Source: Nocardioides sp. dk884
Lineage (GTDB): Bacteria > Actinomycetota > Actinomycetes > Propionibacteriales > Nocardioidaceae
DNA length: 64,000 nt
Direction of reading: 5' to 3'
Assembly: GCF_009557055.1 (NCBI RefSeq)
Contig: NZ_CP045649.1
Coordinates: forward strand, 1,587,501-1,651,500
In this document: positions 1-64,000 of the stretch, piece by piece
Layout of the letters: each line of letters opens with the position of its first letter
Position numbering within the stretch: position 1 is the stretch's first letter
Made by a program: the position numbers and the translations under genes
Notes under the pieces: generated by a model
Seen by the model: only the letters and a program-made list of their open reading frames with translations
Databases searched by the model: none
What the model was told of the DNA's origin: nothing

Positions 1-144
1 GGGCAGGGCCTCGCGGGCGGCACGGGCCGCCTCTAGGGGGTCGGACTTCGCGTCGTTGCGGCGCTTCGCGCGGACCAGGCGGTCGAGTTTGATGACGACC
101 AAGACCTCACGCTCGACGGTCAAGCTACTGATCAGGCCAGCTAC
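1..144 (-). pseudogene. IS110-family transposase fragment
   Basis: Read on the minus strand, the first 144 bases stay open and encode the pieces KLDRLVRAKRR and KSDPLEAARAAREAL. These match the conserved part of the IS110 N-terminal DEDD domain, whose usual form is a 'vDRP.R..RR..KSDPlDA..AAR' pattern. A stop (TGA at 147-145) lies just upstream in this frame and there is no start codon, so the 5' third is missing. The gene may continue beyond the left window edge. A 19-base stretch (58-76) recurs exactly, inverted, at 11877-11895 in a second remnant. Family assignment is from memory of the motif, not from a search. Confidence 0.55.
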
Positions 145-412
145 TCAAGCCCGGGCTCGAGCGACGGCCGCTCGCCGGCGCTTGCCGTTGCGCAACGACC
201 AGAATTCGATCGACGGACCGTCCGGATCGACCCTCCGCCAGCGGACACGCCGGGTGCGCCGACGCACATCTCACACGGCGGAGGAGTGTCGGTGATGCCT
301 GTCAGGGTGGAGGGCAACGGCACCGTAGGGTGGTGTCCTTCCCGAGGCGACCAGGAGTGGCACGTCGTCGGTTGTCGTCCTTCAGAGCTCGATCCAGGGA
401 GAGTGCCGCAGC
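145..412. other. Intergenic stretch upstream of dnaE
   Basis: No convincing gene lies here. An Arg-rich ORF at 56-295 has no family character and overlaps the transposase fragment. A plausible -10 element TAGGGT at 326-331 would start a transcript near 338 and give dnaE a leader of about 75 bases. A GGGAGAG stretch lies about 10 bases before the dnaE ATG. Confidence 0.4.
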
Positions 413-3400
413 ATGAGCGCCGGCTCCGGTGATTCCTTCGTCCACCTGCACGTGCACACCGAGTACTCCATGCTCGATGGTGCGGCCCGGCTCGGGGCGC
501 TGGCCGAGCGCACCGCGGAGCTCGGCATGCCGGCGATCGCGATGACCGACCACGGCAACGTGTTCGGCGCCTATGAGTTCTACCGCAAGTGCAAGGCGGC
601 CGACGTCAAGCCGATCATCGGCATCGAGGCCTACTTCGCCCCCAATGTCCCCCGCCAGGAGAAGAAGGGCGTCAGCTTCTACGGCGGCGGCCCCGACGAC
701 GTCTCGGCGCGCGGTGCCTACACGCACATGACGCTGCTCTCGGAGTCCACCAAGGGCATGCACAACCTGTTCAAGCTGACCACCGGTGCGTGGAGCGACG
801 GCTACTTCAAGCAGCCGCGCATGGACCGTGCGCTGCTGGCCGAGCACGGCGAGGGCATCATCGGCACCACCGGCTGCCCGTCGGGTGAGATCCAGGTCCA
901 CCTGCGCCACGGCAACTACGACGCGGCGCGTCAGGTCGCCGGCGACTTCCAAGACATCCTCGGCAAGGAGAACTACTTCCTGGAGCTGATGGACCACGGT
1001 CTCGACATCGAGAACCGGGTCCGCGCCGACCTGCTGCGCCTGGGCCGCGACGTCGGGATCCCGATGATCGCGACCAACGACTCCCACTACGTCATGCGCG
1101 AGGACGCCAAGGCCCAGGAGCACCTGCTCTGCATCAACTCCGGCTCGACGATGGACATCCCGGCCGGTGACGGGCCCGGCCAGCGCTTCGCGTTCTCCGG
1201 CGACGGCTACTACATCAAGAGCCCGGCCGAGATGCGCGAGCTGTGGGTCGACAAGTACGACCTGCGCGAGGCCTGCGACAACACCCTGCTCATCGCCGAG
1301 CGCTGCGAGGTCGAGTTCACCGAGGGCATCGGCACCTACATGCCGCAGTTCCCGGTCCCCGAGGGCGAGACCGAGGACTCCTGGCTCATCAAGGAGGTCA
1401 AGCACGGCCTCGCCCGCCGCTACCCCGGCGGGGTGCCGGAGAAGTCGCGCCAGCAGGCCGACTTCGAGATCGGCGTCATCACCCAGATGGGCTTCTCGGG
1501 CTACTTCCTCGTCGTCGCCGACTTCATCAACTGGGCCAAGGAGAACGGCATCCGCGTCGGGCCGGGCCGTGGCTCCGGTGCGGGCTCGATGGTCGCCTAC
1601 GCGATGCGGATCACCGACCTCGACCCGCTCGAGCACGGACTGATCTTCGAGCGCTTCCTCAACCCCGACCGCGTCTCGATGCCCGACTTCGACATCGACT
1701 TCGACGAGCGTCGGCGCAGCGAGGTGATCCGCTACGTCACCGACAAGTACGGCGACGACCGGGTGAGCTACATCATCACCTACGGCACCATCAAGGCGAA
1801 GCAGGCCGTCAAGGACTCCAGCCGCATCCTCGGCTACCCGTTCGCGATGGGCGACAAGATCACCAAGGCCATGCCGGCCGCGGTGATGGGCAAGGACGTC
1901 CCGCTCCAGGAGATCTTCGACCCCGAGCACAAGCGCTACTCCGAGGGCGGCGAGTTCCGCGCGCTCTACGACGCCGAGGCCGACGTACGCCGCGTGGTGG
2001 ACACCGCCATCGGCATCGAGGGCCTCAAGCGGCAGTGGGGCGTGCACGCCGCCGGCGTGATCATGTCCAACACCCCGCTCGTCGAGGTGATCCCGCTGCT
2101 CAAGCGGCCCGCCGACGGCGCGATGATCACCCAGTTCGACTACCCCACCTGTGAGGGCCTCGGCCTGATCAAGATGGACTTCCTGGGCCTGCGCAACCTC
2201 ACCGTGCTCGACGACGCGGTGAAGAACATCCTGGCCAACCGCGGCGAGGAGATCGTGCTCGAGGAGCTCGAGCTCACCGACCCCAAGACCTACGAGCTGC
2301 TCCAGCGAGGCGACACCCTCGGCGTCTTCCAGCTCGACGGCGGCCCGATGCGCGCGCTGCTGCGCTCGATGCGACCCGACGCCTTCGCCGACATCTCCGC
2401 GGTCGGCGCGCTCTACCGTCCGGGCCCGATGGGCGCGGACTCGCACAACAAGTACGCCCGCCGCAAGACCGGGCGCGAGCCGGTGGAGCCGATCCACCCC
2501 GAGCTCGCCGAGGCCCTCGAGGACATCCTGGGCGAGACCTACGGCCTGATCGTGTATCAGGAGCAGGTCATGGCGATCGCCCAGAAGCTCGCGGGCTACA
2601 CGCTGGGTCAGGCCGACCTGCTGCGCCGCGCGATGGGCAAGAAGAAGAAGTCCGAGCTGGACAAGCAGTTCGAGATGTTCTCCGCGGGCATGAAGGAGCG
2701 CGGCTACTCGATGGCCGCGGTCCAGACGCTGTGGGACATCTTGCTGCCGTTCTCCGACTACGCCTTCAACAAGGCGCACTCCGCGGCGTACGGCCTGGTG
2801 TCGTACTGGACCGCCTACCTCAAGGCCAACTACCCGGCCGAGTACATGGCCGCCCTGCTGACCTCGGTGAAGGACGACAAGGACAAGTCGGCCATCTACC
2901 TCAACGAGTGCCGGCGCATGAAGATCCAGGTGCTGCCGCCCGACGTGAACCAGTCGGCCAACAACTTCACCCCGGTGGGCACCGACATCCGCTTCGGCCT
3001 CGGCGCGGTGCGCAACGTCGGCACCAACGTCGTCGACGGCATCGTGTCGGCGCGCGAGGAGAAGGGCCGCTACACCGACTTCAACGACTTCATGTCCAAG
3101 GTCCCCGTGCACGTGTGCAACAAGCGGGTGCTGGAGTCGCTGATCAAGGCCGGCGCCTTCGACGAGCTCAACCACAAGCGCCGCGCGCTGGTCGCCATCC
3201 ACGAGAACGCCGTGGACCAGTACGTCGACATCAAGCGCAACGAGGCGATCGGGCAGGACTCGCTGTTCGGGGGGATGGACGAGGACGCCGGCGGCGGCTT
3301 CGGCATCACCGTGAACATCCCGGAGATCGACGAGTGGGACAAGACCACGCTGCTCGGTCACGAGCGCGACATGCTCGGTCTCTACGTCTCCGACCACCCG

Positions 3401-3967
3401 CTGCTCGGCCTCGAGCACGTCCTGGCCAACGGCTCGGACTGCAGCATCGGCCAGCTGATGCTCGACGAGGACCGCCCCGACGGCTCCCCGATCACCATCA
3501 CCGGACTGGTCACCCAGGTGCAGCGCAAGATCACCAAGCGCGGTGACGCCTGGGCGATGATCACCCTGGAGGACCTCGACGGCGCCATCGAGGTGCTGTT
3601 GTTCCCCAGCTCCTACCAGCTCGCGGCGAGCTACCTGGTCGAGGACGCGATCCTGACCGTCAAGGGCCGGCTCTCGCGCAGCAAGGACCAGCCGGAGATC
3701 ATGGGCCAGGAGGTCTCGGCCCCCGACCTGTCCGACGGCCCGAGCGGGCCGGTGGTGATCAGCCTGCCGCAGACCCGCTGCACGCCGCCGGTCGTCGCCC
3801 AGCTCAAGGACGTGCTCGGCACCCACCGCGGCGTGACCGAGGTGCGGCTGCGACTGATGAACCGCGACAAGACCCTGGTGATGTCGCTGGAGCACCGGGT
3901 CACCCCGAGCTCCGCGCTGTTCGCCGACCTCAAGGCGCTCCTGGGTCCCGGATGCCTCACCAGCTGA
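413..3967 (+). CDS. dnaE: DNA polymerase III alpha subunit (DnaE1 type)
   Basis: Replicative DNA polymerase, 1184 aa, the usual length for actinobacterial DnaE1. The N-terminal PHP domain opens with the metal-binding HLHVH signature (His11-13-15). In the mycobacterial homologue this domain is the proofreading exonuclease. The polymerase core carries GPGRGSGAGS and the catalytic PDFDIDF (about residues 424-430), with a further acidic site in KMDFLGLRNL near residue 589. A helix-hairpin-helix region and an OB-fold (about 1025-1090) follow. The ATG at 413 puts PHP at the extreme N-terminus, as expected. The gene overlaps the next by 16 bases. No dnaE2 or imuB context is present, so this is the housekeeping enzyme. 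Confidence 0.97.
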   Translation: MSAGSGDSFVHLHVHTEYSMLDGAARLGALAERTAELGMPAIAMTDHGNVFGAYEFYRKCKAADVKPIIGIEAYFAPNVPRQEKKGVSFYGGGPDDVSARGAYTHMTLLSESTKGMHNLFKLTTGAWSDGYFKQPRMDRALLAEHGEGIIGTTGCPSGEIQVHLRHGNYDAARQVAGDFQDILGKENYFLELMDHGLDIENRVRADLLRLGRDVGIPMIATNDSHYVMREDAKAQEHLLCINSGSTMDIPAGDGPGQRFAFSGDGYYIKSPAEMRELWVDKYDLREACDNTLLIAERCEVEFTEGIGTYMPQFPVPEGETEDSWLIKEVKHGLARRYPGGVPEKSRQQADFEIGVITQMGFSGYFLVVADFINWAKENGIRVGPGRGSGAGSMVAYAMRITDLDPLEHGLIFERFLNPDRVSMPDFDIDFDERRRSEVIRYVTDKYGDDRVSYIITYGTIKAKQAVKDSSRILGYPFAMGDKITKAMPAAVMGKDVPLQEIFDPEHKRYSEGGEFRALYDAEADVRRVVDTAIGIEGLKRQWGVHAAGVIMSNTPLVEVIPLLKRPADGAMITQFDYPTCEGLGLIKMDFLGLRNLTVLDDAVKNILANRGEEIVLEELELTDPKTYELLQRGDTLGVFQLDGGPMRALLRSMRPDAFADISAVGALYRPGPMGADSHNKYARRKTGREPVEPIHPELAEALEDILGETYGLIVYQEQVMAIAQKLAGYTLGQADLLRRAMGKKKKSELDKQFEMFSAGMKERGYSMAAVQTLWDILLPFSDYAFNKAHSAAYGLVSYWTAYLKANYPAEYMAALLTSVKDDKDKSAIYLNECRRMKIQVLPPDVNQSANNFTPVGTDIRFGLGAVRNVGTNVVDGIVSAREEKGRYTDFNDFMSKVPVHVCNKRVLESLIKAGAFDELNHKRRALVAIHENAVDQYVDIKRNEAIGQDSLFGGMDEDAGGGFGITVNIPEIDEWDKTTLLGHERDMLGLYVSDHPLLGLEHVLANGSDCSIGQLMLDEDRPDGSPITITGLVTQVQRKITKRGDAWAMITLEDLDGAIEVLLFPSSYQLAASYLVEDAILTVKGRLSRSKDQPEIMGQEVSAPDLSDGPSGPVVISLPQTRCTPPVVAQLKDVLGTHRGVTEVRLRLMNRDKTLVMSLEHRVTPSSALFADLKALLGPGCLTS

Positions 3968-4512
3968 TCCGCTTCCTCGCCGTCGTCGTGTTCCTCCTCG
4001 GGACCGGCGTCGTCGCCGGCTGGGTGTGGGAGGCCGTCTGGGAGGCACCGGTCGGTGGGGTCCAAGACGGGCGCTGGTTCCCGATCCCGACCGAGACCGG
4101 GCTGCGCGCGCAGTTCAGCGGCACCGCGATCTACGTGCTCGTCGCCCTCGCGGCGGGCCTGATCGCCGGCACCGTGATCGCGTTGCTGACCCGCGGGGGA
4201 GAGCTGCTCACCCTCGCCGCCGTCGTCGTCGGCTCGGCGATCGGGGGCGTGGCGATGGCCCGCGTGGGTGCCGCGCTCGGCCCCGAGGACCCCGCGGCGC
4301 TCGCCGCCCGCGCCGAGGACGGCGCCCGGCTGGTCGGCAACCTCGAGGTCACCGGCCTGAGCCCGTACGGCGCGCTGCCGTTCGGCGCGCTGCTCGCGCT
4401 GATGGTGGTCTTCTTCCTCACCGCCGGCCACGGACGCTACGACGAGGACCGCGACCGCCCGGGCGACAGCGCCGTCAGCGACGACCGACCGGGGCCGTCA
4501 CCGCTTCCGTGA
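3952..4512 (+). CDS. Conserved membrane protein downstream of dnaE
   Basis: A 186-aa integral membrane protein of unknown function. Hydrophobic segments lie near residues 5-24, 60-82, 88-106 and 143-160; the tail is acidic and Pro-rich. It overlaps the end of dnaE by 16 bases in another frame, so the two are translationally coupled. Similar small four-TM proteins are common beside actinobacterial dnaE or lspA-type genes, but I do not recognise a named family with certainty. Its last 38 bases overlap, tail to tail, the gene on the opposite strand. Confidence 0.72.
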   Translation: MPHQLIRFLAVVVFLLGTGVVAGWVWEAVWEAPVGGVQDGRWFPIPTETGLRAQFSGTAIYVLVALAAGLIAGTVIALLTRGGELLTLAAVVVGSAIGGVAMARVGAALGPEDPAALAARAEDGARLVGNLEVTGLSPYGALPFGALLALMVVFFLTAGHGRYDEDRDRPGDSAVSDDRPGPSPLP

Positions 4513-4963
4513 CCGCCACCAGGTCGCTGGGGGAGAGCCCCAGGTCCAGTCCCCGTCGTCCGGCGGAGACGTAGACCACCGGGTGCACGAGCGCGCTCTC
4601 GTCCACCACTGTGCGATGGCGGCGCCGCTGGCCGATCGGCGAGATCCCGCCGACGACGTACCCGGTGGCCCGCTCGGCCGCGGCCTTGTCGGCCATCGTG
4701 GCGCGCGAGCCGCCGAGCGCGCGGGCCAGGGCCTTGAGGTCGAGCTGACCGGAGACCGGGACCACCGCGACCGCCAGCTCACCGTCGACCTCGGCCATCA
4801 GTGTCTTGAAGACCTGGGCCGGGTCGAGGCCGAGGGCACTCGCGGCCTCCAGGCCGTAGGACTCCACACGCGGGTCGTGCTCGTAGGGGTGCAGGGTGAA
4901 GGGGACCCCGGCCCGGGTCAGGGCAGTCGTGGCCGGCGTCGCGCCGGCGCTCTTCCTCGCCAC
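4475..4963 (-). CDS. ybaK: YbaK/EbsC-type Cys-tRNA(Pro) deacylase
   Basis: A 162-aa protein of the YbaK/ProX editing superfamily, which hydrolyses misacylated Cys-tRNA(Pro) in the cytoplasm. Family features are the N-terminal HPYEHDPRVESYG segment, the VFKTLMAEVDG stretch, a conserved Lys in LDLKALARALGG, and the GYVVGGISPIGQRRRHRTVVDE block typical of YbaK. The GTG start at 4963 gives the normal family length. It sits 25 bases behind the LON-domain gene, probably in the same transcript, and overlaps the membrane-protein gene on the other strand at its 3' end. Confidence 0.9.
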   Translation of the reverse strand: MARKSAGATPATTALTRAGVPFTLHPYEHDPRVESYGLEAASALGLDPAQVFKTLMAEVDGELAVAVVPVSGQLDLKALARALGGSRATMADKAAAERATGYVVGGISPIGQRRRHRTVVDESALVHPVVYVSAGRRGLDLGLSPSDLVAVTEAVTAPVGRR

Positions 4964-4988
4964 GGACGAGATGGTCGCAGAGGCCGGC

Positions 4989-5654
4989 TCAGTTCGGCGA
5001 CCAGCGCGTGCGCGCCACCTCGGTCGCCGGCAGCGAGGCGATGACGTTCATCGCCCGCAGCTCTTCGCGCAGCAGGTCGGTGACCAGCACCAGCCGCTCG
5101 GCGGCGTCGGCGGCCTCGAGCAGCTCCTGGCGCTGCGGCATCGGCAGCGGGGCCGCAGCCGCCAGCGTCCAGGAGAGGTACGTCGCGTCGCGCGGCAGCG
5201 GTCCGACCTGCGGGTCCAGCCCGAGGTCGGCCAGCATCGCGCGGTAGGCGGTGAAGGTGGCGCGGGCCTGCTCCAGGACCTCCTCGGACACGCCGTCGGT
5301 GGCCTCGGGGAGCTCGCGGACCTCGCCGACCGGGAAGTCGCCGGAGGTGTCGAGGCGGTCCAGCTCGAGACGGTCCAGGGCGACGGCGACGATGTCGTAG
5401 GAGCCGTCGGGGCGGGCCTCGATCTCGTTCACCCGGACCCGCACCCCGACGCGGAACAGCGACTGGGCGCCGTGGTCGCCGACCTCGTAGCCCTCCCGGA
5501 TGCCCACGGTCCCGAAGACCCGGTCGACGGGGTCCTCGATCTCCAGCAGGTGCTCGATCAGGGCACGGTAGCGGTCCTCGAAGACCCGGAGCGGGACGCT
5601 CACGCCCGGGAAGAGGACCGCGTTGAGCGGGAACATCGGCAGCGTGGGTGTCAC
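4989..5654 (-). CDS. LON substrate-binding-domain protein
   Basis: A 221-aa stand-alone LON N-terminal domain protein. It begins with the characteristic LPMFPLNAVLFPG strand and RVFEDRYRAL helix, followed by the acidic small beta-domain and an alpha-helical C-terminal half. There is no AAA+ or protease domain, so it is not Lon itself. Such proteins are widespread in Actinobacteria and their role is unknown; peptide or protein binding is an inference from the fold. The GTG start at 5654 lies 7 bases after a TACTGT box, suggesting a leaderless mRNA. It is divergent from hisD. Confidence 0.88.
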   Translation of the reverse strand: MTPTLPMFPLNAVLFPGVSVPLRVFEDRYRALIEHLLEIEDPVDRVFGTVGIREGYEVGDHGAQSLFRVGVRVRVNEIEARPDGSYDIVAVALDRLELDRLDTSGDFPVGEVRELPEATDGVSEEVLEQARATFTAYRAMLADLGLDPQVGPLPRDATYLSWTLAAAAPLPMPQRQELLEAADAAERLVLVTDLLREELRAMNVIASLPATEVARTRWSPN

Positions 5655-5661
5655 CTCGGCG

Positions 5662-5667
5662 ACAGTA
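5662..5667 (-). promoter_or_regulatory. -10 element, LON-domain gene
   Basis: On the minus strand TACTGT ends 7 bases before the GTG at 5654. Counting the last T as -7 puts +1 within one base of the start codon, which indicates a leaderless transcript. No clear -35 is visible. Confidence 0.4.
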
Positions 5668-5722
5668 GTCGAGTCGACGTCCCAGCTGGCGTCGCGGGTT
5701 CGGTGCCACGGGGGCAGGCTCG

Positions 5723-5728
5723 TAGAAT
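5723..5728 (+). promoter_or_regulatory. -10 element of the his operon (leaderless)
   Basis: TAGAAT is followed by six bases and then the hisD ATG at 5735. If the last T is -7, transcription starts at the A of the ATG. There is no Shine-Dalgarno sequence, as expected for a leaderless mRNA. Confidence 0.5.
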
Positions 5729-5734
5729 CGGGGC

Positions 5735-7033
5735 ATGATTCGCCGGATCGACCTGCGGGGGGCCGCGAGCCCCGTCGACTATCGCGCCGCCGTGCCGCGC
5801 GCCGAGTTCGACGTCGAGGCCGCCACCCATGCCGTGCGCCCGATCCTCGAGGACGTCCGCACCCGCGGTGTCGAGGCGATCCGCGAGCTCTCCGAGCGCT
5901 TCGACGGCGTCGCCGTCGACGACCTGCGGGTTCCCGTCGCGGTGATGACCGAGGCCCTGGCGAACCTCGACCCCGCTGTGCGCGCCGCGCTCGAGGAGTC
6001 GGTACGCCGGCTCCGGGCCACCTGCACCGCCGAGCTCGAGACCGACGTGGTCACCGACCTCGCGCCGGGCGCCCGGGTGACGCACCGGATGGTGCCGGTC
6101 AACCGGGTCGGGCTCTACGTGCCGGGCGGGCTGGCCCCGCTGGTCTCCAGCGTGCTGATGAACGCCGTCCCGGCCCAGGTCGCCGGCGTCGGCTCGATCG
6201 CGCTGGCGAGCCCGCCGCAGGCCGAGTTCGGCGGACTGCCGCACCCCAACATCCTGGCCGCGTGCGCGCTGCTCGGCATCGAGGAGGTCTACGCCGTCGG
6301 TGGCGCCCAGGCGATCGCGATGTTCGCCTACGGCGTCGGCGAGTGCGCCAAGGTCGACCTCGTCACCGGTCCGGGCAACATCTACGTCGTGACCGCCAAG
6401 CGGCTGCTCAAGGGTGAGATCGGCATCGACTCCGAGGCCGGCCCCACCGAGATCGCCGTCCTCGCCGACGACACCGCCGTGGCCGCCCACGTCGCCGCCG
6501 ACCTGATCAGCCAGGCCGAGCACGACCCGCTCGCTGCCTCGGTGCTGGTCACCCCCTCCGAGCGGCTCGCCGAGGAGGTGCTGGTCGAGCTCGACAAGCA
6601 GGTCGGCGCGACCAAGCACGTCGAGCGCATCCGCACCGCGCTCAGCGGCTCGCAGTCGGGCATCGTGCTCGTCGACGACCTCGAGCAGGGCCTGGCCGTC
6701 GTGGACGCCTACGGCGCCGAGCACCTGGAGATCCAGACCGAGGACGCCGCCGCCTGGGCCGCGCGGGTCACCAACGCCGGCGCGATCTTCGTCGGCGCCC
6801 ACGCCCCGGTCTCCCTCGGCGACTACTGCGCCGGCTCCAACCACGTGCTGCCCACCGGCGGCTGCTCCTGCCACTCCTCGGGCCTGTCGGTGCGCGCGTT
6901 CACCAAGTCGGTGCACGTCATCGACTACTCGCGCGAGGCGCTGGCCGAGGTGGCCGACCACGTGGTGACCCTGGCCGAGGCCGAGGACCTGCCCGGTCAC
7001 GGTGCCGCGGTGCGCGTGCGCTTCGAGAGCTGA
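5735..7033 (+). CDS. hisD: Histidinol dehydrogenase
   Basis: NAD-dependent, zinc-requiring enzyme for the last two oxidation steps of histidine synthesis (histidinol to histidine), 432 aa, normal length. Recognisable blocks are [65 protein letters not shown] and the C-terminal [13 protein letters not shown] (Asp/His zinc and catalytic region). It is the first gene of hisD-C-B-H-A-F and has a leaderless-type start. Confidence 0.97.
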
Positions 7034-7040
7034 GGCGGCC

Positions 7041-8225
7041 GTGACCCAGACGAACCCCACAGGGGAGAGGTCTGCCTGGCCGCCCCTGCGCGCGGAGCTG
7101 CGCGGCCTCGAGCCGTACGGCGCCCCGCAGCTCGACGTACCGGTGCAGCTCAACACCAACGAGAACCCCTACGGCCCCTCGCCGGAGTGCGTCGCCGACA
7201 TCGCGACGGCGGTGGCGCACGCCGCGACCACGCTGAACCGCTACCCCGACCGCGAGTTCACCGAGCTGCGCACCGAGCTCGCGGCCTACCTCACCCGCGA
7301 CCTGGCCGGCACCGGCCCGGAGCGGATCACGCCCGAGATGGTGTGGGCGGCCAACGGCTCCAACGAGGTGATGCTGCAGCTGCTGCAGGCCTTCGGCGGC
7401 CCGGGGCGCACCGCGCTGAGCTTCGCCCCGACGTACTCGATGTATCCCGAGTACGCCCGCGACACCCACACCCGCTGGGTGCAGGGGCGCCGCGAGGAGG
7501 ACTTCTCCCTCGACCTGGACGCCGCGCGCGCCCTGATCGAGGCGGAGCGGCCCGGCGTCGTGCTGCTGCCCTCGCCGAACAACCCGACCGGCACCGCGCT
7601 GCCGCCCGAGGCGGTCAGCGTGCTGTGCGAGGCCGCGGCGTCGTACGAGCCGCAGGGCCTGGTCGTCGTCGACGAGGCGTACGGCGAGTTCCGTCGCGCC
7701 GGCACCCCGAGCGCCCTGGAGCTGCTCGGCACCCACCGCAACCTGGTGGTCAGCCGCACCATGAGCAAGGCGTTCGCGCTGGCCGGCGCGCGGCTCGGCT
7801 ACCTGGCCGCCGACCCGGCGATCCTCGACGCCGTGCGGCTGGTGCGCCTGCCCTACCACCTCTCGGCGGTGACCCAGGCGGTCGCGCTGGCCGCGCTGCG
7901 CCACGCCCCCGAGCTGCTCGGCAAGGTCGACGACCTGCGTGCCGAGCGGGACGCCTGCGTGACCTGGCTGCGCGGGCAGGGCCTGCAGGTCGCCGACAGC
8001 GACGCCAACTTCGTGCTCTTCGGCACCTTCGCGGACCGCCACGCGGTCTGGCAGGGTCTGCTCGAGCGCGGGGTGCTCGTGCGCGAGACCGGCCCGGAGG
8101 GCTGGCTGCGCGTCTCGATCGGCACCCCGACCGAGATGGCGGCGTTCCGCGCGGCGCTCACCGAGGTCGTCGCCGCAGCGCCCGCCCCCGATCCTCACGA
8201 CCCGCACACCCTGGAGGCACCATGA
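7041..8225 (+). CDS. hisC: Histidinol-phosphate aminotransferase
   Basis: PLP-dependent class I/II aminotransferase converting imidazole-acetol phosphate to histidinol phosphate, 394 aa. It shows the substrate-binding [12 protein letters not shown] motif, [16 protein letters not shown] (Asp contacting PLP) and the PLP lysine in [18 protein letters not shown] chose the GTG at 7041, eight bases after the hisD stop, over an ATG at 7002 inside hisD. The stop overlaps the hisB ATG in an ATGA junction. Confidence 0.95.
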
Positions 8226-8830
8226 GCAGGACCGCCCGCATCGAGCGGCAGACGAGCGAGTCGAAGGTCCTCGTCGAGGTGAACCTCGACGGCACCGGCA
8301 CGCACGACATCTCCACCGGCATCGGGTTCTACGACCACATGCTGACCGCGTTCTCGCGGCACTCGCTGGTCGACCTGACCGTGCACGCCGAGGGTGACCA
8401 CTGGATCGACGCCCACCACACCACCGAGGACACCGCGATCGTCCTGGGCCAGGCGCTGCGCCAGGCGCTGGGGGACAAGAAGGGCATCCGTCGCTTCGGC
8501 GACGCCACGGTGCCGCTCGACGAGACGCTCGTGCAGGCCGTCGTCGACGTCTCCGGGCGTCCCTACTGCGTGCACACCGGCGAGCCGGAGGGCCAGCAGT
8601 ACGTCCAGCTCGGCGGCAGCACCCCGGCGTACCTCGGCTCGCTGACCCAGCACGTCTTCGAGACCATCGCCTTCCACGGCCACCTCGCGCTGCACGTGCG
8701 GGTGCTGGCCGGCCGCGAGCCGCACCACATCGTGGAGACGCAGTTCAAGGCCTTCGCCCGCGCGTTCCGCGACGCGATCGCGCTGGACCCCCGTGAGACG
8801 GGCGTCCCGAGCACCAAGGGTGCGCTCTGA
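8222..8830 (+). CDS. hisB: Imidazoleglycerol-phosphate dehydratase
   Basis: Manganese-dependent dehydratase of histidine synthesis, 202 aa, the monofunctional form (no phosphatase domain). His-rich metal-binding blocks are visible: [40 protein letters not shown], and the C-terminal [15 protein letters not shown]. The ATG at 8222 overlaps the hisC stop. The reading frame is open far upstream, but that part is antisense-like noise over hisC. Confidence 0.96.
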
Positions 8831-8847
8831 GCGCCCGGAAGCGGGTC

Positions 8848-9465
8848 GTGGTCCTCGACTACGGCTCGGGCAACCTGCGCTCGGCGGTCCGCGCGGTCGA
8901 GCGGGCCGGCGCCGAGGTCACCCTCACCGCCGACCGCACGCTCGCCCAGGACGCCGACGGGCTGCTGGTGCCGGGCGTGGGCGCGTTCGCCGCGTGCATG
9001 CAGGGCCTGCGCGCGGTGCGTGGTCCCGAGCTGATCGGACGCCGCCTCGCCGGGGGTCGCCCGGTGCTCGGCATCTGCGTGGGCATGCAGGTCCTGTTCG
9101 CCCGCGGCGTGGAGCACGGCGTCGAGACCGAGGGCTGCGATGAGTGGCCGGGCGTCGTGGAGCGGCTCCAGGCCCCCGTCGTACCCCACATGGGCTGGAA
9201 CACCGTCGAGGTCCCGGACGGCTCCCGGCTCTTCGCGGGGCTCGAGGACGAGCGGTTCTACTTCGTGCACTCCTACGCGGTGCGCGAGTGGACCCTGGAG
9301 ACCAACGACCGCACCGAGGCGCCGCGGGTGACGTGGTCGGAGCACGGTGGGGACCGCTTCGTCGCCGCCGTCGAGAACGGTCCGCTCTCCGCCACCCAGT
9401 TCCACCCCGAGAAGTCCGGGGACGCCGGCGCCGCGCTGCTGCGCAACTGGGTGCAGTCGCTCTGA
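8848..9465 (+). CDS. hisH: Imidazole glycerol phosphate synthase, glutaminase subunit
   Basis: Class I glutamine amidotransferase that feeds ammonia to HisF, about 205-212 aa. The nucleophile elbow is [10 protein letters not shown] and the His/Glu dyad is in TQFHPEKSG. The GTG at 8848 begins [10 protein letters not shown], which trims two or three residues of the first beta strand seen in homologues (usually [13 protein letters not shown]). An in-frame CTG at 8827 forms CTGA with the hisB stop, has AAGGG six bases upstream and would restore the normal N-terminus. The start is therefore uncertain. Confidence 0.93.
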
Positions 9466-9526
9466 GCGACCGCCCCGGCCCCGCCGGGCGCCCCGTCCCG
9501 ACCGTCACGAGCCCGAAGAAGGAACC

Positions 9527-10273
9527 ATGAGCGACTACCTCCAGCTGCTGCCCGCCGTCGACATCACCGAGGGGCAGGCCGTCCAGCTCGCGCAGGGTGT
9601 CGCGGGCTCCGAGCGCGCGTACGGCGACCCGATCGCCGCCGCGCTGCGCTGGCAGGAGGCCGGGAGCGAGTGGCTGCACCTGGTGGACCTCGACGCCGCC
9701 TTCGGGCGCGGCAGCAACCGCGAGCTCCAGGCGCAGATCGTCGGCGCCCTCGACATCGACGTGGAGATGAGCGGCGGCATCCGCGACGACGAGTCGCTCG
9801 AGGCCGCCCTGGCCACCGGCTGCCGCCGGGTCAACATCGGCACCGCCGCGCTGGAGAAGCCCGAGTGGTGCGCCAAGATCATTGCCGAGCACGGCGACCG
9901 GATCGCGATCGGCCTCGACGTGCGCGGCACGACGCTGGCGGCCCGCGGCTGGACCAAGGACGGCGGCGACCTCTTCGAGACCCTCGCGCGCCTCGACTCC
10001 GAGGGCTGCGCGCGCTACGTGGTCACCGACGTCAACAAGGACGGCATGCTGCAGGGCCCGAACCTGCAGCTGCTGCGCGACGTCTGCGCCGCCACCGACG
10101 CCCCGGTGATCGCCTCCGGTGGCGTCACCGAGCTCTCCGACATCGAGGCGCTCATGGAGCTGGTCCCACTGGGCGTCGAGGGCGCGATCGCCGGCACCGC
10201 GCTCTACGAGGGCCGCTTCACCCTGGAGGACGCCCTCGCGCTCACGCTCCCGGCCTCGCGGCGCGCGCGATGA
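9527..10273 (+). CDS. priA: Phosphoribosyl isomerase A (HisA/TrpF bifunctional)
   Basis: TIM-barrel isomerase, 248 aa. In Actinobacteria PriA serves both the ProFAR step of histidine synthesis and the PRA isomerase (TrpF) step of tryptophan synthesis. Visible are LLPAVDI with catalytic Asp12, [25 protein letters not shown]-like [10 protein letters not shown], the RGW loop in [12 protein letters not shown] (Arg and Trp used for the dual substrates), and the second acid in [11 protein letters not shown]. No trpF lies in the trp operon at 21484-24376, which supports dual use. Residue 20 is Gln (AVQLAQG), where the HisA and PriA sequences I remember have Arg. ATG at 9527 follows GAAGGA. Confidence 0.95.
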
Positions 10274-11031
10274 GCCTCGCGGTCCGGGTCATCCCGTGCC
10301 TCGACGTCGACGCAGGCCGGGTGGTCAAGGGCATCAACTTCCGCGAGCTGCGCGACGCCGGCGACCCGGTCGAGCTGGCCCGCACCTATGACGCGGAGGG
10401 CGCCGACGAGCTGACCTTCCTCGACATCTCCGCCTCTCACGAGGGGCGCGCCACGACGATGGACATCGTCTCGCGCACCGCCGAGGAGGTCTTCATCCCG
10501 CTCACCGTCGGTGGGGGCGTCTCCTCGGTCGCCGACGTCGACCGGCTGCTGCGGGCCGGCGCCGACAAGGTGGCGGTCAACACCGCGGCGATCCGCCGCC
10601 CCGAGCTGGTCGCGGAGATCGCCGGCCGCTTCGGCAACCAGGTGCTGGTGCTCTCCGTCGACGCCCGCCGTGCCGAGGGCATGGACTCCGGCTTCGAGGT
10701 CACCACCCACGGTGGCCGCAAGTCCGCCGGGATCGACGCGCTGGAGTGGGCGGCGCGCGCCGCCGAGCTCGGCGCGGGGGAGATCCTGCTCAACGCGATG
10801 GACGCCGACGGCACCGAGGACGGCTTCGACCTCGACCTGATCCGCGCCGTACGCCGCGAGGTCTCGATCCCGGTGATCGCCTCCGGCGGCGCCGGCCGCG
10901 CGGAGCACTTCGCGCCGGCCATCGACGCCGGCGCCGACGCCGTCCTCGCCGCGACCGTCTTCCACTTCGGCAAGGTCCGGGTCCGCGAGGTCAAGGACGC
11001 GCTGGTCGCCGGCGGTCACCCGGTCCGCTGA
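10270..11031 (+). CDS. hisF: Imidazole glycerol phosphate synthase, cyclase subunit
   Basis: TIM-barrel synthase, 253 aa, partner of HisH; it makes IGP and AICAR from PRFAR and ammonia. Catalytic aspartates sit in [14 protein letters not shown] (residue 11) and in [13 protein letters not shown]. The phosphate-binding loops TVGGGVSS and ASGGAGR are present. The ATG overlaps the priA stop (ATGA), so translation is coupled. It ends the his cluster; a small hairpin follows. Confidence 0.96.
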
Positions 11032-11046
11032 GGCGGCCCGCCGCCT
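11031..11046. terminator. Short hairpin between hisF and the AIM24 gene
   Basis: AGGCGG-CCCG-CCGCCT forms a perfect 6-bp stem between two convergent genes. There is no T-tract, so it is only a weak terminator candidate. Confidence 0.3.
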
Positions 11047-11066
11047 GCGGGGCCGACCGCGCGCCG

Positions 11067-11732
11067 TCAGTGGGTGTGCGAGGGAACGACCCGGCCCTCG
11101 CTGGCCTGGACGAGCACGAACCCCTGGCCGCTGAAAGCGAGCTGGAACGCCTCCCCGGACCCGCGCCCGATGAGGGCGCCGGCGCCCGCCGTACGCCGCA
11201 CCGACGTGGTCAGCGAGGCCGACCACGCGATCGCCGACTGGATGTCGGCGTACGTCGGCGCGTCGACGTTCAGCATGACCGGCGTGCCGTGGGAGGTGAC
11301 CGCGACGGTCCCGGTCCCGGTGAACGTGGTGTTGAAGACGCCGCCGGCCATCATGGACGCGCCCTCCACCCGCTTGATGTCCCAGGTGAGCGCGGAGTCG
11401 AAGGCCAGGACGTTGCTGCCGTTGACCGTCAGGGCGTCGCCCTCGAGCCGCACCAGGTGGATCTCCATCGCGTCGTCGGCGAGGAAGACGTCGCCGCGTC
11501 CGGACACCTTCATCAGCGGCATGCCCTCGCCGGTGAGGGTCTTCTTCAGGAACCTCCCCATGCCGCCCGATCCCTGGTAGGCGAAGTCCACCTCGCCCTG
11601 GTAGGCGACCATCGCGCCCTGGCGCGCCATGACCTCCCCGTCGAGCGCCACCCTGAGCATCTTGGAGTTCTGCAACGCGAAGCGGTCATCGCTCGTCGAC
11701 TCGAGGTTGGTGTCGAACAGGTCGCTGCGCAT
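11067..11732 (-). CDS. AIM24 family protein
   Basis: A 221-aa protein of the AIM24 (TIGR00266-like) beta-fold family, named after a yeast mitochondrial protein. Bacterial members have no settled function. Family character is shown by the regular Gly-rich beta pattern, including GEVMARQGAMVAYQGEVDF, the GEGMPLMKVSGRGDVFLAD segment, VFNTTFTGTGTVAVTSHG and SGQGFVLVQASEG. There is no signal peptide or TM segment. It is monocistronic and convergent with hisF. Confidence 0.88.
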   Translation of the reverse strand: MRSDLFDTNLESTSDDRFALQNSKMLRVALDGEVMARQGAMVAYQGEVDFAYQGSGGMGRFLKKTLTGEGMPLMKVSGRGDVFLADDAMEIHLVRLEGDALTVNGSNVLAFDSALTWDIKRVEGASMMAGGVFNTTFTGTGTVAVTSHGTPVMLNVDAPTYADIQSAIAWSASLTTSVRRTAGAGALIGRGSGEAFQLAFSGQGFVLVQASEGRVVPSHTH

Positions 11733-12121
11733 GGGTCTCCTCCAGGGCGTGGATGTCGGTCGCAGGCTACGGGCTCGCGCAGCGGGGTCGGCGCAGCGAA
11801 ACGCAGTGGCTGCACCGGTCGCTTGGTGCGTTGAGACGAGGACGCGGGCCGAGTTCGTCCTCGAGCTCGAGCGCCCGGTCCGCGCGAAGCGCCGCGACGG
11901 TGCGCACCGTGGCCGCCGTGTGCGTGCACCCCAGCTGGGCCACCGAGGCCACCATCACGATCACCGCACTGCGGTCCCTGGCCCGCCGGCTCCAAGCACT
12001 CACGGCCGAGGCCGTCACCAACCCACACCTCCGCGCCATAGCCCTTGACCAGCCAGAGGAGCGTCCCAGGCAGGGGTGTGGCCCCGCCGGCGTGGTGCCG
12101 GCGGGGTCTGGGGCGGTCGAT
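11733..12121. other. Gene-free stretch between AIM24 and the HNH gene
   Basis: No intact gene. The AIM24 promoter should lie near 11740-11800. Positions about 11842-12020 hold a degraded IS110 scrap, described separately. Confidence 0.5.
11842..12020 (+). pseudogene. Degenerate IS110-family transposase remnant
   Basis: In one frame 11842-11904 encodes FVLELERPVRAKRRDG, resembling the IS110 N-terminal 'vlEvdRP.RakRR.gaKSDP' region. About 70 bases later, in a different frame, 11972-12013 encodes ALRSLARRLQALTAEA, like the helical linker before the IS110 C-terminal domain. The intervening and flanking catalytic parts are missing or frameshifted. The 19 bases 11877-11895 match the fragment at 1-144 exactly in inverted orientation, which supports a common origin. 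Confidence 0.4.
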
Positions 12122-13422
12122 CTATTCGTCAGGCGGGTGGGCGGTGACGAGGCGGGTGGTGGTGCGGTCCTTGATCAGGTGGAGGCCGTGGGGTGATCGC
12201 CAGAGGCAGGTCGTGGCGTCGGTCTTGTCGTAGGTCCAGGCGGTGTGGGTCTTGGCCCGGTGATGTCGACGACAGAGCGGGGCGAGGTTGCAGCTGCACG
12301 TAGGCCCGTCGGGACCATGGGCGGTGACGTGGTCGGTGTCGCAGCGTCGGGCGGGGCGTTCGCACCACGGGAAGGCGCACACCGGCTGAGCGAGACGGGT
12401 CTGCTCGGCGAGCCGGTCCGGGATCGCGTAGGCGTCGGTGTGGTGGTGGGCCTCGAGGTCGATGACCGGCTTGATCACGACCGGGGCGTCGCCGCTGCAC
12501 CACTGGCGGACCTGCTCGGTCGACACGATGGACCGGGTCTCCTCGACGTGGGCGATGCCTGCCTCATCACGGCTGATCGCGGCGTGGGAGAGATGGACGT
12601 GAATCACGACCTGGCGGGGCTTGACGACCGAAGCGGCGCCGTCACCTGCCTCGGCGCGCAGGTCGAACGCCAGCTGCCGGCGGGCGAGCTCACCGACGGC
12701 CATCGAGCGGCGCACGTCCAACGACTCCGTCGACCCGAGAGCCGCCAGTTCCTCGGCGCCGTGCCGGATCGCGGTGTCGAGGTCGACTGCGTCGGCCAGG
12801 TCGAGAACACCCTCGACGTGGACGGTGCCGTCGTGGGTGGCCTCGCGGGTGTGGACGTCGAACCGACGCCCGTCCGCAGCGACGAGGCGCTGCTTCTCCG
12901 CACCTTCGGGGTCGAAGGCGACGCGGGCCTGGTCGACGAGCCGCTCGATCCCGGCCCAGCTGATCTTCCCCACGAAGCCGGTCACCTGGCGGCCCACGAA
13001 ATCGGCACCGTCGAGCGGCAGGGTGGTGGTCAGCTGCGCGAGTCGCCGGGCCTTCCACAGCGGCACTTTGCCGGCGCGGACCAGCTTCCAGGTGCGCTTG
13101 AGCCGGTGGGCCAGCTCGAGCGCGTCACCGACGAGCGAGCGGGCGGAGTCGGTCGACAAGCCGAGCGCGGCACCGAACTCGATCGGCGCGAACTCCGCGA
13201 CCAGCGGGGCACCTTCACCAGCCAGCGGCACCGCGAGCTCCCCGAACACCAGTCCGGTCGTCGGTGTCGCGTCGGCGACGGACTCTTCGGGGTCATCGAC
13301 GCCCACACCAGGGCGGCCTCCAGGACGTCGATCTTCGCCCGCTGGGCTGCGGCCCGGCGGCGCTGTGCGAACGCCAGCACGGCGGCTGGGGTGTCGCACT
13401 CGGGGAGTTCGGGGGAGGCCAT
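12122..13422 (-). pseudogene. DUF222/HNH endonuclease (13E12-repeat type), frameshifted
   Basis: About 430 codons of a DUF222-HNH protein, a multicopy actinobacterial family. The N-terminal part (ATG at 13422, MASPELPECDTPAAVL) reads through AAQRAKIDVLEAALVWASM and then loses frame. The rest, EESVADATPTTGLVFGELAV onward, lies one frame over. A single missing C between 13293 and 13294 would give WASMHPEESVADA, restoring the family's 'eWA..HP' motif. The C-terminal HNH domain is complete: CAFPWCERP, CDTDHV, NLAPLCRRHHRAKH-like. A perfect LexA box lies just upstream. The lesion is either a real inactivating deletion or an assembly error. Confidence 0.8.
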
Positions 13423-13434
13423 GCCTCATCTTAC

Positions 13435-13450
13435 TCGAACGTGTGTTCGA
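13435..13450. promoter_or_regulatory. LexA operator (SOS box)
   Basis: TCGAAC-GTGT-GTTCGA is a perfect 16-bp dyad matching the actinobacterial/Bacillus LexA consensus (CGAAC-N4-GTTCG). It begins 13 bases upstream of the DUF222/HNH ATG on the minus strand, a position that would block transcription. Mycobacterial 13E12-family genes are known to carry LexA sites. The dyad is also about 100 bases upstream of the short plus-strand ORF at 13550. Confidence 0.8.
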
Positions 13451-13549
13451 CGAAAAGAGATTGGGCGGAGCCGAAAGGTAGAGACTCTTCGGCAGGCGCG
13501 ACCACGGACTCCCGCCCATGACCTCGCTGCTGCCGGGTACCGGGGAAGG

Positions 13550-13705
13550 ATGATGACGACCACCCCTCCCGCACCTGAGCCCGACGTCGTGCCGTCCAAC
13601 CCCGAGCCTGACGTGGTGCCGTCCCCGATGCCGCCGGCGGAGCCCGGCGAGGACCCGGGGGTGCCGCCGGCACCCGGCCCGGACACCGAGCCGGCGCCGG
13701 TCTGA
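13550..13705 (+). CDS. Short Pro/Glu/Asp-rich protein
   Basis: A 51-aa ORF starting ATG-ATG after GGGGAAGGA, a good Shine-Dalgarno sequence. Its composition is almost entirely Pro, Glu, Asp, Val and Gly, with a tandem PEPDVVPSNPEPDVVPSP repeat, and it ends in EPAPV. It must be disordered. Short acidic Pro-rich ORFs of this kind occur in related genomes, but I know of no function. It lies within an otherwise antisense reading frame, so expression evidence would be needed; ribosome site and repeat argue for it. Confidence 0.5.
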   Translation: MMTTTPPAPEPDVVPSNPEPDVVPSPMPPAEPGEDPGVPPAPGPDTEPAPV

Positions 13706-13744
13706 CCACCGGTCCGAGCAAGCCCGAGCAACCCCGAGCAGCGG

Positions 13745-15109
13745 CTAGTCCTCGGCCCCGAGCACACAGCCGGGGTTGAGGATGCCGCGCGGGTCGAGCG
13801 CGTCCTTGACGGCGCGCGACATCGCCAGCGTGCCCGGGTCCAGCTCGCGGTGCAGCCACCCGCGCTTGAGGCGCCCGACACCGTGCTCGCCGGTGATCGT
13901 GCCGCCGAGCTCGAGGGTCGCCTCGGTGATCGCGTCGAAGGCCCGGCGGGTCGCGGCGGCGCCCTCCGCGGAGCCGTCGTGGACCAGCGTCGGGTGCATG
14001 TTGCCGTCCCCGGCATGGCCGAAGACCCCGATCGTCACGCGCTCCTGCGCGGCGATCGCCTCGATGCGCCGCACCAGCTCGACCACGCGCGAGCGCGGCA
14101 CACAGACGTCGTCGAGCAGCCAGCTGCCGAGTCGCTCCAGGGCCGGCAGCGCCTGACGGCGGGCCTCCAGCAGCGCCTCGGACTCCGCGTCGTCTTCGGC
14201 GACCGCCACGTCGAGGGCGCCGTGATCGGCGCAGGTCCGTCCTGCCGCGGCCACGGTCGCTGTGGCGTCCGGGTCGTCGGCCTGGAGCAGCAGCATCGCC
14301 GCCGGGTCGCCGAGCCCCATGCCGGTGAGCTCGTCGACGGCGCGCAGCGTGGTGCGGTCCATCAGCTCCAGCATCGACAGCGGCGTCGCCGACGCCGTGA
14401 GCGCCGCGACCGCGGCGCCGGCCGCCTCCAGGGAGGCGAAGGTCGCCACGGCTGTGCGCGCCGGAGCGGGGGCCGCGAGCAGCCGCACGGTGACCTCGGT
14501 GATCACCCCGAGGGTGCCCTCCGAGCCCACCAGCAGTCGAGTGAGGTCGTAGCCCGCCACGCCCTTCGCGGTACGCCGCCCCGGCCGCGCCACGGTCCCG
14601 TCGGCCAGCACGACCTCCAGGCCCAGCACGAAGTCGCCGGTCACGCCGTACTTCAGGCAGCACATGCCGCCGGCGTTGGTGGCGACGTTGCCGCCGATCG
14701 TCGAGAACGCCACGCTGCCCGGGTCGGGCGGGTAGAAGAGCCCGGCCGCGCGCGCGGCGGCGCGCAGGTCGGCGGTGACCACCCCCGGCTGCACGACCGC
14801 CACCCGCTCGACCGGGTCGAGCTCGAGGATCCGGTCCATCCGCGCGGTGCTCAGCACCACGCTTCCGGCCGGCGCCTGCGCGCCGCCGCTGAGCCCGCTG
14901 CCGGCGCCGCGGGGGACCACCGGCACCCGGTGCTCGTGGGCCAGCGCCAGCGCGGCCGCGACCTCGGCGGTGGCACGGGGGCGCAGCAGGCCCGCCGGGC
15001 CGCCGGCGCCGCCGCCCTCGGAGGCGTCGCCGGCGTGCGCCGCGACGACGTCCGGGTCCTCGACGTACAGGTCCGGGCCGAGGGCGGCGAACGGCGACCC
15101 GTCGCTCAC
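13745..15109 (-). CDS. glcD: FAD-linked oxidase, glycolate oxidase GlcD type
   Basis: A 454-aa flavoprotein of the VAO/PCMH family that oxidises 2-hydroxy acids such as glycolate or D-lactate. The FAD-binding domain shows PRGAGSGLSGGAQA, GNVATNAGGMCCLKYG and LVGSEGTLGVITE. The C-terminal cap domain shows FGHAGDGNMHP and TGEHGVGRLKRGWL, with a terminal RGILNPG. The GTG at 15109 was chosen because homologues start just before the FAD domain. No glcE, glcF or Fe-S partner is adjacent, so the electron acceptor is unclear. It follows the ABM gene by 22 bases on the same strand. Confidence 0.9.
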   Translation of the reverse strand: MSDGSPFAALGPDLYVEDPDVVAAHAGDASEGGGAGGPAGLLRPRATAEVAAALALAHEHRVPVVPRGAGSGLSGGAQAPAGSVVLSTARMDRILELDPVERVAVVQPGVVTADLRAAARAAGLFYPPDPGSVAFSTIGGNVATNAGGMCCLKYGVTGDFVLGLEVVLADGTVARPGRRTAKGVAGYDLTRLLVGSEGTLGVITEVTVRLLAAPAPARTAVATFASLEAAGAAVAALTASATPLSMLELMDRTTLRAVDELTGMGLGDPAAMLLLQADDPDATATVAAAGRTCADHGALDVAVAEDDAESEALLEARRQALPALERLGSWLLDDVCVPRSRVVELVRRIEAIAAQERVTIGVFGHAGDGNMHPTLVHDGSAEGAAATRRAFDAITEATLELGGTITGEHGVGRLKRGWLHRELDPGTLAMSRAVKDALDPRGILNPGCVLGAED

Positions 15110-15131
15110 CGCGCCGCCCCGGCGTCCGGCG

Positions 15132-15455
15132 TCACTTGACGGCGAGCTCGCCGAGCTCGGACCAGCCGGTGCCCGGCACCTCGGTGCTGACGATGCGCGG
15201 CGTCTCCACGAGGTACGGCGGCAGCTCGCGCTGTGCGGCCTTGAAGTGGTCGGAGGACACGTGCACGCCGCCGGCGTCGCCGTCGACGAACGCCTCGGTG
15301 AGGACGTACTCGTTCGCGTCGTCCAGGCTCCGCGACCAGTCGAACCACAGGCAGCCCTCCTCGGCACGGGTGGCTTCGGTGAAGGACCGGGAGATCTCCG
15401 GCCAGTTCTCGGCGTGTTCGGGCTTGATGCGGAACTTCGCGGTGATGAAGATCAA
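15132..15455 (-). CDS. Antibiotic biosynthesis monooxygenase (ABM/YgiN-like) protein
   Basis: A 107-aa ferredoxin-like alpha/beta barrel protein of the ABM family. It starts with the strand MIFITAKFRIKPEH, followed by the helix NWPEISRSFTEATRAEEGCL, then WSRSLDDANEYVLTEAFVD and the helix-associated HVSSDHFKAAQRELP. Members oxidise quinols or have a related small-molecule role without a cofactor. It is upstream of the glcD-like gene in one transcript; a good GAGGAG site precedes the ATG at 15455. Confidence 0.87.
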   Translation of the reverse strand: MIFITAKFRIKPEHAENWPEISRSFTEATRAEEGCLWFDWSRSLDDANEYVLTEAFVDGDAGGVHVSSDHFKAAQRELPPYLVETPRIVSTEVPGTGWSELGELAVK

Positions 15456-15642
15456 GGCTGCTCCTCGGCAGGGGGCGGACGAAGGGATCTGACCTTAACC
15501 AGCCCGCGCGGTGGACGGCCATGGCCCACCGGGCAGGCCCCGGACCGCTCCCGCCGCTGTCCTGCTCGGGGCGCCGGAATACCGTGGTGGCGACCCGGGT
15601 TGGCCCCGAGGCGGAGCAGCCGATTCCACGGACAGGAGCAGG

Positions 15643-17439
15643 GTGAGCGAGGAGCACGGCACGCGACGCGGCACGACCTGGGCGGGGTTCCGGGTGCTGG
15701 GGGTGGCGATCCGCCGCGAACCCTTCGTCTTCACGCTCTCCACGCTGGGCAGCGTGCTGTTCGGCGCACTCACGGTCGCCGACGCCTGGGTGCTCGGCTG
15801 GGCCACCGACCACGCGGTGCTGCCCGCCTTCGAGAACGGCGAGATCGGGCCCGGCGTGCTGGTCGCCGTCGTCGCGCTGTTCCTCGGCGTGGCGCTGCTG
15901 CGCGCGGTCGGCATCGTCGCCCGACGGCTCGGCGCCGGCATCATGCAGTACCGCATGCAGGCGCACACCCGGCGCGCGGTCACCCGCCAGTACCTCGCGC
16001 TGCCGATGGAGTGGCACCAGCGCCACCCGACCGGCCAGCTGCTCTCCAACGCCAACTCCGACGTCGAGGCCGCCTGGGCGCCGATCGCTCCGCTGCCGAT
16101 GGCGGTCGGCACGCTGGCGATGATGGTGATCGCGGTCGCGCAGATGCTCTTCGCCGACCTGGTGCTCGCCCTCGTCGGCCTGCTGGTCTTCCCGGCGGTC
16201 GTGCTCGCCAACCTCGTCTACCAGCGTCTCGCCTCCCCGCTCATGACCCGCGCCCAGCAGCTGCGCGCCGAGCTCAGCGAGATCGCCCACGAGTCCTTCG
16301 ACGGCGCCCTGGTCGTCAAGACGCTCGGCCGCGAGAGCGAGGAGACCGCCCGGTTCGCCGCGGTCGCGGAGGAGCTGCGCGAGGTCAACACGCGTGCGGG
16401 CAAGATCCGCGCGGCCTTCGACCCGACGCTCGCGGCGCTGCCCAACCTCGGCGTCCTCGTCGTGCTGGCGCTCGGGGTCTCCCGGGTGGTCAGCGGCGCG
16501 AGCGACGCCGGCGCCGTGGTCACGGTGGCCTACCTGCTCACGATCGTGTCCTTCCCGATCCGCTCGATCGGCTGGCTGCTCGGGGAGTTCCCGCGCAGCG
16601 TGGTCGGCTTCGAGCGGGTGAGCTCGGTGCTCGCCGCCACCGGCAGCATGGAGTACGGCGAGCAACGGCTCGCCGCCGACGGCGGGGCCCGCCTCGACCT
16701 CGAGGGCGTGGGCTTCGCCTACGACCCCGCCCAGCCGCTGCTGCGCGAGGTGACGCTGCGGGTGGAGCCGGGTCGCACCGTCGCGCTGGTCGGCGCCACC
16801 GCCTCCGGCAAGAGCACGCTGACGACCCTGGTCGCCCGGCTCATCGACCCCGACACCGGTCGGATCCTCATCGACGGCACCGACGTGCGCGACCTGGACC
16901 GCGGTGAGCTCGCCCGCTCGGTCGCGGTGGTGCCGCAGAGCGCGTTCCTCTTCGACGACACCGTGCGCGGCAACGTCACCCTCGGCCTCGAGGTCTCCGA
17001 CGAGGAGGTCTGGGCGGCGCTGCGCGCGGCGCAGGCCGACGGCTTCGTCGCCGCCCTGCCCCACGGCCTCGATACCCAGCTGGGCGAGCGGGGCGCGTCG
17101 CTGTCCGGTGGCCAGCGCCAGCGCATCTCGCTGGCGCGCGCCCTCGTACGCCGTCCGCGCCTGCTCGTCCTCGACGACGCGACGTCCGCGGTCGACCCGG
17201 AGGTCGAGGCACGCATCCTCGCCGCGCTGCGCCGTGAGAGCGGCGGCGCCAGCCTGCTGGTCGTGGCCTACCGCAAGGCGACGATCGCGCTGGCCGACGA
17301 GGTCGTCCACCTGGCCGGCGGACGCATCGTCGACCGGGGCACCCACACCGAGCTGCTGGCCCGCAGCACCGCCTACGCCGAGCTGGTCAACGCCTACGAG
17401 GCCGACCCCGAGGCCCAGCCCGCGGGGGAGCGGTCATGA
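15643..17439 (+). CDS. ABC exporter half-transporter, subunit with degenerate ATP site
   Basis: A 598-aa type IV (ABCB-like) half-transporter with six TM helices over about residues 20-310 and an NBD over 350-590. Walker A is GATASGKST and the signature is canonical LSGGQ. However, the Walker B acid is Asp (LVLDDATSAVD) instead of catalytic Glu, and the H-loop position is Tyr (VVAYRKATI) instead of His. It therefore contributes the non-hydrolytic site of a heterodimer with the next gene, which starts inside its stop codon (ATGA). The GTG at 15643 follows CAGGAG. Substrate unknown; multidrug or lipid export is typical of the family. Confidence 0.92.
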   Translation: MSEEHGTRRGTTWAGFRVLGVAIRREPFVFTLSTLGSVLFGALTVADAWVLGWATDHAVLPAFENGEIGPGVLVAVVALFLGVALLRAVGIVARRLGAGIMQYRMQAHTRRAVTRQYLALPMEWHQRHPTGQLLSNANSDVEAAWAPIAPLPMAVGTLAMMVIAVAQMLFADLVLALVGLLVFPAVVLANLVYQRLASPLMTRAQQLRAELSEIAHESFDGALVVKTLGRESEETARFAAVAEELREVNTRAGKIRAAFDPTLAALPNLGVLVVLALGVSRVVSGASDAGAVVTVAYLLTIVSFPIRSIGWLLGEFPRSVVGFERVSSVLAATGSMEYGEQRLAADGGARLDLEGVGFAYDPAQPLLREVTLRVEPGRTVALVGATASGKSTLTTLVARLIDPDTGRILIDGTDVRDLDRGELARSVAVVPQSAFLFDDTVRGNVTLGLEVSDEEVWAALRAAQADGFVAALPHGLDTQLGERGASLSGGQRQRISLARALVRRPRLLVLDDATSAVDPEVEARILAALRRESGGASLLVVAYRKATIALADEVVHLAGGRIVDRGTHTELLARSTAYAELVNAYEADPEAQPAGERS

Positions 17440-19244
17440 GCGAGACGCGCAACATCAGCGGCACCACGATGAACACCGGCGAGGACATCGGCGCCTTCGA
17501 GACCGTGCGCCGCGGCATCCGCTACTCCCCGCAGCTGCTCGAGGGCATCCGCGGCACCGTGGCCCTCGCCGTGGTCGCGTCGGTGGGCCAGGTGGTCGTG
17601 CCGATCGCGGTGCAGCAGACCATCGACCGCGGGCTCAACGGCCCCGACGGCCCGGACACCTCCTTCGTGGTGCTCATGGCGATCGCCGCCGCGCTCGCCC
17701 TCGTGGTGACCAGCGTGGCGTCGTACGCCATGACCTCGCGGCTGTTCCGCACCTCCGAGCGGGGCCTGGCCGTGCTGCGCACCCGCGCCTTCCGCCACGT
17801 CCACGACCTGCCAATGCTCACCCAGAGCACCGAGAGTCGCGGCGCCCTGGTCTCGCGGGTGACCAGCGACGTCGACCAGGTCAGCCAGTTCCTCACCTAC
17901 GGCGGTCTGCTGCTGGTCGTCAGTGTCGGGCAGGTGGTCCTGGCCACGGTGGTGATGCTGGTCTACAGCTGGCAGCTCGCGCTGGTCGTGTGGGTCTGCT
18001 TCGCCCCGCTGTTCCTCAGCCTGCGCTACTTCCAGCGCAAGCTCTCCGACGCCTACGGCACCGTGCGCCGCCAGGTCGGCATCACGCTCTCCGCGATCGC
18101 CGAGCCGGTCGTCGGCGCCGCCGTCGTGCGCTCGTACGCCGTGGAGGGGCGCACCCAGCGCCGCATCGACGAGGCGATCGCCGCGCACCAGGCGGCCAGC
18201 ACCCGCGCCCAGGGCATCACCGCGTTCTCGTTCTCCCTCGGCGGCATCTCCGCCGGCCTCGCCAACGCCGGGGTGCTGGTGATCGGCATCCTGCTCGGCT
18301 TCGCCGACGACATCACCGCGGGCGAGGTGCTCGCCTTCGCCTTCTTGGTCACCTTGTTCGTCGGGCCCGTGCAGACCGGCACCCAGATCATCACCGACGC
18401 CCAGAACGCGATCGCCGGCTGGCGCCGTGTGGTGGGCATCCTGGACACCCCGGCCGACCTCGTGGATCCCGGCCCGGACGGGCACACCCTGCCCGCGGGG
18501 CCGATCGACGTGCGCTTCGACCATGTCACCTTCGCCTACCCCGGCGGCCCGCCGGTGCTGCGCGACATCGACCTGTCGATCGCCGCCGGCACCCGGGTCG
18601 CGATCGTGGGGGAGACCGGCTCGGGCAAGTCCACCTTCGCCAAGCTGCTCACCCGCCTGATGGACCCCTCCGAGGGCGCGGTGCTGCTCGACGGCGTCGA
18701 CGTGCGCACGATCGCCGGCTCCTCGCTGCGGCGCAGCGTCGTGCTCGTGCCCCAGGAGGGGTTCCTCTTCGACGACACCCTGGCCGCCAACGTCCGCTAC
18801 GGGCGCCTGGAGGCGAGCGAGGAGGAGATCCGGGCCAGTGCCCGCGAGCTCGGCCTCGCCGACTGGCTCGACGCGCTGCCGCAGGGCCTTTCGACCCGGG
18901 TCGGCCAGCGGGGGGAGTCGATGTCGGCGGGCGAGCGCCAGCTGGTCGCGCTGCTGCGCGCCCACCTCGCCGACCCCGACCTGCTCGTGCTCGACGAGGC
19001 GACCAGCGCGGTGGACCCCGCGCTGGAGATGCGCATCGGGCGCGCGCTGGAGCGGCTGATGTCCGGGCGCACCTCGGTCACGATCGCGCACCGCCTCTCC
19101 ACGGCGGAGAGCGCCGACGAGGTGATCGTGGTCGACCGCGGCCGGATCGTGCAGCGCGGACCGCACGCCGTCCTGGCCGCCGAGCCCGGCTCGGTGTACG
19201 CCGGCCTGCACGCCTCCTGGGTGGCCCAGCACGGCGTGGGATGA
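17436..19244 (+). CDS. ABC exporter half-transporter, subunit with canonical ATPase site
   Basis: The 602-aa partner of the preceding gene. It has six TM helices (about residues 35-320) and an NBD with Walker A GETGSGKST, Walker B LVLDEATSAVD with the catalytic Glu, and H-loop TIAHRLST. Its signature motif is altered to MSAGE instead of LSGGQ. Combined with the partner's intact LSGGQ this produces one consensus and one degenerate ATP site, the arrangement of heterodimeric exporters such as BmrCD and TM287/288. It ends 18 bases before hisI, but function is probably unrelated to histidine. Confidence 0.92.
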   Translation: MSETRNISGTTMNTGEDIGAFETVRRGIRYSPQLLEGIRGTVALAVVASVGQVVVPIAVQQTIDRGLNGPDGPDTSFVVLMAIAAALALVVTSVASYAMTSRLFRTSERGLAVLRTRAFRHVHDLPMLTQSTESRGALVSRVTSDVDQVSQFLTYGGLLLVVSVGQVVLATVVMLVYSWQLALVVWVCFAPLFLSLRYFQRKLSDAYGTVRRQVGITLSAIAEPVVGAAVVRSYAVEGRTQRRIDEAIAAHQAASTRAQGITAFSFSLGGISAGLANAGVLVIGILLGFADDITAGEVLAFAFLVTLFVGPVQTGTQIITDAQNAIAGWRRVVGILDTPADLVDPGPDGHTLPAGPIDVRFDHVTFAYPGGPPVLRDIDLSIAAGTRVAIVGETGSGKSTFAKLLTRLMDPSEGAVLLDGVDVRTIAGSSLRRSVVLVPQEGFLFDDTLAANVRYGRLEASEEEIRASARELGLADWLDALPQGLSTRVGQRGESMSAGERQLVALLRAHLADPDLLVLDEATSAVDPALEMRIGRALERLMSGRTSVTIAHRLSTAESADEVIVVDRGRIVQRGPHAVLAAEPGSVYAGLHASWVAQHGVG

Positions 19245-19262
19245 CGGTGGGATGATGGGGAC

Positions 19263-19607
19263 ATGCCCCTCGACCCCGCCGTCGCCGCCCGTCTCAAGCG
19301 CTCTCCCGACGGGCTGGTCCCCGCAGTCGTCCAGCAGTACGACACCGGTGCGGTGCTCATGCTCGGCTGGATGGACGACGAGGCCCTCGCCCGCACGCTG
19401 AGCACCGGGCGGGCGACGTACTGGTCCCGCTCGCGCCAGGAGTACTGGGTCAAGGGCGACACCTCCGGGCACGTGCAGCACGTCAAGGAGGTCCGCCTGG
19501 ACTGCGACGGCGACACCCTGCTGCTCCAGGTCGACCAGGTGGGCGCGGCCTGCCACACCGGGGACGCCACCTGCTTCGACGCCGACCTGCTGCTGGGAAC
19601 GCCGTGA
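19263..19607 (+). CDS. hisI: Phosphoribosyl-AMP cyclohydrolase
   Basis: A 114-aa zinc/magnesium enzyme for the third step of histidine synthesis. Diagnostic features are [30 protein letters not shown], the [11 protein letters not shown] metal-binding block and CHTGDATCF. It lacks the HisE pyrophosphohydrolase domain, so HisE is encoded elsewhere. It is 8 kb from the main his cluster and heads a run leading to trpCBA. The stop overlaps the next GTG. Confidence 0.96.
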
Positions 19608-20191
19608 CCGACGCACGCCCCCGCGCCCGCCGCACCTTCGGGCCGGTCGTCCTGGCCGGGCTGGCCGGCGCCGGCCTCGCTGCCTACGCGAGCACCCGGC
19701 AGTGGGCGCGCATCGACGAGGGCTCGACCGGAGCGGCGTTCACCCCGATGTCCGACTCCGCGGGGGAGTCGCCGCTCGCGGCGTCGCTCTCGCTGGTCGT
19801 GCTCGCGTGCTGGGGGGTCGTGCTGGTGACCCGCGGCATCGTGCGCCGCGCGGTGCTCGCGCTCTCGGTGCTCGCCGCGGTGGCCACCGTGGTGACCGTG
19901 GCCGTGGGCTGGAGCCAGACCGCGGAGCCGCTGCGCGAGGCGCTCGAGGGCGTGGACCTCGGCGGCTCGGTCTCGCACACCTGGTGGTGGGCCGCAGCCC
20001 TCGCGGGCGCCGTCGTGGCGCTGGCGGCGGGAGCGGCCGGCGTACGACTCGCGCCGGCGTGGCCGGAGATGGGCCGTCGCTACGACACCCCCACCGGCGG
20101 GCCGGTCGCGGACGACGCGACGCCGGCGGAGGAACGCAGCAACCTCGACCTGTGGAAGGCGATGGACGAGGGGCACGACCCGACCGCGTGA
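19604..20191 (+). CDS. Trp-operon-associated membrane protein (TIGR02234 type)
   Basis: A 195-aa membrane protein of the family linked to actinobacterial trp operons, function unknown. There are four hydrophobic segments (about residues 10-28, 55-76, 80-99, 127-150) with the family's Trp-rich [12 protein letters not shown] at the start of the last one. GTG start overlaps the hisI stop (GTGA). trpE, often found between hisI and this gene, is absent. The C-terminal tail is acidic and contains [12 protein letters not shown], also family-typical. Confidence 0.85.
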
Positions 20192-20208
20192 GGCCCGGAG
20201 CGGGTCAA

Positions 20209-20214
20209 TACACT
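20209..20214 (+). promoter_or_regulatory. Possible -10 element before the HGxxPAAW gene
   Basis: TACACT lies in the 69-base gap, 46 bases before the ATG at 20261. It sits within an imperfect dyad GCGGGTCA-N6-TGAGCCCGC. Confidence 0.3.
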
Positions 20215-20260
20215 GAGCCCGCACCACCGAGACCACCGAGCGCGAGCACGAGGAGCATGC

Positions 20261-20455
20261 ATGTCCGCCAGCCACGGCAACACCCCCGCAGCCTGGACGG
20301 GCGTCACCGTCGCCATGGCCGGCATCCTGATCGGCTGCGTCGGGCTGCTCTTCGACCCGGTCAAGATGCCGGTGTTCTGGATCGGCCTCGTGGTCACGTT
20401 CCTCGGCCTGGTGGTCTTCATCGTCATGGACAAGATGGGCCTGCACGAGGACTGA
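20261..20455 (+). CDS. HGxxPAAW family small membrane protein
   Basis: A 64-aa protein with the defining HGNTPAAW motif at residues 5-12, two TM helices (about 13-30 and 38-57) and a short cytoplasmic tail. The family is almost limited to Actinobacteria and is usually found in the hisI-trpC interval, as here. Function unknown. The ATG at 20261 follows GAGCACGAGGAG. Confidence 0.9.
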   Translation: MSASHGNTPAAWTGVTVAMAGILIGCVGLLFDPVKMPVFWIGLVVTFLGLVVFIVMDKMGLHED

Positions 20456-20516
20456 GCGAGCGGCCACCGCGCGGCGCGATGCCGACCCGGTGGCACCGAG
20501 ACGACCGGGAGGTCGC

Positions 20517-20960
20517 GTGAGCGTCGTCGAACCGGCTGCGCCGGGTAGCACCACGACCTCGCGCGCCGCCCGGATGCGGGCCCCGCTGCTCACGATCGCA
20601 GCCCTGGGCGCGACCACCGCCGCCCTGCACCTGCGCGACCCGCACTCCTCCGGCAGCTGGGGCTACTGCCCCTCGGCGGCACTCGGCTTCGCCTGCCCCG
20701 GGTGCGGCGGCCTGCGCGCCGTCAACGATCTGACCCACCTCGACCTGGCCGCGGCCGCCTCGAGCAACCTGGCCTTCGTCGTGGCGCTGCCGTTCCTGCT
20801 CGCCGGGCTCGGCTGGTGGACGCTGCGTCGCTGGCGCGGCGCCCCCGCCCTGGGCGTGCCGGGTCCGCGGCTGCGGGTCGCCGGCTACGCGGCGTGTGCC
20901 CTGCTGGTGGTGTTCACGGTGCTGCGCAACCTGCCGGCCGGCAGCTGGCTGGCGCCCTGA
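20517..20960 (+). CDS. DUF2752 membrane protein
   Basis: A 147-aa membrane protein with the DUF2752 signature CPSAALGFACPGCGGLRA, which contains three cysteines near the start of the domain, and TM segments near residues 23-40, 70-95 and 115-135. Function unknown. The GTG at 20517 has GGGAGG four bases upstream and is preferred over an upstream ATG at 20490. The gene is convergent with the DUF4190 gene across a strong hairpin. Confidence 0.85.
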   Translation: MSVVEPAAPGSTTTSRAARMRAPLLTIAALGATTAALHLRDPHSSGSWGYCPSAALGFACPGCGGLRAVNDLTHLDLAAAASSNLAFVVALPFLLAGLGWWTLRRWRGAPALGVPGPRLRVAGYAACALLVVFTVLRNLPAGSWLAP

Positions 20961-20989
20961 CGCGCCGGGGCCTCAGCGGCCCCGGCGCG
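20961..20989. terminator. Bidirectional terminator hairpin
   Basis: A perfect 12-bp inverted repeat (20961-20972 and 20978-20989, arms CGCGCCGGGGCC / GGCCCCGGCGCG) with a 5-base loop lies between the convergent DUF2752 and DUF4190 genes. Confidence 0.75.
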
Positions 20990-21000
20990 GTCGGACAGGA

Positions 21001-21342
21001 TCAGTTGAACTCGTTGGTGTAGGTGATGTCGATGACACCGGTGCCGACGAGGATCCAGTACAGGACGCTGAGGACGATCCCGGCGATGCCGAGGATGACG
21101 CCCCACTTCGCCAGGCCCTCGCCCTTCTTCGTGCCCTGGGACTCGCGGATCTCCTTCTTGCCCAGCTGGCCGAAGACGATGCCGAGGATCGAGAAGATGA
21201 AGCACCCCCAGAAGCAGGGCACGACCCCGATGATGCCCAGCACCAGACCGGCGACGGCCATGCCGGAGTTCTTCGGAGGCATCGCGCCGTAGGGCGGCTG
21301 CGGGGCTCCGTAGGAGGGCGGCGGCGGCTCGTTGTAGCTCAC
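21001..21342 (-). CDS. DUF4190 membrane protein
   Basis: A 113-aa protein with a Pro/Tyr-rich N-terminal tail (NEPPPPSYGAPQPPYGA) and two TM hairpin helices (about residues 28-58 and 80-103) separated by GQLGKKEIRESQGTKKGEG, the usual DUF4190 arrangement. Function unknown. The GTG at 21342 is preceded by GAGGAG at good spacing; the frame is open much further upstream, but that is shadow of trpC. Divergent from trpC. Confidence 0.85.
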   Translation of the reverse strand: MSYNEPPPPSYGAPQPPYGAMPPKNSGMAVAGLVLGIIGVVPCFWGCFIFSILGIVFGQLGKKEIRESQGTKKGEGLAKWGVILGIAGIVLSVLYWILVGTGVIDITYTNEFN

Positions 21343-21483
21343 GGGGTTCGTTCTCCTCTGCAGTGGGCCGGGACGCTCCCGGCCGACTCCGGGGAACGTA
21401 CCGCCTCTCGGGCCGATCAAACCTCGCTGTGGATCGGGTGAGAGGATCGCACGGTGCGAAACCATGACCGCGTTGGAGGCTCC

Positions 21484-22295
21484 GTGACGGTGCTCGAGCA
21501 GATCATCGCCGGCGTGCGCGAGGACCTTGCCGCGCGCGAGGCCGCCCGTCCGCTCGCCGACGTCCGGGCGGCGCTCAGCGACGTCGAGGCGCCGCTGGAC
21601 CCGATGCCCCGCCTGCGCGCCGCGGAGAGCTCGGTCATCGCCGAGGTCAAGCGCAGCAGCCCCAGCAAGGGTCACCTCGCCGAGATCGCCGACCCCGCCT
21701 CGCTGGCCCGTGAGTACGCCGCCGGCGGGGCCGCCGCGATCAGCGTGCTGACCGAGCAGCGCCGCTTCTCCGGCAGCCTGGCCGACCTGGTCGCGGTGCG
21801 TGCCGCGGTCGACGTACCGGTGCTGCGCAAGGACTTCATCGTCACCAGCTATCAGCTGGTGGAGGCCCGCGCCGCGGGGGCCGACCTCGCGCTGCTGATC
21901 GTGGGCGCGCTCGACGACGACACCCTGCGCCGTCTCCACGACGAGGCCCGCGAGCTCGGGCTCACCCCGCTCATCGAGGTCCACGACGAGGCCGAGACCG
22001 AGCGCGCGGTCGCCCTGGGCGCCGAGCTCGTCGGGGTCAACAACCGCAACCTCAAGACCCTCGAGGTCGACAACGACACCTTCGCCCGGCTCGCGCCGCT
22101 GATCCCCGACGACCGGGTCAAGGTCGCCGAGTCCGGGGTCTTCGGCGTCGCCGACGTGCAGCAGTTCGTCGACGCCGGCGCCCGCGCCGTCCTGGTGGGC
22201 GAGGCGCTCGTCAAGGACGGCGACCCGCGCGCGGCCGTCGCCGCCATGACCGGCCTGCGGGCCGGCGACCACATCACTGCCCCGGGAGGCAACCG

Positions 22296-22299
<4 letters not shown>
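21484..22299 (+). CDS. trpC: Indole-3-glycerol phosphate synthase
   Basis: TIM-barrel enzyme of tryptophan synthesis, 271 aa. Catalytic blocks are [42 protein letters not shown] and VAESGVF. The GTG at 21484, with GGAGG five bases upstream, is chosen over an ATG at 21454. It is the first of trpC-trpB-trpA with 4-base overlaps; trpE, G, D and a separate trpF are not in the window. Confidence 0.96.
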
Positions 22300-23560
<1,261 letters not shown>

Positions 23561-23564
<4 letters not shown>

Positions 23565-24376
23565 GCACCCGTCCCGTCTTCGACAAGGCCCGCGGCGAGG
23601 GCCGCGCCGCCCTGGTCGGCTACCTGCCGGCCGGGTTCCCCGACGTGCCCGGCGGCATCGACGCGATCAAGGTGATGGTCGACTCCGGCTGCGACGTCAT
23701 CGAGATCGGGCTGCCCTACACCGACCCGGTGATGGACGGACCCACGATCCAGGCCGCCGCGCTGCAGGCGCTGGAGAACGGCTGCCGCACCGCCGACGTG
23801 CTGCGCACGGTCGAGGCGGTCGCCGCGACCGGCACCCCCACGCTCGTGATGACCTACTGGAACCCCGTCGAGGCCTACGGCGTCGAGCGGTTCGCCGCCG
23901 ACCTGGCCTCCGCCGGGGGAGCGGGCCTGATCACCCCCGACCTCACCCCCGACTTCGCGCCGGAGTGGATCGCCGCCGCCGACGCCCACGACCTGGACAA
24001 GGTCTTCCTGGTCGCGCCGTCCTCCACCGAGGACCGGGTCGCGATGACGACCGCCGCCTGCCGGGGCTTCGTCTACGCCACCGCCGTGATGGGGGTGACC
24101 GGTGCGCGCAGCACCACCAGCAACCTCGCCGGGCCGCTGGTCGCCCGCACCAAGGCGGCCATCGAGGCCCAGGGCACCGGCCTGCCGGTCGGCGTCGGTC
24201 TCGGCGTCAGCACCGGCGACCAGGCCGCCGAGGTCGGCTCCTACGCCGACGGCGTCATCGTCGGCTCGGCGTTCGTCCGCGCCCTGCTCGACCACCCCGA
24301 TGACCGGGCGGCCGGCCTGCGGGCTCTGGGCGCGCTCGTCGAGGAGCTCGCGGAGGGAGTACGCCGGCGTGCGTAG
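23561..24376 (+). CDS. trpA: Tryptophan synthase alpha subunit
   Basis: TIM-barrel lyase that splits indole-3-glycerol phosphate, 271 aa. The catalytic Glu is in [16 protein letters not shown] and the catalytic Asp in [18 protein letters not shown] and VGVGLGVS are family signatures. The GTG at 23561 overlaps the trpB stop. It overlaps the following lipoprotein gene by 8 bases. Confidence 0.96.
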
Positions 24377-24992
24377 CTCCCTGCGGGCCGTGGGGCGCTC
24401 CGCGGCTGCGGCCGCCGCCGCGCTCCTCGTGCTGAGCTCCTGCGGCAGCGAGGCGACCCCGGCGGACGAGCCGAGCGGCACCGCCGTGGAGCCGCCGTTC
24501 GACGTCGCCGCGACCACGCTGAGCGACACCGACGGCGAGCCGTTCGCGCTGGCCGAGGACACCGAGGACCCGCTCACGCTGGTCTTCTTCGGCTACACCC
24601 GCTGCCCGGACATCTGCCCCGCGGTGATGTCCACGATCACCTCCGCGCTCACCCGCCTGGACGAGGAGACCCGCGAGCAGGTGCAGGTGGTCTTCGTGAC
24701 CACCGACCCCTCGCGCGACGACCCGGCCACCCTGCGCCGCTACCTCGACCGCTTCGACGAGGACTTCGTCGGGGTCACCGGCGAGCTCGAGGAGATCGGC
24801 GAGCTCGCCGAGTCCGTCGGCGTCTTCGTCGCCGGCGCCGAGGAGCTCGCCTCGGGCGGCTACGACCTCGGCAGCCACGGCGCCCAGGTGATCGCGGTGG
24901 ACCAGGACGGCCAGGCTCCGATGTACTGGGGCCAGGACACCTCGTCGGCGGAGTACGCCCACGACATCGAGCTGCTGGTGGGAGACCTGTGA
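24369..24992 (+). CDS. SCO1/SenC-family lipoprotein
   Basis: A 207-aa thioredoxin-fold copper chaperone-like lipoprotein. A signal peptide ends in the lipobox LSSC (residues about 21-24). The copper motif CPDIC is in GYTRCPDICPAVM, and the conserved His is in SHGAQVIAVD. SCO proteins load copper into cytochrome oxidase subunit II or act as thiol redox proteins. The GTG start overlaps trpA, and the gene overlaps lgt, whose product would lipidate this very protein. Confidence 0.92.
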   Translation: MRSSLRAVGRSAAAAAAALLVLSSCGSEATPADEPSGTAVEPPFDVAATTLSDTDGEPFALAEDTEDPLTLVFFGYTRCPDICPAVMSTITSALTRLDEETREQVQVVFVTTDPSRDDPATLRRYLDRFDEDFVGVTGELEEIGELAESVGVFVAGAEELASGGYDLGSHGAQVIAVDQDGQAPMYWGQDTSSAEYAHDIELLVGDL

Positions 24993-25888
24993 TCGAGCAC
25001 CTGGCGAGCCTCGCCCCGAGCGTGAGCGCCCCTGTCCTGTCCGTGCTGGCGATCCCCAGCCCGGACAACGGGGTCTGGCACCTCGGTCCGGTGCCGATCC
25101 GCGGCTACGCGCTGGCGATCATCCTCGGCATCGTCGCCGCGATCTGGATCGGCGAGCGCCGCTGGGTCGCCCGCGGCGGTCGTCCCGGCGAGGTCCAGGA
25201 CCTCGCGATCTGGGCGGTGCCGTTCGGCCTGGTCGGCGCCCGGCTCTACCACGTGGCCACCGACCACAGCCTGTACTTCGGGGCGGGGGAGAACCCCTGG
25301 TCCGCGCTCTACGTGTGGCAGGGCGGGCTCGGTGTCTGGGGCGGGATCGCCGGCGGCATCCTCGGCCTCGCGATCGGCGCCCGGACGATGGGCATCCGGC
25401 TGGTGCCGCTGCTCGACGCGCTCGCCCCGGGCGTGCTGGTGGCGCAGGCGATCGGGCGCTGGGGCAACTGGTTCAACCAGGAGCTCTTCGGCAAGCCCAC
25501 CGACCTGCCCTGGGCGCTCTCGGTCAGCGACACCACCGCGGTCAACGCCGGCTACCCGCCGGGCACGACGTTCCACCCGACGTTCCTCTACGAGAGCCTG
25601 TGGAACCTCGCGGCCTTCGCCCTGGTGATCTGGCTCGACCGCCGCCTGCGCCTGGGCCACGGCCGGGTGCTGGCGCTCTACGTGATGGCCTACACCGCCG
25701 GGCGTGCCTGGATCGAGATGCTGCGCATCGACTCCGTCGAGCTCGACGACGTCTTCGGCCTGCGGTTCAACGTGTGGACCTCGATCGTGCTGTTCGTCGC
25801 GGCGGCCATCTACTTCGCGATCAGCGCCCGCCGCCACCCCGGCCGCGAGGAGCAGGTCCGCACCCGCGAGCCGGCCCCCGTGACATGA
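24989..25888 (+). CDS. lgt: Prolipoprotein diacylglyceryl transferase
   Basis: Integral membrane enzyme transferring diacylglycerol to the lipobox cysteine of prolipoproteins, 299 aa, seven TM helices. The signature GRWGNWFNQELFG is present, as are HLGPVPIRGYALAI near the N-terminus and YESLWNLAAF. GTG overlaps the SCO1 stop. It ends the trpC-to-lgt transcript, a conserved order in Actinobacteria. Confidence 0.96.
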   Translation: MIEHLASLAPSVSAPVLSVLAIPSPDNGVWHLGPVPIRGYALAIILGIVAAIWIGERRWVARGGRPGEVQDLAIWAVPFGLVGARLYHVATDHSLYFGAGENPWSALYVWQGGLGVWGGIAGGILGLAIGARTMGIRLVPLLDALAPGVLVAQAIGRWGNWFNQELFGKPTDLPWALSVSDTTAVNAGYPPGTTFHPTFLYESLWNLAAFALVIWLDRRLRLGHGRVLALYVMAYTAGRAWIEMLRIDSVELDDVFGLRFNVWTSIVLFVAAAIYFAISARRHPGREEQVRTREPAPVT

Positions 25889-25915
25889 GCCACTGAACAC
25901 GGTCGACTCGTGTCC

Positions 25916-25933
25916 GTGACTTGCTGGTAATCT
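25916..25933 (+). promoter_or_regulatory. gltB promoter with a GlnR-like half site
   Basis: TAATCT at 25928-25933 is the best -10 element before gltB and implies a leader of about 115 bases. It overlaps GTGAC-N6-GTAAT (25916-25931), which resembles one half of a GlnR box (gTnAC-N6-GnAAC). Both assignments are weak. Confidence 0.3.
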
Positions 25934-26054
25934 TTCCCTTCGCGCGTGGGCCAGTGCTGTCCCAAGCTCTTCATGCTTCTGCCGATCTGCCTGTCGTGCG
26001 CGCTCCCGGCCCTGCCGGTCGTCATGCAGGCACCGACGACGACGGGAGGATCCC

Positions 26055-29000
26055 GTGCCGTATCAGCACGCGTTCCCGCCGCCCCAAGGGCTGTACGACC
26101 CCACCAACGAGCACGACGCATGTGGTGTGGCATTCGTGGCAACCCTCACCGGGGTGGCCAGCCACAGGATCGTGCAGCAGGGCGTCACCGCACTGCTCAA
26201 CCTCGACCACCGCGGCGCCGCCGGTGCCGAGCCCAACTCGGGTGACGGTGCCGGCATCTTGATCCAGGTCCCCGACGCGTTCCTGCGCGCGGTCACCGCC
26301 GAGCTCGGCATCGAGCTCCCCGGCGCCGGCCAGTACGCCGTGGGCACCGCGTTCCTGCCCGGCGACGTGGACCAGGTCGCCAAGACCCGCACCCAGGTCG
26401 AGGCGATCGCGGCCGAGGAGGGCCTCGACGTCCTCGGCTGGCGCGAGGTCCCGGTCGACCCGAGCTCGCTGGGCTCCACCGCCCGCGCGGTCATGCCGAC
26501 GTTCTCCCAGCTCTTCGTCGCCGCCCGCGGCGCCCGCCTGAGCGGTCTGGCGCTGGAGCGTCTCGCGTTCTGCCTGCGCAAGCGCGCCGAGCGCGAGACT
26601 GACGTCTACTTCCCGTCGCTGTCCTCGCGCACGCTGGTCTACAAGGGCATGCTGACCCCGGTCCAGCTCGACGAGGTCTTCCCCGATCTGCGCGACGAGC
26701 GGATGGCCTCGGCGATCGCCGTGGTGCACTCCCGCTTCTCGACCAACACCTTCCCGAGCTGGCCGCTGTCGCACCCGTTCCGGTTCATCGCCCACAACGG
26801 CGAGATCAACACCGTGATGGGCAACCGCAACTGGATGCGGGCCCGCGAGGCGCTGCTCGCCTCCGACCTGATCCCCGGCGACCTGGAGCGGCTCTACCCG
26901 ATCTGCACCCCGGGCGCCTCGGACTCCGCGTCGTTCGACGAGGTGCTCGAGCTGCTCCACCTCGGCGGCCGCTCGCTTCCGCACTCGGTGCTGATGATGA
27001 TCCCCGAGGCGTGGGAGAAGCACGCCGAGATGGACGCCCGTCGCCGGGCGTTCTATGAGTTCCACTCCACGGTCATGGAGCCGTGGGACGGCCCCGCCTG
27101 CGTCGTGTTCACCGACGGCTCGCAGATCGGCGCCGTGCTGGACCGCAACGGCCTGCGCCCCTCGCGCTACTGGGTCACCGACGACGGCCTGGTCGTGCTC
27201 GCCTCCGAGGTCGGTGTCTTGGACATCGACCCCGCGAAGGTCGTGCGCAAGGGCCGCCTGCAGCCCGGCAAGATGTTCCTCGTCGACACCGAGGAGCACC
27301 GGATCGTCGAGGACGAGGAGATCAAGTCCGAGCTCGCCTCGGAGCACCCCTACGACGAGTGGCTGCACGCCGGCCTGATCCACCTCGACGACATCCCCGA
27401 GCGCGAGCACGTCGTGCACACCCACGCCTCGGTCACCCGTCGCCAGCAGGTCTTCGGCTACACCGAGGAGGAGCTGCGCATCCTGCTCACCCCGATGGCC
27501 AACACCGGTGCCGAGCCGATCGGCTCGATGGGCACCGACACCCCCATCGCGGCGCTGAGCGAGAAGCCGCGGCTGCTGTTCGACTACTTCAGCCAGCTCT
27601 TCGCCCAGGTCACGAACCCGCCGCTGGACGCCATCCGCGAGGAGCTCGTCACCTCGCTGAACGGCTCCATCGGCCCGGAGTCCAACCTGCTCGAGCCGAC
27701 CCCCGCGTCGTGCCGCCAGGTCGTGCTGCCGTTCCCGGTCATCTCCAACGACGACCTCGCCAAGATCCGCCACATCAACCGTGACGGCGACATGCCCGGC
27801 TTCATCACCCACGTCTCCCGCGGCCTGTACGACGTGGAGGGCGGCGGCGCGGCGATGGCCGCGCGGATCGAGGAGATCTGCGCGGAAGTATCCGCGGCGA
27901 TCGCCGATGGCGCCCGCATCATCGTGCTCTCGGACCGCCACTCGACCGCGGAGAAGGCGCCGATCCCGTCGCTGCTGCTCACCGGTGCGGTCCACCACCA
28001 CCTGGTGCGCGAGAAGACCCGCACCCAGGTCGGCCTGCTCATCGAGGCCGGCGACGTGCGCGAGGTCCACCACGTGGCCCTGCTGGTCGGCTACGGCGCG
28101 GCCGCGGTGAACCCCTACCTCGCCATGGAGTCCGTCGAGGACCTGGCCCGCGAGGGCTACTACGTCAAGGCCGACCCCGAGGTCGCGGTCAAGAACCTGA
28201 TCAACGCGCTCGGCAAGGGGGTGACCAAGGTGATGTCCAAGATGGGCGTCTCCACGGTGGCCTCCTACACCGGCGCGCAGATCTTCGAGGCGGTCGGGCT
28301 CGCCCAGTCGGTCGTCGACAAGTACTTCACCGGCACCGTCTCCAAGCTCGGCGGCATCGAGCTGGAGACGATCGCTGAGGAGGTGGCCCGCCGCCACGCC
28401 GCGGCGTACCCGAAGAACGGCATCGCGCCCGCGCACCGCGAGCTCGCGATCGGCGGGGAGTACCAGTGGCGCCGTGAGGGCGAGCCGCACCTGTTCGACC
28501 CCGAGACCGTCTTCCGCCTCCAGCACGCCACCCGCTCGGGTCGCTACGACGTGTTCAAGCAGTACACCTCCCGCGTGGACGAGCAGTCCGAGCGGCTGAT
28601 GACGCTGCGCGGGCTGTTCCGGTTCAAGGACCCCGCCGAGACCGGTCGCCAGCCGATCCCGATCGAGGAGGTCGAGCCGGTCTCGGAGATCGTGAAGCGC
28701 TTCTCCACCGGCGCGATGTCGTACGGCTCCATCTCGCAGGAGGCCCACGAGACCCTCGCGATCGCGATGAACCGGCTGGGCGCGAAGTCCAACACCGGTG
28801 AGGGCGGCGAGGACCCCGAGCGTCTCTACGACCCCGAGCGCCGCAGCGCGATCAAGCAGGTCGCGTCGGGCCGCTTCGGTGTCACCTCGGAGTACCTCAC
28901 CAACGCCGACGACATCCAGATCAAGATGGCGCAGGGCGCAAAGCCCGGCGAGGGCGGCCAGCTGCCAGGCCACAAGGTCTACCCGTGGGTGGCCAAGACC

Positions 29001-30600
29001 CGGCACTCCACGCCGGGCGTGGGCCTGATCAGCCCGCCGCCGCACCACGACATCTACTCGATCGAGGACCTGGCGCAGCTGATCCACGACCTCAAGAACG
29101 CCAACCCGCAGGCCCGCGTCCACGTGAAGCTGGTCTCCGAGGTCGGCGTCGGCACGGTCGCGACAGGCGTCTCCAAGGCGCACGCCGACGTGGTGCTCAT
29201 CTCCGGCCACGACGGCGGCACCGGCGCCTCGCCGCTGACCTCGCTCAAGCACGCCGGTGGCCCCTGGGAGCTCGGCCTGGCCGAGACCCAGCAGACGCTG
29301 CTGCTCAACGGGCTGCGCGACCGGATCGTGGTGCAGGCCGACGGCCAGCTCAAGACCGGCCGTGACGTGGTCATCGCCGCCCTGCTGGGTGCCGAGGAGT
29401 TCGGCTTCGCCACCGCGCCGCTGGTGGTCTCCGGCTGCGTGATGATGCGGGTCTGCCACCTCGACACCTGCCCGGTGGGCGTCGCGACGCAGAACCCGGT
29501 GCTGCGCGAGCGCTACTCCGGCAAGGCCGAGTACGTCGTGAACTTCTTCGAGTACATCGCCGAGGAGGTCCGCGAGATCCTCGCCCAGCTCGGCTTCCGC
29601 ACCCTCGACGAGGCCGTCGGCCGCGTCGGCGCGCTCGACGTCGAGCAGGCCGTGACCCACTGGAAGGCGCAGGGCCTGGACCTGACGCCGGTGCTGCACC
29701 TGCCCGAGCTCCCGGAGGGGGCCGCGCTGCGCAACACCACCACCCAGGACCACGGGCTGGAGAAGTCCCTCGATCTCACCGAGCTCGTGCCGCTGGCCCA
29801 GCCGGCGCTCGAGAACGGCGAGCCGGTCCGTGCCCAGGTGCAGATCCGCAACGTCAACCGCACCGTGGGCACGATCCTGGGCCACGAGGTGACCAAGCGC
29901 TACCGCGGCGAGGGGCTGCCCGACGGCACGATCGACATCACCTTCCTCGGCTCGGCCGGTCAGTCCTTCGGCGCGTTCGTGCCGAAGGGGATCACGCTGC
30001 GCCTGGAGGGCGACGCCAACGACTACGTCGGCAAGGGCCTCTCCGGTGGGCGGATCGTGATCCGCCCGGACCGCGCCGCGTCGTTCCGCGCCGAGGACCA
30101 GATCATCGCGGGCAACACGCTGGCCTACGGCGCGACCTCGGGTGAGATCTTCGTCCGCGGCGGCGCCGGCGAGCGCTTCGCCGTGCGCAACTCCGGTGCC
30201 CGCCTGGTCACCGAGGGCGTCGGTGACCACGCCTGCGAGTACATGACCGGCGGCCGCGTGGTGGTCCTCGGTCCGACCGGGCGCAACGTCGCGGCCGGCA
30301 TGTCCGGCGGCGTCGCCTGGGTGCTGGACCTCGACGAGCGCCGGGTCAACGGTGAGCTGGTCGAGCTCGGCCCGGTCACCGGTCCCGCGGCCGCCGAGCT
30401 CGAGGAGCTCGTGCGCCGCCACGCCGAGGAGACCGGCTCGGCCGTCGCCGAGGCGCTGCTCGCCGACTGGGAGACGTCGCTGACCCGGTTCACCGAGGTC
30501 ATGCCGCGCGACTACCGCATCGTCTTGGAGGCCAAGGCGAAGGCCGAGGCCTCGGGCCTCGACGAGAACGAGACCGCGAACGCGATGATGGAGGCCCTCC

Positions 30601-30608
<8 letters not shown>
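26055..30608 (+). CDS. gltB: Glutamate synthase (NADPH) large subunit
   Basis: GOGAT alpha subunit, 1517 aa, converting glutamine plus 2-oxoglutarate into two glutamates. The class II amidotransferase domain begins at Cys23 (HDACGVAF) after a short propeptide. The central and FMN-binding synthase domains follow, with [13 protein letters not shown] and [11 protein letters not shown]. Cysteines of the 3Fe-4S cluster are in [16 protein letters not shown] near residue 1127-1140. A C-terminal beta-helix with Gly-rich repeats ends the protein. GTG at 26055 follows GGGAGGA. It overlaps gltD by 8 bases. Confidence 0.97.
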
Positions 30609-32067
<1,459 letters not shown>

Positions 32068-32084
32068 GGCCGTACGACACCACT

Positions 32085-32125
32085 CCGGAGGCCAGGTCCC
32101 TGCTGCGGCGGGGCCTGGCCTCCGG
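32085..32125 (+). terminator. Terminator after gltBD
   Basis: Arms 32085-32100 and 32110-32125 pair over 16 bp with one G-T pair, closing a 9-base loop. It lies 18 bases after gltD and upstream of the pyk promoter. Confidence 0.75.
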
Positions 32126-32171
32126 CGTGTCCGGGCCTCTCCGCCGAATGTCAGCCCGGGCGTCGGGGCGG

Positions 32172-32177
32172 TAGGCT
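32172..32177 (+). promoter_or_regulatory. -10 element of pyk (leaderless)
   Basis: TAGGCT followed by six bases and the GTG at 32184. The inferred +1 is the G of the start codon, and there is no ribosome-binding site. Confidence 0.45.
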
Positions 32178-32183
32178 CGTGGC

Positions 32184-33659
32184 GTGCGTAGAGCCAAGAT
32201 CGTTTGCACCCTGGGCCCCGCGACCGCGTCGCAACGTCGGATCCGCGAGCTCGTGTACGCGGGGATGGACGTCGCGCGCTTGAACATGAGCCACGGCAGC
32301 CACGCCGACCACGCCGAGTCCTACCGGATGGTCCGCGAGGCCGCCGACGCGAGCGGCCACGGCGTCGGCATCTTCGCCGACCTCCAGGGCCCCAAGATCC
32401 GCCTGGAGACCTTCGCCGACGGCCCCGTGGACCTGCACCGCGGTCAGGCCTGGACCATCACCACGCGTGACGTCCCCGGCGACGCCCAGGCCTGCGGCAC
32501 GACGTACAAGGGCCTGCCCGGCGACGTCGCCCCCGGCGACCCGATCCTGATCGACGACGGCCGGGTGCGCCTGCGCGTCGTCGCGGTCGAGGACACCGAT
32601 GTGCGCACCGAGGTGCTGGTCGGCGGACGGGTGAGCGACCACAAGGGCATCAACCTGCCCGGGGTCGCCGTCTCGGTGCCGGCCGTCTCGGAGAAGGACA
32701 TCGAGGACCTGCGCTTCGCCCTGGAGCTCGGGGTCGACTTCATCGCGCTGAGCTTCGTGCGCGACGCCAAGGACGTCGAGGACGTCCGGGCGGTCATGGA
32801 CGAGATGGGCATCCGGGTCCCGGTGATCGCCAAGATCGAGAAGCCCCAGGCCATCGAGAACCTCGACGAGATCATGACGGCCTTCGACGGCTTCATGGTC
32901 GCCCGCGGCGATCTCGGCGTGGAGTGCCCGCTGGAGGACGTGCCGTTCCTGCAGAAGCAGGTGATCGAGAAGGCGCGGCTCAACGCCAAGCCCGTCATCG
33001 TCGCCACCCAGATGCTCGACTCGATGATCAGCAACCCCGCGCCCACCCGTGCGGAGGCCTCGGACGTCGCGAACGCCGTGCTCGACGGCGCCGACGCCGT
33101 GATGCTCTCGGGTGAGACGAGCGTGGGGGAGTACCCCGTCCACACCGTCGAGACGATGTCGCGCATCATCACCGCGACCGAGCACTACGCGATGGCCGCG
33201 GACACCAGCGGCGTGATCCGCAAGATCCCGTGGGACCCGCACACCAAGGGCGGCGTGATCGCCAAGGCGGCCGTGGAGGTCGCGGAGCGGATCGGGGCCA
33301 AGTACCTCGTCGCCTTCACCCAGACCGGCGACTCGGCGCGCCGGCTCTCGCGCATGCGCCCCGACATCCCGCTGCTGGCCTTCACCCCCGAGGCACGGGT
33401 GCGCTCCCAGCTCGCCCTCACCTGGGGCATCGAGACCTTCCTGACCCACCCGGTGAACCACACCGACGAGATGGCGCCGCTCATCGACCGCACGCTGCTC
33501 GAGCTCGGCCGCGTCGAGGAAGGGGAGTTCGTGGTCATCATCGCGGGCGCCCCGCCCGGGGTCCCCGGCTCGACCAACGCGGTGCGCATCCACCGGATGG
33601 GTGACGCCCGCAACGGGGTGGCCTGGGCCTACCGCAACCCGCCCAGCGGCCTGGCCTGA
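32184..33659 (+). CDS. pyk: Pyruvate kinase
   Basis: Glycolytic enzyme making pyruvate and ATP from PEP and ADP, 491 aa. Motifs: KIVCTLGPATAS, ARLNMSHG, the catalytic lysine block IAKIEKPQAIENLDEI, metal-binding MVARGDLGVE, and VATQMLDSMI followed by DAVMLSGETSVGEYP. The C-terminal allosteric domain is complete. The leaderless-type start is supported by the TAGGCT box. Monocistronic, between two hairpins. Confidence 0.97.
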   Translation: MRRAKIVCTLGPATASQRRIRELVYAGMDVARLNMSHGSHADHAESYRMVREAADASGHGVGIFADLQGPKIRLETFADGPVDLHRGQAWTITTRDVPGDAQACGTTYKGLPGDVAPGDPILIDDGRVRLRVVAVEDTDVRTEVLVGGRVSDHKGINLPGVAVSVPAVSEKDIEDLRFALELGVDFIALSFVRDAKDVEDVRAVMDEMGIRVPVIAKIEKPQAIENLDEIMTAFDGFMVARGDLGVECPLEDVPFLQKQVIEKARLNAKPVIVATQMLDSMISNPAPTRAEASDVANAVLDGADAVMLSGETSVGEYPVHTVETMSRIITATEHYAMAADTSGVIRKIPWDPHTKGGVIAKAAVEVAERIGAKYLVAFTQTGDSARRLSRMRPDIPLLAFTPEARVRSQLALTWGIETFLTHPVNHTDEMAPLIDRTLLELGRVEEGEFVVIIAGAPPGVPGSTNAVRIHRMGDARNGVAWAYRNPPSGLA

Positions 33660-33690
33660 GCTTCGGGGCCGGTCCCCCCACCACGACCAG

Positions 33691-33730
33691 ACGACGAGGG
33701 AGCCGCGCGATCGCGCGGCTCCCTCGTCGT
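33691..33730. terminator. Terminator after pyk (40-bp perfect palindrome)
   Basis: Positions 33691-33710 and 33711-33730 are exact reverse complements, giving a 20-bp stem (with a small forced loop in RNA). It lies between pyk and the minus-strand tRNA and can terminate transcripts from both sides. Confidence 0.8.
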
Positions 33731-33761
33731 TCCTGCGCGTGTCGCCGCGCAGGTCTGTGGG

Positions 33762-33843
33762 TGCCGAGTGCGGGAGTCGAACCCGCACGCCCAGAGGGCA
33801 GCGCTTTTTGAGAGCGCCGTGTCTGCCATTCCACCAACCCGGC
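33762..33843 (-). tRNA. tRNA-Leu (CAA anticodon)
   Basis: Read on the minus strand from 33843. The acceptor GCCGGGT pairs with ACTCGGC (one G-T pair), the anticodon stem is GCGCT/AGCGC around the loop CTCAAAA (anticodon CAA, reads TTG), a long class II variable arm follows, and the T arm is GCGGG-TTCGACT-CCCGC. Discriminator A; CCA is not encoded. Length 82 nt. It is divergent from the pdtaR-like gene, and no integrated element sits at its 3' end. Confidence 0.93.
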
Positions 33844-33879
33844 CCAGCGCCCACACGTTACCGGATCCACTCGGCCCGA

Positions 33880-33885
33880 TAGCCT
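33880..33885 (+). promoter_or_regulatory. -10 element of the ANTAR regulator gene
   Basis: TAGCCT lies seven bases before the GTG at 33893, so the transcript would begin within one base of the start codon. No Shine-Dalgarno sequence is seen. Confidence 0.45.
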
Positions 33886-33892
33886 GTGGCCT

Positions 33893-34513
33893 GTGAGTCA
33901 ATCAGCGTCATCGTCGCCCACCGCGGCACACACCCGCACCGTCGTCATCGCCGAGGACGAGGTCCTCATCCGCATGGACCTCGCCGAGATGCTCTCCGAG
34001 GAGGGCTACACCGTCGTCGGGCAGGCGGGCGACGGCCAGCGCGCCATCGAGCTGGTCGAGGAGCTGCGCCCCGACCTGGTGATCCTCGACGTCAAGATGC
34101 CGGTCCTCGACGGGATCGCCGCCGCCGAGCACATCGCCGGGCGCCGCATCGCCCCGGTCGTGATGCTCACGGCGTTCTCCCAGCGCGAGCTGGTCGAGCG
34201 TGCCCGGGACGCCGGTGCGATGGCGTACCTGGTCAAGCCGTTCTCGCAGAGCGACCTGGTGCCGGCGATCGAGATGGCGCTGAGCCGGTTCGCGGAGCTG
34301 ACGCTGCTGGAGTCCCAGGTCGCCGACCTCTCGGACCGTCTCGAGACCCGCAAGGCCGTCGAGCGGGCCAAGGGCGTGCTCCAGGCCCAGCTGAAGCTCT
34401 CCGAGCCCGACGCCTTCCGCTGGATCCAGAAGACCGCGATGGACCTGCGGCTGTCGATGCGGCAGGTCGCGGACGGCGTCAACGAGCACGGTCCGAGCAT
34501 CTCCCAGGGGTGA
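33893..34513 (+). CDS. pdtaR: ANTAR-domain response regulator (PdtaR-like)
   Basis: A 206-aa response regulator with an N-terminal receiver domain (AEDEVLIRMDL, phospho-acceptor Asp in VILDVKMP, Thr in VVMLTAFSQ, Lys in YLVKPF) and a C-terminal ANTAR RNA-binding domain (LETRKAVERAKGVLQ ... AFRWIQKTAMDLR). It matches the mycobacterial Rv1626/PdtaR layout, which antiterminates transcripts by binding paired hairpins. The sensor kinase PdtaS is not adjacent, as usual. GTG at 33893 fits a leaderless mRNA. Confidence 0.93.
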   Translation: MSQSASSSPTAAHTRTVVIAEDEVLIRMDLAEMLSEEGYTVVGQAGDGQRAIELVEELRPDLVILDVKMPVLDGIAAAEHIAGRRIAPVVMLTAFSQRELVERARDAGAMAYLVKPFSQSDLVPAIEMALSRFAELTLLESQVADLSDRLETRKAVERAKGVLQAQLKLSEPDAFRWIQKTAMDLRLSMRQVADGVNEHGPSISQG

Positions 34514-34558
34514 CACGACGGCGCGGATCGTGCCGGAGACGCGGGTGCGGTGTGGGTC

Positions 34559-34574
34559 AGATCACGAATTGACA
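34559..34574 (+). promoter_or_regulatory. Upstream element of livK
   Basis: AGATCACGA at 34559-34567 also occurs at 40445-40453 upstream of livH. A consensus-like TTGACA (34569-34574) follows at once, but no clear -10 lies 17-18 bases downstream. Role inferred only. Confidence 0.25.
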
Positions 34575-34702
34575 ACGACGCGGCACCTTCCCGCTTCCTT
34601 TCCCCGCGTACCGGGCGGATCGGCACTAGGTTGCGGACCATCGAGAGTCGATACTTCGGGGTCCGCCGGTCCCCGGAGGTAGCCATTCCTCACGGAGGCC
34701 TC

Positions 34703-35974
34703 ATGATCCGCTCCACTCGCGCACGTCGCGCGGCCGTCGCCCTGGCGGCGACCGCACTCGTCCTCACCGCCTGCGGCAGCGAGGACGACGACTCCGACAA
34801 CAACGCAGCCGACGACACCGAGTCGTCGGCCCCCGCCGCCCAGGGCGACGGCGTCCTCAACATCGGCATGCTGCTTCCGCAGACCGGTGACCTCGCCTAC
34901 CTCGGCCCGCCGGAGTTCGCGGGCGTCGAGCTCGCCATCCAGGAGATCAACGAAGCCGGGGGCGTGAACGGCAAGCCGGTCAAGTCCTCGCGCGCCGACT
35001 CCGGTGACGGCACCCCCGACATCGCCGGCGCGTCGGTCGACTCGCTCCTCGGTGACGGTGTCGACACCATCATCGGTGCGGCGGCGTCGGGCGTCTCGCT
35101 CAGCGTCATCGACAAGATCACCGGCGCCGGTGTGGTGCAGTTCTCCCCGGCCAACACGGCCGCGGCGTTCGACACCTACGACGACAACGGCCTGTACTTC
35201 CGCACCGCCCCCTCGGACCGCCTCCAGGGCCAGGTGCTGGCCAACATGGCAGTCGAGGACGGCTTCTCCAACGTCGCCGTCGTCGCCCGTCAGGACGCCT
35301 ACGGCGAGGGTCTGGCCGAGCAGGTCGTCGAGACCCTCGAGGAGCAGGGCGCCACTGTGGCGTCCGACATCCTCTACGCCGCGGACGCCCAGAACTTCAC
35401 GGCCGAGGTCAACGAGCTCGCGGCCGCCAAGCCCGACGCGATCGTCCTGGTGGCCTTCAATGAGACCACCAAGATCATCCCGCAGCTGATCTCGAAGGGC
35501 CTCGGCCCGCAGGACGTGCAGCTGTACTTCGTCGACGGCAACATGGCCGACTACTCCACGGAGAACTTCGACCTCACGGGCGTCAAGGGCACCTTCCCGG
35601 CGCCGGCCGAGGTCGACGAGGAGTTCAACAACAAGCTCAAGAGCATCGACAAGGGCCTCAAGGACTTCACCTACGGTCCGCAGTCCTACGACGCCACGAT
35701 GCTGACCGCGCTCGCGGCCATCGCGGCCGGTGACGACTCCGGTGAGGCGATCGCCTCGGAGATCGTCAACGTCTCCAAGGACGGCGAGGCGTGCAGCACG
35801 TTCGCGGACTGCGTCGAGCTGCTCGAGGCCGGCGAGGACATCAACTACGAGGGCGTCTCCGGTCCCTCCGACCTCAACGACTCCGGCAGCCCGAGCGCTG
35901 CGACCATCGGCATCCAGGAGTACAAGGGCAACAAGTACTCCCAGATCGACTCGGTCTCCGGCGTCCTCGACTGA
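34703..35974 (+). CDS. livK: Branched-chain amino acid ABC transporter, substrate-binding lipoprotein
   Basis: A 423-aa periplasmic-binding-protein type I lipoprotein. The signal peptide ends in the lipobox LTAC (Cys at about 24) followed by an acidic linker, then LNIGMLLPQTGDLAYLGPPEFAGVELA, typical of LivJ/LivK. ATG at 34703 follows CGGAGG. The permease and ATPase genes lie downstream on the opposite strand (36076-40294), so the transporter is split into two convergent units. Confidence 0.93.
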   Translation: MIRSTRARRAAVALAATALVLTACGSEDDDSDNNAADDTESSAPAAQGDGVLNIGMLLPQTGDLAYLGPPEFAGVELAIQEINEAGGVNGKPVKSSRADSGDGTPDIAGASVDSLLGDGVDTIIGAAASGVSLSVIDKITGAGVVQFSPANTAAAFDTYDDNGLYFRTAPSDRLQGQVLANMAVEDGFSNVAVVARQDAYGEGLAEQVVETLEEQGATVASDILYAADAQNFTAEVNELAAAKPDAIVLVAFNETTKIIPQLISKGLGPQDVQLYFVDGNMADYSTENFDLTGVKGTFPAPAEVDEEFNNKLKSIDKGLKDFTYGPQSYDATMLTALAAIAAGDDSGEAIASEIVNVSKDGEACSTFADCVELLEAGEDINYEGVSGPSDLNDSGSPSAATIGIQEYKGNKYSQIDSVSGVLD

Positions 35975-36013
35975 TCAGTGTGACCTGCTGATCTGTTCCA
36001 GCACCCGCACATG

Positions 36014-36049
36014 CATCGGGCCCGACCTCCACGGAGGTCGGGCCCGATG
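36014..36049. terminator. Bidirectional terminator between livK and livF
   Basis: A perfect 17-bp inverted repeat (36014-36030 and 36033-36049) with a minimal loop, between convergent livK and livF. Confidence 0.8.
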
Positions 36050-36075
36050 TCGTTGCCCCAGGGGGCTGAGCTGGC

Positions 36076-36921
36076 TCAGGCCTGGGCGAGGGTGCCCAGG
36101 TAGAGCTCGATCACCTTCGGGTCGGTCGCCAGGTCGCGCCCGGATCCGGTGTAGGCGTTGCGGCCCTGGTCGAGCACGTAGCCGCGATCGCAGATCTCCA
36201 GGCAGCGGCGGGCGTTCTGCTCCACCATGACCACCGAGACGCCCGCCCGGTTGATCCGGCGGGTCTGCACGAACACCTCGTCCTGCATGACGGGGGACAG
36301 GCCCGCGGACGGCTCGTCGAGCAGCAGCACCGACGGGTTCATCATCAGCGCCCGGCCCATGGCGACCATCTGCCGCTCACCGCCCGAGAGCGAGCCCGCG
36401 CGCTGGCCGCGCCGGTCGCGCAGGGCGGGGAAGAGCTCGGCGACGAAGTCGAAGCGCTCCCGGAAGCTGCTCGGGCGCTGGAAGCACCCCATCTCCAGGT
36501 TCTCCTGGATGGTCAGCGTCGGGAACACGTTGTTCGACTGCGGCACGAAGCCGATGCCCTTGGAGACCAGCGAGTCGGCGCGCTCGTTGGTGATCGACTG
36601 ACCGTGCAGCGTGACCGTGCCCGAGCCGATCTTCACCAGGCCGAACAGCGCCTTGAGCAACGTGGACTTGCCGGCGCCGTTCGGTCCGATGATGCCGACC
36701 AGCTCGCCCTCGTGGCAGTACAGGTCCGCGCCGTTGAGGATGTTGACGCCCGGCAGGTAGCCGGCGATCAGGTCGTCGGCGCGCAGCAGCGCGCCCTCGG
36801 CGCGGGCGAGGTGCTCGCGCCGCGCCGCGGCCGTCGCGTCCTCGCCGGCCGCGGTGGCGGGACCCGCCCCGGGGTCGGGCAGACCGGGGTCGGAGGTTGC
36901 GGGCGTTCCGGGATCAGCCAT
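36076..36921 (-). CDS. livF: Branched-chain amino acid ABC transporter ATPase LivF
   Basis: ABC ATPase, 281 aa. Walker A GPNGAGKST, signature LSGGERQ, Walker B LLLDEPSAGLSP and the H-loop region MVEQNARRCLEI. LivF-specific features are the short NBD and VPQSNNVFPTLTIQENLEMG. An unusual N-terminal extension of about 45 residues, Pro/Ala-rich, precedes the domain. The start overlaps the end of livG by 8 bases. Confidence 0.94.
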   Translation of the reverse strand: MADPGTPATSDPGLPDPGAGPATAAGEDATAAARREHLARAEGALLRADDLIAGYLPGVNILNGADLYCHEGELVGIIGPNGAGKSTLLKALFGLVKIGSGTVTLHGQSITNERADSLVSKGIGFVPQSNNVFPTLTIQENLEMGCFQRPSSFRERFDFVAELFPALRDRRGQRAGSLSGGERQMVAMGRALMMNPSVLLLDEPSAGLSPVMQDEVFVQTRRINRAGVSVVMVEQNARRCLEICDRGYVLDQGRNAYTGSGRDLATDPKVIELYLGTLAQA

Positions 36922-37924
36922 GCTCGTTCCCCTTCGGGTTCTCGTCGCGCCCGCCGGTCAGCTCGCTCTCGGCCTCGGCGAGGATCTCGTCCTCGGACGC
37001 GTCCAGCGAGACGTCGTGGTGGGCGCCCAGGTAGGCGTCGATGACGCGCGGGTCGCTCATCACGCTGTGCGGCGGCCCCTCGGCGATGATCCGGCCCTGG
37101 GCCATCACGATGACCCAGTCGGAGATGTCGCGGACCATGTCCATGTCGTGCTCGACGAAGAGCACGGTGCGGCCCTCGTCGCGCAGCGACTTCACGTGGC
37201 CCAGCAGGGACTGCTTCAGCGCCGGGTTCACCCCGGCCATCGGCTCATCGAGCATCACCAGGTCCGGGTCCGCCATCAGCGCGCGCGCCATCTCCAGCAG
37301 CTTGCGCTGACCGCCCGAGAGAGAGCCGGCGAAGTCCTCGCGCTTCTTGATGAGCAGGAAGCGCTCGAGCAGCGCGTCGGCCTTGCGGGTGTTCGCCTGC
37401 TCCTGGGCGCGCCACAGGAACGGGAACATCGCCTTGGCCAGCCGCTCGCCGCTCTGCCCGGTGGCTCCGGTGCGCATGTTCTCGATCACCGTGAGCTTGG
37501 AGAGCACCTTGGTGAGCTGGAAGGTGCGCACCATGCCCATCCGGGCGACCTTGTACGCCGGGACCCGGGCCAGGTCGTGGCCGCGGAAGGACCAGCTGCC
37601 CGAGTCGGGCTTGTCGAAGCCGGTCAGCAGGTTGAAGAAGGTGGTCTTGCCGGCGCCGTTGGGCCCGATCAGCGCCGTGATCGCGCCGCGCTGGATCTCG
37701 ACGTGGTCGACGTCGACGGCCTTGAGCCCGCCGAACGTGCGGGTGACGCCGGTGGCCACCAGGATCGGGTCCGGCTTGCTCGCGCCGGGCTCGTGCTCCA
37801 CCTCGGTGAACATGTGGGCGGCGCTCGACCGGGCGGTGGTGGCGCCGCCACCCGCACCCGGGGCGTCGTACGACGGGGTGGCGCCGGGCAGGCCGGCGTC
37901 CTCGAACTCGTTGTCAGCGGCCAT
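36914..37924 (-). CDS. livG: Branched-chain amino acid ABC transporter ATPase LivG
   Basis: ABC ATPase, 336 aa, longer than the usual 255 because of an N-terminal extension of about 55 residues and an acidic C-terminal tail. Walker A GPNGAGKTT, signature LSGGQRKLLEMARAL, Walker B LVMLDEPMAGVNP and FVEHDMDMVRDISDWV are typical of LivG. It overlaps livM by 11 bases and livF by 8. Confidence 0.94.
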   Translation of the reverse strand: MAADNEFEDAGLPGATPSYDAPGAGGGATTARSSAAHMFTEVEHEPGASKPDPILVATGVTRTFGGLKAVDVDHVEIQRGAITALIGPNGAGKTTFFNLLTGFDKPDSGSWSFRGHDLARVPAYKVARMGMVRTFQLTKVLSKLTVIENMRTGATGQSGERLAKAMFPFLWRAQEQANTRKADALLERFLLIKKREDFAGSLSGGQRKLLEMARALMADPDLVMLDEPMAGVNPALKQSLLGHVKSLRDEGRTVLFVEHDMDMVRDISDWVIVMAQGRIIAEGPPHSVMSDPRVIDAYLGAHHDVSLDASEDEILAEAESELTGGRDENPKGNEHG

Positions 37925-38903
37925 CGATCGCCAGCTCCCTTCGGTCGCCGAAGATGCCTTGGGGTCGGTAGATCATGAGCAGCATCAGCGCGAGGCCCAG
38001 CACGATGAAGCGCATCAGCCCTGCCTGGTTCTGGTCCATGATCGCCTGCGGGATGACGTCGTTGGCAGCAGCCTGCCGGAAGAACGCGTCGAGGAAGTTG
38101 ATCAGACCCCAGAAGATCAGCGCACCGGCCACGGGGCCGAAGACCCGCGCGGCGCCGCCGAGCAGCAGGATCGTGTAGGCGAAGAACGTCGTGTCGGTCG
38201 CGTAGTCGGTGGGGATCACCGCGGCCTTGCCGAGTCCGTAGATGTACCCGGCGAAGGCGCCGAAGATGCCGCCGATCACGAGCGACTGCATCTTGTAGGC
38301 GTAGACGTTCTTGCCGAGGCTGCGTACGGCGTCCTCGTCCTCGCGGATCGCCTTGAGCACGCGGCCCCACGGGCTGCGCATCAGCGCCCACACGATGAGG
38401 CAGCAGATCGCGACCAGGATCCAGCCGACGGTCATCACCCAGAAGTCGTTGGGGCTCCAGGTCACGCTGCCGATGCTGACGCTGGAGGAGTAGGGGTTCA
38501 GCTCGCGGAAGTCGCCCACGAAGCTGTTCAGGCCGTCCTGGCCGCCGAACCACTCCAGCAGGGTCACCGATCCGGCCGTCTGCCGGATCATCTCGGCGGC
38601 CGCGATCGTCACGATCGCGAGGTAGTCGGCCCGCAGCCGCAGGGTGGGGATGCCGAGCAGGAGGGCGAGCACCGCGGCGAGCACGATGCCGATGGCGATG
38701 CCCGCCCACAGGGACAGGCCCCAGGTGGCGACGGCGGAGGCCATCGCGTAGCCGCCGATCGCCATGAAGCCGGCCTGGCCGAAGTTGAGCAGTCCGGTGT
38801 AGCCGAAGTGCACGTTGAGGCCGATGGCGGCCAGACAGTAGACGATCGCGAGCGGGCCGAACGCCTGCTGCACCGTCGTGGTCAGGATGGTGCCGAAGTC
38901 CAC
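37914..38903 (-). CDS. livM: Branched-chain amino acid ABC transporter permease LivM
   Basis: Inner-membrane permease, 329 aa, with about eight to ten TM helices. Family blocks: GLNVHFGYTGLLNFGQAGFMAIGGYA, i.e. the LivM/LivH 'G..GL.NfG.agf...GAY' motif; IVTIAAAEMIRQTAGS; and the EAA-like loop SPWGRVLKAIREDEDAVRSLGKNV. The GTG at 38903, eight bases after the livH stop, is chosen over the much longer open frame upstream. Confidence 0.93.
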   Translation of the reverse strand: MDFGTILTTTVQQAFGPLAIVYCLAAIGLNVHFGYTGLLNFGQAGFMAIGGYAMASAVATWGLSLWAGIAIGIVLAAVLALLLGIPTLRLRADYLAIVTIAAAEMIRQTAGSVTLLEWFGGQDGLNSFVGDFRELNPYSSSVSIGSVTWSPNDFWVMTVGWILVAICCLIVWALMRSPWGRVLKAIREDEDAVRSLGKNVYAYKMQSLVIGGIFGAFAGYIYGLGKAAVIPTDYATDTTFFAYTILLLGGAARVFGPVAGALIFWGLINFLDAFFRQAAANDVIPQAIMDQNQAGLMRFIVLGLALMLLMIYRPQGIFGDRRELAIDGR

Positions 38904-38911
38904 GGGTTCTC

Positions 38912-40294
38912 CTAGCCGATGCGCTGGGCCCGGCCGAGCAGACCCTGGGGACGGATGAGCAGGACGATGATGAGGACGGCGAGCGCGCCGACGTACTTGA
39001 GCTCGGCGGGCACGAAGAGCGTGGAGACCTCGACGAAGATGCCGATCACGAAGGCGCCGATCATCGCGCCCCAGATGGTGCCGAGGCCACCGAGCACGAC
39101 CGCCGCGAAGATCAGCAGGAGCAGCTTGAAGCCGATCTGGAAGTCGAAGCCCTGGGTGACGCCGAGGAGCGCCCCGGACATGGAGGCCAGGGCGACGCCG
39201 ACGGTCCACACCAGCGCGATCACCCGCTGCACGTTGATGCCCGAGGAGGCCGCGAGGCCCGGGTTGTCGGCGACCGCGCGGGTGGCCTTGCCCATCCGGG
39301 TCATCTGGATCAGCAGCGAGACCGCGACCAGGACCACCAGGCCGGCCACCACGACGATCATGTCGCGCGGGGTGACGAGCAGCGGCCCGATCTCCCAGGG
39401 GGTGCTGGCGGAGTACTGGCTGTAGTTGTGGTTCGAGCCGCCCGCGATGTACTGGTAGACGCTGCGCAGGAAGATCGACAGACCGATGCTGACGATCATC
39501 ATCGCGATGACGCCGGTGCCGCGGATGCGCAGCGGGCGCCACAGGGCGCGGTCGTTGAGGTAGCCGAACAGGCCGCCCGCGACGAACGCGACGACCACGC
39601 CGACGATGACGGTGACGTCCCAGCCGGTCCCGGGGATCGTGATCGCGCCCGGGAGCAGGTCGATGCCCCAGGCGACCAGGGCGCCGAAGGTGACCAGCTC
39701 GCCGTGGGCGAAGTTGGTGAGCCCGGTCGTGCCGAAGATCATCGACAGACCCAGGGCCGCCATCGCCAGGCAGACCGAGAACACCAGGCCGCCGACGGCG
39801 AGCTGGAGGCCCCGGGTGAACTTGCCGGCGGACTCCGGGAGCGCGTCACCGATCGGGAACGTGACCGTCTGGTCGCTGGTGGTGTCGAAGTTGACGGTGA
39901 GCTCCACCTGGTCGGGGTTCCGCAGGTCCGAGCCCTCGGGGAGGGTGTCCTCGTCGATGCGGATGGTGAAGTCCTTGCCGAGGTTCGACAGCGGCTCGCC
40001 GGGCAGCGCCACGTCGAAGACGCCGCTCTCGTTGGTCTCGACGGTCTCGATCGTCTCGCCCGCGGCGTCCACGACCGTCACCGTCACGCCGGGGACCGGA
40101 GCCGGGGGGTCCTCGCGCTGGTCGCGCAGGCAGCCCTTGAGGTGGATCTCGGGGTCGTCGTTCGGTTGGAACTGACAAGCGGCGGGCTCTTCGGCCGCCC
40201 GAGCAGGCGAGGCGCCGGCTCCCAGGAGCAGGACCATCAGCGCGACCAGCAGTGCGCCGGTCACCGCCGCGACCTGCGTGACTCGGGTGTGCAT
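38912..40294 (-). CDS. livH: LivH permease with an extra exported N-terminal domain
   Basis: A 460-aa protein against the usual 290-310. Residues 1-33 are a signal peptide (SPARAAEE cleavage region). Residues about 35-150 form an exported domain with two cysteines (40 and 55), PGVTVTVVDAAGE and ESGVFDVALPG, which look like a carboxypeptidase-regulatory or Cna-B-type beta-sandwich. From residue 162 a full LivH permease follows, with MIFGTTGLTNFAHGELV and the loop TRMGKATRAVADNPGLAASSG. First gene of livH-M-G-F. Confidence 0.92.
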   Translation of the reverse strand: MHTRVTQVAAVTGALLVALMVLLLGAGASPARAAEEPAACQFQPNDDPEIHLKGCLRDQREDPPAPVPGVTVTVVDAAGETIETVETNESGVFDVALPGEPLSNLGKDFTIRIDEDTLPEGSDLRNPDQVELTVNFDTTSDQTVTFPIGDALPESAGKFTRGLQLAVGGLVFSVCLAMAALGLSMIFGTTGLTNFAHGELVTFGALVAWGIDLLPGAITIPGTGWDVTVIVGVVVAFVAGGLFGYLNDRALWRPLRIRGTGVIAMMIVSIGLSIFLRSVYQYIAGGSNHNYSQYSASTPWEIGPLLVTPRDMIVVVAGLVVLVAVSLLIQMTRMGKATRAVADNPGLAASSGINVQRVIALVWTVGVALASMSGALLGVTQGFDFQIGFKLLLLIFAAVVLGGLGTIWGAMIGAFVIGIFVEVSTLFVPAELKYVGALAVLIIVLLIRPQGLLGRAQRIG

Positions 40295-40445
40295 GTGCCT
40301 CCTGGGCCGGGGACGCGGGGAGCGTCGCGTGTGCGGGACGGTGTGGACGCACGGCCGGGCACGGGCCAGCGGCCCACATCCGGTGTGAGGGGCCCCACCT
40401 TAGGGGGATCCGTGTGACACGCGGCGCATTCCCCGGCAACAACAA

Positions 40446-40462
40446 GATCACGATCGGTGATC
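40446..40462. promoter_or_regulatory. Dyad upstream of livH
   Basis: GATCAC-GATCG-GTGATC is a perfect 6+6 bp dyad about 44 bases upstream of the proposed livH -10. Its left arm is part of AGATCACGA, shared with the livK upstream region, so a common regulator is possible. Confidence 0.35.
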
Positions 40463-40519
40463 GGCTCGTGACCTGGCTCACCCGGATCGGTTCCGCGCGC
40501 GGGTGCTGCGCGCGTTCCC

Positions 40520-40582
40520 GCGCAATTGCTGGGAAAAGCACCCGCGCGCCGCCGGGGCCGGTGCTTTTCTGAGCAATTGCGC
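40520..40582. repeat. 23-bp imperfect inverted repeat (stem-loop)
   Basis: Arms 40520-40542 and 40560-40582 pair at 21 of 23 positions around a 17-base GC-rich loop. Each arm contains GCAATTGC, itself palindromic, and the A4GCACC / GGTGCT4 block. The location is 60 bases beyond the DUF554 stop, so it could be a terminator, but the AT-containing arms are unlike the GC-only terminators elsewhere in the window. A dispersed REP-like element is the alternative. Confidence 0.6.
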
Positions 40583-40642
40583 CGAAAAACACCTCCCCCG
40601 GGCCACCGCGCCCCGACCGCGGCCGAGGAGCACCCGCGCCGG

Positions 40643-41389
40643 TCAGGAGAACGCGGCGACCAGGCTCACGAGCAGCGGCGCGATGACGAGCGCGGGCAGC
40701 AGATCGGCGACGGGGACCTCGCGGATGCGCAGCAGGCGCAGCGCGATGCCGATCAGCAGCAGCCCGCCCACCCCGCCCACCGCGGCGAGGTGTGCCTCGG
40801 GCAGCACGTCGCCCAGGCCGAGACCCACCAGCGTGAGCGTGCCCTGCACGACCAGCACGGTGAGCGCGCTGGCCGCGACGCCCCAGCCGAACGACGCGGC
40901 GAACGCGATCGCGGCGAAGCCGTCCAGGGCGGACTTCAAGATCAGCTGGTCGGCGCCGGCGCCGAGGCCGTCGTTGAGGGAGCCCAGGATCGTCAGCGGG
41001 CCCGTGCAGAACAGCAGCGAGGCGGCGACGAAGCCCTGGACGAAGCGCTGTCGCTCGGCGCTCCCGGCCTCGCCGGAGAGCCGGCGCTGGAGGAAGCCGC
41101 CCAGCGCCTCCACCCGCTGCTCGAGGCGCAGCAGACTGCCCACGATCCCACCCAGCAGGACTGCGCCCAGGACGATCAGCAGCGGTGCACTGCTCCCGAC
41201 CTCCGCCTCGAGGGCGGGGGAGAGCACGTCGGCGGCCGTGGTGGCGGCGATCAGCAGGGTGACCAGCCCGAGCCCGTCGGTGACCGCGTCGCGGGTGCGC
41301 TGCGGCAGCCGGTTGCCGAGCAGGACGCCGAGCAGCGAGCCGACCAGCACCGCGACGACGTTGACGGCCGTGCCTGTCCCTGGGATCAC
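40643..41389 (-). CDS. DUF554 membrane protein
   Basis: About 248 aa with seven hydrophobic segments; a YdfK-like DUF554 transporter of unknown substrate. The N-terminal GTAVNVVAVLVGSLLGVLLGN, internal GFVAASLLFCTGPLTILGSLNDGL and LKSALDGFAAIAFAASFGWGV are the conserved DUF554 blocks. The GTG at 41389 has GGAGAGG six to seven bases upstream and is preferred over the GTG at 41398, which would abut that site. Confidence 0.9.
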   Translation of the reverse strand: MIPGTGTAVNVVAVLVGSLLGVLLGNRLPQRTRDAVTDGLGLVTLLIAATTAADVLSPALEAEVGSSAPLLIVLGAVLLGGIVGSLLRLEQRVEALGGFLQRRLSGEAGSAERQRFVQGFVAASLLFCTGPLTILGSLNDGLGAGADQLILKSALDGFAAIAFAASFGWGVAASALTVLVVQGTLTLVGLGLGDVLPEAHLAAVGGVGGLLLIGIALRLLRIREVPVADLLPALVIAPLLVSLVAAFS

Positions 41390-41561
41390 CCGACGCACCT
41401 CTCCTCATCGACCGGGTCGCCCGCCCCTGCGTCCGCACTGGTGTGACTTGGGTGAGCCGGACTGACGCCGAGGCCGGGCTGAGCGTAGTCTCACCTCCCG
41501 GAGGAGGCCTGTACGGGGACTTCGGCCTCCCGACACCCCGAGCCCGGAAGGCGTAGGAACG

Positions 41562-42140
41562 TTGAGCCGTACCCTCGTGTCCCTACGCGCCGCCACCTCC
41601 GGTGACGCGCCGTTCCTCGCCACCCTCTGGCGTGACTCGCTGCGCCGCGGCGACTACGCCGAGCAGGTCGCCGACGTCGAGGCGGTGATCGCCCGGGCCG
41701 CGGACTCCGCCACCATGCGGGTGCTGCTGGCCGAGTACGACGGCCACCCGGCGGGCGCGGTCTGCCTGCGCGTCACCACCAAGTCCATGATCAACCTCGA
41801 GCCGGCCGTGCAGGCGCAGTCCCCGCACGTGCTGCCCGAGTTCCGCCGCCACGGCGTGGGCCGCCAGCTGATGGAGGCCGCCGTGTCGTACGCCGAGGAG
41901 CTGGGCATCGCGCACCTGATGACCGCGGCCGCCTCGGGCTCACGCGACGGCAACCGGTTCATGGCGCGCCTGGCCCTGGGCCCGCAGGCGGTGCTGCGCA
42001 TCGCCCCGACCCAGGTCGTGCGGGCCAAGCTCAACGCCCAGCGTCCGGCCGCCCAGCGCCCGGGTCGTCAGCTGGGCACCGTCCTGGCGGCGCGCCGCTC
42101 GATGCGCCGCTCCCACCCGCCGGTGCCGCAGGACGGCTAG
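41562..42140 (+). CDS. GNAT-family N-acetyltransferase
   Basis: A 192-aa acetyltransferase. Acetyl-CoA motif A is HVLPEFRRHGVGRQLMEAAVSYAEELG-like, with the R/Q-x-x-G-x-G core RRHGVG at about residues 98-103. The last 45 residues are Arg/Pro-rich and basic. TTG at 41562 is the only start giving the RAATSGDAPFLATLW first strand-helix of the fold. Substrate unknown. Three near-copies of a 10-base unit (CTAGGACCGG) span its stop region, 42138-42166. Confidence 0.85.
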   Translation: MSRTLVSLRAATSGDAPFLATLWRDSLRRGDYAEQVADVEAVIARAADSATMRVLLAEYDGHPAGAVCLRVTTKSMINLEPAVQAQSPHVLPEFRRHGVGRQLMEAAVSYAEELGIAHLMTAAASGSRDGNRFMARLALGPQAVLRIAPTQVVRAKLNAQRPAAQRPGRQLGTVLAARRSMRRSHPPVPQDG

Positions 42141-42156
42141 GACCGGCAAGGACCGG

Positions 42157-42633
42157 CTAGGACTGGCGTGCGGTGCCCAGGCCGACGCGGTCCAGGGGGA
42201 CCAGCGCGCAGGTGATCCGCGAGGTGCAGACCCGCTTGCCGCGCTCGTCGGTGAGCACCACGTCGTAGGACGCCGAGGTGCGCCCGAGGTGGATGGCGGT
42301 CGCCGTACCGGTGATCACGCCGCTGGTCGCCGAGCGGTGGTGGGTGGCGTTGATGTCCACGCCGACCGGCGCCCGGTCGGGGTAGCCGTGCAGGCCCGCG
42401 CCGATGGAGCCGAGGCTCTCGGCGAGCACCACCGAGGCGCCGCCGTGCAGCAGGCCGTAGGGCTGGGTGTTGCCCTCGACCGGCATCGTCGCCACGACGC
42501 GCTCTGCGGAGAGCTCGAGGAGCTCGATGCCCATCTTCTCGTTCAGGGCGCCCATGCCGTGGGGCATGCTCGCGATGTAGTCCTCGACGCTCGGGACGGT
42601 GCTCTGGTGGCTCTCGGCGCTCATGCGCTGCAT
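42157..42633 (-). CDS. PaaI-type hotdog thioesterase
   Basis: A 158-aa hotdog-fold acyl-CoA thioesterase (PaaI/EntH-like). The active-site block is QPYGLLHGGASVVLAESLGS (conserved HGG and following Glu), then GVDINATHHRSATSGVI and VVLTDERGKRVCTSRITC. The second ATG at 42624 (MSAESHQ) is an equally good start. It is divergent from polA across 47 bases and convergent with the GNAT gene. Confidence 0.9.
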   Translation of the reverse strand: MQRMSAESHQSTVPSVEDYIASMPHGMGALNEKMGIELLELSAERVVATMPVEGNTQPYGLLHGGASVVLAESLGSIGAGLHGYPDRAPVGVDINATHHRSATSGVITGTATAIHLGRTSASYDVVLTDERGKRVCTSRITCALVPLDRVGLGTARQS

Positions 42634-42667
42634 TGTTGCCGACGACCGGAGCGTCGGTGCCGCCGGA

Positions 42668-42673
42668 TAGAGT
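42668..42673 (+). promoter_or_regulatory. -10 element of polA (leaderless)
   Basis: TAGAGT lies seven bases before the GTG at 42681; inferred +1 is at or one base before the start codon. Confidence 0.45.
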
Positions 42674-42680
42674 CAGGCGG

Positions 42681-45359
42681 GTGCCTGAGCCGATCACCCC
42701 GCGCCTGCTCCTCCTCGACGGCCACTCGCTGGCCTACCGCGCGTTCTTCGCGCTGCCGGTCGAGAACTTCTCCACCACGACCGGACAGCACACCAACGCC
42801 GTCTACGGCTTCACCTCGATGCTCATCAACGTCCTGCGCGACGAGCAGCCCACCCACGTCGGGGTGGCCTTCGACGTCTCGCGCCAGACCTTCCGCCTCG
42901 CGGAGTACGCCGAGTACAAGGCCAAGCGCGCCAAGACGCCCTCGGAGTTCGGCAGCCAGCTGCCGCTCATCGAGGAGGTCCTCGCCGCCCTGCGGATCCC
43001 GTTCCTGAAGAAGGACGGCTACGAGGCCGACGACATCATCGCCACGCTCACCACCCAGGCGCTCGCCGAGGGCATGGAGGTGCTGATCCTCACCGGCGAC
43101 CGCGACGCCCTCCAGCTGGTGACCGACCGCTCCACGGTGCTCTACCCGATGCGCGGCGTCTCCGACCTGGCCCGGATGACTCCGGCGGCCGTCGAGGCGA
43201 AGTACGGCGTGCCCCCGCAGCGCTACCCCGAGCTGGCCGCGATCGTGGGGGAGACCTCCGACAACCTCCCCGGTGTCCCCGGGGTCGGGCAGGGCTTCGC
43301 CGCGAAGTGGATCAACACCTACGACGGCCTCGACAACGTCATCACCCACGCCGACAAGATCACCGGCAAGAAGGGCGAGGCGCTGCGCGCCCACCTCGGC
43401 GACGTGATCCGCAACCGCCACCTCAACGCCCTGGTCCGCGACCTCGAGCTCGACCTCGGGCCGGCCGACCTCGCGCTGCGGCCGTGGGACCGCCACGAGG
43501 TGCACACGCTCTTCGACGGCCTGGAGTTCCGGGTGCTGCGCGACCGCCTCTTCGAGACGCTCAGCTCGGAGGAGGAGATCGACGAGGCCGGGTTCGAGGT
43601 CGCGATGAGCCGCCCGGGCGCCGGCGAGGTCGGTGCGTGGCTGGCCGAGCACGCCTCCTCCGGCGCGCGCGTCGGCGTGGAGGTCCAGGGCCGGTGGGGC
43701 GCCGGCACCGGCGACGTCGACTCGATCGCGCTCGCCACCCCCGACGGCGCGGCCTGGTTCGCGGTCGCCGACCTCGACACCGCCGACACCTCGGCCCTCG
43801 CCGGCTGGCTGGCCGACGCCGCGCAGCCCAAGGTCCTGCACGACGCGAAGGGGCCCATGCAGGCGCTCGCCGCGTTCGGGATGCCGCTGGCCGGGCTGGC
43901 CCGCGACACCGCGATCTCGGCGTACCTCGCCCGTCCCGACCAGCGCTCCTACGACCTGGCCGACCTGACCGTGCGCTACCTCAAGCGCGAGCTGCGCCAA
44001 GGCAGCGCCGACGAGGGCCAGCTCAGCCTCGACGGTCTCGACGACGGCTCGGCGGGCGAGCTGGAGATGCTGCGCGCGAGCGCTGTCCTCGACCTCGCCG
44101 CCGCCCTCGACGAGGACCTGGAGGAGCGCGGCGGCACCCGGCTGCTCGAGGACATCGAGCTGCCGCTGGTCCACCTGCTCGGCGCCATGGAGCGCACCGG
44201 CATCGCCGTGGACGCCGACCACCTCGAGGCGCTGCAGGAGCACTTCGGTGAGGAGGTCCGCCGCGCCGCGGACGAGGCGTACGCCGTGATCGGCAAGGAG
44301 ATCAACCTCGGCTCGCCCAAGCAGCTGCAGGTGGTGCTGTTCGACGAGCTGGGGATGCCCAAGACCAAGCGCACCAAGACCGGCTACACCACCGACGCCG
44401 ACGCGCTGCAGTCGCTCTACGTCAAGACCGAGCACCCGTTCCTGCTCCACCTGCTGCGCCACCGCGACGTCATCCGGCTGCGCCAGACCATCGAGGGACT
44501 GCTCAAGACCGTCGCCCCCGACGGGCGCATCCACACGACGTTCAACCAGACCATCGCCGCGACCGGCCGGCTCTCCAGCACCGAGCCCAACCTGCAGAAC
44601 ATCCCGGTGCGCACCGAGGAGGGCCGGCGCATCCGTGAGGGCTTCGTGGTCGGCGAGGGCTATGAGTCGCTGATGACGGCCGACTACAGCCAGATCGAGA
44701 TGCGGATCATGGCCCACCTCTCCGGTGATGAGCTCCTGATCGAGGCGTTCCGCTCCGGGCAGGACTTCCACTCGATGACCGCCGCCCGGGTCTTCGGCGT
44801 CCCGGCCGACGAGGTCAGCCCCGAGCAGCGCGCCAAGATCAAGGCGATGAACTACGGCCTGGCCTACGGGCTGTCCGCGTTCGGGCTCAGCCAGCAGCTC
44901 GGGATCGAGCCGGCCGAGGCGCGCGGGCTGATGGAGGAGTACTTCCTCACCTTCGGTGGCATCCGCGACTACCTCGGCGGCGTGGTCGACGAGGCCCGGC
45001 GCACCGGGTTCACCGAGACCATCAAGGGCCGTCGCCGCTACCTGCCGGACCTGACCAGCGACAACCGCCAGCGCCGCGAGATGGCCGAGCGGATGGCGCT
45101 CAACGCGCCGATCCAGGGCTCGGCCGCCGACCTGATCAAGATCGCGATGCTCGAGGTCGACGCCGCGATCGCCGAGGCCGGGCTGCGCTCGCGGCTGCTG
45201 CTCCAGGTCCACGACGAGCTCGTGCTCGAGGTCGCGCCGGGGGAGTGCGAGGAGCTCGAGGCCCTGGTGCGCCGCCACATGGGCGCCGCGGCCGACCTCA
45301 GCGTGCCCCTCGACGTCTCGGTCGGCACCGGTCGCAGCTGGCACGAGGCCGCGCACTAG
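42681..45359 (+). CDS. polA: DNA polymerase I
   Basis: 892 aa, used for Okazaki fragment maturation and repair. The N-terminal 5' nuclease domain (LLLLDGHSLAYRAFF, YEADDIIATL, ILTGDRDALQLV, VGETSDNLPGVPGVG) is intact. The middle domain has the exonuclease fold but lacks the D-x-E and other acids (GVEVQGRWG in place of the first motif), so proofreading is lost, as in mycobacterial PolA. Polymerase motifs A (TADYSQIEMRIMAHL), B (RAKIKAMNYGLAYG, with Tyr at the O-helix selectivity position) and C (LLQVHDELVLE) are intact. GTG 42681 is chosen over TTG 42633. Confidence 0.96.
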   Translation: MPEPITPRLLLLDGHSLAYRAFFALPVENFSTTTGQHTNAVYGFTSMLINVLRDEQPTHVGVAFDVSRQTFRLAEYAEYKAKRAKTPSEFGSQLPLIEEVLAALRIPFLKKDGYEADDIIATLTTQALAEGMEVLILTGDRDALQLVTDRSTVLYPMRGVSDLARMTPAAVEAKYGVPPQRYPELAAIVGETSDNLPGVPGVGQGFAAKWINTYDGLDNVITHADKITGKKGEALRAHLGDVIRNRHLNALVRDLELDLGPADLALRPWDRHEVHTLFDGLEFRVLRDRLFETLSSEEEIDEAGFEVAMSRPGAGEVGAWLAEHASSGARVGVEVQGRWGAGTGDVDSIALATPDGAAWFAVADLDTADTSALAGWLADAAQPKVLHDAKGPMQALAAFGMPLAGLARDTAISAYLARPDQRSYDLADLTVRYLKRELRQGSADEGQLSLDGLDDGSAGELEMLRASAVLDLAAALDEDLEERGGTRLLEDIELPLVHLLGAMERTGIAVDADHLEALQEHFGEEVRRAADEAYAVIGKEINLGSPKQLQVVLFDELGMPKTKRTKTGYTTDADALQSLYVKTEHPFLLHLLRHRDVIRLRQTIEGLLKTVAPDGRIHTTFNQTIAATGRLSSTEPNLQNIPVRTEEGRRIREGFVVGEGYESLMTADYSQIEMRIMAHLSGDELLIEAFRSGQDFHSMTAARVFGVPADEVSPEQRAKIKAMNYGLAYGLSAFGLSQQLGIEPAEARGLMEEYFLTFGGIRDYLGGVVDEARRTGFTETIKGRRRYLPDLTSDNRQRREMAERMALNAPIQGSAADLIKIAMLEVDAAIAEAGLRSRLLLQVHDELVLEVAPGECEELEALVRRHMGAAADLSVPLDVSVGTGRSWHEAAH

Positions 45360-45365
45360 GCACGG

Positions 45366-46655
45366 CTAGGGCGAGGGGGCGGGCGCCTCGGCGGGGCGCT
45401 CGTCCTCGCCGCCGACGCGGCTCATCCGCCACAGGCTCAGCGAGAGCAGCGCCACCAGCAGCACCGCGTCGACGCTGATCACTGTCACGATCAGGCTGTC
45501 GAGGCTGTCCGCGCGCAGGGAGAGCACGACCAGCACGGCGACGGCCAGCCAGATGAGGTACGCCGAGCGGGTGCCCTGGCGCGCGAGCACCGAGTAGACC
45601 AGCAGCTGCAGCATCGCCATCAGCGAGCCCAGCACGGCGAACGCCCAGAGGCGGCCCTCCACGTCGGCGTACTTCTCCCCGCCCACGAAGACCATCGCCA
45701 CGCCGGAGAGCAGCACGGCACCGAGCACCGCGCAGACCGCCAGGACGATCATCAGGCCGAGGCTGCGCAGCAGGGCGAGTCGGCGCTGCCCGGCGGTCGA
45801 CATCGACGGGAACGCGAGCACGACCACGAACTGCGGCAGGAAGAGCACGACCTTGGCCAGGATCAGGCCACTGGCGTAGAGACCGGCGTCGTGGGAGTCC
45901 AGGGCGTTGCGGGCCACCACGATGTCGGTGTTGGACAGCACGTAGAAGGCCAGCAGCGCCACCGAGCTGCGCGTGGCCTCGGCCAGCACGGGGCGCAGGC
46001 TGTTGGCGGCGGAGTGCTCGCCGGGTTCGCGGGGCCGGCGCAGCACGAGCCGGCCCACGACCACGGGGACGAACAGGGCGAGCGCGACGCCGAGCATCGC
46101 ACCGGCCTCGGTCGGGCGGGCCAGCATGCAGACCGAGCCGATCGTGATCCGGCTCAGGCCCATGGCGAGGTAGAGGGCGCCGAGCGCGCCCCAGCGGCGC
46201 TCGCCCTGCAGGATCCCGGCCTGTCCGCCCTGGACGGTCAGCGGTACGGCGGCGATCGCGAGCAGGATCGCCGGGGTGATGGTGTCCAGGCGCAGCACGT
46301 GCCAGATCACCGGCGACACCAGCAGCATCAGCACCCCGAGCCCCAGCGCCGCACGGTAGGTCACCGCCAGCACCACGCGCTCGATCTGGCCCACGTGCTC
46401 AGGCGTTGCGGAGATCCGACGTGCCGCCGTGGCCTGGAGCCCCAGCTGGAGGACCGCCACCACGAGGAGCACGGCCATCAGGCTGGCGACCCCGCCGTAC
46501 TGGTCGGGGCCCAGCAGACGCGCCGCGACCATCTGGAAGGCATAGGTCGAGACGTTCATGACCACGATCGCGACGGCGATGCCCGCCGTCCCGCGCAGCA
46601 GCCCGCGCAGGCCGCCCGCGCGCCCCGACGTGCTCGTGCCCTGGGTCGTCGTCAT
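45366..46655 (-). CDS. Wzx/MATE-like polysaccharide flippase
   Basis: A 429-aa membrane protein of the MOP superfamily with about 12 TM helices. Typical start: VSTYAFQMVAARLLGPDQYGGVASLMAVLLV, i.e. the 'R.lGp..yG..a' motif of O-antigen flippases; NTDIVVARNALDSHDAGLYASGLILAKVV is the second half-repeat. It should flip lipid-linked glycans across the membrane. Convergent with polA (6-base gap) and divergent from the AftD-like gene, so it opens the envelope glycan locus. Confidence 0.88.
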   Translation of the reverse strand: MTTTQGTSTSGRAGGLRGLLRGTAGIAVAIVVMNVSTYAFQMVAARLLGPDQYGGVASLMAVLLVVAVLQLGLQATAARRISATPEHVGQIERVVLAVTYRAALGLGVLMLLVSPVIWHVLRLDTITPAILLAIAAVPLTVQGGQAGILQGERRWGALGALYLAMGLSRITIGSVCMLARPTEAGAMLGVALALFVPVVVGRLVLRRPREPGEHSAANSLRPVLAEATRSSVALLAFYVLSNTDIVVARNALDSHDAGLYASGLILAKVVLFLPQFVVVLAFPSMSTAGQRRLALLRSLGLMIVLAVCAVLGAVLLSGVAMVFVGGEKYADVEGRLWAFAVLGSLMAMLQLLVYSVLARQGTRSAYLIWLAVAVLVVLSLRADSLDSLIVTVISVDAVLLVALLSLSLWRMSRVGGEDERPAEAPAPSP

Positions 46656-46709
46656 CCGGCGAGCCTAGACAGTCGCGACACACCGCGACGCGGGTGGCCG
46701 GGTTGGACA

Positions 46710-46715
46710 TAGAGT
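46710..46715 (+). promoter_or_regulatory. -10 element of the AftD-like gene
   Basis: TAGAGT lies nine bases before the ATG at 46725, so the leader would be only about three bases. The box is identical to the polA one. Confidence 0.4.
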
Positions 46716-46724
46716 GGCGCCGCC

Positions 46725-49700
46725 ATGGAACGGACCGCTGATTCTCGTCGTGCAGGTCTGCTCTATTGGACAGTGCTCGCCAGCCTCGTCTTCCTGGTCT
46801 TCATGGAGAAGTTCGGGCGCACCACCACCGACACCCGACTGGATCTCACCGACGCTCCGGGCACGTTCCTGCGTGACGCGCTGAGCCTGTGGAACCCGCG
46901 GGTCTCCATGGGCGAGCTGCAGAACCAGGCCTACGGCTACCTCTTCCCCCAGGGGCTCTTCTTCTGGGCCGGCGAGCTCGCCCAGGTGCCGGGCTGGGTG
47001 GTCGAGCGGACCTGGTCGGCGCTCCTGCTGGTGGTCGCCGCCGAGGGCGTGCGGCGCCTCGCGCTGGCCATGAGCCTCGGTCCGTGGGCCGCGATGGTGG
47101 CCGGCCTGGCCTATGCCCTCACCCCGCGCCACGTCACCGAGATCGGCGTGCGCAGCGCGGAGATCCTCGCCGGTGCCGTGCTGCCCTGGGCGCTGCTGCC
47201 GATCGTGCTGGTGATCCTCGGCAGGATCCGACCCTGGCAGGCCGCGGTCCTCTCGCCGGCGGCCTACCTCTTCGCAGGCGGCGTGAACGGCACGGTGACG
47301 TTCTATCCGACGATCCTGCTGGGCATCGTCGTGCTCTGGGCGTGGGCGACACGGCGGGTGCGCTGGACCTTCGTGCTCGGCTGGGGATCGGTGATGGTCC
47401 TGGCCAACCTGTGGTGGGCGGTCTCCCTGCTCCGGCTGGGCGTCTACAGCCCGCCGTTCTATGACTTCGTCGAGGCCGCGAGCACCACCACCGACACCGC
47501 CGGCATGGCCTCTGCGCTGCGCGGCACCAGCAACTGGGTGCCCTACGTCGTGATCAACCGGCAGGCGTGGTGGCCATCCGGCTGGGACCTGCTCACCGAC
47601 CCGGTCCTGGTGGTCGCCACCGGCTTCCTGGCCCTGGCCGGGCTGCTGGGCCTGGTGCGGATGAACCACGCCTTCCGGACCCCCCTGCTCATCAGCGTCG
47701 TGGTCGGTCTCGTCGCCATCACGGTCTCCCACGACGGGCTGCTCTCCCCGCCTTTCGCCGGCATGGTCCGCGACCTCCTGGACGGCTCGCTGGCGCCGCT
47801 GCGCAACGTCGCGAAGGCCGACCCGATCCTGCGGGTGCCGCTGGCCCTGGGCCTCGGTGCGCTGTTGGCCGAGGTCATCGCGGTCCTGCTCCGCCCGGGT
47901 CGGGGGGCGCGGCGTCGCCGCCGGCTGCACGCGGCGCGCCGGGTGAGCGCCGGCGTCCTCGCAGCGGCCATGGCCGGCTCGCTGGCCGCCGCGGCCTGGC
48001 CGGTGGTCAACGGCAACACCCGCACCCCGGGCTGGACCGAGTTCCCGTCGTACTGGCAGGAGGCGCTCGCGCACCTCGACGAGGACGACCGCGACGGCGT
48101 GGTCTGGGTGGTCCCCGGCTCCGGGTTCGGCATCCAGGACTGGGGCTGGACGATGGAGGAGCCCATCCAGGTGACCGGCACCAGCCGCTGGGTCACCCGG
48201 TCACAGGTCCCGCTGACCCCGGCGGCGACGATCCGGATGCTGTCGCGCCTGGAGGGCTACCTGACCACGGGCAGCGGGTCGCCGTTCCTGCGCGACATGC
48301 TGGGCCGGATCGGTGTCGACCGGATCCTGCTGCGCCACGACCTCGACCAGAGCGTCGCGCAGTCCTCACCCTCCAGCGTGGTGTCCCAGGCGCTGGCGCG
48401 CTCGCCGGGGATCGAGCGGGTGGCGCTCTTCGGCTCCCTCGACTTCGGCCCGGCGATCGAGGTCTTCGAGGTGCGGGGCGATGAGTCCGCCGACCGGGTA
48501 CGCATCCGCGACACCGCCGACGCGGTCACGGTCGCCAGCTCCGTCGAGGACGTGATCGACGCCGTCGGCGCAGGCCTCGTCACCGGTCGACAGGCCGCTG
48601 TCGTCGCCGGACAGCCCGGCTGGGACCGTCGCGTCGACGTCCAGGGCGATGCGCTGCGCCTGCGGGAACGGGCCTTCGGCCGGGTCAACGACGCCGAGAG
48701 CAACGTGATGACGCCCGAGGAGCCCTACCGCGGCGAGCGGGTCGTGCCGAACTACCCGGTCCCGGACGGCGCCGAGCCGGTGGTCGCGCGGTACTCCGGG
48801 ATCGCGGGCGTCCGCTCGTCCTCCTCGACCGCCTACGTCGACACGCTCGGCGTCGTACGTCCGGAGACCGCGCCGTGGGCGGTCCTCGACGGCAACCCCG
48901 ACACCTATTGGCTGAGTCAGCCGTACGTCGGCTCCGAGGGGCAGTGGGTCGAGGTCGAGCTCGAGCGCCCGCGCCGGGTCGGCCGGGTCGTGCTGCGCCA
49001 CCCGGTGACCCCGATCGGCATCAGGCACCCCGAGCGCTGGAAGGTGACAGCGGGTGACGTCGAACGGATCGTGACCCCGGACCCCCTGACCGGCGTCGGG
49101 CGGGTGGACTTCGGCGAGCACCGCGCCTCGAGCGTGCGGGTGACGGCGCTCGACACCCCGGACGCCACGGCGTCGATCGGCCTCGCCGAGCTGGAGATCG
49201 GCGGCCTGCGCGCCGAGCGCACGATGGTCGTGCCGCCGGTGGACCTCGACGCGCGGGCGGACTTCGTGTTCGGGACCCAGCCGGAGACCCGCACCTGCTT
49301 CACCACGCTGCTCGGCCCGGACTGCGACGTCTACCGGGCCCGGCCGAGCGAGGAGGCCACCGGCATCGACCGGACCCTCACCGTCCGCAAGGCCGGCGAG
49401 TGGCGCCTGGGCGCGACCGCCATCGCCGCGTCCGGGCCGGCGAGCGCGAACCTCCTGACCCCGTTCCTGGGCGTGCAGGTCGCGGCCAGCTCCTTCCTGG
49501 GGTCGGACCCGGCGGTGTCCCCGCGGATGGTGCACGACGGCGAGCCGACCACGTCGTGGATCTCCGACCCCCGCGACCCGCGGCCGGAGCTGCGTCTGGA
49601 TCTCGGTCGTGAGCGGCGTGTCGACACCCTCGACATCTCCAGCTCGGGCGAGCTCGTCACCCGGCCCCGCCGTGCCGTGCTGGTGGGGGACGACGGCGAA

Positions 49701-50825
49701 CGCCGCACGGTCGACCTCGGCTCCAGCATCCGGGTGGCGCGCGGCTTCGCGCCCATGCGCACCTCGACGCTCAGGATCATCTTCGAGCGCGCGGAGGGCG
49801 CGGTGCGGCCGATCGGCATCTCCGAGCTCTCCCTCGGGGACGTCCCGGTGACGGTGCCGATGGACGGCAGCACCGTCACCGGCGCCGCCTGTGGATTCGG
49901 TCCGACGCTGGTGGTCGACGGCGAGAGCTACCCGACCCGCGTGCGGGGCGCCATGGGAGCGGTGTACGGCAACGGGCTGCTCGCCGTCGAGCCCTGCGGG
50001 AAGCGCCAGCGGATCCGCCTCGACGCGGGGACCCACCGCGTCGAGCTGCGCTCCTCCGCGCAGTTCCAGCCGATCCAGATGCGGCTGGAGGCTGTCGAGG
50101 AGACCGCTGAGCCGCGGGCCTCCCGCAAGGTCGAGATGCTGTCCGCCGAGCGCACCGAGATGGCGATGCGGGTGAGCGACGGCGAGGAGGCGATCCTGTC
50201 GCTGCCGCAGAGCACGAACATCGGCTGGGTGGCCCGCGCCGGTGACCGGGTGCTCGATCCGATCGAGGTGGACGGCTGGGCGCAGGGCTGGATCGTCCCT
50301 GCGGACGTGTCCGGCGACATCACCGTGACCTTCGATCCCCAGGACTCCTACTTCCGCAACCTCGTGCTCGGTCTCGGCGTGGCCGCCGCAGTGCTCCTCG
50401 CCGGGATGGTCGCGCTGGTGCAGGTGCTCCGGCGCCGCCGCGAGCCCGGTGCCGCACCGGAGACCGAGCCCGAGCTCCCGGGCTCGGAGCGGCCCGTCGC
50501 CTCGTGGTACGCCGCCTCCGCCGTGCTGGCGGTGGGCCTCATCGCGTTCGTGCTCGGACCCCTCGTCGCGGCGGGCGCGGCGCTCGGCGTCCTCCTGCGG
50601 CGCCGCACCGTGGCGTTCGAGGTGCTCGGGCTGGTCCTGATCGGCGCCGGGCTCGTCGTGGCGGTCGCCGCGAGCACGGGGAGCTCGCCGGGGACACCTC
50701 CCGCGGCCGACCTGCTGACCGGCGCCGGCGCCGGGGTCGTCCTCGCCGGTGCGCTCGCCGGCACCAGGCCGGCGTACCACCGCGGTCGGCGCCGGGCGAC
50801 GGCGCGGCCCGTGGCCCAGCGGTGA
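46725..50825 (+). CDS. AftD-like GT-C arabinofuranosyltransferase family protein
   Basis: A 1366-aa GT-C membrane glycosyltransferase. After TM1 come the catalytic acids in DTRLDLTDAPGTFL (Asp36, Asp40), then LWNPRVSMGELQNQAYGYLFP, the hallmark of AftD. Multiple TM helices reach about residue 425. A long extracytoplasmic part contains two F5/8 type C-like modules, around residues 690-800 (VRPETAPWAVLDGNPDTYW) and 920-1030 (PRMVHDGEPTTSWISDP). C-terminal TM helices lie at about 1210-1360. In mycobacteria AftD adds arabinose to arabinogalactan and LAM; the sugar here is unknown. It overlaps the next gene. Confidence 0.9.
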   Translation: MERTADSRRAGLLYWTVLASLVFLVFMEKFGRTTTDTRLDLTDAPGTFLRDALSLWNPRVSMGELQNQAYGYLFPQGLFFWAGELAQVPGWVVERTWSALLLVVAAEGVRRLALAMSLGPWAAMVAGLAYALTPRHVTEIGVRSAEILAGAVLPWALLPIVLVILGRIRPWQAAVLSPAAYLFAGGVNGTVTFYPTILLGIVVLWAWATRRVRWTFVLGWGSVMVLANLWWAVSLLRLGVYSPPFYDFVEAASTTTDTAGMASALRGTSNWVPYVVINRQAWWPSGWDLLTDPVLVVATGFLALAGLLGLVRMNHAFRTPLLISVVVGLVAITVSHDGLLSPPFAGMVRDLLDGSLAPLRNVAKADPILRVPLALGLGALLAEVIAVLLRPGRGARRRRRLHAARRVSAGVLAAAMAGSLAAAAWPVVNGNTRTPGWTEFPSYWQEALAHLDEDDRDGVVWVVPGSGFGIQDWGWTMEEPIQVTGTSRWVTRSQVPLTPAATIRMLSRLEGYLTTGSGSPFLRDMLGRIGVDRILLRHDLDQSVAQSSPSSVVSQALARSPGIERVALFGSLDFGPAIEVFEVRGDESADRVRIRDTADAVTVASSVEDVIDAVGAGLVTGRQAAVVAGQPGWDRRVDVQGDALRLRERAFGRVNDAESNVMTPEEPYRGERVVPNYPVPDGAEPVVARYSGIAGVRSSSSTAYVDTLGVVRPETAPWAVLDGNPDTYWLSQPYVGSEGQWVEVELERPRRVGRVVLRHPVTPIGIRHPERWKVTAGDVERIVTPDPLTGVGRVDFGEHRASSVRVTALDTPDATASIGLAELEIGGLRAERTMVVPPVDLDARADFVFGTQPETRTCFTTLLGPDCDVYRARPSEEATGIDRTLTVRKAGEWRLGATAIAASGPASANLLTPFLGVQVAASSFLGSDPAVSPRMVHDGEPTTSWISDPRDPRPELRLDLGRERRVDTLDISSSGELVTRPRRAVLVGDDGERRTVDLGSSIRVARGFAPMRTSTLRIIFERAEGAVRPIGISELSLGDVPVTVPMDGSTVTGAACGFGPTLVVDGESYPTRVRGAMGAVYGNGLLAVEPCGKRQRIRLDAGTHRVELRSSAQFQPIQMRLEAVEETAEPRASRKVEMLSAERTEMAMRVSDGEEAILSLPQSTNIGWVARAGDRVLDPIEVDGWAQGWIVPADVSGDITVTFDPQDSYFRNLVLGLGVAAAVLLAGMVALVQVLRRRREPGAAPETEPELPGSERPVASWYAASAVLAVGLIAFVLGPLVAAGAALGVLLRRRTVAFEVLGLVLIGAGLVVAVAASTGSSPGTPPAADLLTGAGAGVVLAGALAGTRPAYHRGRRRATARPVAQR

Positions 50826-52507
50826 GACCGTCACGCGCCGCGACCGACCGCTGGGTGGACCTCGCGGTCGGGCTCGCGCTCACCCTCGTCATCCTCGGTC
50901 CGCTGCTGCTGGGGCGAGGGTTCTGGCTCTTCGGAGACATGGTCTTCGTGCCGGAGCAACCCTGGAAGGACGCCTGGCTGGGTCTGGACGGGCAGCTGCC
51001 GCGGGCGGTGCCGATGGATGCATTGATGTCGGCCCTGACCGCGGTCGTGCCCGGTGACCTGGTGCAGAAGGCCGTGCTGCTGGGCGTCTTCCTCGCCGGG
51101 GCGCTGGGTGCCGGCCGGCTCGTGGCCGGGCACGCGTGGTACGCCCGCGCCGCCGCGATCACGCTCTTCGTGTGGAACCCGTGGGTCCACGAGCGCCTGC
51201 TCATGGGGCAGTGGGCGATCCTGGCGGGCTACCTGCTGCTGCCCTGGGTGGCGCACGCGGCGCTGCGCGCCCGACGCGATCTGCGCGACGGGATGCCGCC
51301 ACTGGCGGTCGCGCTGGTCCTGAGCGCCGTGTGCAGCCCCTCCAGCGGCCTGATGGCCGTGCTCGTCGCGGTGGTGCTCGCGGCACGCCGGACCCGGGCC
51401 CACGTCCCGGTGGTGCTGGGGACCGGGCTGGTCGCCAACCTCCCCTGGCTGGTCCCGACGCTGGTGGCCGCTCGCGGGAGCGAGGTGACGGTGGCGGGGG
51501 TCTTCGAGGTGTTCGCCCCCCGGGCCGAGTCCGCGGCCGGGGTCTGGGCCAGCCTGCTGTCCCTGGGCGGGACCTGGAAGTCCGCGGTCGTGCCGCCGGA
51601 GCGCACCGAGGCGCTGGTGGTGCTGCTGGCCTGCGGACTCACCCTCGTCGCCCTGCTCGGCGTACGGCGGGCGGGGCGCGGCTCCGACGAGCGGCGCCTG
51701 CTGGTGCTGGCGGGGGTCTCGCTGCTGCTCGCGGCGCTTCCGGTGCTGCCGGGAGGCACCCGGCTGCTCGAGGCGGTGGGCGGCGTGGTCCCGGGCGCCG
51801 CCGTGCTGCGCGACTCCCAGCGCTTCCTCGCACCGGCCGTCCTGGTGCTGCTGCCCGGTCTCGCCGTCGTGGTCTCCGGCATCCGGGCCAGGGTGCGCCC
51901 GGGCCGTGAGGCGCTGTGGGGCGTGGTCGTGCTGGTGGTCGTGGCGCCCGTGCTGCTGCTGCCCAGCCTGGCCTGGGGAGCCGCCGGGACCCTGCCCCGG
52001 TCGACCTTCCCGCAGGAATGGGGGACCGTGGCCGGGATCCTCGAGGAGGAGGGCGCGGCCCGGACCGTGGTGCTGCCGTGGCGGGGCGGCTACCGCGGCT
52101 ACGAGTGGAACGGGCGCCGCGCCGTGCTGGACCCCGCGCCGCGCTTGCTCCCCGGTGAGGTCGTGATCGACGACCGCACGTTCGTCGACGGTGAGGTGGT
52201 GCCCTCCGAGGACCCCCGCGTCGGTGCCGTCGACGCGGCGCTCGCCGCACCGGACCCCGCGGCAGCCCTGCGCGCCGCGGGCGTGCGCTGGGTGCTCGTC
52301 GAGCACGGGATGGGCGGGGTGGGGGACGTCCCGGAGGGCGCCGTGCGCCACGAGGGGGAGGAGCTCACCCTCCTCGATCTCGGAGCTGACGCGCCGTCGA
52401 GCGAGGCGACCGACCGCGGCGACGCCGCGCTCGTGGTGCTCGCGGATATCGCCACGCTGCTGTTGCTTTCCGGAAATGCTGCGGCCATACTGCGTCGTCG
52501 GGTGTAA
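50822..52507 (+). CDS. Polytopic membrane protein, probable GT-C-like partner
   Basis: A 561-aa protein with about 12 TM helices, no signal peptide and a C-terminal soluble segment ending in one more TM. The first loop has WLFGDMVFVPEQPWKDAWLG, with acidic residues where GT-C enzymes place their catalytic Asp, and a later NPWVHERLLMGQWA. The sequence layout mirrors the membrane half of AftD-like proteins. GTG overlaps the AftD-like stop (GTGA), so the two are coupled. Glycosyltransferase activity is an inference. Confidence 0.75.
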   Translation: MRPSRAATDRWVDLAVGLALTLVILGPLLLGRGFWLFGDMVFVPEQPWKDAWLGLDGQLPRAVPMDALMSALTAVVPGDLVQKAVLLGVFLAGALGAGRLVAGHAWYARAAAITLFVWNPWVHERLLMGQWAILAGYLLLPWVAHAALRARRDLRDGMPPLAVALVLSAVCSPSSGLMAVLVAVVLAARRTRAHVPVVLGTGLVANLPWLVPTLVAARGSEVTVAGVFEVFAPRAESAAGVWASLLSLGGTWKSAVVPPERTEALVVLLACGLTLVALLGVRRAGRGSDERRLLVLAGVSLLLAALPVLPGGTRLLEAVGGVVPGAAVLRDSQRFLAPAVLVLLPGLAVVVSGIRARVRPGREALWGVVVLVVVAPVLLLPSLAWGAAGTLPRSTFPQEWGTVAGILEEEGAARTVVLPWRGGYRGYEWNGRRAVLDPAPRLLPGEVVIDDRTFVDGEVVPSEDPRVGAVDAALAAPDPAAALRAAGVRWVLVEHGMGGVGDVPEGAVRHEGEELTLLDLGADAPSSEATDRGDAALVVLADIATLLLLSGNAAAILRRRV

Positions 52508-52560
52508 TGGCCGTCACCAAGGCGGCTTGCCGCTGTGAGTTCTTGGGAGGGAACCCAGCA

Positions 52561-52695
52561 ATGAATCTTCTTATCTCCGGCATCGTCGGTGCCGTCCTGT
52601 CCTCCGTCGTGCTGATCGGGGGCGTCCAGGCCTACTCCGGCGGTGACCCCGAGTCCCTCTCCGAGAAGCAGCTCTACTCCTACTCCGACGAGTGA
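52561..52695 (+). CDS. DUF2613-type small exported/membrane peptide
   Basis: A 44-aa peptide with one TM helix (residues 3-24) and an acidic extracytoplasmic tail, SGGDPESLSEKQLYSYSDE. It fits DUF2613, whose mycobacterial member Rv0236A lies beside aftD, the same neighbourhood as here. GGGAGGG precedes the ATG by 8 bases. It may be an accessory subunit of the AftD-like enzyme; that is inferred from context only. Confidence 0.8.
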   Translation: MNLLISGIVGAVLSSVVLIGGVQAYSGGDPESLSEKQLYSYSDE

Positions 52696-52800
52696 CGCCG
52701 GTGGGGTGAGCGCCCTGCATCGCCCCACCGCCACGCCGTCTCTGCGCTCCACGCAGCGCGTCTTCGGCGACCCTGAAATGTCAGCCCGGAGGAGGTCCGG

Positions 52801-53595
52801 ATGCTCCAGCTGGTGATACCGGCTTTCAACGAGGAGGCCCGGCTTCCGCGCACCCTGCGTGAGCTCACGCGCTACGCCACGGCCAACCGCGCGGTCCTCG
52901 GCGGCATCGAGGTCGTCGTGGTCGACAACGCGAGCACCGACGCCACCTCCCGCGTCGCCCGCGACGCCGACTGTCCTGCGCTGCCGGTCCGAGTGGTGCA
53001 CTGCGCCGATCCCGGCAAGGGCGCCGCGGTCCGCGCCGGCATGGCGGTGACCACCGCCGACGTCGTCGGGTTCATGGACGCCGACGGCGCGACCCGTCTG
53101 GACGCGTTGGACGAGGGCTGGCGGCGCATCCTCCTGGGCGCGGACATCGCGATCGGCTCCCGGGCCGTGCCCGGCAGCGACACGGCCGTGCGACACAGCC
53201 GGCTGCGCGAGCGCGGGGCCCGCGCGTACCGCTCCTGCACCGCACGCCTCGTCCCGGGCATCGTCGACACCCAGTGCGGGTTCAAGCTGCTGCGCGGGGA
53301 CCTGGCCCGCGATGTCTTCAGCGTCCTGCGCACGCCCGGTTTCTCCTTCGACGTCGAGCTGCTCGCCCGCGCGCGTCGTCTCGGCGCTGTCATCGACGAG
53401 TTCCCCGTCGTCTGGGCCGACGTCCCCGGATCGACCTTCGACCCGGTGCGTCACGGAGCAGGGTCCTTCGTCGACCTCGGTCGCATCGCCTGGCAGATGC
53501 GGGCGGCCCGCCCCGCGACCGCCACCGTCCAGGTGATCGCGCCGCGCGCTGTGCCCTCCGCCGTACCGCCGGCCGCGGCCGGCGCCGAGTTCTGA
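52801..53595 (+). CDS. Family 2 glycosyltransferase (polyprenyl/dolichyl-phosphate glucosyltransferase-like)
   Basis: A 264-aa GT-A enzyme: LVIPAFNEEARLP, IEVVVVDNASTDATS, PGKGAAVRAGM, the DXD in FMDADGA, and VDTQCGFKLLRGDLARDVF. The last block is characteristic of dolichyl-phosphate beta-glucosyltransferase-like proteins, which make the polyprenyl-phosphate sugar donors used by GT-C enzymes. No TM segment. ATG at 52801 follows GGAGG. It is two bases ahead of the GT4 gene. Confidence 0.88.
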   Translation: MLQLVIPAFNEEARLPRTLRELTRYATANRAVLGGIEVVVVDNASTDATSRVARDADCPALPVRVVHCADPGKGAAVRAGMAVTTADVVGFMDADGATRLDALDEGWRRILLGADIAIGSRAVPGSDTAVRHSRLRERGARAYRSCTARLVPGIVDTQCGFKLLRGDLARDVFSVLRTPGFSFDVELLARARRLGAVIDEFPVVWADVPGSTFDPVRHGAGSFVDLGRIAWQMRAARPATATVQVIAPRAVPSAVPPAAAGAEF

Positions 53596-53597
53596 GG

Positions 53598-54794
53598 ATG
53601 CCCGCGACCCCGCACCCGCCCGTCCCGCCTCCGGGAGGCCTGCGCGGCCACCACGCGGTCGTGGTCAACTGGCGCGACCTCGGGCACTCCCTGGCCGGAG
53701 GCTCCGAGCGCTACGCCTGGGAGTTCGCCCGCGCGCTCGCCGAGGCCGGGGCGCGCGTCGAGTTCGTGACCGCTCGCGAGCGTGGGCAGGCGCGACGCGA
53801 GGTGTGCGACGGCATCCGGGTCCAGCGAGGCGGGGGAGCCTTCACGTTCTACCTCCACGCCGCGCTCGCCCTGCTGCGGCGGCGGCGCACGTTGTCGGTG
53901 GTGATCGATCCCGAGTGCGGCATCCCGGCCTTCTCCCCGTTGTTCGTACGCCGCGACACCGTGGTGGTGATGCCTGTGCACCACGTGCACCAGGAGCAGT
54001 TCGCGACGTACTTCCCCGCGCCGCTGGCCGCCGTCGGGCAGTGGCTCGAGCGGGTCCTCATGCCTCGGGTGTACCGGCGCCGCCGCACCCTCGCGGTGTC
54101 GGAGTCGACGCGTGCGGAGATGGTGCGTCAGCTCGGCTGGCGCGGCGAGATCGATATCCTCGCCAACGGCGCGCAGGTGCCGGACCCGGCGCTGGTGAGC
54201 GCACGCGACAAGGACCCCGACCGGGTGGTCGTGCTCGGCCGTCTGGTCCCGCACAAGCGGGTGGACCTGGTGCTGCGCGTCGTGCGCGAGCTCGCGATCG
54301 AGCGTCCCGGACTGCACCTCGACGTCTGTGGCAAGGGCCCGGACCTCGAGCGGCTGATCGGCCTGGCCCACGAGCTCGGCATCGCCGACCGGGTCCGCTT
54401 CCACGGGTTCGTCGCCGAGGAGACCAAGCGGGAGGTGCTGCGCCGCGCCGCGCTCCACGTGTGTGCCTCCGACATCGAGGGGTGGGGCCAGGTGGTGATC
54501 GAGGCGGCCGGCTGGGGGGTGCCGACCGTCGCTCGCGACGTGCCGGGGCTGCGCGACTCGATCCGGGACGGCCACACCGGCTGGCTGGTGCCGGACGAGC
54601 CCGACCTCGACCTGGTCGCGGCCCGTCTCGCCGACCGGGTGCGCTCCGCGCTGAAGGGTCTGGAGCAGCCCGAGGAGCGAGCGGTCACCATCCGCGAGTG
54701 CCAGGAGTGGGCCGGGCGCTTCAGCTGGACGCGCATGCACCGCGAGGCGCTCGCCGTCGTCCACCAGGAGCTGCGACGGGTGGGGCGCGGCTGA
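53598..54794 (+). CDS. Family 4 glycosyltransferase
   Basis: A 398-aa GT-B retaining glycosyltransferase. N-terminal acceptor domain with DLGHSLAGGSERYAWEFARAL; donor domain with VVVLGRLVPHKRVDLVLR, LDVCGKGPDLERLIGLA, and the EX7E motif EGWGQVVIEAAGWGVP. Cytoplasmic. It starts two bases after the GT2 stop and ends convergent with the acyltransferase gene (3-base gap). Likely acts on the glycan made by this locus. Confidence 0.9.
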   Translation: MPATPHPPVPPPGGLRGHHAVVVNWRDLGHSLAGGSERYAWEFARALAEAGARVEFVTARERGQARREVCDGIRVQRGGGAFTFYLHAALALLRRRRTLSVVIDPECGIPAFSPLFVRRDTVVVMPVHHVHQEQFATYFPAPLAAVGQWLERVLMPRVYRRRRTLAVSESTRAEMVRQLGWRGEIDILANGAQVPDPALVSARDKDPDRVVVLGRLVPHKRVDLVLRVVRELAIERPGLHLDVCGKGPDLERLIGLAHELGIADRVRFHGFVAEETKREVLRRAALHVCASDIEGWGQVVIEAAGWGVPTVARDVPGLRDSIRDGHTGWLVPDEPDLDLVAARLADRVRSALKGLEQPEERAVTIRECQEWAGRFSWTRMHREALAVVHQELRRVGRG

Positions 54795-54797
54795 TCC

Positions 54798-55838
54798 TCA
54801 GCCGGTGCCGGTCAGCGACGCGGTCAGGGTCTGGAGCAGTGCCGTCAGGGACGCGTCGTCCCACTCGCTGCGCCGCCCCCGCAGCCCCAGCACGGTGCGC
54901 TCGCCGATCCCCACCGCGCCGAGCGACAGGCCGGTCCCGCCCGCCGTGACCGGGTGGAAGGCGAGGTCGTCGACCCCGGGCGCCTGCACCTGCCCCAGAT
55001 GGGAGACCAACAGGCTCGAGCCGAGGCGAGGGGCCAGGACCCGCAGCGCGGTCTCGACGACCCGGCCACCCGCGCTGCCGCCGGCCTCGACCGGCGGCTG
55101 GGTGGGCGCCTCGCGCACCAGGCGCTCGATCGCCGCCAGATCCAGGTCCTCGACTCCGCGCAGCCGCAGCAGCTCGCTGCGGTCCGCGATGCGCCGCGGC
55201 GTGCCGGGCGCGGTCTCCTCCCGACGCGCCGCGCCGATGGCGATCGCCACGTGACGAGTACGCCGGCCGGCCGCGCGGTTGTGGTGCACGAGCCCGGCGC
55301 TCGCGGCGTGCACGAGGCGTGCGGTGCCGTGGTGGCCCGGCACGCTCGCGACCGCGAACGCGTCGCCCCCTGCGGGCGCGACGCCGGGGAGCGCGAGGCG
55401 GGCGGGCGGGGTGAAGGCGACCTCGCCCAGGCGGCGTACCGCGGCGCCGAGGAACCCGCCGGCTCGGGGACGCCCCGAGACACCGCGAGCGCCCGAGGAG
55501 ACGTCGGTGCCGGTCACCTCCGCCAGGACGTCGAGCAGACCGAGCCCGTCGACCCAGGCGTGGTGCGCGGACACCACGAGGTGCTGGCCGGCCATCCCCA
55601 CGACCACCGGGGTCCCGTCCTCCTCGGCGAGCCGGGCCCGCAGCGCGTCCACGTCGTCGGCGCGCTCCATCGCGACCTGCCGCGCCGGTGGCCGCTCGTC
55701 GGGCCAACCGTGACGGGACACGAGGTCCTGCAGCCGCTCACCGAGCCGGTCCGCCTCCGAGGGTCCGAGCGGCGCCGCCAGGCGCGCCGTGAGGAGGATC
55801 CGCCAGCGGATTCGTGGGTCGGCGATCCAGTCGCTCAT
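54798..55838 (-). CDS. HHxxxDG acyltransferase-like protein
   Basis: A 346-aa protein of the CoA-dependent acyltransferase/condensation superfamily. The catalytic signature HHAWVDG is at about residues 92-98 (VVSAHHAWVDGLGLLDVL). A second half contains SSLLVSHLGQVQAPGVDDLAF, resembling the WxS/PapA-type C-terminal lobe. No carrier-protein or adenylation domain is fused. It is smaller than PapA or WS/DGAT enzymes (about 420-460 aa). Context suggests acylation of a glycan or glycolipid. Same transcript as the methyltransferase 7 bases upstream. Confidence 0.72.
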   Translation of the reverse strand: MSDWIADPRIRWRILLTARLAAPLGPSEADRLGERLQDLVSRHGWPDERPPARQVAMERADDVDALRARLAEEDGTPVVVGMAGQHLVVSAHHAWVDGLGLLDVLAEVTGTDVSSGARGVSGRPRAGGFLGAAVRRLGEVAFTPPARLALPGVAPAGGDAFAVASVPGHHGTARLVHAASAGLVHHNRAAGRRTRHVAIAIGAARREETAPGTPRRIADRSELLRLRGVEDLDLAAIERLVREAPTQPPVEAGGSAGGRVVETALRVLAPRLGSSLLVSHLGQVQAPGVDDLAFHPVTAGGTGLSLGAVGIGERTVLGLRGRRSEWDDASLTALLQTLTASLTGTG

Positions 55839-55845
55839 CGAGCGC

Positions 55846-56553
55846 TCAGCGCTTCACGGCGCGGGCGACCAGGCTGATGCCGGGCAGCCGGTGCACGGGC
55901 AGGAACCGCTCGCTGGCGACGGCGGCGCGCAGCCCGGCGTTGAGCACCGGGTGCACCTCCTCCATCTCGCTCTCGCTCTCGTTGTTCTTGCGGCGCATCC
56001 GTGCGACCGGGCGCAGCAGCACGTTCCAGGAGCGGATGTCGACGACCTCCAGGCCGGCGCCCTCCAGGAGGCTGGCCAGGTCGGCGCGCTCGTAGCGCCG
56101 CAGGTGGCCCAGCGCGACGTCGTGGCCGCTCCACAGCGCCATGCTGCACGGCACCGCGACCAGGACCCGGCCGCCGGGACGCAGCACCCGTGCGGTCTCG
56201 CTGGCCACGGCCTTGTCGTCCTCGATGTGCTCCCAGGCGTCGGTCGACATCACCAGGTCCATGGACGCATCGGCGACCGGCAGGCTCTGGGCGTCACCGC
56301 GGACGACCTTTAGGTCCCGACCGCGGGCGATGCTCGCCGCGACGGGGGAGTACTCGATGCCGGTGACATCCCAGCCGAGGTCGCGCAGCACGCCGGTGTT
56401 GCCGCCCCCGCCGCAGCCCACGTCGAGGGCGCGGCCCGGCGGGAGCGGGCGCACCAGACGTCGCACCAGCGCCCGCCGCTCGGCGTACCACCAGTGCTTC
56501 TTCTCCAAGGCCGCCGACTTGCGGATCTCCTGCGCGTCCACGCTGCGGAACAC
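55846..56553 (-). CDS. Class I SAM-dependent methyltransferase
   Basis: A 235-aa methyltransferase. Motif I is ALDVGCGGGGNTGVL, motif II VTGIEYSP, motif III GDAQSLPVADASMDLVMSTDAWEHI, motif IV ARVLRPGGRVLVAVP. The N-terminal KKHWWYAERRALVRRLV is shared with methyltransferases of cell-envelope loci. The GTG at 56553 is preferred; an in-frame ATG at 56589 adds 12 unlikely residues. Substrate unknown. Divergent from the DUF3068 gene across a region containing a dyad. Confidence 0.88.
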   Translation of the reverse strand: MFRSVDAQEIRKSAALEKKHWWYAERRALVRRLVRPLPPGRALDVGCGGGGNTGVLRDLGWDVTGIEYSPVAASIARGRDLKVVRGDAQSLPVADASMDLVMSTDAWEHIEDDKAVASETARVLRPGGRVLVAVPCSMALWSGHDVALGHLRRYERADLASLLEGAGLEVVDIRSWNVLLRPVARMRRKNNESESEMEEVHPVLNAGLRAAVASERFLPVHRLPGISLVARAVKR

Positions 56554-56587
56554 TACTGGTCGCTGGCACGGAGGGGGCCCGGATGAC

Positions 56588-56622
56588 ACGCGTCAAACCA
56601 TCACGACGGTTCGGTGACGCGT
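56588..56622. promoter_or_regulatory. Dyad in the methyltransferase/DUF3068 divergent promoter
   Basis: ACGCGTCA (56588-56595) and TGACGCGT (56615-56622) are perfect 8-bp arms separated by 19 bases, with AACC/GGTT inside. The spacing suits a dimeric regulator that could control both divergent genes. Confidence 0.35.
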
Positions 56623-56694
56623 GGGTTACTTCCTGGTACTCTGCCGCCGGGCCGCGTGACGTCTGTCACCTGGTGGGAGAGAAGGGGAGCTTTC

Positions 56695-57699
56695 ATGCGT
56701 CGAGTTGTTCCAGCGGTACTCGTGGGGCTGGGGGTGTTCCTCCTCGTGGCGGCGGCGCTGTTGAAGTTCTACGCCTACCCCAAGCTTGCGGTCGCCCCCA
56801 TCGACCAGAACAGCGAGACGACGTTGACGGCCGAGGGCGCGGTCATCTTCGACACCGACCCGTCGATGCTGACCGAGGTCATGGTCGACCTGGAGGCGGT
56901 GTCGACGACGCGTGGCGACGTCGACGCGAGCCAGGAGGCCAGCGATGACCTCGGCGAGGAGATCCGGGTCTGGACCGACACCCAGACGATCACCTCCGAC
57001 GACGGCGTCATCCGCTCGCAGAGCCGCGGCCGGGCGGCGTTCGACGCCCACACCGGCGAGGCGGTCGACTGCTGCGGTGCGTTCAGCGAGACCACCGAGG
57101 ACGAGCGCGTCTCGGTCGTGCGTGAGGGCCTGATCTACAAGTTCCCCTTCGACACCAAGAAGGAGACCTACGAGTGGTGGGACGGCACCGCCGCGACCAC
57201 CGTCCCGGCGGAGTTCGTCGAGGAGACCGACGTCGACGGCCTCGCCGTCTACAAGTTCGAGGCCGACCTGCCGCCCGCCGTGGTGGGCACCCGCGAGGTC
57301 CCCGCATCGGTGGTGGGCGAGCGCGGCTCGGACAACATCGAGGCTGACGTCGTCTACGCCAACAAGCGCACCTTCTACGTCGAGCCGGTGACCGGCGCGG
57401 TGATCGACCGCGTCGAGGAGCAGCGCTCCACCCTGGCGATCGACGGCGAGGAGCGGGCGACTACCACCGAGGCCGACCTCAGCTTCACCGACGCCCAGGT
57501 CGCCGAGAACGTCGATGAGTACGAGTCCAAGGCCTCGCTGCTCTCGATGGTCAACGGGCTGTTCCCGATCCTCGGGCTGGTCCTCGGACTGATCCTGATC
57601 GCTGTGGGCCTCCTGCTCAGCCGCCGTGGCGGCGACGCCGCTCCGGCCGGCGCGGGCGCCAAGGGCGACGACACGCGGCGCGCGACCGCCAAGGTCTGA
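56695..57699 (+). CDS. DUF3068 (PorA-family) membrane protein
   Basis: A 334-aa protein with an N-terminal TM anchor (residues 5-27), a large extracytoplasmic domain (about 28-285), and a C-terminal TM helix (about 287-310) with a short basic cytoplasmic tail. FYAYPKLAVAPIDQ after the anchor, EAVDCCGAFSET and TFYVEPVTGAVIDRVEEQ are DUF3068 features. Despite the 'PorA' label there is no evidence here for a pore. ATG at 56695 has AGGGGAG six bases upstream. The mycobacterial Rv0227c is, as I recall, in the same family. Confidence 0.88.
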   Translation: MRRVVPAVLVGLGVFLLVAAALLKFYAYPKLAVAPIDQNSETTLTAEGAVIFDTDPSMLTEVMVDLEAVSTTRGDVDASQEASDDLGEEIRVWTDTQTITSDDGVIRSQSRGRAAFDAHTGEAVDCCGAFSETTEDERVSVVREGLIYKFPFDTKKETYEWWDGTAATTVPAEFVEETDVDGLAVYKFEADLPPAVVGTREVPASVVGERGSDNIEADVVYANKRTFYVEPVTGAVIDRVEEQRSTLAIDGEERATTTEADLSFTDAQVAENVDEYESKASLLSMVNGLFPILGLVLGLILIAVGLLLSRRGGDAAPAGAGAKGDDTRRATAKV

Positions 57700-57735
57700 G
57701 CGCCGGGTGCCGATCGGCACCACCCAGTACCGCCC

Positions 57736-57770
57736 GAGACGGGGCGAGGCCACCGGCCTCGCCCCGTCTC
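57736..57770. terminator. Bidirectional terminator hairpin
   Basis: Perfect 16-bp arms 57736-57751 and 57755-57770 with a 3-base loop, between the convergent DUF3068 and methyltransferase genes. The arms share the gaggcc/ggcctc core with other terminators in the window. Confidence 0.8.
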
Positions 57771-57791
57771 TGCGTCTCGTGCAGGCCGGGC

Positions 57792-58649
57792 TCAGCCCAG
57801 CAGGTCGGCGCCGAAGATCGCGGTGCCGGGGGTGAACCGGCCCCGGGTCGCCGACCAGCCGCCCCAGACCCGGTCGTGCCCGGCGGGCCACTCGGGCTCC
57901 AGCAGCGTGGTGATCCGGAACCCGGCGCCGGCCAGCAGCGTCACCCAGTCGCCCAGCGTGCGGTGGTGCTCCACGTAGGAGACCTCGCCGGTGGCGTCGT
58001 CGACCTCGACGTACGGCGTGCGGTCCCAGTAGGGCTGGCTGGCGACCAGGCCGGCCTCGCCGGGGTCGTCGGGGAACATCCATCGCGTCGGGTGGGTGAT
58101 CGAGAAGGCGAAGCGCCCACCCGGGCGCAGCACGCGAGCGGTCTCCGCGACCGCCACGTCGATGTCGCGCACGAACTGCAGCGCGCCGAAGGAGGAGAAC
58201 ACGACGTCGAAGGAGGCGTCGGCGAACGGCAGGTCGGTCGCGGTGCCCAGCACCGACGGCACGACGACCCCGGACTCGAGGTCGATGCGGCGCGAGTGCT
58301 GCAGCTGGCGCAGTGACAGGTCGATGCCGTAGGCGCGGCCGCCCTGGGTGCGGATCCACCGCGAGCACTGACCCGCACCGGAACCGACCTCCAGCACGTC
58401 GCGGCCGGCGACCGGGCCGAGCACCCCGGCCTCCGACTCGGTGAGGCCCTCGGGACCCCACACGAAGCCGGTGTCGCCCAGGAACTCGCCGTGGGTGGCC
58501 TGGTACTCGTCGGCGTAGCGGTCCCAGTCCGGACCGTTGGCGTGCCGGGACTCGGTCTCGCTGACGGCTCGGCGCTCGACATGCATCGGTGGAAGCGGAG
58601 AATGGTGTCGGGAGTCGGGTGCGGCGGGGTTGCCCGAGGTGCTGCTCAC
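57792..58649 (-). CDS. SAM-dependent methyltransferase (class I)
   Basis: A 285-aa methyltransferase: DRYADEYQATHGEFLGD near residue 45, motif I DVLEVGSGAGQCSRWI, motif II YGIDLSLRQLQ, motif III LGTATDLPFADASFDVVFSSFGALQF, motif IV RVLRPGGRFAFSITHP. GTG at 58649 is about 13 bases after a TATTAAC stretch on the minus strand, so a leaderless or short-leader mRNA is possible; a start at codon 24 (VERRAVSETE) is the alternative. Substrate unknown. Divergent from rpsA. Confidence 0.87.
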   Translation of the reverse strand: MSSTSGNPAAPDSRHHSPLPPMHVERRAVSETESRHANGPDWDRYADEYQATHGEFLGDTGFVWGPEGLTESEAGVLGPVAGRDVLEVGSGAGQCSRWIRTQGGRAYGIDLSLRQLQHSRRIDLESGVVVPSVLGTATDLPFADASFDVVFSSFGALQFVRDIDVAVAETARVLRPGGRFAFSITHPTRWMFPDDPGEAGLVASQPYWDRTPYVEVDDATGEVSYVEHHRTLGDWVTLLAGAGFRITTLLEPEWPAGHDRVWGGWSATRGRFTPGTAIFGADLLG

Positions 58650-58692
58650 GACTCGACGTTAATACGTTCCGTCGGCCCCGGCAGCGCCTGGG

Positions 58693-58722
58693 TTGGACGG
58701 TGTGCGGCGTGCGGCGTACGCT
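58693..58722 (+). promoter_or_regulatory. rpsA promoter
   Basis: -35 TTGGAC (58693-58698), 18-base spacer, -10 TACGCT (58717-58722). Inferred +1 near 58729, giving rpsA a leader of about 147 bases. This is the best two-box promoter in the window. Confidence 0.6.
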
Positions 58723-58728
58723 GGCGGT

Positions 58729-58875
58729 TGCGCCAGAGGTCTGCCTGCGTCCCGGACGGAGTGGACACTCGCTCGCTATCACTGCTTCCGCTCGGGAGCG
58801 ACTCTCGATCGGTAGCGAAACCGGCCTTCGCGCGTGCCCGCACGACTTTCTGCCCACCAAGGAAATACTTCCCTT
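58729..58875 (+). promoter_or_regulatory. Structured 5' leader of rpsA
   Basis: The leader can form an outer stem TCGCTA/TAGCGA (58773-58778 with 58813-58818) enclosing an inner CGCTC/GAGCG stem. A separate CTGGCG/CGCCAG hairpin straddles the start of transcription. The ribosome site AAGGA is 12 bases before the ATG. Autoregulation by S1, known in Proteobacteria, is a possible role. Confidence 0.35.
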
Positions 58876-60354
58876 ATGACGAGCACCATCTCCGCTCTTC
58901 CGGACTACGACGCGCCTCAGGTCGCGATCAACGACATCGGGTCCGAAGAGGACTTCCTCGCCGCCATCGACGCGACGATCAAGTACTTCAACGACGGCGA
59001 CATCGTCTCCGGCACCATCGTCAAGGTCGACCGCGACGAGGTCCTGCTTGACATCGGCTACAAGACCGAGGGCGTCATCCCCTCGCGCGAGTTGTCGATC
59101 AAGCACGACGTCGACCCGTCCGAGGTCGTCTCGGTCGGTGACGAGGTCGAGGCCCTGGTCCTCCAGAAGGAGGACAAGGAAGGCCGCCTGATCCTGTCCA
59201 AGAAGCGCGCTCAGTACGAGCGTGCCTGGGGCACCATCGAGAAGGTCAAGGAGGAGGACGGCGTCGTCGAGGGCACCGTCATCGAGGTCGTCAAGGGCGG
59301 CCTCATCCTCGACATCGGCCTGCGCGGCTTCCTGCCCGCCTCCCTGGTGGAGATGCGTCGCGTCCGCGACCTCCAGCCCTACGTGGGTCAGACCCTCGAG
59401 GCCAAGATCATCGAGCTCGACAAGAACCGCAACAACGTGGTCCTGTCGCGCCGTGCCTGGCTCGAGCAGACCCAGTCCGAGGTTCGCCACGGCTTCCTGA
59501 CCCAGCTGCAGAAGGGTCAGATCCGCAAGGGTGTCGTCTCCTCGATCGTCAACTTCGGTGCGTTCGTGGACCTCGGCGGCGTCGACGGCCTCGTGCACGT
59601 CTCCGAGCTGTCGTGGAAGCACATCGACCACCCCTCCGAGGTCGTCGCCGTGGGCGACGAGGTCACCGTCGAGGTCCTCGACGTGGACATGGAGCGCGAG
59701 CGGGTCTCCCTGTCGCTCAAGGCGACGCAGGAGGACCCGTGGCAACACTTCGCCCGGACCCACCAGATCGGCCAGATCGTGCCGGGCAAGGTCACCAAGC
59801 TGGTGCCCTTCGGCTCGTTCGTCCGTGTCGAGGAGGGCATCGAGGGCCTGGTCCACATCTCCGAGCTGGCCGAGCGCCACGTGGAGATCCCGGAGCAGGT
59901 CGTCCAGGTCAACGACGACGTCATGGTCAAGATCATCGACATCGACCTCGAGCGTCGTCGGATCTCGCTGTCGCTGAAGCAGGCCAACGAGACCGCTGCG
60001 GCGAGCGACGTCGAGGAGTTCGACCCGACGCTGTACGGCATGCCGGCGACCTACGACGAGCAGGGCAACTACGTCTACCCCGAGGGCTTCGACCCGGAGA
60101 CCGGCGAGTGGCTCGAGGGCTTCGAGGACCAGCGCGCCGTCTGGGAGGACCAGTACGCCAAGGCGCACGCCCGCTGGGAGGCCCACGTCAAGCAGCAGGC
60201 CGAGGCCCGCAAGGCCGAGGCCGAGGCTGGCGAGGCCACCTCGTACTCCTCCTCGGCCGAGGTCGAGACCAGCGAGGAGACCGGTGGCGGCTCGCTCGCC
60301 TCGGACGAGGCGCTGCAGGCTCTCCGCGAGAAGCTCACCGGCGGCGGCAACTGA
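58876..60354 (+). CDS. rpsA: 30S ribosomal protein S1
   Basis: 492 aa with four S1 RNA-binding domains, the actinobacterial form (E. coli has six). Domains start at about residues 38 (GDIVSGTIVKVDRDEVLLDIG), 122 (GVVEGTVIEVVKGGLILDIG), 212 (GQIRKGVVSSIVNFGAFVDLG) and 297 (GQIVPGKVTKLVPFGSFVRV). The C-terminal 120 residues are acidic and low-complexity. ATG at 58876 was chosen over 58834. Preceded by a two-box promoter and followed by a strong hairpin. Confidence 0.97.
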   Translation: MTSTISALPDYDAPQVAINDIGSEEDFLAAIDATIKYFNDGDIVSGTIVKVDRDEVLLDIGYKTEGVIPSRELSIKHDVDPSEVVSVGDEVEALVLQKEDKEGRLILSKKRAQYERAWGTIEKVKEEDGVVEGTVIEVVKGGLILDIGLRGFLPASLVEMRRVRDLQPYVGQTLEAKIIELDKNRNNVVLSRRAWLEQTQSEVRHGFLTQLQKGQIRKGVVSSIVNFGAFVDLGGVDGLVHVSELSWKHIDHPSEVVAVGDEVTVEVLDVDMERERVSLSLKATQEDPWQHFARTHQIGQIVPGKVTKLVPFGSFVRVEEGIEGLVHISELAERHVEIPEQVVQVNDDVMVKIIDIDLERRRISLSLKQANETAAASDVEEFDPTLYGMPATYDEQGNYVYPEGFDPETGEWLEGFEDQRAVWEDQYAKAHARWEAHVKQQAEARKAEAEAGEATSYSSSAEVETSEETGGGSLASDEALQALREKLTGGGN

Positions 60355-60384
60355 TCCGCTGAAGGACTTCTCCACCAGCTGAAC

Positions 60385-60424
60385 CACCGAGGCCCGGTCA
60401 CCGCGAGGTGACCGGGCCTCGGTG
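60385..60424. terminator. rpsA terminator
   Basis: Perfect 18-bp arms 60385-60402 and 60407-60424 closing a GCGA (GNRA-type) tetraloop, between convergent rpsA and the AraC-type regulator gene. Confidence 0.85.
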
Positions 60425-60450
60425 CGTCCCGGGCCGTGCGAGGAGCGGGT

Positions 60451-61398
60451 TCAGCAGGCGAAGCGGCGGCGGTACTGCTGGGGGCTCAGGCCGCGCGCAC
60501 GGGTGAGGTGCAGGCGCAGGTTCGCGGCGTTGCCGAAGCCCACGTCGGCGGCGATCCGGTCGATGGTGTGATCGGTGCGCTCGAGCAGCTGCTCGGCGCG
60601 CAGCACCCGCTGGGCGGTCACCCAGGCGTGCGGGGTCGCGCCGACCTCGGCGCGGAAGCGGCGCGCGAACGTGCGCGGCGACATCAGCGTGCGGTGCGCG
60701 AGCGTGGCGACATCGAGCTCGAGGTGCAGGTTGTCCAGGGCCCACTGCTGCAGGGCGCCGAAGGTCTCCTCGCGCAGGTCGGGCACGGGGCGCTCGATGA
60801 ACTGCGCCTGGCCGCCGTCGCGCTGCGGCGGCACCACCATGCGCCGCGCGATGGTGGCGGCCACCGCCGAGCCGTGCTCCTGGCGCCAGATGTGCAGGGA
60901 GGCGTCGATGCTGGCGGCGGTCCCGGCGCTGGTCACGACCCGGCCGGAGTCGACGTGGAGGACCTCGGGCACGACGCGAGCGCGGGGGAATCGCCGGGAG
61001 AGCTCCTCGGTGTAGCGCCAGTGGGTCGTGCACTCGCGGTCGTCGAGGAGCCCGGCCTCGCCGAGCACGAAGGCGCCGGTGCACATCGACATCAGCCGGG
61101 CGCCGCGGTCGTGAGCAGTCCGCAGTGCCTCGAGGACGGGCGGCGGGACGCTCTGGGCGAGCCCCTCGGTCGGCAGCGCCACCACCAGGTCGGCCCGGGT
61201 CACCCGCTCGAGGTCGTGGTCGACGCTGATCGTGAACCCCGCGCCGGTGCGGACCGGACCGGGGACGGCCGCGCACAGGGCGAAGTCCAGCACCGGCAGC
61301 CCGTCGTCGCTGCGGTCGCTGCCGAAGGCCTCGCAGGCGACCCCGAGCTCGAAGGCCGTGATGCCGTCGTAGGTGATCACGGCCACGTTGGTGAGCAT
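60451..61398 (-). CDS. GlxA-family transcriptional regulator (DJ-1/PfpI + AraC)
   Basis: A 315-aa regulator with an N-terminal DJ-1/PfpI-like domain (NVAVITYDGITAFELGVACEAFG; the elbow is LMSMCTGAFVLGEAGLLD) and a C-terminal AraC DNA-binding domain (TLMSPRTFARRFRAEVGATPHAWV, DRIAADVGFGNAANLRLHL, LSPQQYRRRF). The N-terminal domain in this family senses a ligand. ATG at 61398 gives the standard N-terminus. Divergent from a small membrane-protein gene; two related dyads lie between them. Confidence 0.93.
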   Translation of the reverse strand: MLTNVAVITYDGITAFELGVACEAFGSDRSDDGLPVLDFALCAAVPGPVRTGAGFTISVDHDLERVTRADLVVALPTEGLAQSVPPPVLEALRTAHDRGARLMSMCTGAFVLGEAGLLDDRECTTHWRYTEELSRRFPRARVVPEVLHVDSGRVVTSAGTAASIDASLHIWRQEHGSAVAATIARRMVVPPQRDGGQAQFIERPVPDLREETFGALQQWALDNLHLELDVATLAHRTLMSPRTFARRFRAEVGATPHAWVTAQRVLRAEQLLERTDHTIDRIAADVGFGNAANLRLHLTRARGLSPQQYRRRFAC

Positions 61399-61408
61399 CG
61401 ATCCAGCA

Positions 61409-61464
61409 TGCCACGCGGTTGGCAGGAAATCGATGGGCATAGACAGGTCTGCCACTCGTGGCAG
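61409..61464. promoter_or_regulatory. Two TGCCA/TGGCA dyads in the divergent promoter
   Basis: TGCCA-N6-TGGCA at 61409-61424 and CTGCCAC-TC-GTGGCAG at 61449-61464 share arms and lie about 40 bases apart, i.e. on the same face of the helix. They are the natural candidate operators for the GlxA-type regulator that starts at 61398. Confidence 0.45.
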
Positions 61465-61491
61465 GATCACGACGAGCGAAGGATTGCTGCC

Positions 61492-61638
61492 ATGACCTTC
61501 GTGATCCTTCTTCTCGTCCTCGCGGCGGTGCTCCTCGGAGGCACGCTGCGTCTGCTCGCGCGAGACAGCCGCGGCCCGGCCGCGCCGCCGTCCTCGCACG
61601 TCCAGGACCCGCAGTTCCGGGCGCCGGGGGCGCGCTGA
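61492..61638 (+). CDS. Small single-TM membrane protein
   Basis: A 48-aa protein: TM helix at residues 2-19 (TFVILLLVLAAVLLGGTL), a basic LARDSRG stop-transfer segment and a Pro-rich tail. GAAGGA lies 7-8 bases before the ATG. Function unknown. Its promoter region holds the dyads above, so the adjacent regulator may control it. Confidence 0.6.
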   Translation: MTFVILLLVLAAVLLGGTLRLLARDSRGPAAPPSSHVQDPQFRAPGAR

Positions 61639-61683
61639 CCCCCTCCCGTCGGCGAGCCTTGGTCCGGTGAGCATGATCGGTCC

Positions 61684-62193
61684 ATGACGACCCGGTTGCT
61701 GCTCCTGGCCGACACCCACCTGCCGCGACGGGCGCGTGCCCTGCCCGAGCAGGTGTGGGCGGAGGTCGACCGCGCCGACGTCGTGGTCCACGCCGGCGAC
61801 TGGGTCGACGTCTCGCTCCTCGACGACCTCGAGGCCCGGGCGCGGCGGTTGGTCGGGGTCTACGGCAACAACGACCACGGGGTGCTGCGCGAGCGGCTGC
61901 CGGAGGTCGCGCGCGCGGAGATCGACGGCGTGCGCCTCGGCGTCGTGCACGAGACCGGCTCCGCCGCGGGCCGCGAGGAGCGCTGCAGCGCGGCGTACGA
62001 CGACCTCGACGTGCTGGTCTTCGGCCACTCCCACATCCCGTGGGACACCACGACCGCCACCGGCCTGCGACTGCTCAACCCCGGGTCCCCGACCGACCGG
62101 CGCCGCCAGCCGCACTGCACCTACATGACGGCGCTCGCCGGCGCCGGCGAGCTGCGCGAGGTGACGCTGCACCGACTGCCCCCGCGCGGTTGA
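61684..62193 (+). CDS. YfcE-type metallophosphoesterase
   Basis: A 169-aa calcineurin-like phosphodiesterase of the YfcE/MJ0936 type. Metal ligands: LLLADTHLPRR (D-x-H), VVHAGDW (GD), VYGNNDH (GNxDH), VHE, and VFGHSHIPWD (GHSH), with LLNPGSPTDRR near the end. Cytoplasmic. ATG at 61684 is preceded by CATGAT six bases upstream, possibly a leaderless start. Physiological substrate unknown. Confidence 0.92.
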   Translation: MTTRLLLLADTHLPRRARALPEQVWAEVDRADVVVHAGDWVDVSLLDDLEARARRLVGVYGNNDHGVLRERLPEVARAEIDGVRLGVVHETGSAAGREERCSAAYDDLDVLVFGHSHIPWDTTTATGLRLLNPGSPTDRRRQPHCTYMTALAGAGELREVTLHRLPPRG

Positions 62194-62203
62194 GCCGACG
62201 CGC

Positions 62204-63826
62204 TCACTCCGCGAGCAGTCCGGCCCCGCGGCGCGCGTAGAGGTCGAGCACGACCTGGCGGTCGATGACGCCGCAGCGCTGCGCCCACTCGTCGTACGCC
62301 GCGGCGAGGTCGGCGACGAGCTCCGGGTGCTCGCCGGCGAGGTCGGAGAGCTCGGTGCGGTCGGTGACCATGTCGTAGAGCTCCCAGTCCTGGGCGTGCT
62401 TGCGCACCAGCTTCCAGCGTCCGCGCCGCGCGCCCGAGTTGCCCTCGTGCTCCCAGGTCAGCAATCGCTGGTCGTCGGTGGCGTCGTCGATCAGCGTCGG
62501 CAGCAGGCTGGAGCCCTCGGGCGGGTGCACCTCGCGGCCGGCCGCCGCGCGGTCGTAGTCGGCCCCGCTGACCTCGAGTAGCGTCGCCATGATGTCGGTC
62601 AGCTGGTGGGGCTGGTGGCGCAGGCGGGCCTTGGTGCCGAGCTCGGCCGGCCAGTGGACCACGAGCGGGGTGGCGATGCCGCCCTCGTGGATCCAGTGCT
62701 TGTACTCGCGGAACGGGGTGTTGGAGAGGTTGGCCCAGGATCGGCCGTAGGTGGCGTAGCTGTCCTCGCCGCCCGGTCGGATGCTCGGGTCGTTGCCCGG
62801 ACGCACCGGCTCGCCGGCGCGGGTGGTGTCGTCGAAGCTGACGTAGGTGGTCACGAACTCCTGGGCGCTCTCCAGCGGCATCTCCTCGGCGCACCCGCCG
62901 TTGTCGGAGAGGAACAGGAACAGCGTGTCCTCCAGGGCGTCCTGCTCGCGCAGCTGGGCCACGATCCGCCCGACCCCCTGGTCGACCCGGTCGACCTGCG
63001 CGGCGTACACCGCCATCCGCAGTGCCTCCCACTCCTTGTCCTCGACCTGGCTCCAGGCCGGCACCCGCGGGTCACGGTCGCTCAGCGGCCAGTCGGGGGC
63101 GATGATCCCGGACTTCACCAGCCGCTCCAGGCGCTGCTCGCGCAGCTCGTCCCAGCCGGCGTCGAAGCGCCCGGCGTACGACGCGATGTCCTCCGGACGC
63201 GCGTGCAGCGGCCAGTGCGGCGCGGTGTAGGCGGTGTAGAGGAAGAACGGGGCGTCGGCGTGCTCGGCGTGGTGCTGGCGCAGGAACTCGACCGCGTGGT
63301 CGGTGATCGCGTCGGTGTAGTAGAAATCCGGGTCCGCGAGCGCCTCGTCGTCGATGGTGGTCTCGTCGCGGGTGAGGGTGCGCGGGCGGAAGAAGCTGCC
63401 GGCGCCCTCGAGGGTGCCGTAGAAGGCATCGAAGCCGCGCCGGGTGGGCCAGCTCGCGGCGGGGGTGTGGATGTCGCCGGAGAGGTGCCACTTGCCCGCG
63501 ATGTAGCTGCGGTAGCCCGCGGTGCCGAGCGCCTCGGCGAGGGTGACGTTGCGGTCGTTGAGCGTGCCGGGGTAGCCCTCGGGGGAGTCGTCGTAGTTGA
63601 GGATGCCGATCCCGGTCTGGTGCGGGTGCAGGCCGGTCATCAGCGACGCGCGCGAGGGGCTGCAGCGCGCCGTGTTGTAGAACTGCGTCAGCCGCACCCC
63701 CGACTCCGCCAGCGCGTCGATGTGGGGTGTGCGGATCTCGCCTCCGTAGCACCCGATGTCGGAGAAGCCCATGTCGTCCACGAGGACGATCACGACATGG
63801 GGGCGGCGGGCGGTGCGCTGCGGCAT
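62204..63826 (-). CDS. Arylsulfatase, type I (formylglycine-dependent)
   Basis: A 540-aa sulfatase of the alkaline phosphatase superfamily. Metal-binding Asp17-Asp18 (VLVDDMGFSDIG), the nucleophile motif CSPSRASLMTG with Cys55 to be converted to formylglycine, GYRSYIAGKWHLSG (Lys/His pair), and LFLSDNGG (second metal Asp-Asn). No signal peptide, so cytoplasmic. It depends on a formylglycine-generating enzyme, not seen in the window. Convergent with the phosphoesterase gene (10-base gap). Confidence 0.93.
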   Translation of the reverse strand: MPQRTARRPHVVIVLVDDMGFSDIGCYGGEIRTPHIDALAESGVRLTQFYNTARCSPSRASLMTGLHPHQTGIGILNYDDSPEGYPGTLNDRNVTLAEALGTAGYRSYIAGKWHLSGDIHTPAASWPTRRGFDAFYGTLEGAGSFFRPRTLTRDETTIDDEALADPDFYYTDAITDHAVEFLRQHHAEHADAPFFLYTAYTAPHWPLHARPEDIASYAGRFDAGWDELREQRLERLVKSGIIAPDWPLSDRDPRVPAWSQVEDKEWEALRMAVYAAQVDRVDQGVGRIVAQLREQDALEDTLFLFLSDNGGCAEEMPLESAQEFVTTYVSFDDTTRAGEPVRPGNDPSIRPGGEDSYATYGRSWANLSNTPFREYKHWIHEGGIATPLVVHWPAELGTKARLRHQPHQLTDIMATLLEVSGADYDRAAAGREVHPPEGSSLLPTLIDDATDDQRLLTWEHEGNSGARRGRWKLVRKHAQDWELYDMVTDRTELSDLAGEHPELVADLAAAYDEWAQRCGVIDRQVVLDLYARRGAGLLAE

Positions 63827-63937
63827 GGGGGCTCTTCTCTGCTCGGCGGTCTCGGGTGCTCGGTGGTCCGTACGGCGCGCCGTGGCGGTGGACGCGGCCG
63901 CGGTCCGTGTTTAATGTGCACAATACCGATGGAGTTA
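63827..63937. promoter_or_regulatory. Divergent promoter region of the sulfatase gene
   Basis: This region turns AT-rich near 63909-63950, unlike the rest of the window. TGTGCACA (63915-63922) is a perfect 8-bp palindrome in TTAATGTGCACAATACC and could be an operator for both divergent genes. No -35/-10 pair can be fixed with confidence. Confidence 0.35.
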
Positions 63938-63961
63938 ATGAATCAGAGAAAGTTGGACGCC

Positions 63962-64000
63962 GTGAAGTCATCCCTCACCCGTTTCCTCGCCGCGGCGGCG
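63962..64000 (+). CDS. Start of an exported protein (partial)
   Basis: Only 13 codons are in the window (GTG at 63962, KSSLTRFLAAAA), reading as the basic and first hydrophobic part of a signal peptide. An in-frame ATG at 63938 would add MNQRKLDA; GGAG lies three bases before it, which is too close for a good ribosome site. By position a solute-binding protein or another sulfatase-linked gene is possible, but nothing in the sequence decides. Confidence 0.45.
   Translation, partial: MKSSLTRFLAAAA

Follow-up and report, generated by a model that had tools for sequence, protein, structure and literature searches.

A predicted CnaB-like exported domain on the LivH permease marks a widespread type of branched-chain-amino-acid-type importer in Actinomycetota

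The fusion of an exported-looking beta-domain to the N-terminus of a LivH permease is the hallmark of a distinct and widespread importer type of Actinomycetota. It was studied starting from a stretch of 64,000 nucleotides of Nocardioides sp. dk884 (contig NZ_CP045649.1, positions 1,587,501 to 1,651,500), referred to as the window, and the label type E was coined here for importers whose LivH belongs with the LivH of the window. LivH-type permeases are common importers, and the type-E system is a variant of the known branched-chain-amino-acid-type importer. The reading that we favour, at a probability of roughly 0.45, is that the domain stands outside the membrane and has a role in docking or gating.

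Results and discussion

The livH gene and its start site

The features of the operon and its flanks are collected in Table 1. The initial annotation of this DNA proposed a LivH with an exported-looking N-terminal domain fused ahead of a complete permease, and the ORF, Pfam and the structural model agree on this arrangement. The permease part matched BPD_transp_2 (PF02653) over residues 167-445 with the whole model covered (E 7.5e-37, 127 bits vs a cut-off of 26.8). The score with the NCBIfam LivH equivalog NF008011 was 133 bits, under the cut-off of 379, so the equivalog name is not claimed and LivH denotes here the family and the place in the operon. An identity as UrtB was rejected on score (TIGR03409, 134-136 bits vs a cut-off of 250.3).

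The first ATG of livH has AGGAGG just upstream. Codons 131-170 contain no ATG, GTG or TTG; the nearest alternative starts would be GTG 130, which lacks a preceding Shine-Dalgarno sequence, and GTG 171, which lies within TM1. A LivH of normal length therefore cannot start near codon 155, and initiation at that point, singled out beforehand as the observation to look for against the fusion, is contradicted. A start-site artefact, in which the true protein would be a normal LivH made from near codon 155, was also considered for the family, using as relatives the best 80 of 576 confirmed loci from a contig profile scan with the family alignment. It could draw on the start codon with a Shine-Dalgarno-like tetramer that occurs in the 28 codons around the TM1 start in 19 of the 79 relatives examined. 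The window DNA itself rules the artefact out, and for the family it is hardly credible, as 70 of the best 80 of 576 loci have a Shine-Dalgarno-like tetramer at the start assigned to livH (the assignment favoured such sites) and close pairs of sequences bear the mark of purifying selection described below.

The claimed signal peptide was recovered as a signal-like start, helical over residues 2-25 in the model and with low pLDDT at residues 27-36. A lipobox-like match was found in the LivH leader of one of the best 80 of 576 loci (L072). The two cysteines pointed out earlier are present in the window, but they are a feature of some clades, since two Cys or more N-terminal to the permease were counted in only 12 of the 80 relatives (best 80 of 576 loci; signal segment included, starts approximate).

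Table 1. Features of the type-E liv operon and its flanks in the window
Feature	Position	Strand	Basis or remark
Extended LivH (type E), 460 aa	38912..40294	-	ORF, Pfam and start-site reading
Signal-peptide-like segment of LivH, residues 1-34 (helix 2-25, then AXA-like site)	40193..40294	-	Read from sequence; model
Predicted extracytoplasmic CnaB/prealbumin-like domain of LivH, residues 38-150; Cys40 and Cys55	39845..40183	-	Model, Foldseek, VIA-align, Pfam
BPD_transp_2 permease part of LivH, residues 158-460	38915..39823	-	Pfam 167-445 and AlphaFold2
LivM, 329 aa, AGGAG upstream of start	37914..38903	-	Pfam, start-site reading
LivG, 336 aa, N-terminal tail of ~53 residues ending EPGASKPDPI	36914..37924 (tail 37766-37924)	-	ORF, Pfam, tail comparison
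LivF, 281 aa, N-terminal tail of ~44 residues	36076..36921 (tail 36790-36921)	-	ORF, Pfam, tail comparison
LivK-like lipoprotein (Peripla_BP_6), ~423 aa	34703..35974	+	Convergent with livHMGF
DUF554 protein	40643..41398	-	Flank in 10/18 polA regions
GNAT acetyltransferase	41562..42140	+	Flank in 13/18 polA regions
4HBT thioesterase	42157..42633	-	Flank in 16/18 polA regions
DNA polymerase I (polA)	42633..45359	+	18/18 regions (chosen for polA)

Predicted fold of the exported domain

The window LivH was modelled by AlphaFold2 from 55 sequences with a mean pLDDT of 89.4, and the ten-residue blocks over residues 41-150 averaged 88-97. Seven strands were placed between residues 51 and 148, the last at 142-148, with the TM1 helix (158-190) following at most ten residues further on, and the beta-sandwich was confidently predicted to span approximately residues 45-150. 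The domain modelled alone (49 sequences) reached a pLDDT of 91.7. A Foldseek search with the latter model ranked Lig v 1, from the plant Ole e 1 family, first by E-value, followed by the CnaB2 structure 8bdw, SdrD, GBS52 and UafA among others; the TM-score vs 8bdw_H was 0.60 by query and 0.72 by target. In VIA-align the domain gave Z of about 10-11 to SdrD, TIE, GBS52, transthyretin-like proteins and CnaB. The exported domain is thus predicted to have a CnaB/prealbumin-like fold, and its model superposes on CnaB structures.

The CarboxypepD_reg/Cna-B-like pattern reported in the initial annotation is borne out by the model, by VIA-align and by the Foldseek search suggested with it, in which CnaB, SdrD B and transthyretin-like folds were found; the Pfam match lies below the cut-off. 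CarboxypepD_reg (PF13620) matched residues 53-98 of the window LivH at E 9.1e-5 and 23.2 bits, missing the gathering score of 32.3, and the domain alone gave 27.1 bits, still under this value. The score rose to 64.6 bits for the LivH of locus L010, which has two copies of the domain, and a match at E<=0.01 was obtained for 46 of 49 family domains, that of the window included. A PDB sequence search with the N-terminal profile returned SdrD at E 5e-7; a collagen adhesin, TolR and further proteins followed with weaker matches. The same search with the whole LivH gave no match at E<=0.1, so the PDB holds no close solved relative from which the outer face of LivH could be read.

Isopeptide-forming CnaB domains carry a Lys in the first strand, an Asn or Asp in the last strand and a catalytic Glu. 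Membership in this group was rejected, since in the alignment of 55 sequences Lys is found at residue 53 in 6 of 54 and at residue 57 in 6 of 54, and no triad is conserved. The type-E domain would share its fold with the CnaB, SdrD B and SpaA prealbumin-like domains but differs from them in being placed on a permease, mostly as a single copy, and in having no conserved isopeptide residues. By analogy with the stalks of CnaB adhesins, the domain might be a wall-side spacer or anchor that places the importer under the peptidoglycan. The predicted fold is common to SdrD, UafA and pilin stalk domains, the domain is duplicated in tandem in L010 and L105, and acidic low-complexity linkers occur in Glycomyces. 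This function is nevertheless improbable: without a conserved strand-1 Lys there is no conserved isopeptide triad, a single domain of ~110 residues would make a short spacer, and at the N-terminus of a membrane protein a C-terminal sortase signal would be out of place.

The conserved residues of the domain comprise G91, P119 and S/T87 (55/55 each), L118 (53/55) and D114 (49/55). The family has no conserved Cys, and beyond D114 and S/T87 an invariant polar cluster was not found in residues 45-159 (55 sequences). Together with the limitation of the two Cys to some clades, this makes it very improbable that the domain gates or feeds the transporter by binding a small ligand or ion, even though transthyretin-like and HIU hydrolase structures, whose fold prompts the idea, reach Z of about 10 vs the domain in VIA-align. 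A second point on the side of ligand binding is that the window LivH weakly matches the NCBIfam model of NikL, a protein of nickel ECF importers (17 bits vs a cut-off of 100, E 0.0034).

Distribution and conservation of the fusion

The best 80 of 576 loci all come from Actinomycetota and represent at least 10 named families. A domain HMM was made with 12 sequences from the window and its genus. It matched all 80 of these loci (worst E 3.1e-13) as well as every one of 29 phylum loci and of 8 type-E polA regions, 7 of these regions having contributed to the HMM. It matched none of 16 classical loci (14 distinct), none of 6 sister loci and none of 7 loci of own-genome paralogues, two of which overlap. 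The 80 relatives were ranked with a domain-bearing query and the 29 phylum loci were fetched by the domain, so neither set measures how often the domain is absent from type-E LivH. The sets of loci overlap, as L075 (Nocardioides furvisabuli) appears to be the same record as contig 31 of G007.

For a fair test the permease part alone was used as the query against an even sample of 396 Actinomycetota genomes. At >=218 bits it was found at no fewer than 65 places in 61 genomes, which is a lower bound since at most five candidates were scored per genome. A domain match was present at 61 of the 65 best permease-only places, the match in G231 being incomplete and lying at a contig edge. Three other places (G104, G420 and G297) were cut by contig ends, the end of the domain being still visible in G297. 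Only one of the 65, G161 (L170:5968-6882, minus strand), is truly without the domain and has kept the signal-like start. The fusion, for which a genome survey had been recommended, is therefore the rule in type-E LivH and not unique to the window strain. Domain matches at E<1e-15 outside the 65 places were obtained in G201 (split over contigs), in G314 (C95) and as a second one in G152. No domain was seen in six loci read from the next permease tier, which are 37-43 % identical. A tally of domain matches in 130 genomes at E<=0.001 contained many weak matches in long unrelated frames and is not a count of fusions.

In a tree of 74 LivH sequences the 45 type-E rows, two of them contig-cut (G297 and G420), grouped together with the domain-less G161 at a support of 100/99, and the classical LivH from the polA side formed a separate clade (98/92). 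As G161 falls inside the type-E group, the 45 type-E rows alone are not strictly one clade. The LivH rows from the genus of the window were interspersed with those of other families, a pattern suggestive of transfer within the phylum.

The domain is under purifying selection in close pairs. In six such pairs (L012 used twice) dN/dS was 0.06-0.31 for the domain and 0.07-0.35 for the permease, and the signal segment was near 1 in two of the six. In a more distant pair, the window vs L030, dN/dS amounted to 1.15 for the domain vs 0.41 for the permease, the domain thus being the faster-evolving part; the mean column consensus was 0.48 for the domain vs 0.65 for the permease. A chance resemblance of the N-terminal domain was rejected on the basis of its spread and of the purifying selection in close pairs.

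Several variants of the arrangement were met in these searches. The G161 LivH looks like a natural deletion of the domain. Two type-E LivH of Nocardioides type (L010:1498-3051, minus strand, and L105:5626-7176) have two tandem copies of it. Two type-E liv operons adjoin each other divergently in G299, and G245 has two operons far apart (loci L181 and L179/L180 for the two genomes). In a plasmid search, matches in Nonomuraea gerenzanensis and an Arthrobacter extended into the domain (query residues 80 and 109).

The liv operon and the polA locus

All parts of a LivKHMGF importer were found in the window, i.e. an adjacent LivM, two ATPases and a Peripla_BP_6 protein. The ORF of the LivK-like protein opens at 34550, but its ATG at 34703 has GGAGG before it and a lipobox-bearing leader after it. 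LivM follows LivH in all of the best 80 of 576 loci, and 75 of these loci have LivG, 70 LivF, 61 a binding protein and 40 polA, with no violation of the livHMGF order. Nine of the ten loci without LivF end at most 130 bases past the last liv match; in the tenth, L108, 736 bases are left with no LivF match. The type-E system resembles the classical LivKHMGF importer in permease family, H-M-G-F order, the LivK-like lipoprotein nearby and the same polA-side locus. It differs in the signal-like start and predicted beta-sandwich on LivH, in the tails of LivG and LivF and in the binding-protein gene, which is mostly on the opposite strand (58 of the 61 named loci among the best 80 of 576).

In the genus of the window, 13 of 25 genomes (its own and 24 others) have a type-E LivH and 12 a classical short LivH; no genome has both and none has neither. 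The classical orthologues were identified with the query L026 at E<=1e-66, L026 coming from one of the 12 genomes. The probability of such exclusion for random labels is 1 in 5.2 million, with kinship ignored. A 26th member of the genus, G405 from the phylum sample, gave no type-E match. polA was located within about 7 kb in the window and in 10 of the 11 other type-E genomes searched (in G011 it is on another contig; G004 was left out), and within about 12 kb of the classical liv genes in 12 of 12 genomes.

Eighteen polA regions, 8 of type E and 10 classical, all chosen for polA, were read. The window LivH is 28-34 % identical to the classical LivH of the same locus in 10 of 10 regions. Its LivG is 66-91 % identical to the type-E copies and 35-42 % to the classical ones, and its binding protein 38-92 % and 26-32 %, respectively. 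In 7 of 8 type-E regions the binding-protein gene and livHMGF are on opposite strands; in 9 of 10 classical regions it shares the strand of the other liv genes and lies upstream of them, with none found in G076. Whole operons of two kinds alternate at the polA locus within one genus, which argues that both do the same job. The type-E system would accordingly be expected to act in amino-acid uptake, as judged from its family and its mutual exclusion with the classical operon. Since the alternation is like for like at one locus, it provides matched pairs within one genus.

N-terminal tails of LivG and LivF

The unusual N-terminal extensions noticed on both ATPases proved to be real. The first ATG of the livF ORF is the sole start codon in the first 60 codons, and the motif in the LivG tail is conserved; later in-frame starts of livG at codons 38, 42 and 56 have no obvious Shine-Dalgarno sequence. 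The LivG pattern is PG followed by 1-3 residues and K-x-[DE]-[PA]. Of 75 relatives (from the best 80 of 576 loci) 70 have it, as do all 8 type-E regions, and it is missing in all 10 classical LivG. The LivF tail has a looser motif around a His, and the loose pattern was found in 52 of 70. In shorthand the motifs are EPGxxKPDPI-like in LivG and RxxHLxxAxGA-like in LivF. With rule-chosen starts the median tail before the core was 35 residues for LivG (74 loci) and 23 residues for LivF (73 loci, with a few wrong-gene matches). In the ten classical regions LivF tails are 0-8 residues long and those of LivG reach 35, so it is the motif and not the length that marks a type-E LivG. Read from sequence, the tails of LivG and LivF are further marks of the type-E system.

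Possible role of the domain

In the docking or gating reading, LivH would be inserted with its N-terminus outside, the signal peptide exporting a CnaB/prealbumin-like beta-sandwich of ~110 residues. The domain, in most members separated from TM1 by roughly ten residues, would then stand on the outer side of the permease, over the LivH mouth, where the binding lipoprotein would have to dock. Its likeliest job would be to shape the outer vestibule and to help the tethered binding lipoprotein to sit on LivHM, in the way of MalF-P2 and MalE. Residues 36-156 carry a net charge of -20 in the window and of -12.7 on average over 55 sequences (range -32 to +6), and positive charge in LivH is found at 252-261, at 331-354 and at the C-terminus. 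An acidic domain combined with positive loops and C-terminus is as expected for a domain-out orientation. The linker, measured in the alignment from the column of residue 149 to that of residue 160, has 9-11 residues in 44 of 55 sequences and 15-42 in the other 11. In Glycomyces (L040, L045, L046, L054, L056 and L063) the linker between the domain and TM1 has grown into an acidic low-complexity stretch.

The P2 region of MalF is placed between transmembrane helices. According to the part of a published account that bears on it (PMC3150292), the MalF-P2 segment contacts MalE, so that it resembles the type-E domain in being an extracytoplasmic, beta-containing region on a permease, partly touching the binding protein in that case; it is unlike the type-E domain in being an internal insertion (MalF residues 91-271) in a permease of a different family. 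By this analogy, docking of the LivK-like lipoprotein by the domain is plausible. Docking is opposed by the lack of co-variation with the binding protein, the long linkers in 11 of 55 sequences, the domain-less G161 and the faster evolution of the domain. The co-variation was assessed by a mirror-tree approach at the 52 loci, among the best 80 of 576, in which every gene was complete, with the other subunits controlled for, and the partial correlation of the domain with the binding protein was -0.07, with 440 of 500 permutations as high.

This negative result leaves standing a rather unlikely alternative, that the domain serves mainly the biogenesis or stability of LivH, a cleavable signal peptide forcing the N-out orientation and the folded domain capping TM1 without any contact with the binding protein. 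Between the end of the domain and TM1 there is just a short linker in 44 of 55 sequences, and in G161 the signal-like start persists without the domain, both of which fit this alternative; against it, the sister and classical LivH insert with neither a domain nor a signal-like start, and a mere cap would not need the conserved motifs G91, P119 and L118. Biogenesis is also favoured by the UrtB of S. meliloti (537 aa; L182:1730-3343). This protein belongs to the permease family of LivH and has a signal-like start and, in the corresponding position ahead of TM1, a segment that looks exported. That segment gave no significant alignment with the type-E domain; unlike the latter it has a weak HEAT_2 match below the cut-off and appears to be alpha-helical, so the position tolerates different folds. 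The UrtB of Novosphingobium (297 aa) is without an N-terminal extension. As the UrtB and type-E segments are unrelated, the outer N-terminus of these permeases has seemingly been decorated at least twice.

In permeases of the GlnP/OpuA type the fused exported domain is the substrate-binding protein itself. They share with type E an exported domain fused to the permease of an ABC importer and differ from it in that the type-E domain is not the binding protein. No description of the type-E LivH fusion was found among the matches listed in a search of open PMC papers, and it may be reported elsewhere. A subclade with a fixed domain, sister and classical forms without it and one natural loss make the role of an extracytoplasmic domain on a permease directly testable.

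A broader proposal would treat type E as a separate mechanistic class, in which the domain is a receptor arm for the lipoprotein (or an extracytoplasmic regulator), the two ATPases bear matched conserved tails and operons have been exchanged repeatedly at the polA locus of Actinomycetota; taken jointly, these points make a tentative and somewhat doubtful case. At the same 52 loci, the partial correlation of the domain was 0.13 with LivG, with 2 of 500 permutations as high, and 0.14 with LivM. Of the two domain correlations that were permuted, the one with LivG stood out.
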